From contig NZ_SMTK01000001.1 in assembly GCF_004357995.1 (NCBI RefSeq), positions 248,001 to 312,000 on the forward strand: DNA of 64,000 bases. Direction: 5' to 3'. The translations under genes were made by a program, and so were the position numbers. Numbering within the stretch: the stretch's first letter is position 1; each line of letters starts with the position of its first letter. Shown piece after piece: positions 1 through 64,000 of the stretch. The stretch comes from Arthrobacter crusticola (GTDB taxonomy: Bacteria > Actinomycetota > Actinomycetes > Actinomycetales > Micrococcaceae). The notes under the pieces are model-generated. The model was not told the origin of the DNA, did no database searches, and saw only the letters and a program-made list of their open reading frames with translations.

Positions 1-1445
1 AGCGGAGTGTCAAGCGTCGAAGTCTCCCACGACTGCGGGCCCTGGGAACCGGCAGGGTACTCCTCGAGGGGAACCTCGTTGGCGGCCCACGCCGCGAGCA
101 CCGGCTCGACAATGCGCCAGCAGTCCTCGGCGATGTCGCTGCGCACCGACAGCGTCGGGTCGCCGGAGAGGACCCCGTCAAGGACCTCGCCGTACGGCAG
201 CAGGTCCGTGGCGTTCAGTTCGGCCGTCAGCGTTGCACGGTCGAGGGAGAACATGTCGCCGGGCCCGTTGACGTCGAGGTCAAGCTGAAGCGTGTCGGGG
301 CCGAAGCCGATCCGCAGGCGCGTCGGGGTGTCCATCCCGGTGAAACCATCGGGAAGGTGGTTCACCGGCTTGAAGGTAATCAGGGCCTCCTTGCGCTTCA
401 CCCCCAGGGCCTTGCCCGAGCGGAGGATGAACGGCACGCCCGCCCAGCGGTCGTTGTTGATGGAGACGGTCACCTCGGCGAGGGTTTCGGTGCCCAGGGA
501 ACCGTCGACTCCGGGCTCCGCCGTGTAGTCGGGAACCTCGCGCCCCTTGATGCTGCCGGCGGTGTACCGTGCGCGCCGGCTGCTGCCCGGAACACCGACG
601 TCGATCGAACTGGCCCGGAGCACCGATCCGATGTGGTCGCGGAGGTCACGCTCGTGAAGTGTGGAGGGGGCGTTGAGGGCCAGCAGCGCCATGACGTGGA
701 GCAGGTGGCTCTGGATCATGTCGCGCAGCGCACCGGCACGGTCGTAGTAGCGGGCGCGGTTCTCCAGGGCCAGGTCCTCGTCGAAGATGACCTCGACCTT
801 GTCGATGTGGAGGTTGTTCCAGACCGGCTCGAGGATCCGGTTGGCGAAGCGCATGCCCAGGATGTTGAACACCGTGGCCTTGCCGAGGAAGTGGTCGACC
901 CGGTGGATGTTGTGCTCCGGAACCAGCTTGGCAAGCCCGATATTGAGCTGGTGGGCCGATTCCCGGTCGGTGCCGAACGGCTTCTCCATCACGAGCCGCG
1001 TGTCGGCCGGAAGGCCGAAGGGGGCGGCGGCCGTGCAGGCGAGCTGGCTCACCGTGGGGGGAAGGGCGAAGTAGATCGCGACGGGACCTTCGAGGGAGGC
1101 GACGAGTTCGGTGAGCACCCCTCCGGCCGTGACGTCGATGTGGTGGTAGGTGCTCGTGTCCCGCACCTCCTGCAGGGCCCGCCTGCCTTGCTCATCGCTT
1201 GTCTCCATCGCCGCGGCGAACGACTCGTCGATCCGGGCGCGCCACTTTGCGTCGTCCCAGGGATCCGACCCGGCCCCGACGAGGCTGAGTCCCTTGGCCC
1301 GGCCGGATCGGATCAGCCGGGCGAGTCCGGGCAGCAGGAGCCTACCGGTGAGGTCTCCGGAGGCTCCGAGGATCAGGAGCGTCCGGACGCGCTTATCCGC
1401 CGTGGCGGCAACCGTTCCGGGTTCTGTAAGGGAAGAAGTATTCAC
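1..1445 (-). CDS. zwf: glucose-6-phosphate dehydrogenase (3-prime end cut by window)
   Basis: Oxidises glucose 6-phosphate to 6-phosphogluconolactone with NADP+, the entry step of the oxidative pentose phosphate pathway; gnd at 33739 supplies a later step. The frame is open to the left edge, so about 481 residues are visible and only the last few should be missing. Seen: Rossmann motif GASGDLTGR (27-35), EKPFG (154-158) and the substrate-site signature RVDHFLGK (182-189). The signature reads DHFLGKA where the textbook enzyme has DHYLGKE, which points to a divergent branch rather than loss of function. GTG at 1445 lies 7 nt after AGGG; an in-frame ATG at 1475 is an alternative. Divergent from ffh, with about 130 bp between them for both promoters. 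Confidence 0.93.
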   Translation of the reverse strand, partial: MNTSSLTEPGTVAATADKRVRTLLILGASGDLTGRLLLPGLARLIRSGRAKGLSLVGAGSDPWDDAKWRARIDESFAAAMETSDEQGRRALQEVRDTSTYHHIDVTAGGVLTELVASLEGPVAIYFALPPTVSQLACTAAAPFGLPADTRLVMEKPFGTDRESAHQLNIGLAKLVPEHNIHRVDHFLGKATVFNILGMRFANRILEPVWNNLHIDKVEVIFDEDLALENRARYYDRAGALRDMIQSHLLHVMALLALNAPSTLHERDLRDHIGSVLRASSIDVGVPGSSRRARYTAGSIKGREVPDYTAEPGVDGSLGTETLAEVTVSINNDRWAGVPFILRSGKALGVKRKEALITFKPVNHLPDGFTGMDTPTRLRIGFGPDTLQLDLDVNGPGDMFSLDRATLTAELNATDLLPYGEVLDGVLSGDPTLSVRSDIAEDCWRIVEPVLAAWAANEVPLEEYPAGSQGPQSWETSTLDTP

Positions 1446-1573
1446 CCCTACACCCTGCCACTTTCGGGCGCTCATGTCTCGCGGTCGGGCGCCCGGCGGA
1501 CCCGCTCCCGTAGCCTCCTTGGTACCCTTGAGGTTGAGTCTTTCCAACCTCCGATGAAAGTAGTTCACGGCCT

Positions 1574-3154
1574 GTGTTCAATTCACTCTCCGACCGGTTG
1601 ACCGCGACGTTCAAGAACCTCCGCGGCAAGGGGCGCCTGACCGAAGCTGACATCGACGCGACGGTCCGGGAAATCCGCCGTGCCCTGCTTGACGCTGACG
1701 TCGCCGTTCCCGTGGTGCGTGCCTTCACCGCAAGCGTCAAGGAGCGCGCGCTCGGGCTCGAGGTGTCCCAGGCACTCAACCCGGGTCAGCAGGTCGTGAA
1801 GATCGTCAACGAGGAGCTCGTGGGCATCCTCGGCGGGGAGACCCGCCGGATCCGCCTTGCGAAAAACCCGCCGACGGTGATCATGCTCGCAGGCCTTCAG
1901 GGCGCGGGTAAGACCACCCTGGCCGGGAAACTGTCGAAGTGGCTCAAGGGCCAGGGCCACAGCCCCCTGCTGGTGGCCGCCGACCTGCAGCGCCCGAACG
2001 CCGTGCGCCAGCTCCAGGTCAACGGAGAACGCGCCGGCGTCCCGGTGTACGCACCGCACCCCGGGGTCAGCTCCGAGTTCGAGGCCGCCACCGGGGACCC
2101 TGTCGCCGTCGCCCGCCAGGGTGTGGCCGAGGCCCGCACGCGGCTTCACGACGTCGTCATCGTCGACACCGCCGGACGGCTCGGCGTCGACGCCGAACTG
2201 ATGCAGCAGGCCGCGGACATCCGGGCCGCGATCAGCCCCGACGAGGTGCTCTTCGTCATCGACGCCATGATCGGCCAGGACGCGGTGAACACCGCGCTCG
2301 CGTTCAACGAAGGCGTCGATTTCACCGGCGTCGTGCTGACCAAGCTCGACGGCGACGCGCGCGGCGGTGCCGCCCTCTCGGTCGCCTCGGTCACGGGCAA
2401 GCCCGTCATGTTCGCCTCCACCGGCGAGGGCCTCGGGGACTTCGAGCTGTTCCACCCCGACCGCATGGCCTCGCGCATCCTCGACATGGGCGACATCCTG
2501 ACCCTGATCGAGCAGGCCGAGCAGTCGTGGGACAAGGACGAAGCGGCGCGGATGGCGAAGAAATTCGCCGATCAGGAGGACTTCACCCTCGACGACTTCC
2601 TGGCCCAGATGCAGCAGATCCGCAACATGGGCTCGATGAAGAAGATGCTCATGATGATGCCCGGTGCCGCCGGCATGCGCGAGCAGCTCGAAAACTTCGA
2701 CGAGCGCGAGATCGACCGGGTCGAGGCGATCGTCCGGTCGATGACCCCGCACGAGCGCCTGGCGCCAAAGATCATCAACGGCTCACGCCGGGCACGCATC
2801 GCCCGCGGGTCCGGGGTGCACGTCTCCGAGGTCAACGGGCTGCTTGAGCGGTTCGGCCAGGCCCAGAAGATGATGCGCAAGATGGCCTCGGGCGGCGGCA
2901 TCCCGGGCATGCCGGGGATGGCCGGCCCCGGCGGGTTCGGCGGCCAGCGCAAGAAGGCCGCCGCGGCCAAGGGCAAGAAGAAGGCCCGCTCGGGAAACCC
3001 TGCGAAGGCCGCCCAGGAACTTGCGGCAGCGGAGGCCCGGCGCAGTGCGGCCCGCAGCGCCGCACCGACCGGTGCGGCGTTCGGAAACGCCGGCGACTTC
3101 GACCCGGCGTCGCTGAACCTGCCCAAGGGCTTCGAGAAGTTCCTCGGCAAGTAG
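1574..3154 (+). CDS. ffh: signal recognition particle protein Ffh (SRP54)
   Basis: GTPase subunit of the signal recognition particle; with 4.5S RNA it binds signal sequences at the ribosome and docks to FtsY. 526 residues, a normal length. Seen: N-terminal four-helix N domain (1-90), P-loop GLQGAGKTT (107-115), DTAGRLGVD, TKLDGDARGG, and a C-terminal methionine-rich M domain with a run of Met around IRNMGSMKKMLMMMPG. The last 80 residues are Gly/Ala/Lys rich, as in other actinobacterial Ffh. The start is GTG. A GC-rich hairpin (3165-3179) follows the stop but has no T-tract. The 4.5S RNA gene is not in this window. Confidence 0.98.
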   Translation: MFNSLSDRLTATFKNLRGKGRLTEADIDATVREIRRALLDADVAVPVVRAFTASVKERALGLEVSQALNPGQQVVKIVNEELVGILGGETRRIRLAKNPPTVIMLAGLQGAGKTTLAGKLSKWLKGQGHSPLLVAADLQRPNAVRQLQVNGERAGVPVYAPHPGVSSEFEAATGDPVAVARQGVAEARTRLHDVVIVDTAGRLGVDAELMQQAADIRAAISPDEVLFVIDAMIGQDAVNTALAFNEGVDFTGVVLTKLDGDARGGAALSVASVTGKPVMFASTGEGLGDFELFHPDRMASRILDMGDILTLIEQAEQSWDKDEAARMAKKFADQEDFTLDDFLAQMQQIRNMGSMKKMLMMMPGAAGMREQLENFDEREIDRVEAIVRSMTPHERLAPKIINGSRRARIARGSGVHVSEVNGLLERFGQAQKMMRKMASGGGIPGMPGMAGPGGFGGQRKKAAAAKGKKKARSGNPAKAAQELAAAEARRSAARSAAPTGAAFGNAGDFDPASLNLPKGFEKFLGK

Positions 3155-3235
3155 CACCCCGATCCGGGCCGCAGGCCCGGCCCGTCGGCACCGCCGGCGG
3201 GCCGCGGCACGGGCGGACGGCAACAGATTGGCAGC

Positions 3236-3931
3236 ATGACGCAGGAACGCATTGTCTTTGTCCATGGCAGCGGCTCATTTGGGGCGGCCGCCTGGCCGCG
3301 GCAGCACGGATTGGCACTTAACTATGACTGCCTGTTTCTGCGCCGGCACGGCTTCGACGCCGTGGCCGAGCCGCTGCCGACCGACCACGGCGAGGACCAG
3401 CGGATCATCACGGAGGCGCTGGGAGACGGCGGCCACCTGGTGGCCCATTCCCAGGGGGCGATCTCGGCGATGATCACGGCCGTCGAGCGCCCCGACCTGA
3501 TCCGCTCGCTCACTCTGATCGAGCCGGCCTGCCTGTCGCTCACCGCCGACCTGCCTGTCACGGCCGCCCACATCGAACTCGTCACCCCCCTGTTCGAGCA
3601 GCGCCACGCGCTCACCGACGAGCAGTTCCTCCAGCAGTTCGTCCGGCTGCTCTACGCGACCGAGGCCGAGCAGCCCACCACCGAGGACGAGCGCCGCAGC
3701 GCACGGCGGCTGCGGATGCAGGCCCCGCCGTGGACCGCGCCGCTGCACATCGTCCCCGGCGTGCTTACCCTGGTGCTGACCGGGGGCTGGGAGCCGCTGT
3801 ACGAGGAGGTTGCGGGCTACCTTGCGGGAACCGGAGCGGTGCACCGCGTCACCCCCGGAGCCCACCGCCCCCACGACACCGACGAGGGGGACCGGGTGCT
3901 CCGGGACTTCCTGCGCTCCGCCGCCGCCTGA
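3236..3931 (+). CDS. alpha/beta hydrolase
   Basis: 231-residue single-domain alpha/beta hydrolase with no signal peptide, so cytoplasmic. Seen: oxyanion HG motif (VHGSGSFG, 9-16), nucleophile elbow GHLVAHSQG with Ser72 (A-H-S-Q-G, so the first Gly of GxSxG is Ala), and a C-terminal GAHRPHD segment that would carry the catalytic His. Substrate cannot be read from the sequence; the family includes esterases, haloperoxidase-like enzymes and C-C hydrolases. It precedes the VOC dioxygenase gene on the same strand by 68 bp, but that gene has its own operator, so co-transcription is uncertain. Confidence 0.85.
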   Translation: MTQERIVFVHGSGSFGAAAWPRQHGLALNYDCLFLRRHGFDAVAEPLPTDHGEDQRIITEALGDGGHLVAHSQGAISAMITAVERPDLIRSLTLIEPACLSLTADLPVTAAHIELVTPLFEQRHALTDEQFLQQFVRLLYATEAEQPTTEDERRSARRLRMQAPPWTAPLHIVPGVLTLVLTGGWEPLYEEVAGYLAGTGAVHRVTPGAHRPHDTDEGDRVLRDFLRSAAA

Positions 3932-3947
3932 CCCTTTCGGGAATAAG

Positions 3948-3959
3948 TTGAAGCTTCAA
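3948..3959. promoter_or_regulatory. perfect 12-bp palindrome, candidate MarR-type operator
   Basis: TTGAAGCTTCAA is its own reverse complement and ends 40 nt before the start codon of the VOC dioxygenase gene. MarR-family repressors of ring-cleaving dioxygenase genes (CatR/MhqR type) use AT-rich palindromes of this shape. No marR gene lies nearby, so the regulator would act from elsewhere. Confidence 0.45.
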
Positions 3960-3999
3960 GTGTTAACTCAAGAAGGACTTTCCTACTGAGGAGGACACC

Positions 4000-4929
4000 A
4001 TGACCATCGACCTGCTGCCGCCGGACACCGGAATGGCAACCGTCTCGCTCAAGGTCGGCAACCTGGACGCCATGGCCCGCTACTACACCGACGCCCTCGG
4101 CCTCGAGCGGCTTGCCGGGCCCGACGGCGATGACCGGGCCGGACTGTACCTCGGGCGCGGGTCCACCCCCCTGGTCCACCTTTCCCCTGCGGCCGGGCTC
4201 CGCCTGCCGGCGCCGACCGAGGCCGGCCTCTTCCACACGGCACTGCTCTTCGGCAGCCGCGCGGACCTGGCGGCGACGGTGGCCACCGCGGCACGCCACC
4301 CTCAAAGCCGCTTCGTGGGAAGCGCCGACCACCTCGTCAGCGAGGCCTTCTACTTCGCCGATCCCGAAGGCAACGGGATCGAACTGTACTTCGACAAGCC
4401 GCGGACGACGTGGCAGTGGACCGGCACCGGCCCGTCCCGGAGCGTCGTCATGGACAACGTGGCCCTGCCTCCGGCTCAGTACCTCACGGACCACCTGACC
4501 GAATCGGCCGCCGGCGGCCTGCGGGAGGCGGGCGCCGGCGTCGGGCACGTCCACCTCCAGGTCGGAGACATCGACACCGCGCAGGCCTTCTACGTCGACA
4601 CCCTCGGCTTCGAGCGCACCGCGGGCTGGCACGGGCAGGCCCTCTTCGTGTCCGCCGGCGGCTACCACCACCACATGGCGATGAACGTCTGGAACAGCCG
4701 CGGCGCCGGGCCGCGGCAGGACACCCTCGGGCTCGGCGAGGTGCTCATCACCGTGCCGGCTGCCGGCGACGTCGACGCCCTCGCCGACCGGCTGCGGTTC
4801 GCGGGGATCGAACGGCACTCGACGGGGCTTGAACTGCGCTTCCGCGACCCCTGGAACAACAGCATTCGGGTCGCCGTGGGCGCGCCCCCCGCAGGAATCG
4901 CCCAAACACCCCACCGTCTGGCACAATAG
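4000..4929 (+). CDS. two-domain VOC protein, catechol-2,3-dioxygenase-like
   Basis: 309 residues made of two pairs of VOC (glyoxalase/extradiol dioxygenase) modules, the architecture of CatE/YfiE-type ring-cleaving dioxygenases. Seen: module openings VSLKVGNLDAMARYYTDALG (15-34) and VHLQVGDIDTAQAFYVDTLG (about 186-205), candidate metal-site segments LFHTALL, GIELYF, HHHMAMNVW and LELRFRDPWNNS. Likely an Fe2+-dependent enzyme acting on a catechol or quinone-type compound; the substrate is inferred only from the family. A strong ribosome site GAGGAGG precedes the ATG and a palindromic operator lies just upstream, which suggests induction by its substrate. Confidence 0.85.
   Translation: MTIDLLPPDTGMATVSLKVGNLDAMARYYTDALGLERLAGPDGDDRAGLYLGRGSTPLVHLSPAAGLRLPAPTEAGLFHTALLFGSRADLAATVATAARHPQSRFVGSADHLVSEAFYFADPEGNGIELYFDKPRTTWQWTGTGPSRSVVMDNVALPPAQYLTDHLTESAAGGLREAGAGVGHVHLQVGDIDTAQAFYVDTLGFERTAGWHGQALFVSAGGYHHHMAMNVWNSRGAGPRQDTLGLGEVLITVPAAGDVDALADRLRFAGIERHSTGLELRFRDPWNNSIRVAVGAPPAGIAQTPHRLAQ
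4922..4927 (+). promoter_or_regulatory. candidate -10 element for the rpsP operon
   Basis: GGCACAAT followed by AGATTC sits at the end of the preceding gene, 133 nt before the rpsP start. The same GGCACAAT string occurs upstream of the DUF3145 gene (16413-16420). No good -35 hexamer is visible, so the call rests on position and the -10 alone. It implies a 5-prime leader of roughly 125 nt. Confidence 0.35.
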
Positions 4930-5059
4930 ATTCGTACTCGATCCGTGCAGCCCCTCTCTCTGTGCGTGAATTGTGTCCTTTGAACCCCTCCGAATGGCCC
5001 GCCCCACGGGAGCAGGATGACGGGTTCGCCCCTTTCATTATCAAGGAGTGACCACACAA

Positions 5060-5461
5060 GTGGCCGTAAAGATTCGCCTCAAGCGCATGGGCAAGATCCG
5101 CGCACCTTTCTACCGTGTCGTCGTCATGGATGCACGCGCCAAGCGTGATGGCCGTGCCCTCGAGGAAATCGGTAAGTACAACCCCACCGAGGAGCCCTCG
5201 TTCATCGAGATCAACTCCGACCGTGCGCAGTACTGGCTCGGCGTCGGCGCCCAGCCGACCGAGCAGGTCTCGGCGCTGCTGAAGATCACCGGTGACTGGC
5301 AGAAGTTCAAGGGCCTGGAGGGCCAGGAAGGCACTCTGCGGACCAAGGCACCCAAGGAAGCATTCGTTGCTCCCGAAAAGGGTTCAGTGATCGTCCCCGA
5401 GGCCATCACCCCCAAGGCCAAGAAGGCCGAAGAGGCCGCGGAAGCACCCGAGGCAGAGTAA
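5060..5461 (+). CDS. rpsP: 30S ribosomal protein bS16
   Basis: Small-subunit protein that binds 16S rRNA early in assembly. The N-terminus [20 protein letters not shown] is the family signature. 133 residues, longer than the roughly 80-residue E. coli protein because of a C-terminal Lys/Ala/Glu-rich extension typical of actinobacteria. The start is set at GTG 5060, because an earlier in-frame GTG at 5048 overlaps the ribosome site AAGGAG (5043-5048) that serves 5060. First gene of the rpsP-khpA-rimM-trmD-rplS group; khpA begins 1 nt after its stop. Confidence 0.97.
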
Positions 5462-5462
5462 G

Positions 5463-5708
5463 TTGCTTGCTGAAGCGCTGGAACACCTCGTCCGCGGCAT
5501 CGTGGATCACCCGGACGACGTCCAGGTGTCCGCAAAGAGCAACCGCCGCGGCGAGACCCTCGAAGTGAGGGTCCACCAGGAGGACCTGGGCCGTGTCATC
5601 GGCCGCCAGGGCCGCACGGCACGCGCCCTGCGCACCGTCGTTTCAGCACTCGCGGACGGCGAGCAGGTCCGTGTCGACGTCGTCGACACCGACCGCCGGC
5701 ACGCCTGA
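5463..5708 (+). CDS. khpA: KH-domain RNA-binding protein KhpA
   Basis: 81-residue single KH domain protein. The GxxG-bearing RNA-binding loop reads GRVIGRQGRTARALR (about 43-57). In other Gram-positive bacteria KhpA pairs with KhpB and binds many RNAs, affecting cell division and envelope growth; no khpB is in this window. The start is TTG, 1 nt after the rpsP stop, so translation is probably coupled to rpsP. Confidence 0.93.
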   Translation: MLAEALEHLVRGIVDHPDDVQVSAKSNRRGETLEVRVHQEDLGRVIGRQGRTARALRTVVSALADGEQVRVDVVDTDRRHA

Positions 5709-5728
5709 GTCCGCACCTCCGCTTTACC

Positions 5729-5766
5729 GTTCGGCCCCTCACCAGTTGATGGTGGTGGGGCCGAAC
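5729..5766 (+). terminator. hairpin between khpA and rimM
   Basis: A 10-bp stem, GTTCGGCCCC paired with GGGGCCGAAC, encloses an 18-nt loop that can pair internally (ACCA/TGGT). It is followed by CCATTTAG, a weak T-tract. This could be a partial terminator that lowers rimM-trmD relative to rpsP-khpA. Confidence 0.45.
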
Positions 5767-5822
5767 CCATTTAGCCGCAGAATTTTCCCCGATGTCCCTC
5801 ACCGGAGCGCAGGAGCAGCACC

Positions 5823-6431
5823 ATGGAAGTACTCGTCGCAAGGATCGGCAAGCCCCACGGAATCCGGGGTGAGGTCACCGTCCAGCTGTTCACCGACGCT
5901 CCCGAGGACCGCTTCGAGCCCGGGGCGGTCTTCCGGGCCGAGGGCATCACGCTGCCGGAGCTGACGGTGGCCAAGGCCCGCTGGAACAAGGACACGCTGA
6001 TCGTCGCCTTCGAGCAGGTGCCCGACCGCAATACGGCCGAGACGCTGCGCGGCGGGACCCTCTTCATCGACAGCGACGCCACCGACGACGAGGACGACGA
6101 CGCCTGGTACGAACACGAACTGGTCGGGCTCGACGTGCGCCACGAGGGGAATGTCGTCGGGAAGGTGACGGCACTGCGCACCATGACCGTCCAGGACCTG
6201 CTCGTCGTCGAGCTCACCGGCGGCCACGAGGTCCTGGTTCCGTTCGTCGGGGAGATCGTCCCCGAGGTGAACCCCGAGGAGGGGTTCGTCACCGTGAACC
6301 CGCCCGCCGGCCTGTTCGAACTGAACCTGCCCGGCTCCAACTCCGCACCGGACGACGGGGAGGACGAGCCGGACGGCGAGGCCGGCGGGCTGCCGGACGG
6401 CGCACCCCGGGCGGCCGGGGAAGGCCGATAG
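5823..6431 (+). CDS. rimM: ribosome maturation factor RimM
   Basis: Binds uS19 and helps fold the 16S 3-prime domain during 30S assembly. Seen: N-terminal beta-barrel opening [18 protein letters not shown] (3-20) and the PRC-barrel half with [11 protein letters not shown] (about 98-108) and [12 protein letters not shown]. 202 residues; the last 30 are an acidic Gly/Pro-rich tail absent from short homologues. Ribosome site AGGAG precedes the ATG. Its stop overlaps the trmD start by one base. Confidence 0.96.
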
Positions 6432-7228
6432 TGCGCGTCGACGTCGTCACGATTTTCCCTGAGTATCTGGCGGCCCTGGATGTCTCCCTGATCGGCAGGG
6501 CCCGGAAAGACGGCCTGCTCGACGTGCACGTCCACGACCTGCGGGACTTCACCGTCGACAAGCACCGCACCGTTGACGACACCCCCTATGGGGGCGGCGC
6601 CGGAATGGTGATGAAGCCCGAACCCTGGGCGCTGTCCCTGCTCTCGATCAGTGAGCAGAGTCCCGCGGGCGCACGACCGCTCCTGGTGGTGCCCTCGCCG
6701 GCCGGTCAGGTGTTCAATCAGGCTCTGGCCCACGAGTTCGCGGGGCGCGAGCACCTTGTCTTTGCCTGCGGCCGCTACGAAGGCATCGACGAGCGCGTGC
6801 TGGACTGGGCGTCGGAATCCTTCGACGTACTGCCGGTGAGCCTCGGCGACTACGTCCTCAACGGGGGAGAGGTGGCGGCGCTAGCCATGGTCGAGGCCGT
6901 CGGCCGCCTCATCCCCGGAGTCGTCGGCAACCCCGAATCCCTCGTCGAGGAGTCCCATGCCGACGGGCTGCTCGAATACCCCGTCTACACCAAACCCTCC
7001 TTCTGGCGCGGACGCGGCATTCCGCCCGTACTGCTCAGCGGCAACCACGCGAAGATCGCCGAGTTCCGCCGCACCGAGCAATTCATCCGCACTGCCGCCC
7101 GGCGCCCTGACCTGCTGGCCTCCATCGATGTCCCCTCGCTGACAGCGACCGACCGCGCCGCCCTGGCCAAGGCGGGCGTCGACATCGTGGACGGGCGCCT
7201 TGTTCCCCGCCCGGACGCCGCAGATTAG
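6431..7228 (+). CDS. trmD: tRNA (guanine-N1)-methyltransferase TrmD
   Basis: Adds a methyl group at N1 of G37 in tRNAs whose anticodon is followed by G, using S-adenosylmethionine; this prevents +1 frameshifting. 265 residues. Seen: N-terminal [27 protein letters not shown] (52-65) and the trefoil-knot SAM loop [11 protein letters not shown] (137-147). The start is GTG and overlaps the rimM stop (TAGTG), so the two are translationally coupled. Confidence 0.97.
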
Positions 7229-7434
7229 CCCCTGCCTGCTCTCTATGGAATAATTGAGGCTTGTGCCTGCTGGGCCCGCCCCTGCCACAGGGGGAGCGAA
7301 GCCAACAGCTCGGCACGCCGGCCCCGGGTAGCGGTGCAGCCGGCTAACTCTCTTCGGCGGTAATTGCCTGCTTCACCGGCCTTGACCGCTGCGACCAACG
7401 TGAATGACCTGTGGCGTTCACCAGGAGTATAAAG
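7229..7434 (+). promoter_or_regulatory. long leader between trmD and rplS
   Basis: This 206-nt gap is unusual inside an otherwise tight operon. It holds a hairpin CCCCTG-CCA-CAGGGG (7279-7293) and a second GC-rich stretch with paired GCCGGC blocks. An internal promoter or an autoregulatory leader for bL19 is possible. I do not recognise a known RNA family here. Confidence 0.3.
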
Positions 7435-7794
7435 ATGCATATTCTCGACTCGGTCGACGCCGGTTCACTCCGGAACGACATCCCGGACTTCCGCGCCGGC
7501 GACACCATCAACGTCCATGTGAACATCATTGAAGGCAAGAACACCCGTGTTCAGATCTTCAAGGGCTTCGTTCTCGGACGCCAGGGTGACGGCATCCGCG
7601 AAACCTTCACCGTCCGCAAGGTCAGCTTCGGTGTCGGTGTGGAGCGTACCTTCCCGGTTCACTCCCCGGTCCTCGACAAGATCGAGGTCGTCTCCAAGGG
7701 TGACGTGCGCCGCGCCAAGCTGTACTACATGCGCGATCTGCGCGGCAAGGCTGCCAAGATCAAGGAAAAGCGCGATCCCAAGACGGTCAAGTAA
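7435..7794 (+). CDS. rplS: 50S ribosomal protein bL19
   Basis: Large-subunit protein at the interface with the 30S subunit. 119 residues beginning [19 protein letters not shown]; the core [19 protein letters not shown] and the later [10 protein letters not shown] match the family. The start is ATG 7435, with AGGAG at 7423-7427; an upstream in-frame codon at 7411 has no ribosome site and adds residues the family lacks. lepB follows after 10 nt. Confidence 0.97.
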
Positions 7795-7804
7795 CCCGTT
7801 TTTG

Positions 7805-8476
7805 GTGCGGAAAGACAAAGCTCCCGGGCCCGCGGCCCGGGAGCACACAAAACGCCGGTCTCCTGTGTGGGGCTGGCGTTTTGTGCTACCGGTGCTGATT
7901 CTCGCGATCGTGCTCACCTCCGTCCTGCGGGCGGTGGTCATCGACGTGTTCTTCATTCCGTCGGCCTCGATGGAACCCCTGCTGCGCCAGGGCGACCGCA
8001 TCCTCGTCAGCAAGAGTACCTTCGGCGACCGGCCGATCCAGCGGGGCGACGTCGTCGTCTTTGACGGACGCGGGTCCTTCGATCCCATCACCGATCCGCG
8101 CACGCCCGCCCAAAAGGCCGCCGGAATGGTGGGGCAGTGGCTTGGTCTGCGCGGGTCGGATACCGTCTACGTCAAACGGGTCATCGGCGTCGGCGGCGAC
8201 CGGGTCGAATGCTGCGGAGAGGATGGCCGGGTGAGCGTCAATGGCAGGGCCCTCGACGAACCGTACGTCTCCGTCGGCGACGCGCCCAGCGACACTCCCT
8301 TCGACGTTGTCGTTCCGGAGGGTAGGTTGTGGGTGATGGGCGATCACCGCTCGGAATCGGCCGATTCGCGTGCGCTGCTCGGCGCGCCGGGTGGCGGATT
8401 CGTGTCCGAGGAACGCGTCCTGGGACGGGCGGAGCACCTGGTGTGGCCGCTGGACCGGGCCGGTGCCATCGATTGA
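7805..8476 (+). CDS. lepB: type I signal peptidase, first copy
   Basis: Membrane-anchored serine protease that removes signal peptides from exported proteins. 223 residues with one N-terminal membrane segment (about 24-44) and the protease domain outside. Seen: nucleophile Ser55 in IPSASMEP, general-base Lys124 in VYVKRVIGVGGD, and the C-terminal box MGDHRSESADSR. The start is GTG 7805 (TTG 7802 is possible); the ribosome site is weak and the gene sits 10 nt after rplS, so coupling is likely. It is followed by a second lepB. The shorter N-terminus distinguishes it from its neighbour. Confidence 0.94.
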   Translation: MRKDKAPGPAAREHTKRRSPVWGWRFVLPVLILAIVLTSVLRAVVIDVFFIPSASMEPLLRQGDRILVSKSTFGDRPIQRGDVVVFDGRGSFDPITDPRTPAQKAAGMVGQWLGLRGSDTVYVKRVIGVGGDRVECCGEDGRVSVNGRALDEPYVSVGDAPSDTPFDVVVPEGRLWVMGDHRSESADSRALLGAPGGGFVSEERVLGRAEHLVWPLDRAGAID

Positions 8477-8489
8477 GCGGGGGAGGGCG

Positions 8490-8567
8490 TTGAGCGGAAC
8501 GCCACAGGGATTCAGTAGGAACAGAACGGCAGCTCCACCGCCGGCCAAGATGCAGAGGATTCAGTAA
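8490..8567 (+). CDS. possible 25-residue small ORF between the two lepB genes
   Basis: TTG 8490 follows a strong GGGGGAGGG ribosome site by about 3 nt and the frame ends TAA directly before the ATG of the second lepB (TAAATG). The product would be a basic, Pro/Ala-rich 25-mer. GGATTCAGTA occurs twice in it, near each end. It may act only as a translational lead-in. No homologue is recognised. Confidence 0.25.
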   Translation: MSGTPQGFSRNRTAAPPPAKMQRIQ

Positions 8568-9431
8568 ATGCCACGACGCTTCCACTGGAAGTCGGCCGCC
8601 CGTGCCGGCGGCGTGCAGCCGGCCGGTGCCACCCCCGCTGGACCGGACGCCGTACCCGCCGATGGCGCCGCGACGGGCCCGGGAGCTGCCGCTGCAGAAT
8701 CGTCCGCCGGTGCGGGGTCGAGGGCCGCAGCGAAGGATTCGGGCGGCAAGGGCGGCGGCTTCCTCGGTTGGCTCAAGGAGATCGCGACGATCGTGGTCAT
8801 CGCCCTCGTCCTCTCCTTCCTGATCAAGACCTTCCTCTTCCGGGCCTTCTTCATCCCCTCCGGATCGATGGAAAACACGCTGCAGATCGACGACCGGATC
8901 TTCGTCAACCAACTCGTCCCCGAACCCTTTGCCCTCGAGCGCGGCGACGTCGTCGTATTTCGGGACACCGAAGGCTGGCTTCCCGAAGCGGAGTCCGGCG
9001 CCAACACCAGCTGGCTCAGCGAAGCGCTCGTGTTCGTGGGGCTCGCCCCCGACGAGTCGCAGCAGCACCTCGTGAAGCGTGTCATCGGGCTCGAGGGTGA
9101 CCGGATCGTGTGCTGCAACGCCGACGGCCGTATCACCGTCAACGGGGAACCGCTCGACGAGCCGTACCTCTTCCCGGGGGCAGCGCCGTCCGACACCCCT
9201 TTCGACGTCACCGTGCCCGAGGGCAAGATCTGGGTGATGGGGGATCACCGCAACGCCTCGGCGGACTCGCGGGCCAACCAGGACAAGGACGGCGGGTTCA
9301 TCGACGTCGACGCCATCGAAGGCAAGGCCTCGGTCATCGCCTGGCCGCTGAGCAACGCCTCAGTGCTCGACAGCCACCCCGAGGTGTTCGAGGACATACC
9401 CGAGCCGGCCGAAGGCGCATCGGGGAACTGA
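8568..9431 (+). CDS. lepB: type I signal peptidase, second copy
   Basis: Second signal peptidase in tandem with the first, 287 residues. It has a 65-residue Ala/Gly/Pro-rich N-terminus before its membrane segment (about 70-90), predicted to face the cytoplasm. Catalytic Ser100 in FIPSGSMENT and Lys170 in HLVKRVIGLEGD are present, as is MGDHRNASADSR. Two differing copies suggest some division of substrates or of expression, but the sequence does not show which. Its stop overlaps the rnhB start (TGATG). Confidence 0.95.
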   Translation: MPRRFHWKSAARAGGVQPAGATPAGPDAVPADGAATGPGAAAAESSAGAGSRAAAKDSGGKGGGFLGWLKEIATIVVIALVLSFLIKTFLFRAFFIPSGSMENTLQIDDRIFVNQLVPEPFALERGDVVVFRDTEGWLPEAESGANTSWLSEALVFVGLAPDESQQHLVKRVIGLEGDRIVCCNADGRITVNGEPLDEPYLFPGAAPSDTPFDVTVPEGKIWVMGDHRNASADSRANQDKDGGFIDVDAIEGKASVIAWPLSNASVLDSHPEVFEDIPEPAEGASGN

Positions 9432-10156
9432 TGGCTTCGGTCCGTACCGCCCGCTCCAAGGCACCCACGCTGTCCTTCGAGCGCACCTTCACGCAGGCCG
9501 GCCACCGGTACGTCGCGGGGTGCGACGAGGTGGGCCGCGGGGCGCTTGCCGGTCCCGTCTCGGTGGGCCTGGTGGTGATCGACCTCGACGCCGTCAAGGG
9601 ACTGCGCGGGGTGCGGGACAGCAAACTCCTTTCGGCCGCCGAGCGGACCGCCCTCGTGCCGCGGATCCGGCGCTGGGCCGCCGCCTACGGCGTCGGGCAT
9701 GCGAGTGCGGCCGAAATCGACGCCAACGGGCTGATGGCCGCCCTCCGGGCGGCGGGCAACCGGGCGTGGGAACAGGTCCTGGCGACCGTCCGGCCCGACG
9801 CCGTCATCCTCGACGGCAATCACGACTGGCTCTCGGTGCGCGGCCAGGGCAGCCTCTTCGACACCGGGCCCGAGTCCACCGGCTGCGACTCACCGGTCAC
9901 CACCCGCATCAAGGCCGACCTCGACTGCCTCAGCGTCGCGGCCGCGAGCGTCCTGGCCAAGGTCGAGCGGGATGCCCTGATGGCATCGCTCGCCCGGGAG
10001 CACCCGGAATACGGCTGGGAGGTCAATAAGGGCTACGCGACGGCCGCCCACCGGGCCGCCATCGACGGCCGCGGACCAAGCGACTACCACCGCCGATCCT
10101 GGCGGCTGGGAAGCACCGAACGGCCGGGAGTCCCCGGCCTCGAAATTGGGGGATGA
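9431..10156 (+). CDS. rnhB: ribonuclease HII
   Basis: Cleaves RNA in RNA-DNA hybrids and single ribonucleotides misplaced in DNA. 241 residues. Seen: GCDEVGRGALAGPV with catalytic Asp32 and Glu33, VILDGNHDW with Asp128, and KADLDCLSVAAASVLAKVERD carrying the remaining acidic residues (163-181). The ATG at 9431 overlaps the lepB stop. A longer frame that starts inside lepB was rejected because its upstream part is a shadow of lepB. Confidence 0.96.
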   Translation: MASVRTARSKAPTLSFERTFTQAGHRYVAGCDEVGRGALAGPVSVGLVVIDLDAVKGLRGVRDSKLLSAAERTALVPRIRRWAAAYGVGHASAAEIDANGLMAALRAAGNRAWEQVLATVRPDAVILDGNHDWLSVRGQGSLFDTGPESTGCDSPVTTRIKADLDCLSVAAASVLAKVERDALMASLAREHPEYGWEVNKGYATAAHRAAIDGRGPSDYHRRSWRLGSTERPGVPGLEIGG

Positions 10157-10163
10157 TGGATTC

Positions 10164-10490
10164 ATGAGCGCCGAAGATCTTGAAAACTACGAAACCGACA
10201 TGGAGCTCCAGCTGTACCGGGAGTACCGCGATGTCGTGGGTCTCTTCAGCTATGTCGTCGAGACCGAGCGGCGGTTCTACCTCGCGAACCACGTCGACCT
10301 GCAGGCACGCTCCGCGGACGGTGAGGTCTACTTCGACCTCACCCTGCAGGACGCCTGGGTGTGGGACGTGTACCGGTCGGCGCGCTTCGTGAAGAACGTC
10401 CGGGTCATTACGTTCAAGGACGTCAATGTCGAGGAACTCTCAAAGTCGGACGACCTCGCCCTGCCCAAGGACGGGCCGCTGGGAGGCTAA
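10164..10490 (+). CDS. DUF2469 family protein
   Basis: 108-residue acidic protein opening MSAEDLENYETDMELQLYRE, the hallmark of the actinobacterial DUF2469 family, which usually sits directly after rnhB as here (7 nt). Function is unknown; no catalytic motif or membrane segment is visible. ATG 10164 is preferred over an upstream in-frame TTG at 10146 because conservation begins with MSAEDLE. Last gene of the run that starts at rpsP. Confidence 0.93.
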   Translation: MSAEDLENYETDMELQLYREYRDVVGLFSYVVETERRFYLANHVDLQARSADGEVYFDLTLQDAWVWDVYRSARFVKNVRVITFKDVNVEELSKSDDLALPKDGPLGG

Positions 10491-10705
10491 GCTCCTTCTG
10501 ACGCCCCTGGGCCCTTCCTTTGGTGCCTGTGCCCTTCCCCCGGCAGTGGGCGCGTCCTGTGGGTGTGCCGGCCAACGGCTTCGTTCACCGGGCGTGCCCG
10601 GGTATGCCCACTGACCACCGACGGTCACTGGGCAGGGGCGTGAGTAAGGGACCAGCCCACCCCGCGTTGATTTTCCGAATTCGAGAGACCGCTGGAAACC
10701 TGCGG

Positions 10706-10918
10706 CTATTCTTCGTCGCTTTCCCGCGGGTATTCCGAATCGGAATCTTCGGGCAGGTCAACTGACTGTTCGAGGACGTCGGCCTCCGATCCACCGTTGC
10801 CTACGGCGAAAACCCCGGCGCCGGTAGCGTCCTCGCCGCCGTCAGAAGCGACCGGGGTCTGCTGCTCAACCTGATCCGCCTCGGACCCTCCGGCCGTCCT
10901 GTCTTCGATGGGTGTCAT
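10706..10918 (-). CDS. small acidic protein with a repeated GGSEAD-x2-EQ motif
   Basis: 70 residues, strongly acidic, no cysteine, no membrane segment. The ATG at 10918 has an excellent ribosome site (GAGGAGGG, about 7 nt upstream), so this is probably translated even though it is short. The protein holds the motif GGSEADxxEQ twice (10-19 and 42-51), each followed by a hydrophobic/proline patch, and ends EYPRESDEE. This resembles small EAD-x2-EQ proteins I recall from other actinobacteria, of unknown role. It stands alone on the minus strand, divergent from yraN. Confidence 0.65.
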   Translation of the reverse strand: MTPIEDRTAGGSEADQVEQQTPVASDGGEDATGAGVFAVGNGGSEADVLEQSVDLPEDSDSEYPRESDEE

Positions 10919-11066
10919 TGCTGGTCCCTCCTCGTGCGCGGTTGATGAGCCGGTTTTATTGCATGCGAGCTTACTCGCCTTCGGGCTGCTTGGCGTCGCT
11001 CGCCGCATTCTTCCTTGGTGGATCTCTGGCTTTTGACTGCGCGGCATTCGATCTGAACCGACGGGG

Positions 11067-11075
11067 TTATCCACA
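11067..11075 (+). promoter_or_regulatory. perfect DnaA box consensus
   Basis: TTATCCACA matches the DnaA-box consensus exactly and lies 64 nt upstream of yraN, in the intergenic region shared with the small acidic protein gene. It is a single box, so not an origin. One such 9-mer could occur by chance in 64 kb. Confidence 0.3.
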
Positions 11076-11138
11076 TAGCGGCTTTCGCTCATCGGCTTCC
11101 CCCGAGAACCTTTCATCCTTGACGTGGAGGTGGCGTTA

Positions 11139-11495
11139 ATGGCGGCGAAGGATGAACTGGGACGGCGGGGCGAGGCGGCCGCTGCGGAGTTCCTCGAAGC
11201 GCGGGGGCTGCAGGTGGTGGACCGGAACTGGCGCTGTCCCACAGGAGAGATCGACTTGGTGGCGGTGGACGGGGCGACCCTGGTCATCGTCGAGGTCAAG
11301 ACGCGCACCTCCGAGGATTTCGGGCACCCGCTGGAGGCGATCAGCACGGCGAAGCTGGAGCGGCTCTATGTGCTGGCCTCCAAGTGGGCCCGGGCCCACC
11401 GGCAGCGCTTCGCCGGCTTCCGCGTCGATGCCGTGGCCATCCTCGATGACGGTGCGGGCAGTCCTCGGATCGAACACGTCCGGGCGGTGATCTAG
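11139..11495 (+). CDS. yraN: YraN family endonuclease-like protein (UPF0102)
   Basis: 118 residues with the nuclease fold of the Holliday-junction resolvase/restriction superfamily: GRRGEAAAAEFLEARG (8-23), GEIDLVAVDG (about 36-45) and EVKTR (54-58), which give the E/D...D...ExK pattern. The biochemical role is not settled. The ATG is chosen over an upstream GTG because GGAGG lies 8 nt before it. First gene of a DNA-processing operon: comM overlaps its stop (TAGTG). Confidence 0.93.
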   Translation: MAAKDELGRRGEAAAAEFLEARGLQVVDRNWRCPTGEIDLVAVDGATLVIVEVKTRTSEDFGHPLEAISTAKLERLYVLASKWARAHRQRFAGFRVDAVAILDDGAGSPRIEHVRAVI

Positions 11496-13033
11496 TGGCG
11501 TTGGGCCGCACCTACTCGGTTGCCCTGGTGGGGCTCAACGGCTACATCGTGGAGGTCGAAGCCGACATCGGCCAGACCCTGCCGGCATTTGTCCTCCTTG
11601 GCCTGCCGGATGCGTCCCTGAACGAGGCGAAGGACCGGATCCGGGCGGCCGCACGGAACGCCGGGGTTCCCCTCAGCCGCCGCAAGATCACCGTGAACCT
11701 CGTTCCGGCGTCACTTCCCAAACGTGGTTCAGGGTTCGACCTTGCCATCGTGATGGCGGCACTGGCCGCCGCGGGGGACGTCAGGGGATGTGGGCGGACG
11801 GTGTTCCTTGCCGAGCTCGGCCTCGACGGGCGCCTCCGTCCGATCCGCGGCGTCCTTCCGGCGGTCATGGCGGCCGTCTCCGCAGGGTACAGCGACGTCG
11901 TCGTGGCCATCGGCAACCGGGCAGAGGCAGCACTCGTCCCGGGTGCGGAGGTATGGGGTTACCGTTCCCTCGCCGAGGTGCTCCTGGCCTACGGAGCCGA
12001 TCCGGCCGCGGTGCAGTCGTCGAGTGGAGATGAGCCCGAGGCGCAGGAGGAGGATCCCACTCAGCCGGATGTCGGGGAGCACCGCGATCTTGCGGATGTC
12101 GCAGGCCAGGCCGAGGCCCGGTTCGCTTTGGAGGTCGCTGCCGCCGGCGCCCATCACCTGATGATGGTCGGTCCACCCGGCGCGGGAAAGACGATGCTCG
12201 CTGAGCGGATGCCCGGTATCCTGCCCGACCTTGATGACCAGCACGCCATGGAGGTCACGGCCATTCACTCGCTCAGCGGTACGCCGTGTGACACCCTCCG
12301 AAGGCGCCCACCCTTCGAAAGTCCCCACCACACGGCCACGGCGGCCGCAATCATTGGAGGTGGGAGTGGCATACCGCGACCGGGTGCGGCCTCGCGGGCG
12401 CACCGCGGCGTGCTGTTTCTCGATGAGGCTCCGGAGTATGAGCGGCGGGTGCTCGAGGCCCTGCGAGAGCCGCTTGAAAGTGGGTCCCTCGTACTGCACC
12501 GGTCGGCGGGAACGGCGGCCTATCCCGCCCGGTTCCAGCTCGTGCTCGCCCTCAACCCGTGCCCGTGCGGCCTCGCCTCGGGGAAGGGTACCGAGTGCCA
12601 GTGCACGGCACAGCAGCGCCGGCGCTACTTCAACCGGCTGTCCGGTCCCTTGCTCGACCGGGTCGACCTGCAGCTTTCGGTCAACAGGGTTGCACTGGGT
12701 GACTATGTCAGCGGAACGGCAGGGGAGAGCAGTTCCAGCGTTGCTGCTCGAGTGCACGCGGCAAGGAATGCGCAGGCCCAGCGGCTTTCCCGCTGGGGCT
12801 GTTCAACGAACGCCGAGATCCGGGGCCGGGTCCTGCGGGATGAACTGCGCCTGCCGCCCGGGGTCACCTCCGCATTGGACCGGGCGCTGGAACGCGGCCT
12901 GGTCAGCGCCCGAGGCTGGGACCGGGTGCTCAAGGTCGCTTGGACCGTTTCCGATCTCGCCGGACACATCCGTCCGGACCCCGACGACGTGTCGGTGGCG
13001 CTGGGCTTCCGCTTACAGGAGCGAGCCGCATGA
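11495..13033 (+). CDS. comM: YifB/ComM family AAA+ ATPase
   Basis: 512 residues. Seen: N-terminal Lon-type beta fold (1-170, with VNLVPASLPKRGSGFDL), a charged linker, then the Mg-chelatase-like AAA+ core with Walker A GPPGAGKT (226-233), GVLFLDEAPEY (305-315), and the NPCPCG cysteine loop. ComM is a hexameric helicase that promotes branch migration during natural transformation in other bacteria. The start is GTG overlapping the yraN stop; its own stop overlaps dprA (ATGA), so the three are coupled. Confidence 0.96.
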   Translation: MALGRTYSVALVGLNGYIVEVEADIGQTLPAFVLLGLPDASLNEAKDRIRAAARNAGVPLSRRKITVNLVPASLPKRGSGFDLAIVMAALAAAGDVRGCGRTVFLAELGLDGRLRPIRGVLPAVMAAVSAGYSDVVVAIGNRAEAALVPGAEVWGYRSLAEVLLAYGADPAAVQSSSGDEPEAQEEDPTQPDVGEHRDLADVAGQAEARFALEVAAAGAHHLMMVGPPGAGKTMLAERMPGILPDLDDQHAMEVTAIHSLSGTPCDTLRRRPPFESPHHTATAAAIIGGGSGIPRPGAASRAHRGVLFLDEAPEYERRVLEALREPLESGSLVLHRSAGTAAYPARFQLVLALNPCPCGLASGKGTECQCTAQQRRRYFNRLSGPLLDRVDLQLSVNRVALGDYVSGTAGESSSSVAARVHAARNAQAQRLSRWGCSTNAEIRGRVLRDELRLPPGVTSALDRALERGLVSARGWDRVLKVAWTVSDLAGHIRPDPDDVSVALGFRLQERAA

Positions 13034-14220
13034 ACGCCGCCCAGGAGAGCAGTACCACGATCGCGCGCGCAGCATTGTCACGGCTGTTCGAACCTTCGGA
13101 CGCCGTTGGGCTCGCTCTGGTGGCTGCGGCAGGGCCTCGCGATGCGCTTCGGATTGCCACCGGAGGTCTGAAAGCGGCCGGTGACATAAAGGAGGAGATT
13201 CAGGAGCTGCTCGCGCCGGGCGAAGGCCGGGGCAACCTGCTTGACCGGGCGCTCGAACGCTGGGCGCCCCGCCGGCCCGATCTGGCGCCCGAGCGGGACC
13301 TCGCCACACTGGCTCGATTCGGCGGACGCCTGCTGACCCCTGAAGCGGAAGACTGGCCGGGCGCCCTTGAGGACCTCCAGCTTGCAGCACCAGTGTGTCT
13401 GTGGGTCCGCGGATCGGTTGACGTGCCGCCGCTCCAACGGATGGTGGCGCTCGTGGGATCCCGCGACAGCACCAACTACGGCGCCTCGGTCACGGCCGAA
13501 ATGGCATCGGGCCTGGCCATGAAAGGGTTCACCGTTCTCTCCGGCGGGGCCTACGGAATCGATGCCCAGGCCCACCGCGCGGCATTGGGGACCTCAGGCA
13601 CGGCCCAGCCTCCGACGATCGCCGTCATGGCCTGCGGCGTGGACCGCTACTACCCGGCAGGCAATGAGGAACTGCTGCGTACCATCGCGCGGGACGGACT
13701 CGTCATGTCCGAGGTTCCGCCGGGTTCTTCCCCTACCCGATGGCGCTTCCTCGCGCGGAACCGGCTCATCGCAGCCCTGGGCGCCGTGACGGTTGTCGTG
13801 GAGGCCCGGTGGAGGTCCGGCGCCCTCAACACCGCCCACCACGCCGCCGGGCTCGGGCGCCCTGTGGGAGCCGTCCCGGGATCGGTCTACTCAGCAAACT
13901 CCGCGGGCTGTCACCGGCTCCTTCGGGGCGGAAGCGCCATCTGCGTCACGGATGCGTCCGAGGTCGCTGAGCTCGCTGGTCCGCTCGGGACCCACCCTGA
14001 AACCGATGTTTGTGTTCCTTCAAGCGACCACGACGGACTGGCCGTGCAGGACATCCTCCTGCTCGATGCCCTGCCACTGAGGATGTACTCCTCCATCGAC
14101 AAGCTTGCAACGGTGGCCGGGCTCGGATTCCGGGACGTCCTCGCCGGGCTGGCGCGCCTCGAGCTCGCAGGGCTTGCCCTCCGCGGCCCGGAAGGGTGGA
14201 GGCGGGCACCGAAGTCCTGA
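13030..14220 (+). CDS. dprA: DNA-processing protein DprA
   Basis: Loads RecA onto incoming single-stranded DNA during transformation. 396 residues. Seen: N-terminal helical region, Rossmann core with VGSRDSTNYG (142-151) and SGGAYGIDAQAHRAAL (171-186), ARNRLIAALG, and a C-terminal winged-helix-like end (about 335-396). The ATG overlaps the comM stop. A longer frame from 12940 is a shadow of comM. Followed after 53 nt by the alkyltransferase-like gene. Confidence 0.96.
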   Translation: MNAAQESSTTIARAALSRLFEPSDAVGLALVAAAGPRDALRIATGGLKAAGDIKEEIQELLAPGEGRGNLLDRALERWAPRRPDLAPERDLATLARFGGRLLTPEAEDWPGALEDLQLAAPVCLWVRGSVDVPPLQRMVALVGSRDSTNYGASVTAEMASGLAMKGFTVLSGGAYGIDAQAHRAALGTSGTAQPPTIAVMACGVDRYYPAGNEELLRTIARDGLVMSEVPPGSSPTRWRFLARNRLIAALGAVTVVVEARWRSGALNTAHHAAGLGRPVGAVPGSVYSANSAGCHRLLRGGSAICVTDASEVAELAGPLGTHPETDVCVPSSDHDGLAVQDILLLDALPLRMYSSIDKLATVAGLGFRDVLAGLARLELAGLALRGPEGWRRAPKS

Positions 14221-14273
14221 CAGAAGAAACCGTGAAAAGCCCTGCACCTCAAGGAGCACGAGGAGTATCGAAT

Positions 14274-15326
14274 ATGAGACAGCATTACCGTATTGAAAGT
14301 CCCATCGGGGATTTGATTCTTGTGGCGGCACAAGGCGGCCTCGTCGGTGCCTACCACGAACGGCATGACCCGCCGCCCGGAGTGGTCCTGCTGGGGGAGC
14401 CCTGGCAGGAACACCGCCCGGGTCACCAGAATGCCGGACACCCGATGGCAGGGGACCCGCCAGGCATCGAGCCAAGCGCCACCGCCGGCCCCGGATCGAA
14501 CGGAATGGCGCACAGAGAGCACGGAGGCTCTACGGGAAGGGATGCGGGCCGAGTCCTCCTCGACGCAGCCCGACAGCTCGAAGAGTATTTTGCAGGAACC
14601 CGACGCTCTTTTCAGCTGCTGCTCCTCCCGGCCGGCACGGGATTTCAGCACCGCGTATGGGCCACCGTCGCCAGGATTCCTTACGGTCAGACACGCACCT
14701 ACCGAAGCATCGCCGCGGCACTGGGCAACCCCGCCATGGGCCGGGCCGTCGGTGCCGCGGTACGGGCAAACCCTTTGTCGATCCTCATCCCGGGCCACCG
14801 GGTCGTCGCGGGAAACGGAGCGCTTGCAGGGTACGCGGCCGGGATCGATGCCAAACGTTTCCTGCTCGACCTCGAAGGAGCGGCCGTTTCGGAGGGGGTT
14901 AACACAGCGCGGATTGCTGCCGGGGAAGTAGGCAGGACCCGGCTCATCGCCGGGCCGGTCACTCCGGGCGAGAGCGCGGCAGCGACCGCCCGAGAGAGCG
15001 CGGCGGCGACCGCCGGAGTGAGCGCGGCGATCAGCGGAACGGATGGCCCGGCGGCCGCCGAGGTAGAGAATGCTGCGCCACCGGCGGCGGAAACGCCTGC
15101 GGCCCGGGCGTTGGAAGTGGCGGTGGAAACGGCGGCGGTCGAAGGCGCGTCGCCCTTGGTCGGAAAACCGGCGCGGGCCGCGGCCGCGGGAAGTTCGGCC
15201 CGAATTGCCATGGCGGGAGCGGGCGGCCCACCGGGCGGCTCCGGGCGAGGTAGGTCCCGCGGGAAACAAAGGGACCTCGTGCCCGGAGCGCCTGTTGGAC
15301 GCGGTCACCAGGAAGGAGCAGAGTAG
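14274..15326 (+). CDS. Ogt/MGMT-like protein lacking the active-site cysteine
   Basis: 350 residues. The C-terminal half of a methylated-DNA alkyltransferase is clear: FQHRVWATVARIPYGQTRTYRSIA (124-147), RAVG with the base-flipping Arg157, NPLSILIPGHRVVAGNGALAGYAAG (166-190). The invariant PCHR(V) reads PGHRV, so the alkyl-accepting Cys is Gly174 and the protein cannot repair by self-alkylation. Alkyltransferase-like (ATL) proteins with Trp or Ala at this site bind O6-alkylguanine and recruit nucleotide excision repair. Two further oddities: a roughly 60-residue Gly/Pro/His-rich insert (30-88) and a roughly 145-residue Ala-rich tail (206-350) with tandem repeats. Ribosome site GAGGAG precedes the ATG. 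It lies between dprA and xerC. Confidence 0.85.
   Translation: MRQHYRIESPIGDLILVAAQGGLVGAYHERHDPPPGVVLLGEPWQEHRPGHQNAGHPMAGDPPGIEPSATAGPGSNGMAHREHGGSTGRDAGRVLLDAARQLEEYFAGTRRSFQLLLLPAGTGFQHRVWATVARIPYGQTRTYRSIAAALGNPAMGRAVGAAVRANPLSILIPGHRVVAGNGALAGYAAGIDAKRFLLDLEGAAVSEGVNTARIAAGEVGRTRLIAGPVTPGESAAATARESAAATAGVSAAISGTDGPAAAEVENAAPPAAETPAARALEVAVETAAVEGASPLVGKPARAAAAGSSARIAMAGAGGPPGGSGRGRSRGKQRDLVPGAPVGRGHQEGAE
14970..15017 (+). repeat. two 24-bp tandem repeats in the alkyltransferase-like tail
   Basis: Two near-identical 24-bp units beginning GAGAGCGCGGC encode the repeated peptide ESAAATA, followed by a decayed third unit (ESAAI-like). The length of the low-complexity tail probably varies between strains through these repeats. 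Confidence 0.7.
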
Positions 15327-15337
15327 AGGTCCAAGAA

Positions 15338-16318
15338 CTGTACAAAGCCGGAAGGGAGCTGGACATCGCTGTCGCGAAGACTCCCGCAGGCAAACCGGCG
15401 GCCGACCTCTCACCGTCGTTCGCCGACGCCGTCGACAGGTACAGGAGGTACCTCGAGGCCGAACGTAACCGTTCCGAGCACACGGTCAGGGCCTACCTGA
15501 CCGACCTCGAACTGCTGCTGGGCTTCGTCCAGGCCCGGGGCACCGAACGACTTGAGGACATGGAGCTCAGCGACTTCCGGGCCTGGCTGGGCTCGCTCGA
15601 CAGCGCGGGGCTGTCCCGCTCCACCATCGCCCGGCGCGCGGCGACTGCCCGCAGCTTCATGGCCTGGGCCGAGCGCGAAGAGTTGATCTCGGTCAATCCC
15701 GCGCTCCGGCTGCGGGCGCCGAAACGGGAAAAGTCGCTGCCCCACGTCGTCACTCGTGCTCAACTTGACTCCATCTTCGCCTCCCTCGAGGAGGCGGCTG
15801 CGGCGGGGGAGGGTGGCGCCCTTCAGGCCCGCGCTATGGTCGAACTCCTCTACGGCACCGGCATCCGCGTCGGAGAGCTGACCGGACTGGACATCGACGA
15901 CCTGAACACCGAGCGGCGTACGCTCACGGTCCTCGGCAAGGGCAACAAGGAGCGGACGGTTCCCTTCGGTGTGCCTGCGGCCCACGCGCTTGATGACTGG
16001 CTGCGGCGCGGGCGGCCCCAGTTCTCCACTGCGGCCAGCGGACCGGCAGTGTTCCTCGGCCGGCGCGGCGGCCGGATCGACCAGCGCGCGGTGCGCGGCA
16101 CCGTCCAGAAAATGTTCGCCGCTCTCGGCGGCACCTCGGCCTCGGGGCCGCACGCCATCCGCCACAGCACCGCCACTCACCTCCTCGACGGCGGCGCCGA
16201 CCTTCGGGCCGTGCAGGAGATCCTGGGCCACAACAGCCTGGCGACAACCCAGATCTACACGCACGTCTCGGTCGACCGGTTGCGCCGGAGCTACGAGCAG
16301 TCACATCCCCGCGCATAA
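15338..16318 (+). CDS. xerC: tyrosine recombinase XerC (start codon unusual)
   Basis: Site-specific recombinase that resolves chromosome dimers at dif with XerD. Seen: SAM-like core-binding domain (SFADAVDRYRRYLEAERNRSEHTVRAYL), catalytic Arg in YGTGIRVGELTGL, Lys in VLGKGNKERTVP, HAIRHSTATHLL with His and Arg, LGHNSLATTQIYTHV with His and the nucleophile Tyr. No ATG, GTG or TTG exists in frame between the upstream TAG near 15255 and ATG 15560, which lies inside the N-terminal domain. Candidates are CTG 15338 (AGAGG 8 nt upstream; used here), CTG 15359, or ATC 15365 behind AAGGGAG. A sequencing or assembly error is the other explanation. Follows the alkyltransferase-like gene by 11 nt. Confidence 0.9.
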   Translation: MYKAGRELDIAVAKTPAGKPAADLSPSFADAVDRYRRYLEAERNRSEHTVRAYLTDLELLLGFVQARGTERLEDMELSDFRAWLGSLDSAGLSRSTIARRAATARSFMAWAEREELISVNPALRLRAPKREKSLPHVVTRAQLDSIFASLEEAAAAGEGGALQARAMVELLYGTGIRVGELTGLDIDDLNTERRTLTVLGKGNKERTVPFGVPAAHALDDWLRRGRPQFSTAASGPAVFLGRRGGRIDQRAVRGTVQKMFAALGGTSASGPHAIRHSTATHLLDGGADLRAVQEILGHNSLATTQIYTHVSVDRLRRSYEQSHPRA

Positions 16319-16359
16319 TACGTCCGGTCGGGCGGAATTCTGAGGCTCGCCGGAAAGCA

Positions 16360-16390
16360 AGTAGTTTTTACAATTACCTGAGTAGTTACA
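16360..16390 (+). repeat. AGTAGTT direct repeats upstream of the DUF3145 gene
   Basis: AGTAGTTTTTACA (16360-16372) and AGTAGTTACA (16381-16390) are spaced 21 bp start to start, two helical turns, in an AT-rich patch of a GC-rich genome. They look like a dimeric regulator site. A GGCACAAT -10-like element follows at 16413. Confidence 0.4.
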
Positions 16391-16546
16391 GTAGCGCTTC
16401 AGTGAGTTGTACGGCACAATGATTCCTAGTTAGTCATCCGGCACACTGCACATAGGGCAGTGTCGTCAAAGCACACGCAAAGCTGCACTGTTTCATCTGC
16501 CATGCAGGTCGTTGGGGAAGACGTACCTAAAGCTATGGAGGATGGA

Positions 16547-17050
16547 ATGTCTGTTGTGATGGCCCGCGGTGTTTTGTACGTGCACTCAGCCCCTTCCGCG
16601 TTGTGCCCTCATGTCGAGTGGGCCATTGGGTCGGTGCTCGACAAGCGGGCCGATCTGGACTGGAGGCCTCAACCCGCCGCGCCCGGAATGCACCGCGCCG
16701 AGCTCGCCTGGACCGGACCTCAGGGCTCGGGAGCGCAGCTCGCCTCGGCCCTGCGCGGCTGGGCGCACCTCCGCTACGAGGTCACAGAGGAGCAGAGCGC
16801 CGGAGTCGACGGCGGACGCTGGTCCCACACCCCCGAACTAGGCATCTTCCACGCCACCACCGACGTCCACGGCAACATCATGGTTTCCGAGGACCGCATC
16901 CGCTACGCCTATGAGGCAGGCGCCGGCGACCCTTCGGCCGTCTACAACGAGCTGTCCCTGGCGCTCGGTGAGTCCTGGGATGAGGAGCTCGAGCCGTTCC
17001 GCCATGCAGCCGAAGGTGCTCCCGTCCGCTGGCTGCACCAGGTCGGTTAG
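16547..17050 (+). CDS. DUF3145 family protein
   Basis: 167 residues opening MSVVMARGVLYVHSAPSALCPHVEWAIG, the family signature of this actinobacteria-specific protein. Function unknown; no signal peptide or membrane segment. ATG 16547 follows GGAGG by 5 nt, so the longer frame from 16460 is not used. It is monocistronic: the promoter region carries paired direct repeats and a strong bidirectional terminator follows. Confidence 0.93.
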   Translation: MSVVMARGVLYVHSAPSALCPHVEWAIGSVLDKRADLDWRPQPAAPGMHRAELAWTGPQGSGAQLASALRGWAHLRYEVTEEQSAGVDGGRWSHTPELGIFHATTDVHGNIMVSEDRIRYAYEAGAGDPSAVYNELSLALGESWDEELEPFRHAAEGAPVRWLHQVG

Positions 17051-17098
17051 CAGGCACCCGCGGGGCAATGCAGTAGCCCGGCCGCAGCTCCATAGATT

Positions 17099-17136
17099 GC
17101 AAGAAGGGCACCCCCTGATGGGGGTGCCCTTCTTGC
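17099..17136. terminator. bidirectional terminator between DUF3145 and fabF
   Basis: A perfect stem of about 16 bp, GCAAGAAGGGCACCCC against its complement, with a CTGAT loop. The A-rich and T-rich flanks of the stem let it work for both converging transcripts. Confidence 0.85.
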
Positions 17137-17147
17137 GCGGTGCGGGA

Positions 17148-18383
17148 CTAAACGTTCCGGATGACGACGACGGCGTTGTGGCCGCCGAAGCCGAACGAGT
17201 TGCTCAGCGCCACGATGTCTCCACCGGGCAGCTTGCGCTCGGAGGTGACGACGTCGAGGGGGATCTCCGGGTCCTGGTTCTCCAGATTGATCGTCATCGG
17301 AGCGCTCCGGTCGTACACGGCCAGCACGGTCATGACGGCTTCGATGGCACCGGAGGCGCCGAGCAGGTGGCCGGTCTGCGACTTTGTGGCCGAAACCGCA
17401 ACGTTGTCGACGTGCGAACCGAACGCTTCCTTCAGCGCGATGTACTCGGGCTTGTCACCGACCGGCGTGGAGGTGGCGTGGGCGTTGACGTGGACGACGT
17501 CCGAGGGCAGGGCCCTAGCGTCGAACAGCGCCGCCTTGAGGGCGCGGGTGGCGCCCAGCCCGCCCGGGTCCGGTGCAGTGATGTGGTACGCGTCGGCGGT
17601 GACGGACGTGCCGGCCAGTTCGCCGTAGATACGGGCACCGCGGGCGAGGGCGTGCTCCTCGGCCTCCAGCACCAGGGCGCCGGCGCCCTCACCCATGACG
17701 AAACCGTCGCGGTTGAGGTCGTAGGGCCGTGAGGCGTGCTCGGGGTCGTCATTGCGGCGCGAAAGCGCCTGCATTGAGGCGAACGCTGCCATCGGCATGG
17801 GGTGGATCGCCGCCTCGGCGCCGCCGCACATGACGACATCGGCCTTGCCGGAACGGATCAGTTCGAGGCCCTGCTGGAGGGCCTCGGTGCCCGAGGCGCA
17901 GGCCGAGACGGGGGTGTGCGCTCCGGCGCGGGCTCCGATGTCGAGGCTGACCGCGGCGGCAGGGCCGTTGGGCATCAGCATGGGCACGGTCATCGGCAGG
18001 ACGCGGCGGGGGCCCTTGTCGCGGAGGGTGTCCCAGGCGTCGAGCAGGGTCCACACTCCGCCGATGCCGGTGGCGAAGGCGACGGCCAGACGGTCCGGGT
18101 CGACCTCTTCGATGCCGGAGTCGCGCCAGGCTTCGCGGGAGGCGACAACGGCGAACTGGGTTGAGGGATCCATCCGCTTGGCCTCGACGCGGGTGAGGAC
18201 TTCGCTGGCCGGCGTGGAGACCTGGGCCGCGAACGTGACGGGAAGCTCGTATTTCTGGACCCAGTCGGCCTCGATGGTGTGAGCACCGGAAACACCCTTG
18301 AGGGCGTTTGCCCACATGGTGGGTACGTCACCGCCGATGGGCGTTGTCGCACCAAGGCCGGTGATGACTACTTTGCGGGGCAT
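17148..18383 (-). CDS. fabF: beta-ketoacyl-ACP synthase II
   Basis: Condenses malonyl-ACP with growing acyl-ACP in type II fatty acid synthesis. 411 residues. The Cys-His-His catalytic set is intact: Cys162 in VSACASGTEA, His302 in NAHATSTPVGD, His339 in KSQTGHLLGASG. Last gene of the fabD-fabH-acpP-fabF cluster, 124 bp after acpP and closed by the terminator at 17099. Confidence 0.97.
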   Translation of the reverse strand: MPRKVVITGLGATTPIGGDVPTMWANALKGVSGAHTIEADWVQKYELPVTFAAQVSTPASEVLTRVEAKRMDPSTQFAVVASREAWRDSGIEEVDPDRLAVAFATGIGGVWTLLDAWDTLRDKGPRRVLPMTVPMLMPNGPAAAVSLDIGARAGAHTPVSACASGTEALQQGLELIRSGKADVVMCGGAEAAIHPMPMAAFASMQALSRRNDDPEHASRPYDLNRDGFVMGEGAGALVLEAEEHALARGARIYGELAGTSVTADAYHITAPDPGGLGATRALKAALFDARALPSDVVHVNAHATSTPVGDKPEYIALKEAFGSHVDNVAVSATKSQTGHLLGASGAIEAVMTVLAVYDRSAPMTINLENQDPEIPLDVVTSERKLPGGDIVALSNSFGFGGHNAVVVIRNV

Positions 18384-18507
18384 GGGGTCACTCTTTCAAA
18401 GCGTTGGATCGGTCCACGCCTTCCGGCGGAAACCTAAGGTGAAGAAGGGCGGCTGCCTCCGGCACTCGGGCCGGAGGCTGCCGCCGTCGCTCCTCGCGGA
18501 GCAGGTG

Positions 18508-18753
18508 CTACGCCTGCGCGCCGGCGATGAAGGTAACGGCGTCGCCTACGGTCTTGAGGTTCTTGACTTCCTCGTCGGGGATGCGGACGCCGAACTTTTC
18601 CTCGGCGTTGACGACGATGGTCATCATGGAGATCGAATCGATGTCGAGGTCGTCGGTGAAGGACTTGTCCATCTCGACCGATTCGGGAGCGAGGCCCGTT
18701 TCCTCGTTGACGATCTCAGCCAGACCGGCCAGGATTTCTTCGTTGCTAGCCAT
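18508..18753 (-). CDS. acpP: acyl carrier protein
   Basis: 81-residue acidic helix bundle that carries acyl chains on phosphopantetheine. The attachment Ser lies in DDLDIDSISMMTIV (about 35-48, DS motif). ATG 18753 has AAAGGAG 6 nt upstream; a longer frame to 18849 adds nothing the family has. Sits between fabH and fabF. Confidence 0.97.
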   Translation of the reverse strand: MASNEEILAGLAEIVNEETGLAPESVEMDKSFTDDLDIDSISMMTIVVNAEEKFGVRIPDEEVKNLKTVGDAVTFIAGAQA

Positions 18754-18832
18754 AGTGGCTCCTTTTCTGTTACTGCCGGGCTGTCCCGGCGTGGTTGGGT
18801 CAAACCGCCGTCGGCGGTTTGGGCGTGGAAAA

Positions 18833-19900
18833 TCAGGGAAGGACGACAACCTGGGCGCCGAAGACGAGCCCGGCTCCGAAACCGATCTGCAGGGCGAGCC
18901 CGCCGCTCAGTTCCGGCTGTTCCTTCAGGAGCCGGTGCATGGCCAGCGGAATCGACGCCGCGGAGGTGTTCCCCGCATCGACGATGTCACGGGCCACGCT
19001 CACGTGTTCGGGAAGCTTCAGCTGCTTGACCATCTCATCGATGATACGGATGTTCGCCTGGTGTGGCAGGAAGGCGGCGAGGTCGTCGGCGGTGATTCCG
19101 GCCGCATCGAGTGCCTGCTGGGCGACCTTGGCCATCTCCCAGACGGCCCAGCGGAACACCGTGGGGCCGTCCTGGCGCATGGTGGGCCACAGCGAGGCCT
19201 GCTCGGCCGCTGGGGCGGCGGCTTCGCCGTCGCCCTCCAAAGGGGCGAGGGCGCCGAGGGAGTAGTCGCGGATGTCAATGAGGGATCGGGTCATGCGGAT
19301 CGATTCGTGCTTGCTGCCGTCCGAGCCCCACACCGACGGGCCGATGCCCGCAGTGGTCGACGGGCCGACGACGACGGCGCCCGCGCCGTCACCCAGCAGG
19401 AAGGAGATGGTGCGGTCGGAGTTGTCGATGAAGTCGGAGAGCTTTTCGACGCCGACGACGAGGACGTACTCCGCGGTACCGGCGTGCACGAGGGCGTCGG
19501 CCTGGGCGATCCCGTAGCAGTAGCCTGCGCACGCCGCGGAGATGTCGTACGCCGGGGCGGGGGTCGCACCGAGCCGGTCCGCGAGCTGCGCGGAGGCCGA
19601 GGGAGTGGCGTAGGGGTGGGTGACCGTGGAGACGAGCACCCCGCCGAGCTGCTTGGCGTCGATGCCGGCGTTGGCCAGGGCCTCGCGGGCGGCCGCCTCG
19701 GCCATGTCGATGACACTCACGTCGCGCGGAGCGCGGTGGCGGGTGACGATGCCCGTGCGCTGGCGGATCCATTCGTCGGAGGAATCGATCCACTGCACGA
19801 CGTCGTCATTGGTGACGATCACCTCGGGCCGGTACGCCCCGACGCCGAGAATGCGGGTGTAGTCGCGCAGGGGGGCCTGCTGAAGAGCCGGAGTGCTCAC
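18833..19900 (-). CDS. fabH: beta-ketoacyl-ACP synthase III
   Basis: Starts fatty acid synthesis by condensing acyl-CoA with malonyl-ACP; in actinobacteria it usually accepts branched primers. 355 residues, slightly long because of an acidic/Ala insert near 222-236. Cys124 (SAACAGY), His280 (LPHQANIR) and Asn311 (DAGNTSAAS) form the active site. The GTG at 19900 overlaps the fabD stop by 4 bases (GTGA), so translation is coupled. Confidence 0.96.
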   Translation of the reverse strand: MSTPALQQAPLRDYTRILGVGAYRPEVIVTNDDVVQWIDSSDEWIRQRTGIVTRHRAPRDVSVIDMAEAAAREALANAGIDAKQLGGVLVSTVTHPYATPSASAQLADRLGATPAPAYDISAACAGYCYGIAQADALVHAGTAEYVLVVGVEKLSDFIDNSDRTISFLLGDGAGAVVVGPSTTAGIGPSVWGSDGSKHESIRMTRSLIDIRDYSLGALAPLEGDGEAAAPAAEQASLWPTMRQDGPTVFRWAVWEMAKVAQQALDAAGITADDLAAFLPHQANIRIIDEMVKQLKLPEHVSVARDIVDAGNTSAASIPLAMHRLLKEQPELSGGLALQIGFGAGLVFGAQVVVLP

Positions 19901-20859
19901 TGATGTCCTTCTGCCAGGGATGAGTCGGTATCCAGGAGACGCGAATGCTCGTCGATGAAGGCGCGGGCCGCGTCGAGGTCCTCCGGAGATTTTACGGGCA
20001 ATGCGGCCGTACCGCGCATTCCGCGTTTCGCCAGCCCGGTCAGGGTGCCCGCCGGGGCGAGCTCCAGCATGCCGGTCACCCCCATTTCCTGCATCGACGC
20101 CATGCACAGATCCCATCGCACCGGGCGTGACACCTGGGCGATGAGGCTGTCAAGGTTCGCCTCGCCGGTGCTCACCGGCTGCCCGTCGTAATTCGAGAGC
20201 AGGGTCGGCAGGGGCTCGGCGGGGGTAAGCGAGGGGCGCAGGGCCTCAAGTGCGGTCACGGCCGGGGCCATGTGCGAAGTGTGGAACGCGCCGGCGACCT
20301 TCAGCGGGATCACCCGGGCCTTGGCCGGCGGATCGGCGGCGAGGGCGGCGAGCTGCTCGAGCGTCCCGGCGGCCACCACCTGCCCGCCGCCGTTAGCGTT
20401 TGCCGCGGTGAGACCGAGCCGGTCCAGGACCTGCGCGACGTCGTCGGGATCACCGCCCAGGACGGCGCTCATGCCCGAGGGCACGGCCGCGGCGGCCTCG
20501 GCCATGGCAGTGGCACGGACGCGGACGAAGGCGATCGCGTCGGCCTCGGTGAGTGCGCCCGAGATGGCCGTGGCGGTCAATTCGCCCACCGAGTGGCCCG
20601 CCACGACGGTTCCGGCGGTCATCGGGCGGTTCTCGAGGAGAACCCGGGCGGCGACCAGCCCGGCGGCAACGATCAGGGGCTGAGCGACGGCCGTGTCCTT
20701 GATGGTGTCCTCGTCGGACACCGTGCCGTGCTTGACCAGGTCGACGCCGGCCTGGTCACTGAGGAGGGCGAGGTGCCCGGCCACGCCGGGCAGTTCTAGC
20801 CACGGGCTAAGGAATCCTGGCGTTTGGGACCCCTGGCCGGGGCAGGCGATTGCGAGCAC
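19897..20859 (-). CDS. fabD: malonyl-CoA:ACP acyltransferase
   Basis: Transfers malonyl from CoA to ACP, supplying the extender for FASII. 320 residues. Seen: LAIACPGQGSQ (2-12), nucleophile Ser90 in GHSVGEL, and the GAFHTSHM histidine segment. The start is GTG. A perfect inverted repeat 68-84 nt upstream of the start is the best candidate operator for the cluster. Confidence 0.96.
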   Translation of the reverse strand: MLAIACPGQGSQTPGFLSPWLELPGVAGHLALLSDQAGVDLVKHGTVSDEDTIKDTAVAQPLIVAAGLVAARVLLENRPMTAGTVVAGHSVGELTATAISGALTEADAIAFVRVRATAMAEAAAAVPSGMSAVLGGDPDDVAQVLDRLGLTAANANGGGQVVAAGTLEQLAALAADPPAKARVIPLKVAGAFHTSHMAPAVTALEALRPSLTPAEPLPTLLSNYDGQPVSTGEANLDSLIAQVSRPVRWDLCMASMQEMGVTGMLELAPAGTLTGLAKRGMRGTAALPVKSPEDLDAARAFIDEHSRLLDTDSSLAEGHQ

Positions 20860-20926
20860 GTTTCCAGCTTTCCAAATCGGCGATGCTTTCTCGGGTGTTT
20901 CGTCGAACCAAGCTGCGGCGGACGCT

Positions 20927-20943
20927 TTGTAGGAACTCTACAA
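20927..20943. promoter_or_regulatory. inverted repeat upstream of fabD, candidate FasR operator
   Basis: TTGTAG-GAACT-CTACAA: perfect 6-bp arms around 5 nt, in the 93-bp gap between fasR and fabD. A second copy matching at 13 of 17 positions lies upstream of fasR (22244-22260). Two copies at exactly the regulator promoter and the fab promoter argue for a real site. Confidence 0.6.
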
Positions 20944-20952
20944 GGTCCAGCC

Positions 20953-22206
20953 CTACCCGGATCGGGTCGGCGACCGTTCCGGGGAGGACTTCGAGGGCTG
21001 ATAGAGCCGCCCGACGACCAGCGCCGTCTGCAGGACAAACGCCTCCCGGGGGAGCAGCGGGTCCCACCCGGTGACGTCGCAGACCCTGCGCAGCCGGTAC
21101 CGAACGGTGTTGGCGTGGACGAACAGTGCACGCGAGGTGGCCTCGAGCGAGTGCCCCAGCGTCAGGTAGGCGGAGAGGGTCTGCTCAAGGCCGTTTGAGG
21201 CGTTGATCAGCGGCCGGTAGATGTTGTGGACCAGGGCCTTCCGCGCCGAATCGTCACCGGAGACGACCCGCTCGGGCCAGAGGTCCTCCGCCGACACCGG
21301 CCGGGGCGCCGTTGGCCAGGCCTTCGCTGCCGTGAGGCCGGCGAAGGCGGCCTGCGCCGAGCTGCTCGCCGCGACGAGGGACTCCGCCTCCGGGCCGTAC
21401 ACCACCGGGCCCGGCCCGAAGAGTTCACTGAGACGGGCGTAGGAGGAGTCGCGGTCGTGCACGCCGCCGAGGACCAGGATGAGCCGGTCGCCCTGGATGC
21501 CGACGAGGGTGTCCTCCGCCAGCCGTCCGGTGACCCGCCGCAGCTCGTTGAGGAACCCGGCGTTGGGTTCGGGCGGCGCGCTGCCCACCATCACCGTGAT
21601 GCGGCCCGTGGAGTTCCACCCGACCGCGGCGATGCGCGAGCGCAGGGCATCAGAGCTTTCACCGCGCAGGATCGCGTCGACCACAAGGGCCTCGAGGCGG
21701 GTGTCCCAGGATCCGCGCGTCTCGGCGGCACGGGCATAGACGTCGGCGGCGGCGAAGGCGACCTCGCGGGAGTAGCGAAGCACCGCCTCACGCAGGGGCG
21801 CCTGATCGGCCGGCGGCGCCAGGAAGGGCACCTGGTCCTCGACCACCTGGACCACGACGCGGATCAGCTGGAGGGCCTTCTGCAGGCTGATCGAGCGCGT
21901 CAGCTCCGTCGGGGCGGTGCCGAAGACGTCGCTGAGCACCCAGGCCGGGGAGACGGGACGCTGGTACCAGTTGACGAAGGAGGCGATGCCCTTCTGGGCG
22001 ACCATGCCCAGCGCCGAGCGTTCATCGGGGCGCAGCCCGCGGTACCAGGGGAGGTCGGAGTCAAGCTGCTTCAGGGTGGCCGTGGAGAGCGCCCCGATCT
22101 TCGAGCGCAGCCGCTCCACGGTGTCGGGATCCGGCGGTGCGGCCGATGACCCTCTGGCGGCCCCTGCGGTCCGGGGCGGGGAGGCAGGGCTGTCGGGGAG
22201 CGGCAT
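20953..22206 (-). CDS. fasR: PucR-family regulator of fatty acid synthesis (FasR-like)
   Basis: 417 residues. N-terminal two thirds is a GGDEF-like/PucR sensory region; the C-terminus carries the PucR helix-turn-helix, LSAYLTLGHSLEATSRALFVHANTVRYRLRRV (about 358-389). In Streptomyces the PucR-type protein encoded next to fabD-fabH-acpP-fabF activates that operon, and the same arrangement is seen here, so the name rests on family plus position. ATG 22206 is preferred over ATG 22242 because TATGCT lies 6 nt upstream (leaderless mRNA) and because the 22242 codon abuts the putative operator. Confidence 0.85.
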   Translation of the reverse strand: MPLPDSPASPPRTAGAARGSSAAPPDPDTVERLRSKIGALSTATLKQLDSDLPWYRGLRPDERSALGMVAQKGIASFVNWYQRPVSPAWVLSDVFGTAPTELTRSISLQKALQLIRVVVQVVEDQVPFLAPPADQAPLREAVLRYSREVAFAAADVYARAAETRGSWDTRLEALVVDAILRGESSDALRSRIAAVGWNSTGRITVMVGSAPPEPNAGFLNELRRVTGRLAEDTLVGIQGDRLILVLGGVHDRDSSYARLSELFGPGPVVYGPEAESLVAASSSAQAAFAGLTAAKAWPTAPRPVSAEDLWPERVVSGDDSARKALVHNIYRPLINASNGLEQTLSAYLTLGHSLEATSRALFVHANTVRYRLRRVCDVTGWDPLLPREAFVLQTALVVGRLYQPSKSSPERSPTRSG

Positions 22207-22212
22207 GAACTG

Positions 22213-22218
22213 AGCATA
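22213..22218 (-). promoter_or_regulatory. -10 element of a leaderless fasR promoter
   Basis: On the minus strand TATGCT is followed by 6 nt and then ATG. This spacing places transcription start at the A of the start codon, a common actinobacterial arrangement. Confidence 0.5.
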
Positions 22219-22243
22219 CGGTTTTCGCCCGGGAAGCTCCATT

Positions 22244-22260
22244 TTGTGGGACAGCTACAA
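22244..22260. promoter_or_regulatory. inverted repeat upstream of fasR, second candidate FasR operator
   Basis: TTGTGG-GACAG-CTACAA differs from the fabD copy at one arm position and three spacer positions. It sits just upstream of the expected -35 position of the fasR promoter, suiting autoregulation. Confidence 0.55.
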
Positions 22261-22278
22261 AGAAAGTGCTTAAACGCA

Positions 22279-22314
22279 ACGGCGGGCGGTGGACTTCCGT
22301 CCACCGCCCGCCGT
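22279..22314 (-). terminator. terminator of aceE
   Basis: A 15-bp GC-rich stem (ACGGCGGGCGGTGGA and its complement) around CTTCCG. On the minus strand it is followed by TGCGTTTAAGCACTTTCTTTG, a T-rich run. It separates aceE from the fasR-fab cluster. Confidence 0.8.
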
Positions 22315-22347
22315 CACCGGATCAGGCCCGGGGGCCCTTGCCCAGGA

Positions 22348-25101
<2,754 letters not shown>

Positions 25102-25530
25102 GCGAAAACCTCTCCACTTGTCGCCGATGATGTCAGCGACGCTTATGACTTTGTGCTTCGGATCGATTGCCCGAATGATTGTGCAGGTCCGGCCGGGGGC
25201 TGATTAACCGAGGCCGTTCACCGAATCACTCTATCGCCGCGGCGGGCCGGATGCGTAGCCGCGGCTTCGCGCTGGGCGAAACGGCGGACGGCGGGGCCGC
25301 GGCGTCCCGCCCGTGGGCCGCCGCGCCAGGGCGGCGTCGGCCGGTCGATGGGCGGTGCGCGGCGGGGGAAGAGGGGAGCGGTGCCGACCGGCAGGGGCGC
25401 GCAGCAGCCCGGGCAAAGGTCATGCCAGCTTGAAGCGTGGCGTATAAAGGTGTTGGCTGGTAGTAATACAAGACTAGCTTTGTGCGGATTCGTCACCTGG
25501 ACGGTCCCGGCGTTCTTCAGGAGGAACTAA
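25102..25530. other. intergenic region between aceE and DUF3052
   Basis: 429 bp without a supported gene. It must hold both divergent promoters. The middle (25220-25420) is extremely GC-rich; the short open frames there look random. The last 90 bp become AT-richer (TATAAA at 25443, TAATACAAG near 25460) and end with AGGAGGAAC, the ribosome site of DUF3052. I see no riboswitch or repeat. Confidence 0.6.
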
Positions 25531-25950
25531 GTGAGCGAGGCCGAAGCCGCCACTGCAGTAAGTGTGGCGGGCAAGTTGGGTTTCAAGACCGGTGACCTTG
25601 TTCAGGAGCTCGGCTACGACGAGGACGTCGACTTCGACTTCCGCGACGCCCTCGAGGCTGACATCGGGTCGGAACTTCTGATGGAGGACGACCAGGACGT
25701 CGTGGACGGCGTCATCCTGTGGTGGCGCAACAACGACGGTGATCTCGTCGATGCTCTTGTCGACGCGCTGGTTTCCCTCGGCGCAGGCGGCGTCATCTGG
25801 GTCCTCACCCCCAAGCCCGGGCGCGAGGGCTACGTGGCTCCGTCCGAAATCCAGGAGGCCGCGCCCACCGCAGGGCTCCACTCAACCTCCTCCGCGGGGG
25901 TCTCGAAGGAGTGGGCCGCAACCCGCCTGGTGAGCCGGCGGAAGCAGTAG
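25531..25950 (+). CDS. DUF3052 family protein
   Basis: 139 residues, acidic, no signal peptide. The segment AGKLGFKTGDLVQELGYDEDVDFDFRDALE followed by WWRNNDGDLVDALVD identifies the family, which in actinobacteria regularly lies next to aceE and a peroxiredoxin gene. Function unknown. The start is GTG with AGGAGG upstream. The peroxiredoxin gene begins 1 nt after its stop. Confidence 0.92.
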   Translation: MSEAEAATAVSVAGKLGFKTGDLVQELGYDEDVDFDFRDALEADIGSELLMEDDQDVVDGVILWWRNNDGDLVDALVDALVSLGAGGVIWVLTPKPGREGYVAPSEIQEAAPTAGLHSTSSAGVSKEWAATRLVSRRKQ

Positions 25951-25951
25951 A

Positions 25952-26425
25952 GTGACGCGGCTCCCTGTTCCGGGTGAGCCCGCACCCGATGCCGAGCTGG
26001 TGAACCAGCATGGCGAAACGGTTCGCTTGAGTGCGCTTCGGGGTGCACCCGCGGCGCTTGTCTTCTTTCCCTCGGCTTTCTCCCGAATCTGCACCCGGGA
26101 ACTGGCGGATCTGGAGGCCTCCCGGGGTCTTTTCTCGGCCCAAGATGTACGGCTGCTCGGTATTTCGACCGACTCCAAGTACACCCTCCGGGCCTATGCC
26201 GAGGCCGAAGGCCTTTCCTTCGATCTCCTCTCGGACTTCTGGCCCCACGGCGCCGCAGCCCAGGCCTTCGGCGTGTTCGATGGGCGGGCGGGCCACGCGG
26301 GGCGGTTCACCTTCTTCCTCGATTCCCACGGCGTCGTCTCCTCCGTCGTCAGCTCCGGCCCGGGAGAGCCCCGCAGCGCGGCGGACTATGCCTCCGCCGT
26401 CGCCCTGCTGGACGGTGCGGCGTGA
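25952..26425 (+). CDS. peroxiredoxin (AhpE/AhpC-TSA family)
   Basis: Thiol peroxidase of 157 residues. The peroxidatic Cys47 lies in FFPSAFSRICTREL, the PxxF(S/T)xxC(T/S) box; no second conserved Cys is evident, so a 1-Cys mechanism of the AhpE type is likely. The start is GTG, coupled to DUF3052. Its stop overlaps the sirtuin start (GTGA), so a peroxide-detoxifying enzyme and an NAD-dependent deacylase are made from one transcript. Confidence 0.93.
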   Translation: MTRLPVPGEPAPDAELVNQHGETVRLSALRGAPAALVFFPSAFSRICTRELADLEASRGLFSAQDVRLLGISTDSKYTLRAYAEAEGLSFDLLSDFWPHGAAAQAFGVFDGRAGHAGRFTFFLDSHGVVSSVVSSGPGEPRSAADYASAVALLDGAA

Positions 26426-27381
26426 GCGTGCAGCCAGGACAGAATCCGCCCGGCGAGCCCGTGCCAGCGGATCCGGCGGCCAATCCGCGCTTCGGACTCA
26501 CGGGATTCGCGACGGACGGCTCCACTTCTCTGGCACCCCTCGATGCGGATGCTCGATGCCGGCTCGATTCTGCCGTGGAACTGCTCTCCGGCCTGCGGCT
26601 CGCCGTCCTGACCGGGGCGGGCCTCAGCACGGATTCGGGCATCCCGGACTACCGCGGGCCGTCGTCGCCCCCGCGCAACCCGATGACCTACCAGCAGTTC
26701 GTGGGCGATGAAGCCCTCCGCCGGCGGTACTGGGCCCGCAACCACGTGGGCTGGCGCCACCTGCGCCACGCCGACCCCAACCCGGGCCACGCCGCCGTCG
26801 CCCGGCTCGAGCAGCGCGGGCTGATCACCGGGCTCATCACCCAGAACGTGGACCGGCTCCACTCAACGGCGGGCAGCGTCAATGTCATCGATCTCCACGG
26901 CACCTACGACCGGGTTGTCTGCCTCAACTGCAGGACGCCGTTCCGCCGGGCCGAAATCGCCGAGCTGCTCGAAAAGCTCAATCCCGGCTACCTCGAGCGC
27001 GAGGCCGACGCCGGGGACGTCGCCCCCGACGCCGACGCCGATGTCGACGACACCGCCGACTTCGTGATCGCACCGTGCCCGGTCTGCGGCGGGATGCTCA
27101 AGCCGGACTTTGTCTACTTTGGCGAGAACGTGCCGAAGGACCGGGTCACCGAGGCCTACCGCATGGTGGACGAGGCCGGGGCCCTGCTGGTCGCCGGATC
27201 CTCACTCACCGTGATGAGCGGGCTGCGGTTCGTCCGCCACGCGCACAAGGCCGGGAAGCCCGTGGTCATCATCAACCGCGGCGCCACCCGGGGCGACGAC
27301 CTGGCGACCCTGCTCATCGACGCCGGAGTATCGGAGTCACTGACCTACCTCGCGGAGAGGCTCCCCGCGCTGGAGAATTGA
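26422..27381 (+). CDS. Sir2-family NAD-dependent protein deacylase
   Basis: 319 residues, long for a bacterial sirtuin because of a roughly 45-residue N-terminal lead and an acidic insert (DADADVDDTAD). Seen: NAD site LTGAGLSTDSGIPDYRG (55-71), TQNVDRLH (139-146), catalytic His in DLHGTYDRVVC, two zinc Cys pairs CLNC and CPVC, and GSSLTVMSG. Likely removes acyl groups from lysines using NAD+. The GTG start overlaps the peroxiredoxin stop by 4 bases. Confidence 0.94.
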   Translation: MSVQPGQNPPGEPVPADPAANPRFGLTGFATDGSTSLAPLDADARCRLDSAVELLSGLRLAVLTGAGLSTDSGIPDYRGPSSPPRNPMTYQQFVGDEALRRRYWARNHVGWRHLRHADPNPGHAAVARLEQRGLITGLITQNVDRLHSTAGSVNVIDLHGTYDRVVCLNCRTPFRRAEIAELLEKLNPGYLEREADAGDVAPDADADVDDTADFVIAPCPVCGGMLKPDFVYFGENVPKDRVTEAYRMVDEAGALLVAGSSLTVMSGLRFVRHAHKAGKPVVIINRGATRGDDLATLLIDAGVSESLTYLAERLPALEN

Positions 27382-27499
27382 CCATGGACTGCCAATGTGC
27401 CGGGCGCCAGCGATTGGCGCGTGCCGTCGGTCATCGGGTAGAGTCAGTCCTCGTGATGAGCGCTTCTCCGGATTCCCGGCGCGCCGCGTTCACGCATTT

Positions 27500-27575
27500 G
27501 GGTCTTTAGCTCAGCTGGTAGAGCGCCACGTTTACACCGTGGATGTCATCGGTTCGATCCCGGTAGGACCCACCA
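27500..27575 (+). tRNA. tRNA-Val(UAC)
   Basis: Acceptor GGGTCTT pairs with AGGACCC; the anticodon stem CCACG/CGTGG encloses TTTACAC, giving anticodon TAC. T-arm GGTTCGATCC is standard. CCA is encoded (27573-27575). Confidence 0.96.
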
Positions 27576-27579
27576 GCGG

Positions 27580-27630
27580 AACCCCGCCAACTCTGAGGCT
27601 TTTGCCCCTGAGCTGGCGGGGTTTCCTCGT
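27580..27630 (+). terminator. terminator of tRNA-Val
   Basis: AACCCCGCCA pairs with TGGCGGGGTT across a 24-nt loop that itself contains a small stem, followed by TCCTCGTTT. It starts 5 nt after the tRNA. Confidence 0.75.
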
Positions 27631-27856
27631 TTCCGGGATTTCCTCATTTCCGGTCGATACTGCGGAATCCAGATATTCGAGGTCGAGCAACCTTGCATGG
27701 GGTTAACACCGCCACAGCGAAGCGACGGTAATCCATCGTGGTGGAGGTTTCGCCCCACGCGGTGCGCGCCACCGAGAACTCCGCCCACAGAACCTGCACC
27801 ATGACCGGAGAGGAGTTGGTGCATAATCGGTGCAGGTCTCAAATTTGGGGGAACAC

Positions 27857-28582
27857 TTGGCGCAAAAACGGAATCGAAAATTCGGCTTTGCGGTGGTCGC
27901 GATGGCAGTAGCGGCCGTCCTCTTTATCGGTTCGAACATTCTTCAAGGTCAGCGGGTGAACGCGGAGAATGGCGGCGCCCCCGCCCGCACCCCGAGCCCG
28001 CTGCCGTCCGCATCGACGTCTCCGACTCCCACCGCAGGGCCGCTGTCCGTCTGGTTCAGCGGGGATTCACTGACGGTGGGCGTTCACGCGACCACCGAGG
28101 CTGAGGCATTTCGCAGTCTCGTGGTCACCGAACTGGGTGATCGGGTGGGGGAGACGACGGTGACAGCACGGTCGGGTGCCACGCTGCAACGAGTGGCTGA
28201 TGAGTACGAGGTTCCCGTGGGCATGGATATTGCTGTGGTGGCACTCGGCACAAACGACTTCGGCACCGACCCGGCCCTTTTCGCCGACCAGTACACCGCA
28301 TATTTAGACAGGGTCGTCGAGGCCTCCCCGAAGGCGCAACTGATTTGCCTCGGGGCGTGGCGGCCCAGTTCGATTCCCGGAACCAGCGCCCGGGATGCTG
28401 CGATCTGGCAAGCCTGCACCGCCCAGGGCGGCACTTACATCCCCCTCACAGGCCTGTTCGCGGATGCTTCGCTACGGGGACCCGACGGTGCTCCAACCTG
28501 GGTGGGGGCTGCCGACACCTTTCACCCGAACAGCGCGGGCCACCGTGTGATCGCCGACCGAATTCTCGCTTCGCTCACCTAG
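27857..28582 (+). CDS. membrane-anchored SGNH/GDSL hydrolase
   Basis: 241 residues. A basic N-terminus and one hydrophobic segment (about 9-29) make it a signal-anchor or secreted protein, followed by a Pro/Ser/Thr linker and the SGNH domain. Seen: block I FSGDSLTVG, block III ALGTNDFG, and block V DTFHPNSAGH with the catalytic Asp-His. Likely an esterase or O-acetyl hydrolase working outside the membrane. TTG 27857 is preferred because GGGGGAAC lies just upstream. The neighbouring broken acyltransferase suggests a pair that once modified a cell-surface glycan. Confidence 0.85.
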   Translation: MAQKRNRKFGFAVVAMAVAAVLFIGSNILQGQRVNAENGGAPARTPSPLPSASTSPTPTAGPLSVWFSGDSLTVGVHATTEAEAFRSLVVTELGDRVGETTVTARSGATLQRVADEYEVPVGMDIAVVALGTNDFGTDPALFADQYTAYLDRVVEASPKAQLICLGAWRPSSIPGTSARDAAIWQACTAQGGTYIPLTGLFADASLRGPDGAPTWVGAADTFHPNSAGHRVIADRILASLT

Positions 28583-28615
28583 TTGCCTGCCTTTCCCTGC
28601 GACCGCTGTTAGACA

Positions 28616-29438
28616 AGTTGCTTCCCCTACCTCGCATGGCTGGTCGTCATCCTCCTCGCCCACATCCTCATCCTGAACCACCGGGGGGGTCCTGGCACCC
28701 CGGGATGTGATCTGGTCCATCCTTGGCGGACCTATCAACGGCGGGGCGTTCGGCGCCTACTGGTTCATGCCCGCCCTGTTCTTCTCCGCCATCATGTTCC
28801 GTACACTCGAGCGCTTACCCTTCACGCTGCGCCTTCCAGTCATCGCCGGGGCCACCACCGCTACCTACCTGTACGGGCCTTCCCCCGCCCCGCTGCCCAT
28901 GTCCCTCGGAGTGGCCGGCTCGGCCCTCATCGTCATGGTCGCCGGCCACGGCCTCCAACGCCCCCGCCCCACCAACGTCGGGCCGATCCGGTTCGGGGCG
29001 ATCCTCCTCGTCACCGGCGCCGCGCCCATCCTCGCCGGGGTGTCCGCACGCCTTGACAGAAAGCATGGCGACCTCGGCACACCGGTCCTGAGCGTCGCGT
29101 CCGCCATTCTCATCAGCTCCGGACTCATCCTCATCTTCGAAGGTATTTTCACCCGTCTCCCAGTCCCGGCGAACTAGCTCCCGACCAGGCTCACTGCAGG
29201 ATGCCGCATGGTCGTCCTGACCCACACCTATGTCCTCGGGCTGCTGGCACTCCCACTTGATGAACGCCGCGCCTAGATCCTCCTTCCCGCACTCCTGGCA
29301 CCGTGGGTCGTCGCTATATTGCTCAATCGAACCCGGCTGTCACGCATCTTCCTCGGATCTTCGCGCCCGAGCGACGGACGGCTGACCCCATCCCGGCGCG
29401 TCGTGAGTCAGCCCAAATTCGGAAGAGGGCGCGTTTAA
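28616..29438 (+). pseudogene. decayed membrane acyltransferase (acyltransferase-3 family), C-terminal half
   Basis: Membrane segments of an OafA/WecH-type acyltransferase run across this stretch but no intact frame exists. AWLVVILLAHILIL is in one frame; the rest (DVIWSILGGPINGG, AYWFMPALFFSAIMF, then helices to 29174) is in another, with the switch at a run of seven G (28683-28689). The second frame then meets TAG at 29175 and TAG at 29274, yet homology-like sequence continues in frame through both (MVVLTHTYVLGLLALPL, then LLPALLAPWVVAILLNRTRLSRIFLG, the family C-terminus). The N-terminal half is absent. The family call is from segment pattern only. Confidence 0.6.
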
Positions 29439-29556
29439 AGGTAGAGAGTGCATTTAAATAGGGTAGAAAGTCATTCCAATTGGGGTTGCGCTCGATGGAT
29501 TGCCCACTCCACACTTGACGCACTGGGGATCCACCTTCAATTCCAGGGGGCAACTG

Positions 29557-32109
29557 GTGCTGGACGCTGCATTTTTCTCATTTCGCCGTCGTGGTGACGG
29601 CCGCAGGACTTCTCAACTCGGACTAATGCGCAGAGGTGGTCCGCGTCGACGCGGGCCCCTGAGTCTGCGGGTTAATACATTGGCGACGGCGCTGCTGGTT
29701 GCGCTGGCCACTCTGGTGGTACCGGTGGCGGCATCGGGTGCTCCGGGTGATGTTGGAATTGAAGGTCCGTCGCATTCGGGCACGGGGACGCCCACGGGCA
29801 CCAAGCGGGCCACGAGCAACCTGTGGTTCCACGACGGGCTCTGGTGGGGGAACCTGTGGGACACGTCCAGCTCGGATTTCCACATCTTCAAGTTCAATAC
29901 CTCCACTAAATCGTGGGTGGATACGGGCGTGGCGACGGATACGCGGGCGAGTACCCATCACGACGTGTTGTGGGACGGGTCGACCCTGCATGTGGCGAGC
30001 TATCGGTTCGTCAACGACGGTCTGCCGGCCGAGCCGAACTTCCCAACGACCATGAAGCGGTACAGCTACAACTCGAGCAGTAAGACCTACACGCTGCTGA
30101 GCAGCACCCAGATCAACAACTCCAAGGTTGAGGCCTTGACGATCGACAAGGACACGACCGGCCGGGTCTGGGCCACCTGGCAGCAGGGGAACCGGATCTA
30201 CCTTAATGTCACCGGCACCGACGGCAAGACCTGGGGGTCGCCGTTCGCGCATCCTGCGTCGCTGAGCAACGTATCGGTGGACGACACGTCGGCGTTGGTT
30301 TCCTACGGGCCCGGCAAGATGGGTCTGATGTGGAGCCGGCAGGTCGGTGACTCGACCGACGGCATGTACTTCAGCTTCCACAATGATGGAGCGTCAAACA
30401 GCTCCTGGAGCACTCCCGTGGGGGCCGTGTCGGGGCAGCGCAGCGGTGATGACCACATGAACCTGAAGTGGCTGGACTCCTCCGGTGGTCGGGTCTTCGC
30501 TGCGATCAAGACGTCGTACACGACCGGGTCCCAGCCGCTGATCCAGCTGTTGGCCTTGAACAACTCGACGTCGACGTGGACGGCGCACACCATCGCCACC
30601 GTGGCGGAGTGCCCGAACCGGGTGATCGTTCTGATCGATGAAGCTGCGCAGAGGCTGCGCACGTTCGCCACCTATCCGAAGCCCAGTGGTACAACCAACG
30701 CTGGTGCCTGTACAAGCTCGGGGGGTGCGATTTACGAGAAATCCACGCCGCTCAGCAACATCGGTTTCACTACCTCGAAGACGCCGGTGATCGTTGACGC
30801 AGACCAGTATGTGCACAACGTGACATCGACGAAACAGAACCTCAATTCGGCGCGCACGCCTAACAGCGGTCTGCTGCTGCTCGCCGATGTGAACGCCACG
30901 AGCCGGTACTGGCACCACTACGAAGCAGGTAGCGGTGGTGTTGATACGACGGCTCCGACGGTGCAGACAACCTCCCCGACCGCTGGTGCGACCAATGTGG
31001 CGGTGTCGGCGAATGTGACGGGGACGTTCTCGGAGGCGATGACTGCCTCGACGATTACGTCCTCCACGTTCACGCTGACCCCGCAGGGGTCGACAACGGC
31101 GGTGCCGGCCGCCGTGACGTACAGCGGCAATGTCGCGACGTTGAACCCCAGTAGTGACCTGGCCGCGGGTACGACATACACGGCGACGATCAAGGGCGGC
31201 GCAACTGGCGTGAAGGATGCTGCCGGCAACGCGCTGGTGTCGGACAGGACGTGGACCTTCACCACGGCTCCCGCAACCGGTGGTGGTGACACTACGCCTC
31301 CGACGGTGACGGCTGTTTCGCCGAGCGTTGCGACCGGTGTTTCGGTCGCCGCCAACGCGACCGGAACGTTCTCAGAGGCGATGGATGCTGCGACGGTGAC
31401 GTCGTCTACGTTCACATTGACGGCTCAGGGTTCGACAACGCCGGTGGCGGCGAATGTGACGTACAACAGCACCGATCGGGTAGCCACGTTGAACCCGACC
31501 AATGACCTGGCCCCAGGCACGACATACACGGCGGTGATCAAGGGCGGTGGGGTCAAGGATGCTGCCGGCAACGCGCTGGCCGCGGACAGGACGTGGACCT
31601 TCACCACGGCTGCTGCGGGCGGCGGGACCCCGGAGACCGTCACGCTCACGGCCACCGCCGACAGCTACGTGGAGAGTGGGACGACGGGCACGAATTATGG
31701 CACCTCGACGATGTTGGGTGTGGACAGCAGCCCGGTGGAGGTCTCGTACCTGAAGTTCGACCTGTCGGCCTATGCCGCCAGGACACTCGAGAGTGCGACG
31801 CTGCAGCTGCAGAGCGCCGGCAGCGGGTCGGTTGGTACGCAGAACGTCAAGCTGGTCACCGTTGACGGCTGGACCGAGACGGGGATCACGTTCGCCAACA
31901 GGCCGGCGCTGGGCACAAGCCTCGGCACACTGGGTCCGACAGCGACCAACACCAAGTACAGTGTTCCGCTGTCGGTCGGCAGTGTGACCGGCGAGCTCGG
32001 CCAACCGCTCTCCCTGGGCCTCGATTCCACCAGCAGCGACGGCCTTGACCTCAACTCCCGGGAGGCCGGCAGCACGGTAGCACCGAAGCTGGTGCTCACC
32101 TTCAAGTAG
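29557..32109 (+). CDS. large secreted protein: propeller-like domain, two Ig-like (Big_5) domains, DNRLRE-type C-terminus
   Basis: About 850 residues. After an Arg-rich lead comes a signal peptide (hydrophobic run LATALLVALATLVVPVAA ending ASGAPG). A roughly 400-residue Trp/Asp-rich region (LWFHDGLWWGNLWDT, THHDVLWDG, VWATWQQGN) looks like a sialidase-type beta-propeller. Then two adjacent Big_5 modules with FSEAM and GTTYTA, and a final 160-residue DNRLRE/CBM-like domain (TATADSYVESGTTGTNYGTS ... YLKFDLSAY). Likely a cell-surface or extracellular glycan-binding protein; no catalytic residue can be assigned. The start is uncertain: GTG 29557 has AGGGGG upstream, while TTG 29500 and ATG 29626 are in frame. 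No terminal anchor such as LPxTG is present. Confidence 0.8.
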   Translation: MLDAAFFSFRRRGDGRRTSQLGLMRRGGPRRRGPLSLRVNTLATALLVALATLVVPVAASGAPGDVGIEGPSHSGTGTPTGTKRATSNLWFHDGLWWGNLWDTSSSDFHIFKFNTSTKSWVDTGVATDTRASTHHDVLWDGSTLHVASYRFVNDGLPAEPNFPTTMKRYSYNSSSKTYTLLSSTQINNSKVEALTIDKDTTGRVWATWQQGNRIYLNVTGTDGKTWGSPFAHPASLSNVSVDDTSALVSYGPGKMGLMWSRQVGDSTDGMYFSFHNDGASNSSWSTPVGAVSGQRSGDDHMNLKWLDSSGGRVFAAIKTSYTTGSQPLIQLLALNNSTSTWTAHTIATVAECPNRVIVLIDEAAQRLRTFATYPKPSGTTNAGACTSSGGAIYEKSTPLSNIGFTTSKTPVIVDADQYVHNVTSTKQNLNSARTPNSGLLLLADVNATSRYWHHYEAGSGGVDTTAPTVQTTSPTAGATNVAVSANVTGTFSEAMTASTITSSTFTLTPQGSTTAVPAAVTYSGNVATLNPSSDLAAGTTYTATIKGGATGVKDAAGNALVSDRTWTFTTAPATGGGDTTPPTVTAVSPSVATGVSVAANATGTFSEAMDAATVTSSTFTLTAQGSTTPVAANVTYNSTDRVATLNPTNDLAPGTTYTAVIKGGGVKDAAGNALAADRTWTFTTAAAGGGTPETVTLTATADSYVESGTTGTNYGTSTMLGVDSSPVEVSYLKFDLSAYAARTLESATLQLQSAGSGSVGTQNVKLVTVDGWTETGITFANRPALGTSLGTLGPTATNTKYSVPLSVGSVTGELGQPLSLGLDSTSSDGLDLNSREAGSTVAPKLVLTFK
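30943..31617 (+). repeat. tandem duplication encoding two Ig-like domains
   Basis: Copy one (30943-31287) and copy two (31288-about 31617) encode closely similar domains of 110-115 residues, each opening DTTxPTV and closing DRTWTFTTA with a Gly linker. Long stretches match at the DNA level (for example GACAGGACGTGGACCTTCAC in both), which indicates recent duplication or gene conversion. Confidence 0.8.
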
Positions 32110-32229
32110 ATAGCTCGCCGTTGGCATTCGATGCCGGGTGCCGGGACGTCATCCGTGGGGATGGGGTCCCGGCACTGCATTGCCCGGGCGTAATTGCCCC
32201 ATCGCGTGGACGCGACTGTCGCGTCCATT

Positions 32230-32290
32230 AACGACGAACGCACTCAAGAACGACGAACGCACCGGTTAACTCCGGTGCGTTCGTCGTTTT
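32230..32290. terminator. bidirectional terminator with a duplicated 5-prime arm
   Basis: AACGACGAACGCACCGG pairs with CCGGTGCGTTCGTCGTT (32249-32288) around TTAACT, followed by TTC. The arm sequence AACGACGAACGCAC also occurs once more just upstream (32230-32243), so either copy could pair with the single right arm. It lies between the secreted-protein gene and rlmN, which converge. Confidence 0.75.
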
Positions 32291-32335
32291 CGGGTGAGCG
32301 GGACGCTCTCGAGCGCGGCGGTCGTTTGGGGTGCG

Positions 32336-33559
32336 TCAGTCGGCGGCGGCCAGCTGCCCGCAGGCCCCGTCGATCTCCTGGCCGCGCGTATCGCGCAGCG
32401 TCGTCGGGATGCCGGCGTCGCGGAGCCGGTTGATGAACTCCGTAGTCACGGCGGGCTCCGAGGCCGTCCAGATGGATCCCGGCGTCGGATTCAGCGGAAT
32501 CGGGTTGACGTGCACCCAGCCCCTGCCGCGCTTGTTCAGCTTCTTGGCGAGCAGGTCCGCACGCCAGGGGTGGTCGTTCATGTCCTTGATCAGGGCATAC
32601 TCGATGCTGACCCGGCGGCCCGTGGTGGCGAAGTAGTTGTAGGCGGCGTCGAGGGCCTCGTCCACCTTCCACTTGGTGTTGACCGGAATCAGTTCGTCCC
32701 GCAGCTCGTCGTCGGGCGCGTGGAGGGACAGGGCGAAGGTGACAGGGATGTCCTCGGCCGCGAGCTTGTTGATCGCCGGCACGAGTCCGACCGTGGAGAC
32801 GGTGATGTGCCGGGCCGACATGCCCAGGCCTTCGGGGGAGTCGTCGACGAAACGGTGGACCGCGGCCATCACGCGCTTGTAGTTCGCCAGCGGCTCGCCC
32901 ATGCCCATGAAGACGATGTTGGTGACGCGGTCGGCGTCGTGCCCGCCGTCGGTGCGGGTCCCGCCGAGCTCTCCCGCGGCAAGGACGCGGTTCGCGGCAA
33001 CGACCTGGTCCACGATCTCGGCGGTCGACATGTTCCGGGTCAGTCCCGCCTGCCCGGTGGCGCAGAAGGGGCAGTTCATGCCGCACCCGGCCTGTGAGGA
33101 GACACACAGGGTGACCCGGCCGGGGTAGCGCATCAGGACCGACTCGACCAGCGCACCGTCGAACAGCCGCCACAGGAACTTGATGGTGTCACCGTTGTCC
33201 GTCTTGAGCTGCTTGACCTTGGTGAGCAGCGGCGGGAACATCGCCTCCACCAGTTCCGCCCGGCCCGTCTTGGGGAGGTCGCTCATCAGCTCGGGGTCGG
33301 TGGTGTAGTGGCTGAAGTAATGGGTCGAGAGCTGCTTCGCCCGGTATGCCGGGTAGCCCAGTTCCTTGAGCCGTTCCTGGCGTTCGGTGAGCGTCAGGTC
33401 GGCCAGGTGCACCGGCGGCTGCTTCACGCGCGGAGACTTGAACTGGAGCAGCGGACGCCCGTCGCTGCCGACGACCGGGGCGGCGCCCTCCACTTCCGGG
33501 CGGACCTGGGGGCGGGAGGCGGGAGCAGGGGAAAGAGTCGCGTCAGTCATCACCTCCAT
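32336..33559 (-). CDS. rlmN: dual-specificity rRNA/tRNA m2A methyltransferase RlmN
   Basis: Radical SAM enzyme that methylates C2 of A2503 in 23S rRNA and of A37 in some tRNAs. About 407 residues. Seen: iron-sulphur motif CGMNCPFC with [30 protein letters not shown], and the end [18 protein letters not shown], which contains the C-terminal catalytic Cys. ATG 33559 or ATG 33550 could be the start; GGAGG lies between them and fits neither well. Divergent from gnd. Confidence 0.96.
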
Positions 33560-33738
33560 TGTTTCATGACTTGTTTCCCGGGGAGTCCGCAGCCGGCCGG
33601 GAATGTTACCGAGGCCATATCCCGTCCTGTGGCTTCCGGAGCGCTGCCGGTAATAGGCTGAGGAGTAAGGGATGGGGGCGAAGATGCCCCCACTCAGCGC
33701 AGGCGCCAACGACGCGCCTCGAAGCATCGGAGAGACAA

Positions 33739-35175
33739 TTGAGTGCACAAATTGGAGTGACCGGGCTTGCCGTCATGGGAGCCAACCTCGCCCGCAACCT
33801 GGCCCGCAACGGCTACACCGTGGCCCTGCATAACCGGTCGATCGAAAAGACGGACGCCCTGCTCGAAAAGTATGGCCACGAGGGCGACTTCATCCGCACC
33901 GAATCCCTCCAGGAGCTCGTCGACTCGCTCGAGAAGCCGCGCCGGGTCCTGATCATGGTGAAGGCCGGCAAGCCGGTGGACTCCGTCATCGATCAGCTGG
34001 TGCCGCTGCTCGAGCCCGAAGACATCATCATCGACGCAGGCAACTCCCACTACGAGGACACCCGCCGGCGCGAGGCAGCGCTGGCCGAGAAGGGCCTGTT
34101 CTTCGTCGGCGTCGGCGTGTCGGGCGGCGAGGAGGGCGCGCTGCTCGGGCCCTCGATCATGCCCGGCGGCTCCCGCAAGTCCTACGAGTCGCTCGGCCCC
34201 ATGCTCGAGAAGATCTCGGCCAAGTACAAGGGCGAGGCGTGCTGCGCCTGGATCGGCACCGACGGCGCCGGCCACTTCGTGAAGATGGTCCACAACGGCA
34301 TCGAGTACGCCGACATGCAGGTCATCGGCGAGGCCTACGACGTCCTCCGCTCGGCCGCCGGCATCGAACCGGCCGAACAGGCCGATATCTTCACCGAATG
34401 GAACAAGGGCACCCTGTCGTCTTTCCTGATCGAGATCACCGCCGAGGTGCTCCGCCACACCGATCCCCGCAGCGACAAGCCGTTCGTTGACATCCTGGTC
34501 GACTCCGCCGGCCAGAAGGGCACCGGCCGCTGGACGGTCGTCTCGGCCCTTGAGCTCGGCAGCCCGACGTCGGGCATCGCCGAGTCGGTGTTCGCCCGCG
34601 GCCTGTCCTCGCAGCGGGAGCAGCGACTGCTGGCCCAGGAGACCCTGAAGGGCCACGAGTCGAGCGTCGAACTGCCCGAGTCGTTCGTCGAAGACGTGCG
34701 CCTTGCCCTCTACGCCTCGAAGATCGTCAGCTACGCCCAGGGCATGGATATGCTTGGCGCCGCCGCGAAGGAGTACGGCTGGGAGCTCAAGCTCGACGAG
34801 ATCGCATCGCTCTGGCGGGCCGGCTGCATCATCCGCGCCGAACTGCTCGACGACGTCATGAAGGCCTACGCCGGCGAGGACCGCCCGGCCAACCTGCTGC
34901 TCGCGCCGGCCTTCGCGGAGGCCATCGCCGAGGCCGTGCCGGCCTGGCGGCGCGTCGTGGCCACGGCGGTGCAGCTGGGCATCCCCGTGCCCGTCTTCTC
35001 CTCGTCGCTGGCCTACTACGACGGCCTGCGCCGCAAGCGCCTGCCCGCCGCCCTGACCCAGGGACTGCGCGACCTCTTCGGCGCCCACACCTACAACCGG
35101 GTCGACGCCGAGGGCACCTTCCACACCCAGTGGAGCGGTGACCGCTCCGAAATCGAAGCCGTGGACACCCACTAG
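33739..35175 (+). CDS. gnd: 6-phosphogluconate dehydrogenase (decarboxylating)
   Basis: Converts 6-phosphogluconate to ribulose 5-phosphate and CO2, making NADPH. 478 residues, the long form. Seen: Rossmann opening [16 protein letters not shown] (5-20), [22 protein letters not shown], and the catalytic Lys in [16 protein letters not shown]. The start is TTG 33739 with GGAGAG 5 nt upstream; the frame upstream of it has no family similarity. Downstream is a strong terminator. It acts in the same pathway as zwf at the left edge. Confidence 0.97.
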
Positions 35176-35190
35176 TCCAACCGGCTCAGA

Positions 35191-35228
35191 CAGAAGAAAG
35201 GCCCCGGGAAACCGGGGCCTTTCTTCTG
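35191..35228. terminator. bidirectional terminator between gnd and cysE
   Basis: CAGAAGAAAGGCCCCGG and its exact complement form a 17-bp stem around GAAA. The A-rich and T-rich stem bases serve both converging genes. Confidence 0.88.
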
Positions 35229-35239
35229 TGGTGGAGAAG

Positions 35240-35827
35240 CTAGATGTAGATAGCCGGGTCGACGTACTCGGCCGGATCCACGGCGGGAAGGGTCTCCCGG
35301 CGGGCGTCGCGGTGCCGGTAGGTCGCGGGGATCCCGGTGATGATCGATTCCGGCGGCGTGCTCTTGACGACGACGGCGTTGGCTCCCACGGCGCTGCGGG
35401 CGCCGATGGTGATGGGGCCAAGGATCTTCGCTCCGGCGCCGATGGTGACGCCGTCGCCGATGGTGGGGTGGCGCTTGACCTTTTCGAGGGACCGCCCGCC
35501 CAGGGTGACGCCCTGGTACATCATGACGTCGTCACCGATCTCGGCGGTTCCACCGATCACGACGCCCATGCCGTGGTCAATGAAGAAACGGCGTCCAATG
35601 ACCGCCGCGGGGTGGATTTCGATTCCGGTCGCGGCCCGGGCCAGCTGGGCCAGGATGCGGGCCGGAAGGCGCAGCCCCGGCCGGGTCCACATCCGGTGCG
35701 TGAGCCGGTGAACCCAGATGGCGTGCAGGCCGGAGTACACCAGGGTGTTCTCGACCGCGCCGCGTGCCGCTGGGTCGTGGGTGCGGGCCGTCTCCAGGTC
35801 CTCGCGCAGTCTCCCTAAAAAGCTCAA
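35240..35827 (-). CDS. cysE: serine O-acetyltransferase (short EpsC type)
   Basis: Acetylates serine with acetyl-CoA, the first step of cysteine synthesis. 195 residues, the short form lacking most of the N-terminal helical domain. The left-handed beta-helix built from hexapeptide repeats is clear: [23 protein letters not shown] then MYQGVTLGG, with the catalytic Asp-His pair in DHG. Lies 24 bp after cysK on the same strand, so the two consecutive pathway steps are one operon. Confidence 0.95.
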
Positions 35828-35851
35828 GGCTTCCTCCTCGTAGAGGGCGGG

Positions 35852-36787
35852 TCAGGCGCGGATGTCGTCGAAGAGCACCGTGGAGATGTACCGCTCGCCG
35901 AAATCGCACACGACCGCCACGATGAGCTTACCGGCGTTTTCGGGCCGCTTGGCCAGCTCAAGGGCGGCCCATACGATGGCTCCCGAGGAGATGCCGCCGA
36001 GGATTCCCTCCTTTGTGCCCAGCGCGCGGGCAACGCGTACCGAGTCTTCGACGGAGGCATCGATGACCTCGTCGTAGGCATCGGTGTCCAGGATCTCCGG
36101 CACGAAGTTCGCGCCCAGGCCCTGGATTTTGTGCGGACCCGGCGCCCCGCCGTTGAGGATGGGGGAGTCGGCCGGTTCGACGGCGACGATCTGCACGCCG
36201 GGCTTGCGCTTCTTGAGGACCTGCCCGACGCCGGTGATGGTGCCGCCGGTGCCGACGCCGGCGACAAAAATGTCGACGGCGCCGGCGGTGTCTTCCCAGA
36301 CCTCCTCGGCGGTGGTGGTCCGGTGGATCTCCGGGTTGGCGGCATTGGCGAACTGCTGGGCCCAGATGGCGTTCTCGGTGTTCGCCACGATCTCCTTGGC
36401 GCGTTCCACCGCCCCGCGCATCCCCTCGGAGCCGGGGGTCAGGACGATCTCCGCGCCGTAGGCCCGGAGCATGACGCGGCGCTCGGTGGACATGGTCTCC
36501 GGCATGGTGAGGATGACCTTGTACCCGCGCGCCGCACCGACCATCGCGAGGGCGATGCCGGTGTTGCCGGAGGTGCCCTCGACGATGGTGCCGCCCGGGC
36601 GCAGCGCACCGGACCGCTCCGCGGCGTCGACGATCGCGACGCCGATGCGGTCCTTCACGCTGTTGGTGGGGTTGTAGAACTCGAGCTTGACCACCACGTC
36701 CGCCCCCAGGCCCTCAGCCAGGTGATTGAGGCGCACCAGGGGAGTGCCCCCGACCAGCTGGGTGACGTCGTCGTATATCCGTGCCAT
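35852..36787 (-). CDS. cysK: cysteine synthase A (O-acetylserine sulfhydrylase)
   Basis: PLP enzyme that joins O-acetylserine and sulfide to make cysteine. 311 residues. Seen: PLP-lysine motif [11 protein letters not shown] (about 36-46), the acetylserine loop EGTSGNTG (about 69-76), and the phosphate-binding [10 protein letters not shown]. Operon with cysE. ATG 36787 opens [18 protein letters not shown], as in the family. Confidence 0.97.
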
Positions 36788-36890
36788 TGAGTGAGCCTGC
36801 CTGATCTGGTCTGCCGCGGGGTGACGGGTGGATAGGGAACTAGGGGCGCTGAGCCGCCGGGGTCAGCCTAGTTCCCGGCGTATGCCCCGA

Positions 36891-37415
36891 CTACGCGACA
36901 AGCCATTCGGCGTAATATTTGCGCGCCTTGGCGAGCTTCGGATTGATAATCACCTGGCAGTAGCCCTGCTCGGGGTGTTTCGCGTAGTAGTTCTGGTGGT
37001 ACTCCTCGGCTTCGTGGAAGGCGCCGAGCCGGGTCACTTCGGTGACAATCGGGTTGCTCCACTTGTCCTGGTTGCGCTGGATGGCCTTCTCGAAGAGCTC
37101 CTGCTGTTCCGTATCCTGGTAGAACATCGAGGACCGGTACTGGGTCCCGACATCGTAGCCCTGCCGGTTCAACGTGGTGGGATCGTGCGAGACGAAGTAC
37201 ATATCGAGGATGACCTCCTCCGGAATGACGGTCTCATCGAAGGTCACTGCAACGACTTCGGCATGGCCACTGGTGCCGGCGCTGACCGAGTCATAATCCG
37301 GGTGGCTCTCATGGCCGCCCGTGTAGCCGGAGACAACCGCCGTGACGCCGCGGGTTTTCTGGTAGAGGGCGTCGAGGCACCAGAAGCAGCCTCCGCCAAG
37401 TACAAAAGTTTTCAT
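36891..37415 (-). CDS. msrA: peptide methionine sulfoxide reductase MsrA
   Basis: Reduces methionine S-sulfoxide in proteins. 174 residues. The catalytic motif GCFWC is at 9-13; the conserved YTGGH and GHAEVV follow. A late Cys (GYCQV) may be the resolving residue. ATG 37415 is used; the frame further upstream is a shadow. No standard ribosome site is visible, so a leaderless message is likely. Divergent from the Nif3-like gene. Confidence 0.96.
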   Translation of the reverse strand: MKTFVLGGGCFWCLDALYQKTRGVTAVVSGYTGGHESHPDYDSVSAGTSGHAEVVAVTFDETVIPEEVILDMYFVSHDPTTLNRQGYDVGTQYRSSMFYQDTEQQELFEKAIQRNQDKWSNPIVTEVTRLGAFHEAEEYHQNYYAKHPEQGYCQVIINPKLAKARKYYAEWLVA

Positions 37416-37575
37416 ACCTTGTACAATGCGCGTGACCGCCCGAGAATTCCCACCCGTGGCAAGAGTCACAGCGGTATCTTGCTGCCATCCCTTACCAGCA
37501 CCCGTCCGCGATCAGAGCGCGACACGCCGAAGTTGATCGAGACCACATAATTGGTCGGCGGCGCGGCGCGCGGGG

Positions 37576-37581
37576 TACAAC
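37576..37581 (+). promoter_or_regulatory. -10 element of a leaderless Nif3-like gene promoter
   Basis: TACAAC is followed by 7 nt and the ATG at 37589, with no ribosome site between. TTGGTC at 37551-37556 is a possible -35 with a long 19-nt spacer. Confidence 0.5.
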
Positions 37582-37588
37582 TGGTCCT

Positions 37589-38479
37589 ATGGAAGAGAAC
37601 CTGCAGCCCTCCAGCCCGGAACAAAGCGGGACGGAAACGGTTCCGACAGTCGGTGAGGTCCTGCTGGCCATCGAGGAACTCTGGCCCGAAAGCCTCGCCG
37701 AAGGCTGGGATGCCGTCGGCCTCGTGGCCGGCCGTGCGGACGTCGAGGTCAGCCGCATCCTCTTCGCCGTCGACCCCACCAGCGAGGTGCTCGACGAGGC
37801 CCTCGCCTGGGGCGCGCAGCTGATCATCTCCCACCACCCCCTGCTCCTGAAGCCGGTGAACTCGGTGGCTGCCACCGGACCGAAGGGGGAGGTGCTGCAC
37901 CGGCTGATCGAAAGCGGCTGCGCCCTGGCCACGGTGCACACCAACGGTGACAGCGCCGTGGGCGGGGTATCCGATGTCCTGGCCGACGCCTTCGGACTCA
38001 GCGAGGTAAAACCGCTCGTACGCTCCCAGGACGGCCTGCCCGAGGAGGGCATTGGCCGGGTGGGAAACCTCCCGGATGCCACCACCCTCGCCGACTTCGC
38101 CGAGTCCGTCTTCTCCATCCTTCCGTCGGTGGCCGGCGGCGTCCGGGTCGCCGGGGACAAGGACGGGCTGATCCGCAGGGTCGCCGTCTGCGGCGGCGCC
38201 GGCGACAGCCTGTTCGACGCCGTGCGTGCCAGCCAGGCCGATGTGTTCGTCACGGCCGACCTTCGCCACCACCCAGCGTCCGAGGCCCGGGAGCGGGCGG
38301 CGGGCGGACGGCCCTACCTGATCGACGTGTCGCACTTCGGCAGTGAGTGGCTTTGGCTCACACCGGCCGCCGCCGCGCTCGGCAACGTCCTGACCGACCA
38401 GGGCTTCCTGACCGACATCCGGGTCAGCAGCGTCAACACCGACCCCTGGGACTTCGTCCTCACCCCCGGCCACGCCTGA
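37589..38479 (+). CDS. Nif3-like dinuclear metal-centre protein
   Basis: 296 residues. Metal-binding signatures of the Nif3/YbgI/YqfO family are present: IISHHPLLLK (about 79-88), THTNGD-like VHTNGDS, and the C-terminal DVSHFGSEW with His and Glu. Proposed to be a hydrolase or a GTP cyclohydrolase I type 2-like enzyme in other species; no reaction can be stated here. In mycobacteria the order Nif3, C4-ribbon protein, RNase H is the same as in this window, which supports an old functional cluster. Confidence 0.92.
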   Translation: MEENLQPSSPEQSGTETVPTVGEVLLAIEELWPESLAEGWDAVGLVAGRADVEVSRILFAVDPTSEVLDEALAWGAQLIISHHPLLLKPVNSVAATGPKGEVLHRLIESGCALATVHTNGDSAVGGVSDVLADAFGLSEVKPLVRSQDGLPEEGIGRVGNLPDATTLADFAESVFSILPSVAGGVRVAGDKDGLIRRVAVCGGAGDSLFDAVRASQADVFVTADLRHHPASEARERAAGGRPYLIDVSHFGSEWLWLTPAAAALGNVLTDQGFLTDIRVSSVNTDPWDFVLTPGHA

Positions 38480-38632
38480 GCGTCCCGCCTCAGCAATGAA
38501 CCGGGCGGAACCGGCGCCCGGTCGACTGTGCGCGCCGCCCCGCAGCGGGACGGGTGGGATCCGTGGAGGTCTCCGCCGTCCGTGCAATAGGCTAGGACGG
38601 AACGTCAGTCGCCCACACACCGGAGGATAACC

Positions 38633-39373
38633 GTGGCCAAGGCTCCACCAGAGGAACAACTGCGACTGCTGGATCTGCAGGCGCTTGACTCCCGGCTGAA
38701 CCAGCTCCAGCGGCAGGCAGCGGTGGTGCGGAACAACCCCGAGATCACAGCCCTCCAGGCGAGGGTCGCCACGGTCGACGGCGAACTGGTCAAGGCCACC
38801 ACCGAGCTGGCCGACCTCGAGCGGGAGCTGACCCGCGCCGAGGACGACGTCCAGGCCGTCGTGACGCGCCTCGAGCGCGACGAACAGCGGCTCAACAGCG
38901 GCACGGGAACCTCGAAGGACCTCACGGCGCTGCAGAGCGAGGTCGCCTCCCTGACCCGCCGGCGCTCGGACCTCGAGGACGTCGAACTCGATGTCATGGA
39001 GCGGGTCGAACAGGCCCGCGCCGCGCAGCAGGAGGTCCAGCAGCGCACCGACTCCGTCCGCAGCGAACTGGCCGCGCTCGAAGCGGCACGGGATGCCGAG
39101 CTCGAAACGCTCGGGGCCCAGCGCGCCGAGGTGCAGGTCCAGCGCGATGAGCTCGCCTCGACCTTCGATGCCGCACTGCTCGGCCTGTACGAGAAGACGC
39201 TGGCACGCCGCGGCGTCGGGGCGGCGAGGCTTTTCCACGGCAAGTCCGAGGGCTCGGGCATGCAGCTCAGCCCCGGTGACCTCGCTGACATCTCCAAGGC
39301 GGCGGCGGACGACATCGTGATGTGCCCCGACTCGGGCTCCATCCTGGTGCGTTCCGCGGAGTGGGGACACTGA
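38633..39373 (+). CDS. coiled-coil protein of the C4 zinc-ribbon family, with the ribbon cysteines mostly lost
   Basis: 246 residues: a long antiparallel coiled coil (about 5-180, rich in Leu/Glu/Arg heptads) and a C-terminal segment that aligns with the C4 zinc ribbon of the CT398/Rv2229c type. Here the first Cys-x2-Cys is Ser205-x2-Ser208 and the second is Cys231-x2-Ser234, so only one cysteine remains in the protein and zinc cannot be held in the usual way. The start is GTG with GGAGGA. The RNase H-VOC gene follows 5 nt after the stop. The biochemical role is unknown. Confidence 0.85.
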   Translation: MAKAPPEEQLRLLDLQALDSRLNQLQRQAAVVRNNPEITALQARVATVDGELVKATTELADLERELTRAEDDVQAVVTRLERDEQRLNSGTGTSKDLTALQSEVASLTRRRSDLEDVELDVMERVEQARAAQQEVQQRTDSVRSELAALEAARDAELETLGAQRAEVQVQRDELASTFDAALLGLYEKTLARRGVGAARLFHGKSEGSGMQLSPGDLADISKAAADDIVMCPDSGSILVRSAEWGH

Positions 39374-39378
39374 CACCC

Positions 39379-40326
39379 GTGGGATTCGATGCAGAACTGT
39401 TCGACCCGCATGCCCGCGCCGGTGCGGACCCGTCGGGGGATGCGCCCCTGCTCGTCGTCGAGGCCGACGGCGGCTCCCGCGGCAACCCCGGGCACGCCGG
39501 CTACGGCGCGCTTGTCCGCGACCCGAAGACCGGCGCGATCCTGGTGGAGAAGGCCGAGTACATCGGGAAGGCCTCCAACAACGTGGCCGAGTATTCCGGG
39601 CTCGTGGCGGGCCTTGAACTGGCCAACGAGATCAATCCGGGCAGCCGGATCCACGTGAAGATGGACTCCAAGCTCGTCGTCGAGCAGATGTCGGGCCGCT
39701 GGCAGATCAAGCACGCCGATATGCGCACCCTCGCCGCGAAGGCCCGGAAGGTCGTCGATCCACGCCGGGTGACCTATGAGTGGATCCCGCGGGAGCGGAA
39801 CAAGGACGCCGACCGGCTGTCGAACGAAGCGATGGACGCCGGCATGTCGGGCGTTCCGTGGAAGCCGCGCACTCCGGCCTCGGCGGCCAAGGCACCCGAG
39901 GCGGTTCCCGAGCCGCCGGCACCGCCGCGGGCGCCGGGGCGGCTGCATCATCTTGAGGTATGGGTTGCCGACCTTGAGGCCGCCCGGAACAGCCTGGGTT
40001 GGCTGCTGGAGCGCCTCGGATTCGCCGAGAAGGACTCCTGGGCCGACGGCGTCAGCTACAGCGGCGAGGGGTTCTACCTCGTCCTTGAGTCCGGGCCCGA
40101 CGTTCACGCGGCACCGCACGAGCGCCGCCGTCCGGGCCTGAACCACCTGGCCTTCCGTGCAGGTACCCGCAGCGAGGTGGACCTGCTGGCCCGGCGCGCC
40201 GCGAGCCACGGCTGGACGCTGCTCTTCCCGGACCGGCACCCGTTCGCCGGGGGAGCCGAACACTATGCGGCTTACCTCGAGAACGCCGAAGGGTTCGAAG
40301 TGGAGCTGGTGGCCGACGCCGGCTAG
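39379..40326 (+). CDS. RNase HI fused to a VOC (glyoxalase-like) domain
   Basis: 315 residues in two domains joined by a Pro/Ala linker (163-187). The N-terminal RNase HI domain has all four carboxylates: Asp30 in EADGGSRGNPG, Glu71 in NNVAEYSGL, Asp96 in KMDSKLVVEQ and Asp145 in NKDADRL, so hybrid RNA cleavage is expected. The C-terminal domain (188-315) is VOC, with LHHLEVWVADLEAAR and possible metal ligands His190/191, Glu237, His256 and Glu309. The mycobacterial counterpart carries a CobC-type phosphatase instead. GTG 39379 is used; GTG 39361 is in frame and possible. Coupled to the ribbon-family gene. Confidence 0.88.
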   Translation: MGFDAELFDPHARAGADPSGDAPLLVVEADGGSRGNPGHAGYGALVRDPKTGAILVEKAEYIGKASNNVAEYSGLVAGLELANEINPGSRIHVKMDSKLVVEQMSGRWQIKHADMRTLAAKARKVVDPRRVTYEWIPRERNKDADRLSNEAMDAGMSGVPWKPRTPASAAKAPEAVPEPPAPPRAPGRLHHLEVWVADLEAARNSLGWLLERLGFAEKDSWADGVSYSGEGFYLVLESGPDVHAAPHERRRPGLNHLAFRAGTRSEVDLLARRAASHGWTLLFPDRHPFAGGAEHYAAYLENAEGFEVELVADAG

Positions 40327-40421
40327 CAGTGCCTCTGGTTCCGGCAGCGCACGCGGCCAGGCAGTGCACCATGTCCAGTAGCGCGCCCTAAGCAGTGCAC
40401 CCGCCTGCGGCAGGACCCGCC

Positions 40422-41186
40422 TCAGGCGTCGAGGACGAGGTTCAGACGGGCCGGTTTCTTCCCGGAGGCCGGCTCAAGCTCGGACCTCCATGCCTCGGAC
40501 GCCGCCGACAGCAGCTGATCCGGTGTCGAGGGCGCCTTGCCCCGCCGCGTCAGCAGGTGCCGGGCGAGGGCGCCGCGCGTGTGCTTGGCGAAGTGCGACA
40601 CCACTGTGCGCTTTCCGTCCCGCTCGGCAAAGACATTGACGGCCACGGTGCGCTCCGCCGGGGGAGTCCACGCCGAGGCATACGTGCTGGAGCGGCAGTC
40701 GATGATCAGGGACCCCTCGGAGTGGGCGCGCAGCGGGGCGTCGAGGACGTTCTTCCAGAAGGAGCCGAGCCTCCCGGCACCGGGCAGCGTCACGGACATG
40801 GCCAGGCGGTACGCCGGAATCGGGTCGCCGAAGCGCACCGCGCCCCAGAGCGCCGACACGACCACGATGTGCTCCCGGGCCTTCCGGCGCTGGGCGGGGG
40901 TCATCCCGTTGTAGTCCAGCGCGTCGTAGAGGACGCCCGTGTAGATGTTGTGGGCCGGGGCCGCGGGCTCGGTGTCGAGGGCTGTGTTGCGCAGGATCTC
41001 GGCCCCGAGCGATGCGCCGACGCCCAGCACCTCGTGCGCGTCGGGCGTGGCGCTGACGTCGCGCAGGGCCCGCAGGACCCGCTCCCGGGCGGGGTTCAGT
41101 TCGGGGAAGTGGAGATTGTCGAGGGATACCGGCACACCCTGCGCCGCCGCGGACTTACCTTCAGACGGGGGCAGCAAAATCAGCAC
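40422..41186 (-). CDS. yaaA: peroxide stress protein YaaA
   Basis: 254 residues of the DUF328 family, opening MLILLPPSEGK. In E. coli YaaA lowers free iron during peroxide stress and binds DNA; the mechanism is not fully known. Seen: ALWGAVRFGDPIPAYRLAM and the VNVFAERDGKRTVVSHFAK stretch (YaaA usually has VNLASxEYxK here). The GTG at 41186 has TAGAGT 6 nt upstream and no ribosome site, so it is probably leaderless. Divergent from the RNase P RNA gene; the promoters lie only about 30 bp apart. Confidence 0.94.
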   Translation of the reverse strand: MLILLPPSEGKSAAAQGVPVSLDNLHFPELNPARERVLRALRDVSATPDAHEVLGVGASLGAEILRNTALDTEPAAPAHNIYTGVLYDALDYNGMTPAQRRKAREHIVVVSALWGAVRFGDPIPAYRLAMSVTLPGAGRLGSFWKNVLDAPLRAHSEGSLIIDCRSSTYASAWTPPAERTVAVNVFAERDGKRTVVSHFAKHTRGALARHLLTRRGKAPSTPDQLLSAASEAWRSELEPASGKKPARLNLVLDA

Positions 41187-41192
41187 CCGAAT

Positions 41193-41198
41193 ACTCTA
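41193..41198 (-). promoter_or_regulatory. -10 element of a leaderless yaaA promoter
   Basis: On the minus strand TAGAGT, 6 nt, then GTG CTG ATT. The spacing fits transcription starting at the start codon. Confidence 0.5.
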
Positions 41199-41227
41199 CC
41201 GATTCCGGCCCGCGTCCGGGTTCACCG

Positions 41228-41233
41228 TACACT
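41228..41233 (+). promoter_or_regulatory. -10 element of rnpB
   Basis: TACACT lies 7 nt before the first base of the P1 helix of the RNase P RNA. The -35 region is not recognisable. Confidence 0.5.
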
Positions 41234-41240
41234 TGGAGGC

Positions 41241-41641
41241 GGATGGGTCGACCAGGCGGTCGCGTTGGCTGCGGGTCGGAAGATGCCGCAGGCACCGAGG
41301 AACGTCCGGGCTCCGCAGAGCAGGGTGGTGGGTAACGCCCACTCGGGGTAACCCGCAGGCCAGTGCCACAGAAAACAGACCGCTTCCCGGGGCCCTCGCG
41401 GTCGGAGGAAGTAAGGGTGAAAAGGTGGTGTAAGAGACCACCAGCGTGCCGGGTGACCGGCACGGCTCGGTAAACCCCACCCGGAGCAAGGCCAGACAGG
41501 GCGCATTTGAGGGCTGCTCGCCCGAGTGTCCGGGTAGGCCGCTGGAGGGCGTCGGCAACGGCGTTCGTAGATGGATGGCCGCCGCTCCCGCACCGGCAAC
41601 GGAGCGGGAGAACAGAACCCGGCGTACCGGTCGGCCCATCC
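41241..41641 (+). ncRNA. rnpB: RNase P RNA (type A)
   Basis: Catalytic RNA that matures the 5-prime ends of tRNAs. The ends pair as helix P1: GGATGGGTCGACC with GGTCGGCCCATCC. Conserved blocks are present in order: GAGGAACGTCCGGGCTCC, the AGGGTGAAAAGGTG and GTAAGAGACCACCAG stretches, and ACAGAACCCGGCGTACCGG near the end. About 400 nt, normal for actinobacteria. The protein subunit gene is not in the window. Confidence 0.96.
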
Positions 41642-41795
41642 CCCGACCGGCCCTGAGCGGTCCCCGGCGCGATCCGGGTTACCGCGCGGTAATGCGGCCG
41701 CGAACAATAGGCAGATTTAGTAAAAGGGTCAACCCACCGGAAAGTTTTTTCTTTCCGAACGTCCGCCCGGGTGATAGCAATCACACGCGCTCCGC

Positions 41796-41801
41796 TACTC
41801 T
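41796..41801 (+). promoter_or_regulatory. -10 element of the MFS gene
   Basis: TACTCT is followed by 6 nt and ATG 41808. This favours a leaderless start at 41808 over the GTG at 41802. Confidence 0.45.
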
Positions 41802-41807
41802 GTGTCA

Positions 41808-43088
41808 ATGACCGACACCGCCCCGCCGCGAAGGCACCTTCTGGTGCGCAACGCGGACTTCCGGTCGCTGTGGATCTCGGGTACGGCGGGGGTCTTTGGC
41901 AATGCCGTGACCGCCGTCGCCCTGCCGGTGGTAGCCGCCGTCGAACTCAACGCGAGCAACTTCGAAGTCGCCGCCCTCGCCGGAATGGTGTTCCTGCCCT
42001 GGCTGCTCTTCGGCCTTGTCATCGGCGTCTGGGTCGACCGGCTCCCGCGCAAACCGGTGATCCTCTGGTCGCTGGCGGTGCGGGTCGCCGTCCTGCTGAC
42101 CCTTCCGCTGGCCTACTGGCTGGGCATACTCACCACCGTCCATCTCTTCGCCGTCGCGTTCGCGGCCGGACTCACGTCCGTGTTCTTCAACCTTGCCGAC
42201 ACGGCCCTGGTGCAGCAGGCCGTCTCAAAGCATGAACTCGTAGAGGGGAACGGGCTCATGACCGGCTCGGGAGCAGCGGCCGATGCCGCAGGACGTTCCC
42301 TCGCCGGCTGGCTGACGACGGTCGCCGGGGCATCCAATTCACTCCTGGTGCAGGTGGGGGCCTCGCTGGTCTCCCTCGGGGCGGTCTCGCGCCTGAAGGT
42401 GCAGGAGGTGAAACTCGCGAAGACCGAACACCGCCTGCTTCGGGACATGGCCGACGGCATGAAATACACCTTCAGCACCGGGCCCCTGCGGGCCATCCTT
42501 TTCAACGCGGCGCTGTGGAACCTCGGTGGAAACATCGCCGCGTCCCTGATCGTGCTGCTGGTGCTGCGCACGCTCGGTGAATCCGAGGTGTGGCTGGGCC
42601 TGCTGCTCGCCAGTGCCTCCGCGGGAGGAGCGGTCGGGGGGATCTCCGCCAAGGCCATGAGTGAACGGTTCGGGTCCGGGCCGCTGTGGCGCTGGTCGAT
42701 GGTGCCCGGAGTGGCGGGCTATGCGTCCCTGCTGTTGATGACCCCGGGGTGGGGCATGCTCGTCGGCGTGCTGGGAATGTTCGTGATGGGCGCCAGCGTG
42801 GCCTGGAACATCGTCGTGGGCGCCAGTTTCCGGCAGCAGGTCTGTCCACCGGGGATGATGGGACGGCTGGGCGCCGCGTCCCGCACGGTGAGCTGGGGGA
42901 TGCTGGCCCTTGCGAGCTTCGCCGCGGGAACCCTCGCCCATCTCTTCGGGGTGCGGGAGGCCGTCCTGACCGGCGTCCTCATCGCCTGCGGGGCGCCGCT
43001 CATCGCCCTATTGGGGCCGTTGCGCCGGGTGCAGCGGCTCGAGGACCTCGAGCCGGCCCCCGAGGCGGACGGCGCCCAAGCACCCTGA
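41808..43088 (+). CDS. major facilitator superfamily transporter
   Basis: 426 residues, 10-12 hydrophobic segments, MFS fold of the MdtH/EntS-like efflux group. Seen: SLWISGTAGVFGNAVTAVALPVVA in the first helix pair and GVWVDRLPRKPVIL (about 68-81), the loop 2-3 signature GxxxDRxxRR/K. It probably exports a small molecule using the proton gradient; the substrate is unknown. Monocistronic. The gap before it (41642-41807) has a small hairpin with a T6 loop (41738-41757). Confidence 0.88.
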   Translation: MTDTAPPRRHLLVRNADFRSLWISGTAGVFGNAVTAVALPVVAAVELNASNFEVAALAGMVFLPWLLFGLVIGVWVDRLPRKPVILWSLAVRVAVLLTLPLAYWLGILTTVHLFAVAFAAGLTSVFFNLADTALVQQAVSKHELVEGNGLMTGSGAAADAAGRSLAGWLTTVAGASNSLLVQVGASLVSLGAVSRLKVQEVKLAKTEHRLLRDMADGMKYTFSTGPLRAILFNAALWNLGGNIAASLIVLLVLRTLGESEVWLGLLLASASAGGAVGGISAKAMSERFGSGPLWRWSMVPGVAGYASLLLMTPGWGMLVGVLGMFVMGASVAWNIVVGASFRQQVCPPGMMGRLGAASRTVSWGMLALASFAAGTLAHLFGVREAVLTGVLIACGAPLIALLGPLRRVQRLEDLEPAPEADGAQAP

Positions 43089-43136
43089 CCGCTGCTGCCG
43101 CAGGGCGGCGTCGGGCGTGTGCGTTGGAGCAGTGCG

Positions 43137-43709
43137 TCAGTGGCCGAATGGATCGGGGTCGACTCCCGGCAGCCAGGTGAGGCCCGGAACGCCCCACCCA
43201 TGGGCCTTCACCGCCTTCTTGGCCTTGCGGCCCTGGCGGGCATTGAGCCGGTCCACGTACAGCTTCCCGTCGAGATGGTCATACTCGTGCTGCATGCAGC
43301 GGGCGAACCAGCCGGTGGCCTCGAACTCCACAGGCTTCCCGTCGCCGTCGAACCCGGTTACCTTCACCCATTCGGCCCGCTTCAGCGGATAGGCCTCGCC
43401 GGGCACCGACAGACACCCCTCGGACTCCTCCTCGGGGTCCGGGTCGGCGCCCGAGATCTTGGAGGTGACCAGCGTGGGGTTGACCAGGACGCCGCGCGGC
43501 GGCACACCGTCGTCGTTCGCCATGCCGTATACGAAGATGCGCAGGCCCACGCCGATCTGCGGGGCGGCGAGCCCGACGCCGTTGGCCTTGTCCATGGTCT
43601 CGAACATGTCGGCGATCAGGGCTCGGAGCTCGTCGTCGAATGCTTCGACCTCTGCTGCCCTGCGGTGCAGGACGGGTTCTCCGACGATGGTCACTGGGTG
43701 AACAGCCAT
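43137..43709 (-). CDS. def: peptide deformylase
   Basis: Removes the formyl group from the N-terminal methionine of new proteins, using a metal ion. 190 residues. All three motifs are present: GVGLAAPQIG (about 42-51), EGCLSVPG, and QHEYDHLDG with the two metal-binding His and catalytic Glu. ATG 43709 with AAGGA upstream. Convergent with the MFS gene. Confidence 0.97.
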   Translation of the reverse strand: MAVHPVTIVGEPVLHRRAAEVEAFDDELRALIADMFETMDKANGVGLAAPQIGVGLRIFVYGMANDDGVPPRGVLVNPTLVTSKISGADPDPEEESEGCLSVPGEAYPLKRAEWVKVTGFDGDGKPVEFEATGWFARCMQHEYDHLDGKLYVDRLNARQGRKAKKAVKAHGWGVPGLTWLPGVDPDPFGH

Positions 43710-43774
43710 GGGTCCTTCCGGTGGTGCCGGGAGGACGGCCAGGGGCCTCCCGGGATGGTGACGTGGTGCCGGCG

Positions 43775-44929
43775 CTAGCCGGCGATCGAGCGGCCCACGG
43801 TCTCGCGCATGATTTCGCTTGTGCCGCCGAAGATGGTCAGCAGGCGTGCGGCGAGGAAAGCCTGCGACACGGGGTACTCAAGAATGTAGCCGTACCCGCC
43901 GTGCAGCTGGAGGCAGCGGTCGGTGATGGATTTGACCCGTTCACTGGCCCAAAGCTTGACCCGGGCGGCGGAGACGGCGTCGAGCCGGCCCTCGTTGAAG
44001 GCCGTCATGGCCGAATCCACGTAGGTTTCGGTGACTTCGACCTCGGTGAGGATGTCGGCGAGTTCGAACCGGGTGTTCTGGAAGTCCAGGATCCGTTCGC
44101 CGAACGCGTTGCGTTCGCGGGTGTAGGTGAGGGTCTGGGTGTAGATGGCGCGGGCGACGGCGGCCGATGCCACCGCGATGCCCAGGCGGCCCTGGGGGAG
44201 CTGCTCGAGGCTGTAGCGCAGGCCCGAGCCGACCTCGCCCACCACGTTGTTGCCGGGAACCCGCACCTTGTCGAAGAACAGTTCGGCGGTGTCCGAGGCC
44301 TTCAGGCCCATCTTGTCCAGCTGCCGGCCGGTCGAGTAGCCCTCGGTCTTCTCCACCATGAACAGCGTGAAGGAGTCGCTGGCGCCGCGGCCGCTCCCTC
44401 CGTCGGTGCGCGCGAGCACGAGCGAGGCATCGCCGGTGATGCCGTTGCCGATGAACGTTTTCTGTCCGCTCAGCAGCCAGTCGTCGCCGTCGCGGACGGC
44501 CTTGGTACGGATTCCGCGCAGGTCGCTGCCGGCGCCGGGTTCGGTCCACGCGACCGAGGTGACCTTCTCACCCGAGACCATGGCGGGCAGCCAGCGCTCC
44601 TTGAGGTCGTCGGAGCCGTAGGCCAGCAGGTGCGGCAGAACCATGTCGTCGTGGAGGTGAAAGGCCAGACCGACGGCGAGGTGGTTGCTCCGGGCGAACT
44701 CCTCGTCCAGGACGGCCCGGAACCGGTAGTCCGACATTCCGGCCCCGCCGAACTCCTCGGGCACGGCCATCCCGAGCAGGCCCTGCTCGCCGGCGGCTTC
44801 CCAAAGCCTGCGCGGCATGCGGTGCTCCCGGTCCCACTCCGCGTAATGCGGGGCGACCTCCCGGACGTTGAACTCGCGGGCAACTTCGCGGAATAGCTCG
44901 TGATCTTCTTCGAACACTCGGCGCTCCAT
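43775..44929 (-). CDS. acyl-CoA dehydrogenase
   Basis: FAD enzyme that introduces a trans-2 double bond into an acyl-CoA. 384 residues, typical. Seen: AWTEPGAGSD (flavin/substrate loop), GQKTFIGNG, the ATP-grasp-like QLHGGYGYILEYP and the terminal FGGTSEIMRE with the likely catalytic-base Glu region. The substrate chain length cannot be told. ATG 44929 has AGGAGTG upstream. It stands alone between def and tRNA-His. Confidence 0.93.
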   Translation of the reverse strand: MERRVFEEDHELFREVAREFNVREVAPHYAEWDREHRMPRRLWEAAGEQGLLGMAVPEEFGGAGMSDYRFRAVLDEEFARSNHLAVGLAFHLHDDMVLPHLLAYGSDDLKERWLPAMVSGEKVTSVAWTEPGAGSDLRGIRTKAVRDGDDWLLSGQKTFIGNGITGDASLVLARTDGGSGRGASDSFTLFMVEKTEGYSTGRQLDKMGLKASDTAELFFDKVRVPGNNVVGEVGSGLRYSLEQLPQGRLGIAVASAAVARAIYTQTLTYTRERNAFGERILDFQNTRFELADILTEVEVTETYVDSAMTAFNEGRLDAVSAARVKLWASERVKSITDRCLQLHGGYGYILEYPVSQAFLAARLLTIFGGTSEIMRETVGRSIAG

Positions 44930-44985
44930 GCGGCACTCCTCAGCGGTGTCAATGGCTCGGTTCCTTCGCCTGCCGGCAAAGCCCT

Positions 44986-45024
44986 GAAAAAACAACTGCC
45001 GCCCCGGAGGATCTCCGAGGCGGC
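44986..45024 (-). terminator. terminator of tRNA-His
   Basis: On the minus strand GCCGCCTCGGAG pairs with CTCCGGGGCGGC around ATC (two mismatches), followed by AGTTGTTTTTTC. It lies about 35 nt after the tRNA. Confidence 0.75.
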
Positions 45025-45060
45025 TCGTTGTGCCGGCCGTTGAAACGACCGGCCTCTTCG

Positions 45061-45134
45061 GGTGAGTAACGGGGGTTGAACCCGCGACCTCCTGGACCAC
45101 AACCAGGCGCTCTGCCAACTGAGCTATACCCACC
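45061..45134 (-). tRNA. tRNA-His(GUG)
   Basis: Minus-strand sequence begins GGTGGGTATAGCTC, with the extra G(-1) expected for histidine tRNA. The loop TTGTGGT gives anticodon GTG, and the T-arm is GGTTCAACC. Discriminator C; CCA is not encoded. Confidence 0.95.
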
Positions 45135-45280
45135 ATGCAGCCTTTTCGTTCCCCGGCCCGGTCTGCGCTCGGGCCCCGGATCGATTCGCTAAAGGCAGCG
45201 GAAACAAGTTTACACACTTTTTCGGATGCTTTTGCCACCACCCGTTCCGGCGCGGCCGAGCAGGCACCCGGTCCGGCCGA

Positions 45281-45883
45281 TCAGGCGTCCAGTTCCTGCG
45301 CCAAAGCCTTGCTCGCCGCCGAATCCGGGCCGGGGCTCGGCACGAAGACGGCCCGCCGGTAGTAGCGAAGCTCACGGATCGAGTCCTGGATGTCTCCCAG
45401 CGCGCGGTGTCCGCCGAGTTTGGCCGGGGCCTGGAAGTAGGCGCGGGTGAACCACCGACGTGCCAGTTCCTTGATCGTGGAGACGTCGATGATCCGGTAG
45501 TGGAGGTGCTCGATGACCCGGGGCATGTCCCGGGCAAGGAAGTTGCGGTCCGTCCCGACCGAGTTGCCGGCCAGCTGGGCCTTCCGCGGCTCCGGCACCC
45601 ATTCCTGGATGTACGCGAGGACCTTCTCCTCCGCCTCCTCCATGGACATCCCCTCAGGGAGCTCCTCCAGCAGGCCGGAGGTGGTGTGCATGGTGCGGAC
45701 GAAGTCACCCATTTGGGCCAGGGCTGCCGGGTCCGGAGCGATGACGACGTCGACGCCGTCGCCCAGAACGTTCAGCTCCGAGTCGGTGACCAGGACCGCC
45801 ACCTCGATGAGGGCATCGGTTTCGAGGCTGAGGCCGGTCATTTCGCAGTCGATCCAGACGATGTGTTCATTTGAGATTGGCAC
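45281..45883 (-). CDS. orn: oligoribonuclease
   Basis: DEDDh 3-to-5-prime exonuclease that finishes RNA decay by cutting 2-5 nt fragments, including linear c-di-nucleotides. 200 residues. Seen: WIDCEMTGL (10-18), LAGNSVGTDRNFL and GGHRALGDIQDSI carrying the remaining Asp and His. GTG 45883 is chosen: TACATT lies 6 nt upstream (leaderless) and the protein then begins MPISNEHIVWID, as in the family. A longer frame to 46081 is not supported. Confidence 0.96.
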   Translation of the reverse strand: MPISNEHIVWIDCEMTGLSLETDALIEVAVLVTDSELNVLGDGVDVVIAPDPAALAQMGDFVRTMHTTSGLLEELPEGMSMEEAEEKVLAYIQEWVPEPRKAQLAGNSVGTDRNFLARDMPRVIEHLHYRIIDVSTIKELARRWFTRAYFQAPAKLGGHRALGDIQDSIRELRYYRRAVFVPSPGPDSAASKALAQELDA

Positions 45884-45889
45884 CCGACC

Positions 45890-45895
45890 AATGTA
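45890..45895 (-). promoter_or_regulatory. -10 element of a leaderless orn promoter
   Basis: On the minus strand TACATT, 6 nt, then GTG CCA ATC. No ribosome site is present. Confidence 0.5.
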
Positions 45896-46205
45896 CCGCT
45901 GACGGGGCCCGGCCGCGGCGATCCGGTACCCCCGACGGGGGCATCCGGGAGCGGCAGCGGGGGTCCCCGGCCCGGCGCCGGTGACGGCGTTCACCGGGCC
46001 GGGCCGAGCGGCGCCGGTGCTAATATCGAGGCAGTCTGGGCGGGATCCCCGCGGACGGCCGGTCCGGAATCGTCGGGCCACCCGGTCCGCTCATGGGGAA
46101 CCACCGGGTGCCCGGTCGTTCCGTTCCGTCGTCCGATCCGGTGCCGACCGCGGGTCTTGGTGCGTCCAGCCCCGCCAGTGCCGACCAACGATTGGATACC
46201 CGTAG

Positions 46206-47726
46206 ATGACCGCCCAGGTCCCAGTCACTGAGCCCTCGTCGGCGCCGCGCGTCGACCGGCCGAACACGGCGATCCTCCAGGGATTCATCGGTTCGCTGCT
46301 GATGTGGGCCGGATCCCTCGGGGTCGGGTGGCTTTCCCTGGCCTCGGTCGAACTGCGGCGGATTCCCCTGATCATCTGGCTGAGGTTCGAACCCGCCGGC
46401 GCCGTGGTGTCGGTGCTGGTCCTGGCTGTGGGCGGGATGCTGCTCGTCCGGTCCTGGCTGCGCCTCGGGCAGCGGCTGCACGGCTGGGGGCCGGAAACGC
46501 GCCCCTACGTGCTCAAGGCCGTAATCGCCTGGGCGGCGCCGATGGCGGTGGCGCTGCCGCTGTTCAGCCGGGACGTCTTCGCGTACATCGCCCAGGGGCA
46601 GGTGATGGTCGCCGGCCTCAACCCGTATCGGGACGGCTATTCGCAGATTTCGAACTATCTGCAGATCGGCGCCGACGATCTCTGGGCGCAGAGTCCAACC
46701 CCCTACGGGCCGGTGTTCCTCTGGCTCGAGGAGCTGGTGGTCCGCATCACCGCCGGGCAGCCTGACTTCTCCATCATCCTCTTCCGGGTGATCGCCCTGG
46801 CCGGGGTGGCGCTGTGCGTGCTGATGGTGCCCAAACTCGCCGCGCTTCACGGCATCAACGCGAACCGCGCCCTGTGGCTGACCGCCGCCAATCCGCTGTT
46901 CCTCACGAACTTCGTCGCCTCGATCCACAACGATGCGCTGATGCTGGGCCTGGCGCTCGCCGGCCTGTACCGGGCCGCTGTCCACCGCCCGCTCTGGGGC
47001 ATCCTCCTGGTGACCCTCTCGGTCGCCATCAAGCCCATCACCCTTCTCTTCCTGCCGTTCATCGGACTGATGTGGGCCGGCAAGGGAGCGTCCTGGAAGC
47101 GCAAGTTCGCCTACTGGGGCATGACCGCCGGAATGTCGCTTGGCCTGCTGTGGATCCTGGGGCTGATCAACGGGTTCGGCTTCGGCTGGGTGGGGGCGCT
47201 GAGCACACCGGGGAGCATCTGGATCTGGTATGCACCGATCGGCTACCTCGGGCTGGTGGTCGCCACCCTCGCCGGAGCCCTCGGGCTGGACGGGTGGTTC
47301 CTGGCCGACCTTGTGCACAAGGCGGCGCGGGTCGCCTCGCTGGTCATTATTGCCCACCAGATTTTCATCGGCAGCCATGCACGCCTCGTGCGCAGGCTGG
47401 CCGTGGCGCTCGCCGCCGTCGTCCTTCTGGCGCCCATCATCCAGTCCTGGTACGTGGTGTGGCTCATCCCACTGTTTGCCGTGACCGGAATCCGCGAGGA
47501 CTGGCAGGTGAAGACCCTGTACTTCACCGTCTCCTTCTTCATGATCTACGCCATTTCGGACCAGCTGGACATCTTCCCCTACTTCGAACTCAGCCTGACG
47601 GTGGCACGCCAGATCGCCGCCGTGGTGGCCTTTGCCTTCGCCTTCTATCTGGTGTTCCTCGACCCGCGCACCAAGGTCCTCTTCCGCCGGCGGTTCCGTC
47701 CACGGGGTCCGGGAATGCTGCGCTGA
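46206..47726 (+). CDS. mptB: polyprenol-phosphate-mannose-dependent alpha-(1-6)-mannosyltransferase, MptB-like
   Basis: 506 residues, GT-C fold with about 12-13 membrane segments. The first extracytoplasmic loop carries SRDVFAYIAQGQVMVAGLNPYRDG (about 116-139), the family signature with the catalytic Asp. MptA/MptB enzymes extend the mannan backbone of lipomannan on the outer face of the membrane using polyprenyl-phospho-mannose. Micrococcaceae make lipomannan, which fits. MptA versus MptB cannot be settled by reading alone. Monocistronic in this window. Confidence 0.83.
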   Translation: MTAQVPVTEPSSAPRVDRPNTAILQGFIGSLLMWAGSLGVGWLSLASVELRRIPLIIWLRFEPAGAVVSVLVLAVGGMLLVRSWLRLGQRLHGWGPETRPYVLKAVIAWAAPMAVALPLFSRDVFAYIAQGQVMVAGLNPYRDGYSQISNYLQIGADDLWAQSPTPYGPVFLWLEELVVRITAGQPDFSIILFRVIALAGVALCVLMVPKLAALHGINANRALWLTAANPLFLTNFVASIHNDALMLGLALAGLYRAAVHRPLWGILLVTLSVAIKPITLLFLPFIGLMWAGKGASWKRKFAYWGMTAGMSLGLLWILGLINGFGFGWVGALSTPGSIWIWYAPIGYLGLVVATLAGALGLDGWFLADLVHKAARVASLVIIAHQIFIGSHARLVRRLAVALAAVVLLAPIIQSWYVVWLIPLFAVTGIREDWQVKTLYFTVSFFMIYAISDQLDIFPYFELSLTVARQIAAVVAFAFAFYLVFLDPRTKVLFRRRFRPRGPGMLR

Positions 47727-47806
47727 GGACAGCGCATTCCGGGTTCGGCCGGACCGTGGCCGGGCCGCGGCGGCGTCCCCCGGCATGCGGTCACCGCAAT
47801 CAGCGG

Positions 47807-47812
47807 TAATAC
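47807..47812 (+). promoter_or_regulatory. -10 element before the DUF3224 gene
   Basis: TAATAC, 7 nt, then ATG. The intervening GAAGG could also act as a weak ribosome site, so leaderless initiation is less certain here. Confidence 0.4.
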
Positions 47813-47819
47813 TTGAAGG

Positions 47820-48236
47820 ATGACCGAACTCGAAGAAACCCTGTTCCGCGGCGAATATGAGATCACCGAATGGGACCCCCAGCCCTACCAGGTGGAGGGA
47901 AGCAGCTGCGAGCTGTCCCGGGTGCGGGCAGTAAAGGTGTTCACCGGGGAGATCTCCGGCACGAGCACCGCCGAACTTCTCATGGCCGGCAATAACCTCG
48001 GTGCCGGATACGTCGCCTCCGAGCAGTTCACAGGGTATGTGAGCGGACGATCAGGCTCGATGACTGTGCAGCACTGGGGCGTTGCGGAGGGCTCCGAGGC
48101 CGCGGCCTCCGGGCACATTGTGCCGGGCTCCGGAACAGATGGGCTCGCCGGGATCTCGGGCAAGGCCACCTTCTCGCAGGACCCCGATGGGCAGCACCGG
48201 CTCGAGCTGAAGGTCTCCTTCGGACCCACGGACTAG
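47820..48236 (+). CDS. DUF3224 domain protein
   Basis: 138 residues, a single allene-oxide-cyclase-like beta barrel. Seen: EYEITEWDPQPY opening, VFTGEISGTSTAELLMA and FTGYVSGRSGSMTVQHWG (about 71-88), then the SGTDGLAGISG-type GTGxLxGIxG element. No enzyme activity has been established for this group to my knowledge. No signal peptide. It ends just before tRNA-Arg. Confidence 0.88.
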   Translation: MTELEETLFRGEYEITEWDPQPYQVEGSSCELSRVRAVKVFTGEISGTSTAELLMAGNNLGAGYVASEQFTGYVSGRSGSMTVQHWGVAEGSEAAASGHIVPGSGTDGLAGISGKATFSQDPDGQHRLELKVSFGPTD

Positions 48237-48307
48237 GTGGCGGTGCGCGACCCCCGGCAGCAGATCTCTCCGGACGGCCCCGCACGGCATAGTAAACTGG
48301 CAGTGCT

Positions 48308-48380
48308 GCCTCCGTAGCTCAGGGGATAGAGCAGGGGCCTTCTAATCCTCTGGTCGCAGGTTCGAATCCTGCCGGGGGCA
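48308..48380 (+). tRNA. tRNA-Arg(UCU)
   Basis: Acceptor GCCTCCG pairs with CGGGGGC (one G-T); the loop CTTCTAA gives anticodon TCT. The T-arm CAGGTTCGAATCCTG is standard. The base pair closing the anticodon loop, C31 with T39, is mismatched. CCA is not encoded. Confidence 0.93.
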
Positions 48381-48385
48381 CTTCC

Positions 48386-48430
48386 GAAAGCGGCCTGAAC
48401 CGGCCTTCCGCCCGGTCGGGCCGCTTTTCG
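48386..48430 (+). terminator. terminator of tRNA-Arg
   Basis: GAAAGCGGCC pairs with GGCCGCTTTTC, with an inner CCGG/CCGG helix, followed by GTTAAT. It begins 6 nt after the tRNA. Confidence 0.75.
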
Positions 48431-48502
48431 TTAATGTCGGGCCGCAATGCCGGGTCGTTGTCTGACACTCGCTGACCGTCGGCCCGGTCCGGCTACTCCG
48501 GC

Positions 48503-48877
48503 CTAGCTGCCTGCCGAGGCCTGCAGGACGATTCCATTGCCGTCGGGGTCGTTGAACTGCACGAACCGGCCCCACGGAGCAGCCTCTATTCCGCCGGGGA
48601 TGTCGACACCGGCGGCCCGGAACCGGGTGACGTCGCCGTCGAGATCGCCCGTCTCCAGGACGATCCCCTTGAGGGACCCCGGGGGCATGGTGGGGAACCA
48701 GGTGACCAGGGTCATCGCCGTCTGGGCGCCGGCCGGTGAGACCATCACCCAGCGCATGTCCGGTCCCATCTGGGTATCGGCTACGAGCTCGAGGCCGAGG
48801 ACGCCGACATAGAAGTCGCGGGCGCGGTCCTGGTCCGAGACGGGAATTGAGAAGAGCTGAACCTTGTCGATTGCCAT
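48503..48877 (-). CDS. VOC family (glyoxalase-like) protein
   Basis: 124 residues, one VOC unit (two beta-alpha-beta-beta-beta modules). Seen: VQLFSIPVSDQDRARDFYVGVLGLEL (7-32) and the closing GRFVQFNDPDGNGIVLQ. The first position usually filled by a metal-binding His is Phe/Ser here, so metal use is doubtful. Antibiotic-resistance and glyoxalase members share this look; no substrate can be assigned. No operon partner. Confidence 0.85.
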   Translation of the reverse strand: MAIDKVQLFSIPVSDQDRARDFYVGVLGLELVADTQMGPDMRWVMVSPAGAQTAMTLVTWFPTMPPGSLKGIVLETGDLDGDVTRFRAAGVDIPGGIEAAPWGRFVQFNDPDGNGIVLQASAGS

Positions 48878-48949
48878 GGCTCGATTCTTGCACCCGGGTC
48901 GGTGCCATCCCGCCCGGCGCGGGTCGGACCGGCGCTGGTGGTGCAGGAT

Positions 48950-49672
48950 TCAGTTCGTCAGCCCGGCCAGCTGCCCCCGGGCAGCCTCCGCCATCAGGTC
49001 CGAGCCCTTCCGGTTGGAGTGAATCCCATCGTTGCTGAGCCCGGCGCGCCACGACCCGTCGGTCGCCGCCACCGGGGTGTAGACATCGAGCAGGGGCATG
49101 CCCCGGGCCTCCGCGGCGGTCCTGAGCAGCCGGTTCAGCTCGACGGCGAGGGCAGGCTGCGTTTCCGACGGCGGCACGAGGGCAGCGACGGGCGCCGCGC
49201 CGCGTGCGGTGATGCCGTCCCACAGCACGCGCACGCCCTCGGCGGCCTGTTCGGGGGACCGCCCCTTCCGGATGTCGTTGGTTCCGGCCTGAACCACCAC
49301 CAGGTCCGCCTGGTGGGCCGCCGCATCGAGGCGGTCGACCAGGGCCACTGTCTGCGCCCCGGGGTGGGATTCGTACGCCCCGAGCCGAAGTCCGGGCACG
49401 GTGCCAGCAACGACCGTCTGGCGCCACCACGAATGCTTCCCGTAGGCGTGGGAGTCCGAGAGGATGCCGATGGTCCGTGCGGTGGACGTACCCGCGGCTG
49501 CCGTGCGGGCGTTGGCGGGCCCAGTGCCGGCGGGCAGGGCGGCCGCGTCCCGGCGGGTGGACCGGCGGCGGGCCGTCCGCCGTCGAAGCGCGGCTTGAAA
49601 GGCGATCAGTGCCACTGCCGCCGCGGCTCCTGCAGCGGGCAGGATCCCGGGTCGGCGGGTTCGTCCAGCCAT
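48950..49672 (-). CDS. secreted or membrane-anchored SGNH hydrolase with an SDSH block I
   Basis: 240 residues. N-terminal basic stretch, hydrophobic segment (about 10-30), an Arg/Ala-rich linker, then an SGNH domain. Block I reads ILSDSHAYG instead of GDSL; block III is VVQAGTNDIRKG; block V is NDGIHSNRKGSD with the catalytic Asp-His. Probably an extracytoplasmic esterase. ATG 49672 has AAAGGGGAC upstream. The separate SGNH gene at 27857 has the standard GDSL block, so the two are distant paralogues. Confidence 0.83.
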   Translation of the reverse strand: MAGRTRRPGILPAAGAAAAVALIAFQAALRRRTARRRSTRRDAAALPAGTGPANARTAAAGTSTARTIGILSDSHAYGKHSWWRQTVVAGTVPGLRLGAYESHPGAQTVALVDRLDAAAHQADLVVVQAGTNDIRKGRSPEQAAEGVRVLWDGITARGAAPVAALVPPSETQPALAVELNRLLRTAAEARGMPLLDVYTPVAATDGSWRAGLSNDGIHSNRKGSDLMAEAARGQLAGLTN

Positions 49673-49881
49673 AGTGTCCCCTTTGCAGCTCGGGTGTTTC
49701 CCCATGCTAACTTCCGGCGCCCCACCCGGGTGTGCGGGGAAAAGCCAGCCCAGGGGAGAGCCAGTGCCTCGCAGATGTCCACATACGCGGGCCGCCCCGA
49801 CCCAACCCTCCTGGACCTGGGGAGACTGAATCAGGGCCGGCGCTCGGCCGGCCCCGGAGGTTCCGGTCGGAAGGAACAACG

Positions 49882-50469
49882 ATGAACGAGACCATCACGG
49901 TGCGTGGATATGTTGCCACGGAGGTGCGGCTGGCGCTCACGCCCAGCGGCCTGCCGATCGCGGGGTTCCGCATGTGTACGACCGAACGGCGCTACGACCG
50001 GGAGGCTGGGGCCTGGGTCGACGGGCACACGAACTGGTACTCGGTCTCGATGTTCCGCCAACTCGCCACCAACGCTTCGGCGAGCCTGAAGAAGGGCGAC
50101 CGGGTCGTCGTCTTCGGACGGCTAAAGGTCCGTCCGTGGTCAAAGGAAGACGGGCGGACCGGAACCTCGGTGGAGATCGACGCGGAGTCCGTGGGCCACG
50201 ACCTGATGTGGGGGACTGCAGCGTACCGGAGGAGTTCCGCGGAGAAGACCGAGAATATCGAGAAGACCCAGGAACCCGGGGACGGGGCGGAGGAGGCGGT
50301 GCCGGAGGGTGTCGACCCTGCCACTGGACAGATCCTTGATGCGCCCGACAATCTGGGCACCACTCAAGGCTCCGACGAAGGACAGGGGCCGGAAGGCGGG
50401 GAGGCCGACGTGGCAGACGTGGCAGACGGTGGAGGAAGGTCGGCTGCGAAAGCCGGCGCCGCGCGCTGA
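49882..50469 (+). CDS. ssb: single-stranded DNA-binding protein (paralogue without the usual C-terminal tip)
   Basis: 195 residues. An OB fold at 1-115 (ITVRGYVATEVRLALTPSGLPIAGFRM, WYSVSMFRQLATNASASLKKGDRVVVFGRL) binds single-stranded DNA as a tetramer. The tail is acidic and Gly-rich but ends AAKAGAAR; the DDDIPF tip through which SSB recruits repair and replication proteins is missing. This suggests an accessory SsbB-like protein rather than the replicative SSB. ATG 49882 follows AAGGA. Confidence 0.88.
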   Translation: MNETITVRGYVATEVRLALTPSGLPIAGFRMCTTERRYDREAGAWVDGHTNWYSVSMFRQLATNASASLKKGDRVVVFGRLKVRPWSKEDGRTGTSVEIDAESVGHDLMWGTAAYRRSSAEKTENIEKTQEPGDGAEEAVPEGVDPATGQILDAPDNLGTTQGSDEGQGPEGGEADVADVADGGGRSAAKAGAAR

Positions 50470-50520
50470 TACGGGATGGATGACTCATTCGCGGAATGTG
50501 AGATATGCCGTGCCACGCAC

Positions 50521-50526
50521 TAGCCT
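50521..50526 (+). promoter_or_regulatory. -10 element of ettA
   Basis: TAGCCT, 7 nt, then ATG 50534 with no clear ribosome site, in line with several other leaderless starts in this window. Confidence 0.4.
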
Positions 50527-50533
50527 TGGTGGT

Positions 50534-52216
<1,683 letters not shown>

Positions 52217-52294
52217 GCGGGCAGTCGGCGGCAGACGCCGGCCGGCTCCGGTCGGCGCCGGGGTCCGCCCAAAGGCAGGCCGCACGAAGGACCA

Positions 52295-52336
52295 ACGCAG
52301 AAGGACACGGACCGTTCGGTCCGTGTCCTTCTGCGT
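52295..52336. terminator. bidirectional terminator between ettA and tesB
   Basis: A perfect 19-bp stem (ACGCAGAAGGACACGGACC and its complement) around GTTC. It serves both converging genes. Confidence 0.85.
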
Positions 52337-52414
52337 TGTGCTGGGGCCGGTGCGGGCGGAGGTGTCATCCGGGCGGGGAACGGGATGCCCAGCCCGTCCG
52401 GGAAGCCTCGGTAC

Positions 52415-53305
52415 TCAGCCCTCCCGGGGGACGCGGACCATGCCCTCCTGCGCCACGCTGGCCACCAGGTCCCCGGCCCGGTTGTAGATTTTCCCGGCGG
52501 CCAGCCCGCGGGCGCCCGAGGCGCTGGGGGAGCTCTGCACGTACAGCAGCCATTCGTCGACCCGGACCGGGCGGTGCCACCACATGGCGTGATCGAGGCT
52601 GGCCACGCTCATTCCGGGATGGATCCAGCTCAGCCCGTGCGGCCGCAGGATCGGCTCGAGCAGCGTGTAGTCGCTCGCGTAGGCCAGGGCCGCGCGGTGC
52701 AGCCCGTCGTCATCGGGCATCGGGCCGAAGGTCTTCATCCAGACGGCGTTGCGCGGCTCGCGGACGCCGTCATTGCTGACGTAGAGCGGGGAGTCGAGGT
52801 GGCGGACATCGAAGGGGCGGTCGAAGGCCCAGGCCCGCGCCACCGGGTGGTCAAAGCCGCCCAGCAGGTCGGCGGTGCTCGGCAGCGATTCGGGGTCCGG
52901 CACGCCCGAGGGCATCGCGTCCTGGTGGTTCAGGCCCTCGTCGGGCTCCTGAAAGGAGGCGATCATCGAAAGGATCGGCACGCCGTCCTGGTAGGCGTGC
53001 GTCCTCCGGGCGGAGAAGGACCTGCCGTCACGAAGGCGCTGCACGCCGAAGGTGATGGGCAGGTCGGCGTCGCCGGCCCGCAGGAAGTATGCGTGCATCG
53101 AGTGCACTTCCCGGGTGGGCTCGACGGTTCGGATCGCTGCGATGAGCGACTGGCCCAGTACCTGGCCACCGAACACCCGCTTGCCCGGCTGGGGGGCCGA
53201 GGTCCCAACGAAGATGTCCTCATCGGTCTGAGCGCCATCGGCGCTGCTCAGGTCGAGCAGGGACAGCAGCGAGTGCGTGGGGTCGGTGCGGGGCTCTGCG
53301 GCCAT
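52415..53305 (-). CDS. tesB: acyl-CoA thioesterase II
   Basis: Hydrolyses acyl-CoA to free acid and CoA. 296 residues forming a double hot-dog fold. Seen: RVFGGQVLGQSLIAA (43-57), HSMHAYFLRAGD, SFSARRTHAYQDG, SDYTLLEPI, and the second-half SLDHAMWWHRP carrying the active-site Asp. ATG 53305 is used; the longer frame to 53665 is not supported. Confidence 0.94.
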   Translation of the reverse strand: MAAEPRTDPTHSLLSLLDLSSADGAQTDEDIFVGTSAPQPGKRVFGGQVLGQSLIAAIRTVEPTREVHSMHAYFLRAGDADLPITFGVQRLRDGRSFSARRTHAYQDGVPILSMIASFQEPDEGLNHQDAMPSGVPDPESLPSTADLLGGFDHPVARAWAFDRPFDVRHLDSPLYVSNDGVREPRNAVWMKTFGPMPDDDGLHRAALAYASDYTLLEPILRPHGLSWIHPGMSVASLDHAMWWHRPVRVDEWLLYVQSSPSASGARGLAAGKIYNRAGDLVASVAQEGMVRVPREG

Positions 53306-53475
53306 GGGGCGGTTTCTCCTCGGGGCGGGTGCGTTCTCCGGATCCTCGGCGTAGGCTTCCGGGCCTACTGCTGACCTTAGACGCACCGGCACCGGCGCCT
53401 CAAGGCGGCACCGGGCGGCCCGGTTGGAGGTTCCGTCGAATGGTCCGCAGGCGGCGGGTTTGAGAGGATGGATCC

Positions 53476-53595
53476 ATGCCCCGCACCCTCCCAGTCCTTC
53501 CCCCGCCGCGCTCCCGCGATGGCGATACCAACGCACGCCCCGCCACTGTCGTCCATTTCCCCACTTCTTCCGGCGGACGGCGGGCACATCAGTGA
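53476..53595 (+). CDS. possible 39-residue upstream ORF
   Basis: ATG 53476 follows GAGAGG by 8 nt, and its TGA overlaps the GTG of the next gene (GTGA). The peptide is Pro/Arg-rich with no recognised family. It may serve for translational coupling, or it may be chance in a GC-rich stretch. Confidence 0.25.
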   Translation: MPRTLPVLPPPRSRDGDTNARPATVVHFPTSSGGRRAHQ

Positions 53596-54257
53596 CAGCG
53601 TCAGCGGAGTCAACGCACCTGATTTTCCCCGACGCGCAGGTGTCGGCCGACCTGCGCACCTTCACGTCGCGGGCGCGGGCGACCGACGACGGCGCCGTAC
53701 GGCTGCAGGCCTCGGGATCCGTCCTGGCGGCCTACGTCTGCATGCTGCGCCCCGCGGTGCTCGGCGAGGCGATCCCCACGGTGCTCGGACTGCGCACCAT
53801 GCCCCTGGCGGAGCCGGCCCGGGTCGATGTGACGGTGGCGCTTGCCTCGGTCTCCGACCGCCTGGCCCGCATGCGGGATGACGTCGTCTTCACCGTGCCG
53901 ACGGTCACCTTGCGGCAGAACTGGGCCGGGGTGCTGCCGCCCCGTTCCGGCTGGCAGCCCGCCGGAACGCTCGCCACCGACGCACTTGAAGAGGCGGCGA
54001 GGGCCGGGATCGCCGACGTCGCCGGCAGTCTTCCCGACCGCGCGGGGGCGCTGATGGTCAACAACCGGCGCGGCACGGTGTGGGGGAGGGCGATCCCCGG
54101 TGCTCCGGCCGACCTGCCGGCGGGGGCCGCCTTCGGCGCCTTCGCCCTAGGGTTCCTCGTCGACGGTGAAACCCCGTCGCTGTTCACCAGCGGCCGGTGG
54201 ACCCGGCTGAGCACGTCGCGGGGGCATGTGCTGGTGCGCGCCGCCGCGGTGCTCTAA
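53592..54257 (+). CDS. conserved-looking hypothetical protein
   Basis: 221 residues if started at GTG 53592. I do not recognise the family. It has no signal peptide or membrane helix and is rich in beta-like segments (DVTVALASVSDRL, VVFTVPTVTLRQNWAGVLPPRSGW). There is a notable GALMVNNRRGTVWGRAIPG stretch and an Ala/Gly-rich end. Codon use (strong G/C third bases) is like its neighbours, so it is a real gene. The frame is open back to 53424, but that upstream part looks non-coding. It converges on glbO. Confidence 0.6.
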   Translation: MTASAESTHLIFPDAQVSADLRTFTSRARATDDGAVRLQASGSVLAAYVCMLRPAVLGEAIPTVLGLRTMPLAEPARVDVTVALASVSDRLARMRDDVVFTVPTVTLRQNWAGVLPPRSGWQPAGTLATDALEEAARAGIADVAGSLPDRAGALMVNNRRGTVWGRAIPGAPADLPAGAAFGAFALGFLVDGETPSLFTSGRWTRLSTSRGHVLVRAAAVL

Positions 54258-54399
54258 GCGCCTCGAGAGCCAGGCCTGCCGCCCCGTCGGTCCTCGGGAT
54301 CCTGGGTGCGATTCCGGCCACCCTCGAGGACTGAGCACTGACCGCCGAATGGTCGTGTCGCCGGCAAGTAGTGCGTCCTCGACGCCGCGGGGGAGAAGG

Positions 54400-54888
54400 T
54401 CAGGCCGGGTCGGCGGCGTTCACCATGGACTGCGCGGCCCGGTCGAGGTAGTCCCACAGGGTCGCTTCGTGAAGGGGAGCGAGGTCCAGGGAGTCGACGG
54501 CGGTGCGCATATGGCGCAGCCAGGCGTCCCGGGCCTTCGGCGTGACTTGGAAGGGGATGTGGCGCATGCGCAGCCTCGGGTGTCCGCGCTGCTCGCCGTA
54601 GGTCTTCGGCCCGCCCCAGTACTGCTCAAGGAACAGCAGCAGGCGCTCCTTGGCGGGCCCGAGGTCCTCCTCCGGGTACATGGGCCGCAGGATCTCGTCC
54701 TGGGCCACGCCGTCGTAGAACACGTCGATCAGTTTCACGAAGGTCGGGTGGCCGCCGACCGCCTCGTAGAAGTTGTAGTCGGGCTGGGTGAAGCCCCGCC
54801 CGACCTGAATGACCCTCTCCGCCGGCAGGGGCGGGCGGCCCGGTGTCAGCGGAATGGTCTCCTGGAGCAAGGGCTCTGGTTCGGTCAT
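54400..54888 (-). CDS. glbO: group II truncated haemoglobin (GlbO)
   Basis: Haem protein of the 2-on-2 globin class, which binds oxygen and is linked to respiration and nitrosative stress in mycobacteria. 162 residues, with about 30 extra at the N-terminus. Seen: [25 protein letters not shown] (about 40-64), [26 protein letters not shown], which supplies the distal Trp/Tyr region and the proximal His. The ATG overlaps the mscS stop (ATGA), so the two are coupled. Confidence 0.94.
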
Positions 54889-55508
54889 GGCTTCTCTCCT
54901 GCCGATTCCGGCTGGTCCGCCGGCGCCGGCTCGATGTAGTTTCCCTGCGAGCGGTTGCCCACCTTGGTGATGTCGCCGTTGCGCACGTACCAGATGGCGC
55001 CGTTCGCATCGACCATGCGGGTGATGCGCAGTCCGACGGACTGCACCACGCCCACGGTCTCGCCGATCTCGATGGTGTCCCCGATGCCGTACTGGTCCTC
55101 GATGGTGATGAAGAAGCCGAGGAACGCGTCCCGGATGACCTCCCGCGCGCCGAAACCGATGGCGATGCCGACGATCCCGACGCTGGCGAGGATCGGGCCG
55201 ATGTTCAGGCCGAGTTCCCCCAGCGCCATCATGATGGCGACGGTGGCAAGGCTCACGGCGGCGACGCTGGTGAGGAGCCCGCCGATGGTTTCGGCCCGCT
55301 GGCTGCGCCGGCCCGTATCCAGTGAGCGGAGCACGGGCTGCGCCCAGCGGAAGTGGGGCTTCTTGAAGACGCTGTACCCGTTCCGGACCCGGGTCACCGA
55401 GCGGTGCACCAGGTAGCGGACGATGAGCCAGAGGAGGAGGGCGGCGATCAGGATGACGACGGCGCCGATGACACGCCCGCCATAGCCGAGCTCCGGAAAA
55501 AGATGCAT
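54885..55508 (-). CDS. small MscS-family mechanosensitive channel
   Basis: 207 residues. An N-terminal membrane helix (about 10-32), a basic linker, then two helices (about 75-95 and 104-125) including the pore-lining [24 protein letters not shown], followed by the beta domain ([23 protein letters not shown]). Releases solutes on hypo-osmotic shock. It overlaps glbO by 4 bases and follows osmC by 78 bp, in a four-gene run from pepN. Confidence 0.92.
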
Positions 55509-55586
55509 GCCGGTGTTTACTGCTTCCTTCGTGGGTGCCGCGGGCCGGCTCCCGCCCGGTGCGGGGGCCCGGCGGCGCTGCTGTTA

Positions 55587-56075
55587 CTAGGCTACCGCCG
55601 GGTCCGCCAGGACCGTGACGGGCTCATGGTCGACCGGGAAGTTCACCGAACGGGCGATGAAGCACGTCGCAGCGGCCCGGGCGTGAAGTCCGGTGGCCTT
55701 TTCGACATCCTCCGGTGAGGCGACCGTCACCCGGGGACGGAGGAGAACGCGGGTGAATTCGCCGGTGCCGTCGCGGTTGAGCCGCATAAAGCCTTCGGCG
55801 TCGTCGTCGTAGGCGGTCACTGTCACACCCGCCTTCACCGCCACATGGAGGTAGGACAGCAGATGGCACTGGGACAGTGCGGCCAGGAGCAGCTGCTCCG
55901 GGTTCCACCGGTCCTTCTGGCCATGGAAGGTCGGATCGGCGGTGCCCGGAAGGAGCGGCAGACCGGGGGCGGTGACCTCGTTCTCCCGGCTGTAGTCCCG
56001 GTAGCCCGAGGTGCCGGTGCCGAGGTTCCCCGTCCACTTCACCGCCACGTTGTATCGATGTTCGGAGAGGTTCAC
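55587..56075 (-). CDS. OsmC family peroxidase-like protein
   Basis: 162 residues. The two redox cysteines of the OsmC/Ohr fold are present in [11 protein letters not shown] (about 69-79) and [13 protein letters not shown] (near 140). Such proteins reduce organic hydroperoxides with thiols. The subgroup (OsmC-like rather than Ohr) is inferred from the N-terminus [12 protein letters not shown] start, 2 bp after the pepN stop. Confidence 0.92.
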
Positions 56076-56077
56076 GG

Positions 56078-58639
56078 CTACCGGTCCACGGCCTGGGCGC
56101 GCAGCGCCCGCTGCACGCCGTCGCGGTTCTCCAGGATCAGGCGCCGCAGCGACGGAATCTCGTCACCGAGTTCGGCCAGGAATGCGTCGGTCCTCTCGAG
56201 GGTATCCTGCGAGACGAGCCGGGAGGGGTACAGACCGACGACGATCTGCTGGGCGATCTCGTAGGTGCGCGAGTCCCAGACCTCCCGGACCGAGTCGAAG
56301 TACTTCGCGGCGTACGGCTCGAGCAGCGCGGTGTCGTGGACACGGGTGAAACCCTGGATCGCCGACCGCTGGGCGGCGTTGGGCAGGTCACTGCGCTCCA
56401 CGATGGCGCTCCAGGCATCGGCCTTGGCCTCCGCGGTCGGCACTGCGGCGCGTGCCTGGGCGGCCGCGAGCTGGCCGGTCGCGGTGGAGTCGGCGGCGAG
56501 CTCGGCATCGATCTTCTCTTGGCCGTACCGGCCTCCGGCGACGAGGGAGGTGAGCAGCTCCCAGCGGAGGTCCTGGTCAACCGTCAACCCTTCGGGAACC
56601 GACGTGCCAGTCAGGATTGCCTCGACAACGTCGAGCTGGGCATCGGTGCGGGCGTGGGTGGCGAAGGCCTTGATGAACTGCAGCTGCGAGTCCGAGCCGG
56701 GCCCTGCCGCCTCGGAGAGCTCAAGCAGGCTGTCGGCCACGGCGTCGCTCATCGCCTGCCGGTCCTCGGGCTTGACGTAGAAGGTGAGGGTGGCGGCCAG
56801 CTGGCGGAGCAGCACCAGGACGACCGAGGAGTCCGATTCCTCCCCGATGTTCTGCATGATCAGTTCGACGTAGTTCCGCGCCGGCGTCTCGCCGTCCCGC
56901 GCCGCATCCCAGGCCGAACCCCACACGAGGGTGCGGGCCAGCGAGTCGGCGAAGTGCCTCAGATGCCGGATGGAGGTGCGCAGCGACGCCGGATCCAGGC
57001 GGATCTTGGCGTAGGCGAGGTCGTCGTCGTTCAGCAGGACCAGGGCGGGCCGGCGCTGCCCGAGGGCTTCGGGCACCTCGGTGCGTTCGCCGTCGACGTC
57101 GAGCTCCATGCGGGCCACCCGGGTCAGCCGGCCCTCGTCGTCGAGGTCGTAGAAGCCGACCGCGAGGCGGTGGGGACGGATGGTCGGGTAGTCCTCGGGT
57201 GCGGACTGGGCGATGGAGAAGGCGGTGATCACGCCGTCCTCGTCCACGGTGAACTCGGGGCGCAGGGTGTTCACGCCAGCGGTCTCGAGCCACAGGGAGG
57301 ACCACTGGGTGAGGTCGCGCCCGCTGGCCTTTTCGAGCTCGACGAGCAGGTCCTTGAGTTCGGTGTTCTTCCAGGAGTGCCGGGAGAAGTATTCCCGCAC
57401 GCCCTCCATGAACTTTTCCTGGCCCACCCAGGCGACCAGCTGCTTGAGCACCGAGGCGCCCTTGGCGTAGGTGATGCCGTCGAAGTTCACCTGGACGTCA
57501 TCGAGGTCCTTGATCTCGGCGACGATCGGGTGAGTGGAGGGCAGCTGGTCCTGGCGGTACGCCCAGGACTTCTCGAGCGAGGCGAATGTGGTCCAGGACT
57601 GGGTGAACTCCGTCGCCTCCGCGGCGGCGAGGGTCGACATGTACTCGGCGAAGGACTCATTGAGCCACAGGTCGTTCCACCACTTCATGGTGACGAGGTC
57701 GCCGAACCACATGTGCGCCAGCTCGTGAAGGATGGTGATGGCCCGGCGCTCCACCGTGGCCTCCGGGACGCGGGAGCGGAAGACATAGGTCTCCACGAAG
57801 GTCACCGCGCCGGCGTTTTCCATGGCCCCGGCGTTGAACTCCGGGACGAACAGCTGGTCGTACTTCTCGAAGGGGTAGGGCGTGCCGAACTGCTTCTCGT
57901 AGAACTCGAACCCCTGGCGGGTGAGCTTGAAGATGTTTTCGGCGTCGAGGTGCTGCATGAGGGACCGGCGGGCGAAGACCCCAAGCGGGATGGTGCGTCC
58001 GTCGGCGCTGGTCAGTTCGCTGCGCACCGCCTGGTACGGCCCGGCGATCAGGGCCGTGACGTAGGAGGACATGACCGGCGTCGGCTCGAACGACCAGGTG
58101 GAGCGTGCCGGCTCCTCGCCGGCAGCGGCTGCGGCGACCGGCTCGGGGGTGGGCGAGTTGGAGATGACATCCCAGTGCGGCGGCGCGGTCACCGTGAAGC
58201 GGAAGGTCGACTTGAGGTCGGGCTGCTCGAACACCGCGAACACGCGCCGGGAGTCAGGAACCTCGAACTGGGTGTAGAGGTAGACCTCACCGTCCACCGG
58301 GTCGACGAAGCGGTGGAGCCCCTCGCCCGTGTTCATGTACAGCATGTCGGCGTCAACGACGAGCTCGTTGGAGGCGGCGAGGTCCGGCAGGGCGATGCGG
58401 TGCCCGTCGGCGACCGAGGAGGGATCGAGTTCCACGCCGTTGAGGCTCACGCGGTGCACCGTGTCGGTCACGGCATCGATGAATGTTGAGGCACCCTGGA
58501 CCGCATCGAAGCGGATCACCGTCCTCGATCCGAACACGCGCTCCCCGCGCATCAGGTCGAGGTTGATGTCGTAGGAGTGGACTTGCAGGAGTTCGGAGCG
58601 GACGCTGGCTTCGCTGCGCGTCAGGTTCATGCCGGGCAA
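56078..58639 (-). CDS. pepN: aminopeptidase N (M1 family)
   Basis: Zinc metallopeptidase that trims N-terminal residues from peptides. 853 residues, the actinobacterial/Streptomyces PepN size. Seen: GAMENAG (271-277), zinc motif HELAH (305-309) with Glu328 in NESFAEYM, and an ERAP1-like C-terminal helical domain. Cytoplasmic; no signal peptide. The start is ATG 58639, or 58630 (MNLTRSEASV, closer to the family). First gene of the pepN-osmC-mscS-glbO run. Confidence 0.96.
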   Translation of the reverse strand: MPGMNLTRSEASVRSELLQVHSYDINLDLMRGERVFGSRTVIRFDAVQGASTFIDAVTDTVHRVSLNGVELDPSSVADGHRIALPDLAASNELVVDADMLYMNTGEGLHRFVDPVDGEVYLYTQFEVPDSRRVFAVFEQPDLKSTFRFTVTAPPHWDVISNSPTPEPVAAAAAGEEPARSTWSFEPTPVMSSYVTALIAGPYQAVRSELTSADGRTIPLGVFARRSLMQHLDAENIFKLTRQGFEFYEKQFGTPYPFEKYDQLFVPEFNAGAMENAGAVTFVETYVFRSRVPEATVERRAITILHELAHMWFGDLVTMKWWNDLWLNESFAEYMSTLAAAEATEFTQSWTTFASLEKSWAYRQDQLPSTHPIVAEIKDLDDVQVNFDGITYAKGASVLKQLVAWVGQEKFMEGVREYFSRHSWKNTELKDLLVELEKASGRDLTQWSSLWLETAGVNTLRPEFTVDEDGVITAFSIAQSAPEDYPTIRPHRLAVGFYDLDDEGRLTRVARMELDVDGERTEVPEALGQRRPALVLLNDDDLAYAKIRLDPASLRTSIRHLRHFADSLARTLVWGSAWDAARDGETPARNYVELIMQNIGEESDSSVVLVLLRQLAATLTFYVKPEDRQAMSDAVADSLLELSEAAGPGSDSQLQFIKAFATHARTDAQLDVVEAILTGTSVPEGLTVDQDLRWELLTSLVAGGRYGQEKIDAELAADSTATGQLAAAQARAAVPTAEAKADAWSAIVERSDLPNAAQRSAIQGFTRVHDTALLEPYAAKYFDSVREVWDSRTYEIAQQIVVGLYPSRLVSQDTLERTDAFLAELGDEIPSLRRLILENRDGVQRALRAQAVDR

Positions 58640-58871
58640 GGGGTCGCCTCCAGGGTGGGGAACAAGGACGCCGCGTCGGGGTCGCCCTGCGCAGCGTTTC
58701 GTATTCTCTCACTTTTTCCTTTTATCCACCTCCCTTCGGGCGCCCCGGCAGCACGCTGCCGGGGAGCGGGGAAGCGGGCGGAGGCCGGGCAGCGGCACCG
58801 GGGGAGACGGGGCGGCGGTGGCGTAGCAGTAGGCTAGAAGGCGGAATCACCCCCGACCGAACGGATTGCTC

Positions 58872-59345
58872 ATGCGTGTCCACCTCGCCACAGATCATGC
58901 AGGGATGGAGCTCAGCGCCCACCTTGTCGGCCACCTCGGCGCCGCCGGCTACGACGTGGTCGACCACGGCCCCACCGAGTACGACCCCGAGGACGACTAC
59001 CCACGCTTCTGCATCAACGCGGCCCTCGCCGTCGTCGCCGACCAGGCCGCAGGGGTCGAGGCGCTCGGGATCGTCCTGGGCGGGTCCGGCAACGGCGAGC
59101 AGATCGCTGCCAACAAGGTGCGCGGCATCCGCGCCGCCCTGGCCTGGAACCTCGACACCGCCCGGCTTGCCCGCAACCACAACGACGCGAACATCATCGC
59201 CGTCGGCGGACGCCAGCACAGCGTCGAGGAGGCGACCTCAATCATCGAGGCGTTCCTCGCCGAGCCGTTCAGCAACGACAGCCGCCACGTGCGCCGCATC
59301 GGCAAGATCGCCGACTACGAAGCCACCGGGGACGTCCCCGAGTAG
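58872..59345 (+). CDS. rpiB: ribose-5-phosphate isomerase B
   Basis: Interconverts ribose 5-phosphate and ribulose 5-phosphate. 157 residues of the RpiB/LacAB family. Seen: VHLATDHAGMELSAHL (3-18) with the substrate Asp-His, YPRFCINAA, and GIVLGGSGNGEQIAANKVRGIRAALAWN, where the usual catalytic Cys of GTG(I)G is replaced by Ser as in actinobacterial RpiB. ATG 58872 begins MRVHLATDHAG. Its terminator follows. Confidence 0.94.
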   Translation: MRVHLATDHAGMELSAHLVGHLGAAGYDVVDHGPTEYDPEDDYPRFCINAALAVVADQAAGVEALGIVLGGSGNGEQIAANKVRGIRAALAWNLDTARLARNHNDANIIAVGGRQHSVEEATSIIEAFLAEPFSNDSRHVRRIGKIADYEATGDVPE

Positions 59346-59378
59346 GCCCGGCGGCCGCCCCACGGGAGCGCACACAAA

Positions 59379-59409
59379 AACACCCGGACGTTCAAGACGT
59401 CCGGGTGTT
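59379..59409 (+). terminator. terminator of rpiB
   Basis: AACACCCGGACGT pairs with ACGTCCGGGTGTT around TCAAG, followed by GTCGTTTCC. Confidence 0.82.
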
Positions 59410-59419
59410 GTCGTTTCCG

Positions 59420-59490
59420 AGGGGATGACGGGAATCGAACCCGCGTAATCAGTTTGGAAGACTGAGGCTTTACCATTAAGCTACATCCCC
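59420..59490 (-). tRNA. tRNA-Gly(UCC)
   Basis: On the minus strand GGGGATGTAGCTTAATGG opens the molecule. The loop CTTCCAA gives anticodon TCC and the T-arm is GGGTTCGATTCCC. Acceptor GGGGATG pairs with CATCCCC. CCA is not encoded. Confidence 0.95.
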
Positions 59491-59602
59491 GGAGTCCGGG
59501 CCTCAGAGGCTCTCCGGAACGCATATAACTACACCACAGGTCGGGTGCAATCGCCAAATGTGCAACGGGGGTCAAAGTTACGTAGACTGGCTCTCGCACT
59601 CT

Positions 59603-59676
<74 letters not shown>

Positions 59677-59766
59677 CTCCGTATGTCGAAGACCCTAGTA
59701 TTTTCGGATGCCGGGTCCTCGTTTTTCAATACGGAAACTATCCCAATCACTCAGGAGTCCTACGCT

Positions 59767-61152
59767 GTGAAGAGCGCTGTCGAAAACCTTTCCCCCACGC
59801 GGGTGAAGCTCAATGTCGAGGTCCCGTTCGAGGAACTCAGGCCGAACATCGACGCGGCTTACAAGACGATCGCCGGTCAGGTGCAGGTTCCTGGATTCCG
59901 CAAGGGCAAGGTTCCCCAGCAGCTCATTGACCAGCGCGTTGGCCGCGGCTACGTCATCGAGACCGCCGTCAATGACGGGCTTGACGGGTTCTACCAGAAC
60001 GCCGTCAAGGAAACCGGAATCCGGCCGCTGAGCCGCCCCGAGGTCGAGATCACCGAGGTTCCGGACCCCGCCAAGAAGGACGGCCAGCTCGTCTTCACCG
60101 TTGAGCTGGACATCCGCCCCGAGATCGAACTGCCCGACTACTCGGGCATCGAGGTCACCGTCGAGGCCGCAAAGGCATCGGACGAGGACGTCGACAAGGC
60201 CGTGGACGAGCTGCGCAGCCGCTTCGGCACGCTCAACTCCGTCGACCGCCCGGCCAAGGACGGGGACTTCCTGACCATCGACCTCAGCGCCAAGATCGAC
60301 GGCGAAGAGGTCGACTCCGCTCAGGACCTCTCCTACCAGGTCGGCGCCGGCACCATGCTTGAGGGCATGGACGAGGCCGTCACCGGCCTGAGCGTCGATG
60401 AGTCCGCCACCTTCGCGACCAAGCTCGCCGGCGGCGAGCACTCCGGCGCCGACGCCGAGGTCACCGTCACCGTCAAGGCCGTCAAGGAGCGCGAGCTTCC
60501 CGAGGTCAACGACGACTTTGCCCAGCTGGCCAGCGAGTTCGACACTGCAGCCGAGCTGCGCGAGGACCTCGCCAAGCGCGCCGCCGAAAGCAAGATCGTC
60601 GACCAGGGCGTCGAAGCCCGCGACAAGGTCCTCGACAAGCTGGTCGAGATGATCGAGGTGCCCGTCCCCGAGGCCGTCATCACCGAGCAGCTTGAGCAGC
60701 ACTTCAAGCCCGAGAACGCCGGCAACGCCGGCGAGGAGCACGACACCGAGGAGCACCGTGCGGAGGTGCGCACCAACACCGAGCGCGCCTTCCGCAACGA
60801 GATCATCCTCGACACTGTTGCCGAGAAGGAAGAGGTCTCGGTCAGCCAGGCCGAACTGATCGACTACATCGTCTCGACCGCCAGCCAGTACGGCATGGAA
60901 CCGAACCAGTTCGCCCAGATGCTCGACTCCAGCGGCCAGGTGCCGATGATCGTCGGAGAGGTCCGCCGCCGCAAGGCCCTGGCCAAGGTTCTCGAACTGG
61001 CAAAGGTCACCGACTCCAACGGCGACGCCGTCGATCTCACGGACTTCGTGCGGCCCGGTGCCGACGACACCGAGACCGTCGAGGTCGAGGACACCGTCGA
61101 GGACGCGCCCGCCGCCGAGGTCACCGAGGGCGACGACGCGCAGCGCGCCTGA
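59767..61152 (+). CDS. tig: trigger factor
   Basis: Ribosome-bound chaperone and peptidyl-prolyl isomerase. 461 residues. Seen: N-terminal ribosome-binding domain with the signature GFRKGKVP (about 42-49), FKBP domain (about 150-240, [19 protein letters not shown]), and a long helical C-domain ending in a roughly 45-residue acidic tail. GTG 59767 is chosen because AGGAG lies 9 nt upstream and the protein then starts [15 protein letters not shown]; the frame from 59683 begins too close to tRNA-Pro. It lies upstream of the clpP-clpX genes, as in many bacteria. Confidence 0.97.
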
Positions 61153-61170
61153 TTCCGTTTCACCAGCGTG

Positions 61171-61206
61171 AAAAGACGCCGCGCCCTTCGGGGCGCGGCG
61201 TCTTTT
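61171..61206 (+). terminator. terminator of tig
   Basis: AAAAGACGCCGCGCCC pairs exactly with GGGCGCGGCGTCTTTT around TTCG. Confidence 0.9.
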
Positions 61207-61386
61207 GCGTTGCCCAGGCGGCCCCGGTTCCGGCCCGGAATGTCCCGCCCGGGCTGGTGCGCCGTCAGCGAACAGTTCCCGGAGCAGCAGCAAAAATTCG
61301 CCGGGCCGGGTTAGTGTCCAATGTGAGACAAACGGACGGGCAGCCCCTTTCGGGGAAGCGCCCGCCAGAGTGAGAGGTTAACGAGA

Positions 61387-62010
61387 ATGGCAACCGAACC
61401 AACCACCCCCAGCATGGCGACCGCCGATCCGGGCGGACGTGATGACTACATCTTCAACCGGCTCCTCAAGGAGCGCATTATCTGGCTCGGTTCCGAGGTG
61501 CGGGACGACAACGCGAACGTCATCTGCTCCCAGCTCCTGCTGCTCTCGGCGGAGGACCCGGAGCGGGACATCTTCCTGTACATCAACTCGCCCGGCGGCT
61601 CGGTGACCGCGGGCATGGCCATCTACGACACCATGCAGTTCATCCCGAACGACGTGGTCACGGTCGCAACCGGCCTCGCGGCCTCGATGGGCCAGTTCCT
61701 GCTGTCCTCCGGCACCAAGGGCAAGCGCTACGCCACCCCCCACGCGCGCATCCTCATGCACCAGCCCTCCGGTGGCATCGGCGGCACCGCCTCCGACATC
61801 CGCATCCAGGCCGAACTGATCCTCCACATGAAGCGGGTCATGGCTGAGCTGACTGCCGAGCAGACCGGCCAGAGCGTCGAGACCATCCTCAAGGACAACG
61901 ACCGCGACAAGTGGTTCACGGCCCAGGAAGGCCTCGAGTACGGGTTCTTCGACCACATCTCGGCGCACGCCGGCACGGTGTCCGGCGGCGGCGGAACCCA
62001 CCGCCCGTAA
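61387..62010 (+). CDS. clpP: ATP-dependent Clp protease proteolytic subunit ClpP1
   Basis: Serine peptidase subunit; actinobacteria usually build a mixed ClpP1P2 tetradecamer. 207 residues. Seen: [18 protein letters not shown], Ser in [11 protein letters not shown], His in ILMHQPSGG, and the catalytic Asp region [10 protein letters not shown] 5-prime leader with a GC hairpin (about 61340-61370) precedes it. The second subunit follows after 48 bp. Confidence 0.96.
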
Positions 62011-62058
62011 GTGCCTGCAGTTTCCTACCTTTCACAGCCTTTCCACCAGGAGACCCTC

Positions 62059-62733
62059 ATGAACACCAATTTCTCGGCCACGGCCGGGTCGCAGGCACCC
62101 CAGATGCCCTCAAGCCGCTACATCCTGCCGCAGTTCGAGGAGCGCACGCCCTACGGCTTCAAGCGCCAGGATCCGTACACGAAGCTGTTCGAGGACCGCA
62201 TCATCTTCCTCGGAACCCAGGTCGACGACGCCTCCGCCGACGACATCATGGCCCAGCTGCTCGTGCTCGAGTCCACCGACCCAGAGCGCGACATCACCCT
62301 GTACATCAACTCGCCCGGCGGGTCGTTCACGGCCATGACGGCGATCTACGACACCATGCAGTTCATTCGTCCGGAGGTGCAGACGGTGTGCCTCGGGCAG
62401 GCCGCCAGCGCCGCCGCCGTCCTGCTGGCCGCCGGTGCGCCCGGCAAGCGCCTGGCGCTGCCGAACGCCCGCGTCCTGATCCACCAGCCTGCCCTCTCGG
62501 GCGGGCAGGGCGGACAGGCCTCCGACCTGGAAATCCAGGCCAACGAAGTGATGCGCATGCGCACCTGGCTCGAGGACACCATCGCCCTGCACAGCGGGCG
62601 CGACACCGAACAGGTCAACCGCGACATCGAGCGCGACAAGATCCTCACGGCGGCCGAGGCCGTCACCTACGGTCTCGTCGACGAGGTCCTGACCTCGCGC
62701 AAGATGGTCCAGCCGATGATCAACACGCCGTAA
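62059..62733 (+). CDS. clpP: ATP-dependent Clp protease proteolytic subunit ClpP2
   Basis: Partner of the preceding subunit, 224 residues. Seen: the N-terminal [21 protein letters not shown] propeptide-like region, [18 protein letters not shown], Ser in [11 protein letters not shown], and His in [13 protein letters not shown] 62059 has AGGAG 6 nt upstream. A terminator separates it from clpX, which has its own promoter region. Confidence 0.96.
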
Positions 62734-62759
62734 TCTCCACCGGCCGCTCCCGGCCGCCG

Positions 62760-62796
62760 ATGCCCGTAGTGCCAGGTTTGGCACTACGGGCATTTT
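62760..62796 (+). terminator. terminator of clpP1-clpP2
   Basis: ATGCCCGTAGTGCCA pairs with TGGCACTACGGGCAT around a GGTT-type loop, then TTTT. Confidence 0.87.
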
Positions 62797-62867
62797 GGTA
62801 CTGATTCGCGGGATCATGTGGCCTAGAGTGGAAACAGCATCCAAGTACCACGTAAGGGGACTGACAC

Positions 62868-64000
62868 ATGGCTCGCATTGGTGAGAGCGCGGATCTGCTG
62901 AAGTGCTCTTTCTGTGGAAAAAGCCAGAAGCAGGTGCGGAAGCTCATTGCCGGCCCCGGGGTCTACATCTGCGATGAATGCATCGACCTCTGCAACGAGA
63001 TCATCGAAGAGGAGCTCTCGGAGGTCGCGGACCTCGGCACGTTCGAACTGCCCAAGCCCCGCGAAATCTTCGACTTCCTGCAGGAGTACGTGGTGGGCCA
63101 GGAGCCCGCCAAGCGTTCCCTGGCCGTTGCCGTCTACAACCACTACAAGCGGATCCAGTCCGGCAGCGCCCCGCGCACGGCCGGAACCCTCACTGGCGCA
63201 GCCGGTGCCGAGGAAGTGGAGATCGCCAAGTCCAACATCCTGCTGATCGGGCCGACCGGCTGCGGCAAGACCTACCTGGCCCAGACCCTCGCCCGGCGGT
63301 TGAACGTTCCGTTTGCCGTGGCCGATGCGACGGCCCTCACGGAGGCCGGGTATGTCGGGGAGGATGTCGAGAACATCCTCCTGAAGCTGATCCAGGCCGC
63401 GGACTATGACGTGAAGAAGGCCGAGCAGGGCATCATCTATATCGACGAAATCGACAAGATTTCGCGGAAGAGCGAAAATCCCTCGATTACCCGCGACGTC
63501 TCCGGCGAGGGCGTCCAGCAGGCCCTGCTGAAGATCCTCGAGGGAACCGTGGCGTCGGTTCCGCCGCAGGGCGGACGCAAGCACCCCCACCAGGAGTTCA
63601 TCCAGATCGACACGACCAACGTGCTGTTCATCGTCGCGGGCGCCTTCGCCGGCCTCGAGGAGATCATCGGGTCGCGTGCCGGCCGGAAGGGGATCGGGTT
63701 CGGTGCGCCGCTGAGCTCACTGAAGAACGAGGAAGTCAGCTACGGCGACGTCATGCCCGAGGACCTCCTGAAGTTCGGGCTGATCCCGGAGTTCATCGGC
63801 CGGCTTCCGGTGATCACGACGGTGACCCACCTTGACCGTCCGGCGCTCATGCAGATCCTCACCGAGCCCAAGAACGCCCTCATGAAGCAGTACCAGAAGA
63901 TGTTCCTGCTCGATGGCGTCGAACTGTCCTTCGACCCGAAGGCGCTCGAAGCGATCGCCGACCTCGCCCTGGAGCGGGGAACGGGCGCCCGCGGGCTGCG
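62868..64000 (+). CDS. clpX: ClpX, ATP-dependent unfoldase (3-prime end cut by window)
   Basis: AAA+ unfoldase that recognises substrates and feeds them to ClpP. About 377 residues are visible of roughly 425. Seen: N-terminal zinc-binding domain with CSFCGK and CDECIDLC (13-40), Walker A GPTGCGKT (about 128-135), Walker [11 protein letters not shown], and GRLP(V) with sensor elements. The frame runs off the right edge. ATG 62868 follows AAGGGGA. It shares its target complex with the clpP pair just upstream. Confidence 0.98.

Follow-up and report, generated by a model that had tools for sequence, protein, structure and literature searches.

A cysteine-less Ogt homologue between dprA and xerC

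The window, by which we mean the whole 64,000-nucleotide stretch of Arthrobacter crusticola DNA analysed here, carries between dprA and xerC an open reading frame for a full-length homologue of the Ogt alkyltransferases (AGTs) whose active-site motif reads PGHR (Table 1); a preliminary description of this DNA had given the frame, the motif and the placement between the two genes, and each stands as described, the placement recurring in orthologous loci. Besides the PF01035 profile, the TIGR00589 'ogt' profile matches the window protein (E 1.7e-28). Over its 350 residues the protein holds no cysteine at all, which excludes alkyl transfer to cysteine by the window protein, and we rejected a substitute cysteine acceptor on the same count. 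The preliminary description had further singled out an insert and an Ala-rich tail as departures that set the protein apart. Neither is a diagnostic family feature: the insert differs in length among species and is disordered in the predicted model, and the tail is confined to the species of the window and to two of its close relatives.

Table 1. Genes and protein features around the Ogt homologue, in window coordinates.
Feature	Coordinates	Strand	Basis
yraN, upstream	11124-11495		ORF
comM, upstream	11495-13033	+	ORF; synteny
dprA, upstream neighbour	about 13030-14220	+	ORF; synteny in orthologous loci; gap to ogt homologue 53 bp
Cys-less full-length Ogt homologue, 350 aa	14274-15326	+	ORF and translation; PF01035 E 8e-30 (profile search)
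N-terminal domain of AGT type, start (residues 1-41)	14274-14396	+	AlphaFold pLDDT about 90-95; alignment of M. tuberculosis OGT starts at residue 2
Variable, predicted-disordered insert (about residues 42-93)	14397-14552	+	pLDDT under 50 for residues 50-69 and 78-85
C-terminal DNA-binding/active-site domain (residues 120-203)	14631-14882	+	PF01035 match, residues 124-202
Base-flipping Tyr143 (human Y114); basic residue 144, specific to the clade	14700-14705	+	alignment
Arg157, arginine finger (human R128)	14742-14744	+	alignment
Asn166, hinge (human N137)	14769-14771	+	alignment
Gly174, replacing the reactive Cys (human C145)	14793-14795	+	codon GGC; PGHR for PCHR
Ala-rich C-terminal tail	14883-15323	+	dN/dS 0.35-0.70 in the tail; in-frame length differences
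xerC, downstream	15338-16318	+	start codon uncertain, CTG at 15338 a candidate

The start of xerC has its own peculiarity. In the window (15254-15560) and in its two closest relatives (L050 and L051) neither ATG nor GTG precedes the conserved N-terminal domain in the xerC frame; at the place matching window position 15338, the window and L051 offer nothing but CTG, and L050 a TTG. Most xerC starts in other species of the genus are ordinary. The gene may use a non-standard start or be coupled to the gene before it. Weak scans of the region found no promoter-like match from dprA into the ogt homologue, and a sole terminator-like match inside the homologue that is within chance.

A fixed slot in three genera of Micrococcaceae

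Within the genus of the window (the Arthrobacter agilis group), an orthologue was matched in 36 of 38 genomes, made up of 37 relatives and the window's own; the two genomes in which none was matched are 68% and 83% complete. All 36 orthologues have Gly at the acceptor site and adjoin dprA wherever flanks were read. The order comM-dprA-ogt-xerC holds in own-genus loci with flanks, xerC going unmatched within the flank of L008 and its copy L055. A scan of 84,980 species, with motifs taken from this genus only, returned 27 contigs of the same type, largely the own-genus species again under their names, all with Gly and all beside dprA; every match outside the group had PCHR. All but one of these contigs are named Arthrobacter (A. 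agilis, A. echini, A. bussei, A. ruber, A. cheniae, A. subterraneus and unnamed species). The remaining one (L060) is titled Vibrio cholerae strain 35D and carries an Arthrobacter comM-dprA-ogt-xerC locus; this record is most likely mislabelled or contaminated.

Across a sample of 32 Micrococcaceae genera, an Ogt homologue fills the dprA-xerC slot in two genera besides the window's own. In the second genus the acceptor residue is Thr (PTHR, 29/29 species), so the group is not purely Gly-type; in the third it is Gly in both species, with a changed hinge. Among the loci of these two genera, xerC was not matched in the flank of L150. None of the remaining genera whose dprA locus was read gave an Ogt match between dprA and xerC. 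Altogether 67 orthologues were read, with Gly or Thr in all and Cys in none. A nearly constant pair of cysteines (RCCF) sits in the N-terminal domain of the Thr-type orthologues (L144-L172) and is absent from the window protein.

At the level of the class, the pattern NPxxxxxP[non-Cys]HR, which misses Trp, Ser (TCN) and the THP context of the third genus, occurred in one of 257 genomes, the window's own, and its PCHR version in 42 of 60. Cysteine-less AGTs may exist outside the Micrococcaceae, where our search was by motif only.

The same survey bears on what can be read from the neighbours. In most of the sampled genera the default order is comM-dprA-xerC with no ogt homologue in it, and since this run exists without the gene, its neighbours say little about function. 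The preliminary description had proposed a role on incoming transforming DNA, in which the protein would check single strands held by DprA or ComM for alkylated bases. Its position in the operon and the ability of AGTs to act on single-stranded DNA (PMC10779285) would suit such a task if the carriers were naturally competent and the protein interacted with DprA or ComM, but the gene run is widespread in the family with or without the gene. The proposal came from the neighbours, the link to transformation is positional only, and we regard a reader dedicated to transformation as quite unlikely.

Descent and selection

In a tree built with the active-site column removed and L050 left out, the cysteine-less proteins of the three genera form one clade (ultrafast bootstrap 98, SH-aLRT 97), with support of 99/99 for the window's own genus and 98/97 for the Thr genus; the nearest rows to the clade are canonical Micrococcaceae Ogts with PCHR. 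Independent losses of the cysteine at one locus are not favoured by this single, well-supported clade. A DprA tree keeps the carriers together except for one unresolved non-carrier, with weak support, and would fit one gain of the gene, perhaps with a loss. Elsewhere in the family, an otherwise canonical Ogt of another Micrococcaceae genus (L049, genome G109) has an isolated PGHR; it is placed among cysteine-bearing proteins in the tree, which makes it a separate loss event.

Selection on the C-terminal domain is extreme, with dN/dS of 0.008-0.019 over residues 96-203 when the window is compared with its two nearest relatives; over the whole gene, all pairs computed gave 0.05-0.36. Values so far below 1, together with the complete lack of PCHR among relatives at the locus, answer the two doubts that the preliminary description had raised against its own reading. 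The defining catalytic residue is missing, as it might be in a decaying pseudogene or through a sequencing error; against either stand the identical residue in 36 of 36 genomes of different species, the whole-gene ratios and a reading frame kept through many insertions and deletions. We reject a strain mutation or read error on the first of these points and a pseudogene on the second, and give such explanations practically no weight.

Retained residues and predicted fold

Among 59 aligned cysteine-less proteins, the residues by which AGTs grip DNA and flip a base are kept: the base-flipping Tyr in 58 and the arginine finger, which the preliminary description had noted in the window protein, in all 59. 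The hinge Asn is present in 56 (28/28 in the own genus and 28/29 in the Thr genus) and replaced by His in the third genus, where the Tyr158 region of the two species has changed too. His175 and Glu201 are invariant (59/59 each); with the third genus set aside, Tyr187 and Asn166 hardly vary. A basic residue follows the flipping Tyr in 58 of the 59 cysteine-less proteins, as against 2 of 45 canonical ones. All canonical Ogts aligned have Cys at the acceptor site. The arginine finger is itself replaced by Gln in 15 of 24 aligned canonical Micrococcaceae Ogts (from L088-L112).

The AlphaFold model, which covers residues 1-210 (mean pLDDT 84, insert disordered), predicts an AGT fold with both the N-terminal and the C-terminal domain. 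It superposes on the DNA-bound M. tuberculosis OGT with a Z of 22.9 (1.7 A over 155 residues), and across the M. tuberculosis OGT structures 155-161 residues align at Z 21-23; alkyltransferase-like proteins (ATLs) superpose on its C-terminal domain only (80-82 residues, Z about 10.5-10.9). Measured against what defines an AGT, then, the predicted protein has both domains, the pocket Tyr, the arginine finger, the Asn hinge, the His and the Glu, and has Gly174 where the I/V-PCHR-V/I motif has its cysteine. Measured against ATLs such as Atl1 and YbaZ, it differs in having an N-terminal domain, in carrying Gly (Thr in the second genus) where ATLs mostly have Trp, and in keeping the Asn hinge. The description of the protein as a Gly-type ATL holds in part: the Gly is real and fixed, and the kept base-flipping residues fit an ATL-like damage reader, but the protein does not belong to the ATL family.

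These residues also bear on whether the protein recognises lesions at all. It could instead be a structural or single-strand-binding accessory to processes served by DprA, ComM and XerC (recombination, transformation, dimer resolution), binding DNA without lesion specificity and keeping the pocket as an empty relic. That three genera keep the gene at one place, between dprA and xerC, that a basic residue has been gained next to the helix-turn-helix Tyr and that the pocket of the third genus is partly altered would all accord with this, as would the finding that AGTs bind single-stranded DNA through the charged surface around the helix-turn-helix (PMC10779285). However, the comM-dprA-xerC run is the default without the gene, and in the two larger genera the pocket, the hinge and the His/Glu pair are conserved as much as the helix-turn-helix; we hold such an accessory role to be rather improbable, if worth keeping in mind.

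Comparison with known alkyltransferases

To our knowledge, the acceptor cysteine has been described as universal in AGTs. The nearest solved relative, M. tuberculosis OGT (4wx9, 4bhb), shares with the window protein both domains, the helix-turn-helix, the fold over the whole length, the arginine finger, the Asn hinge, the His and the Glu; unlike Ogt/AGT (MGMT) proteins, the cysteine-less clade has Gly or Thr for the acceptor, a basic residue after the flipping Tyr and, in the own genus, a variable disordered insert. With ATLs (S. pombe Atl1, 3gva and 3gx4; V. parahaemolyticus ATL, 2kif; E. coli YbaZ) the clade has in common the missing acceptor cysteine, the kept DNA-binding and base-flipping residues and a superposable C-terminal domain, whereas the N-terminal domain and the Asn hinge, both found in the clade, are absent from ATLs, which have a capping loop instead of the hinge and mostly Trp at the site occupied here by Gly or Thr (PMC10779285). 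The open-access literature yielded no description of a Gly- or Thr-bearing AGT, or of an Ogt adjoining dprA. Thermus TTHA1564 is an Ala-type protein, likened here on its description.

Laboratory mutants in which the cysteine has been replaced (human C145A; S. tokodaii C120S, 7e1p) come close in another respect, being full-length AGTs with a small residue for Cys; there the change is engineered, and here it is natural and fixed across genera. Human C145A is catalytically dead and no longer repairs, but its binding to unmodified linear DNA is as tight as that of the wild type (PMC4150771). A crystal structure of human AGT on O6-methylguanine DNA exists (1t38). The same mutant speaks against a changed chemistry, in which water held by the His-Glu pair would remove the alkyl group and the protein would act as a multiple-turnover dealkylase instead of a suicide transferase. 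The invariant His175 and Glu201, the nearly constant Tyr187 and Asn166, and the small size of Gly and Thr would be compatible with such a reaction; nevertheless, C145A carries out no repair, the His and Glu may merely hold the fold, and we found no precedent, so that dealkylation appears very improbable.

The carriers have other members of the family as well. In the window's own genome we found the second, cysteine-bearing Ogt-like gene whose presence had been a matter to check (L002, PCHR), together with a short ATL-type gene with PWWRV (L003). All 12 carrier genomes checked, from the three genera, hold three or four PF01035 genes; every further longer one read has Cys (PCHR), and the further short ones have Trp (PWWRV) in 6 of 6 read. 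In L003 (1279-2464), the Trp-type gene lies divergently beside an ORF that, by eye, resembles a DnaQ-type exonuclease.

A candidate reader of alkylated bases

As far as alignments and trees can show, one clade at a conserved locus has lost the acceptor cysteine, is under strong selection and retains the residues for binding DNA and flipping bases. We propose, at a probability of roughly 55%, that these proteins are non-transferring readers of alkylated bases which became ATL-like through an independent loss of the cysteine. A single loss of the cysteine, no later than the common ancestor of the three genera, would be most likely, with Gly or Thr then becoming fixed at the acceptor site. Such a protein would bind DNA through the usual helix-turn-helix, flip into its pocket a base, probably O6-alkylguanine or one like it, and hold it there with the alkyl group not taken. 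It would thereby mark or shield the lesion and leave it to a different pathway, for instance nucleotide excision repair, as ATLs do when they bind O6-alkylguanine DNA, do not repair it and recruit nucleotide excision repair. Lesion binding, the lack of transfer and a hand-off, be it to nucleotide excision repair or to the DprA/ComM machinery, are inferred.

Two considerations weigh against a reader. With a Trp-type ATL homologue and a cysteine-bearing Ogt homologue already in these genomes, there would have to be a niche for a third protein that deals with alkyl lesions; and the catalytic His-Glu pair is kept, which a mere binder might not need. Lesion binding, furthermore, may be confined to part of the clade, because the third genus has changed both the hinge Asn and the Tyr158 region.

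The clade offers a natural test case for the roles of the AGT fold besides repair, in a lineage fixed across three genera of soil bacteria and under very strong selection. With it one can ask if the sensing of damage and its hand-off arose repeatedly in evolution, and if proteins of the AGT fold have a part in recombination or in the uptake of DNA.
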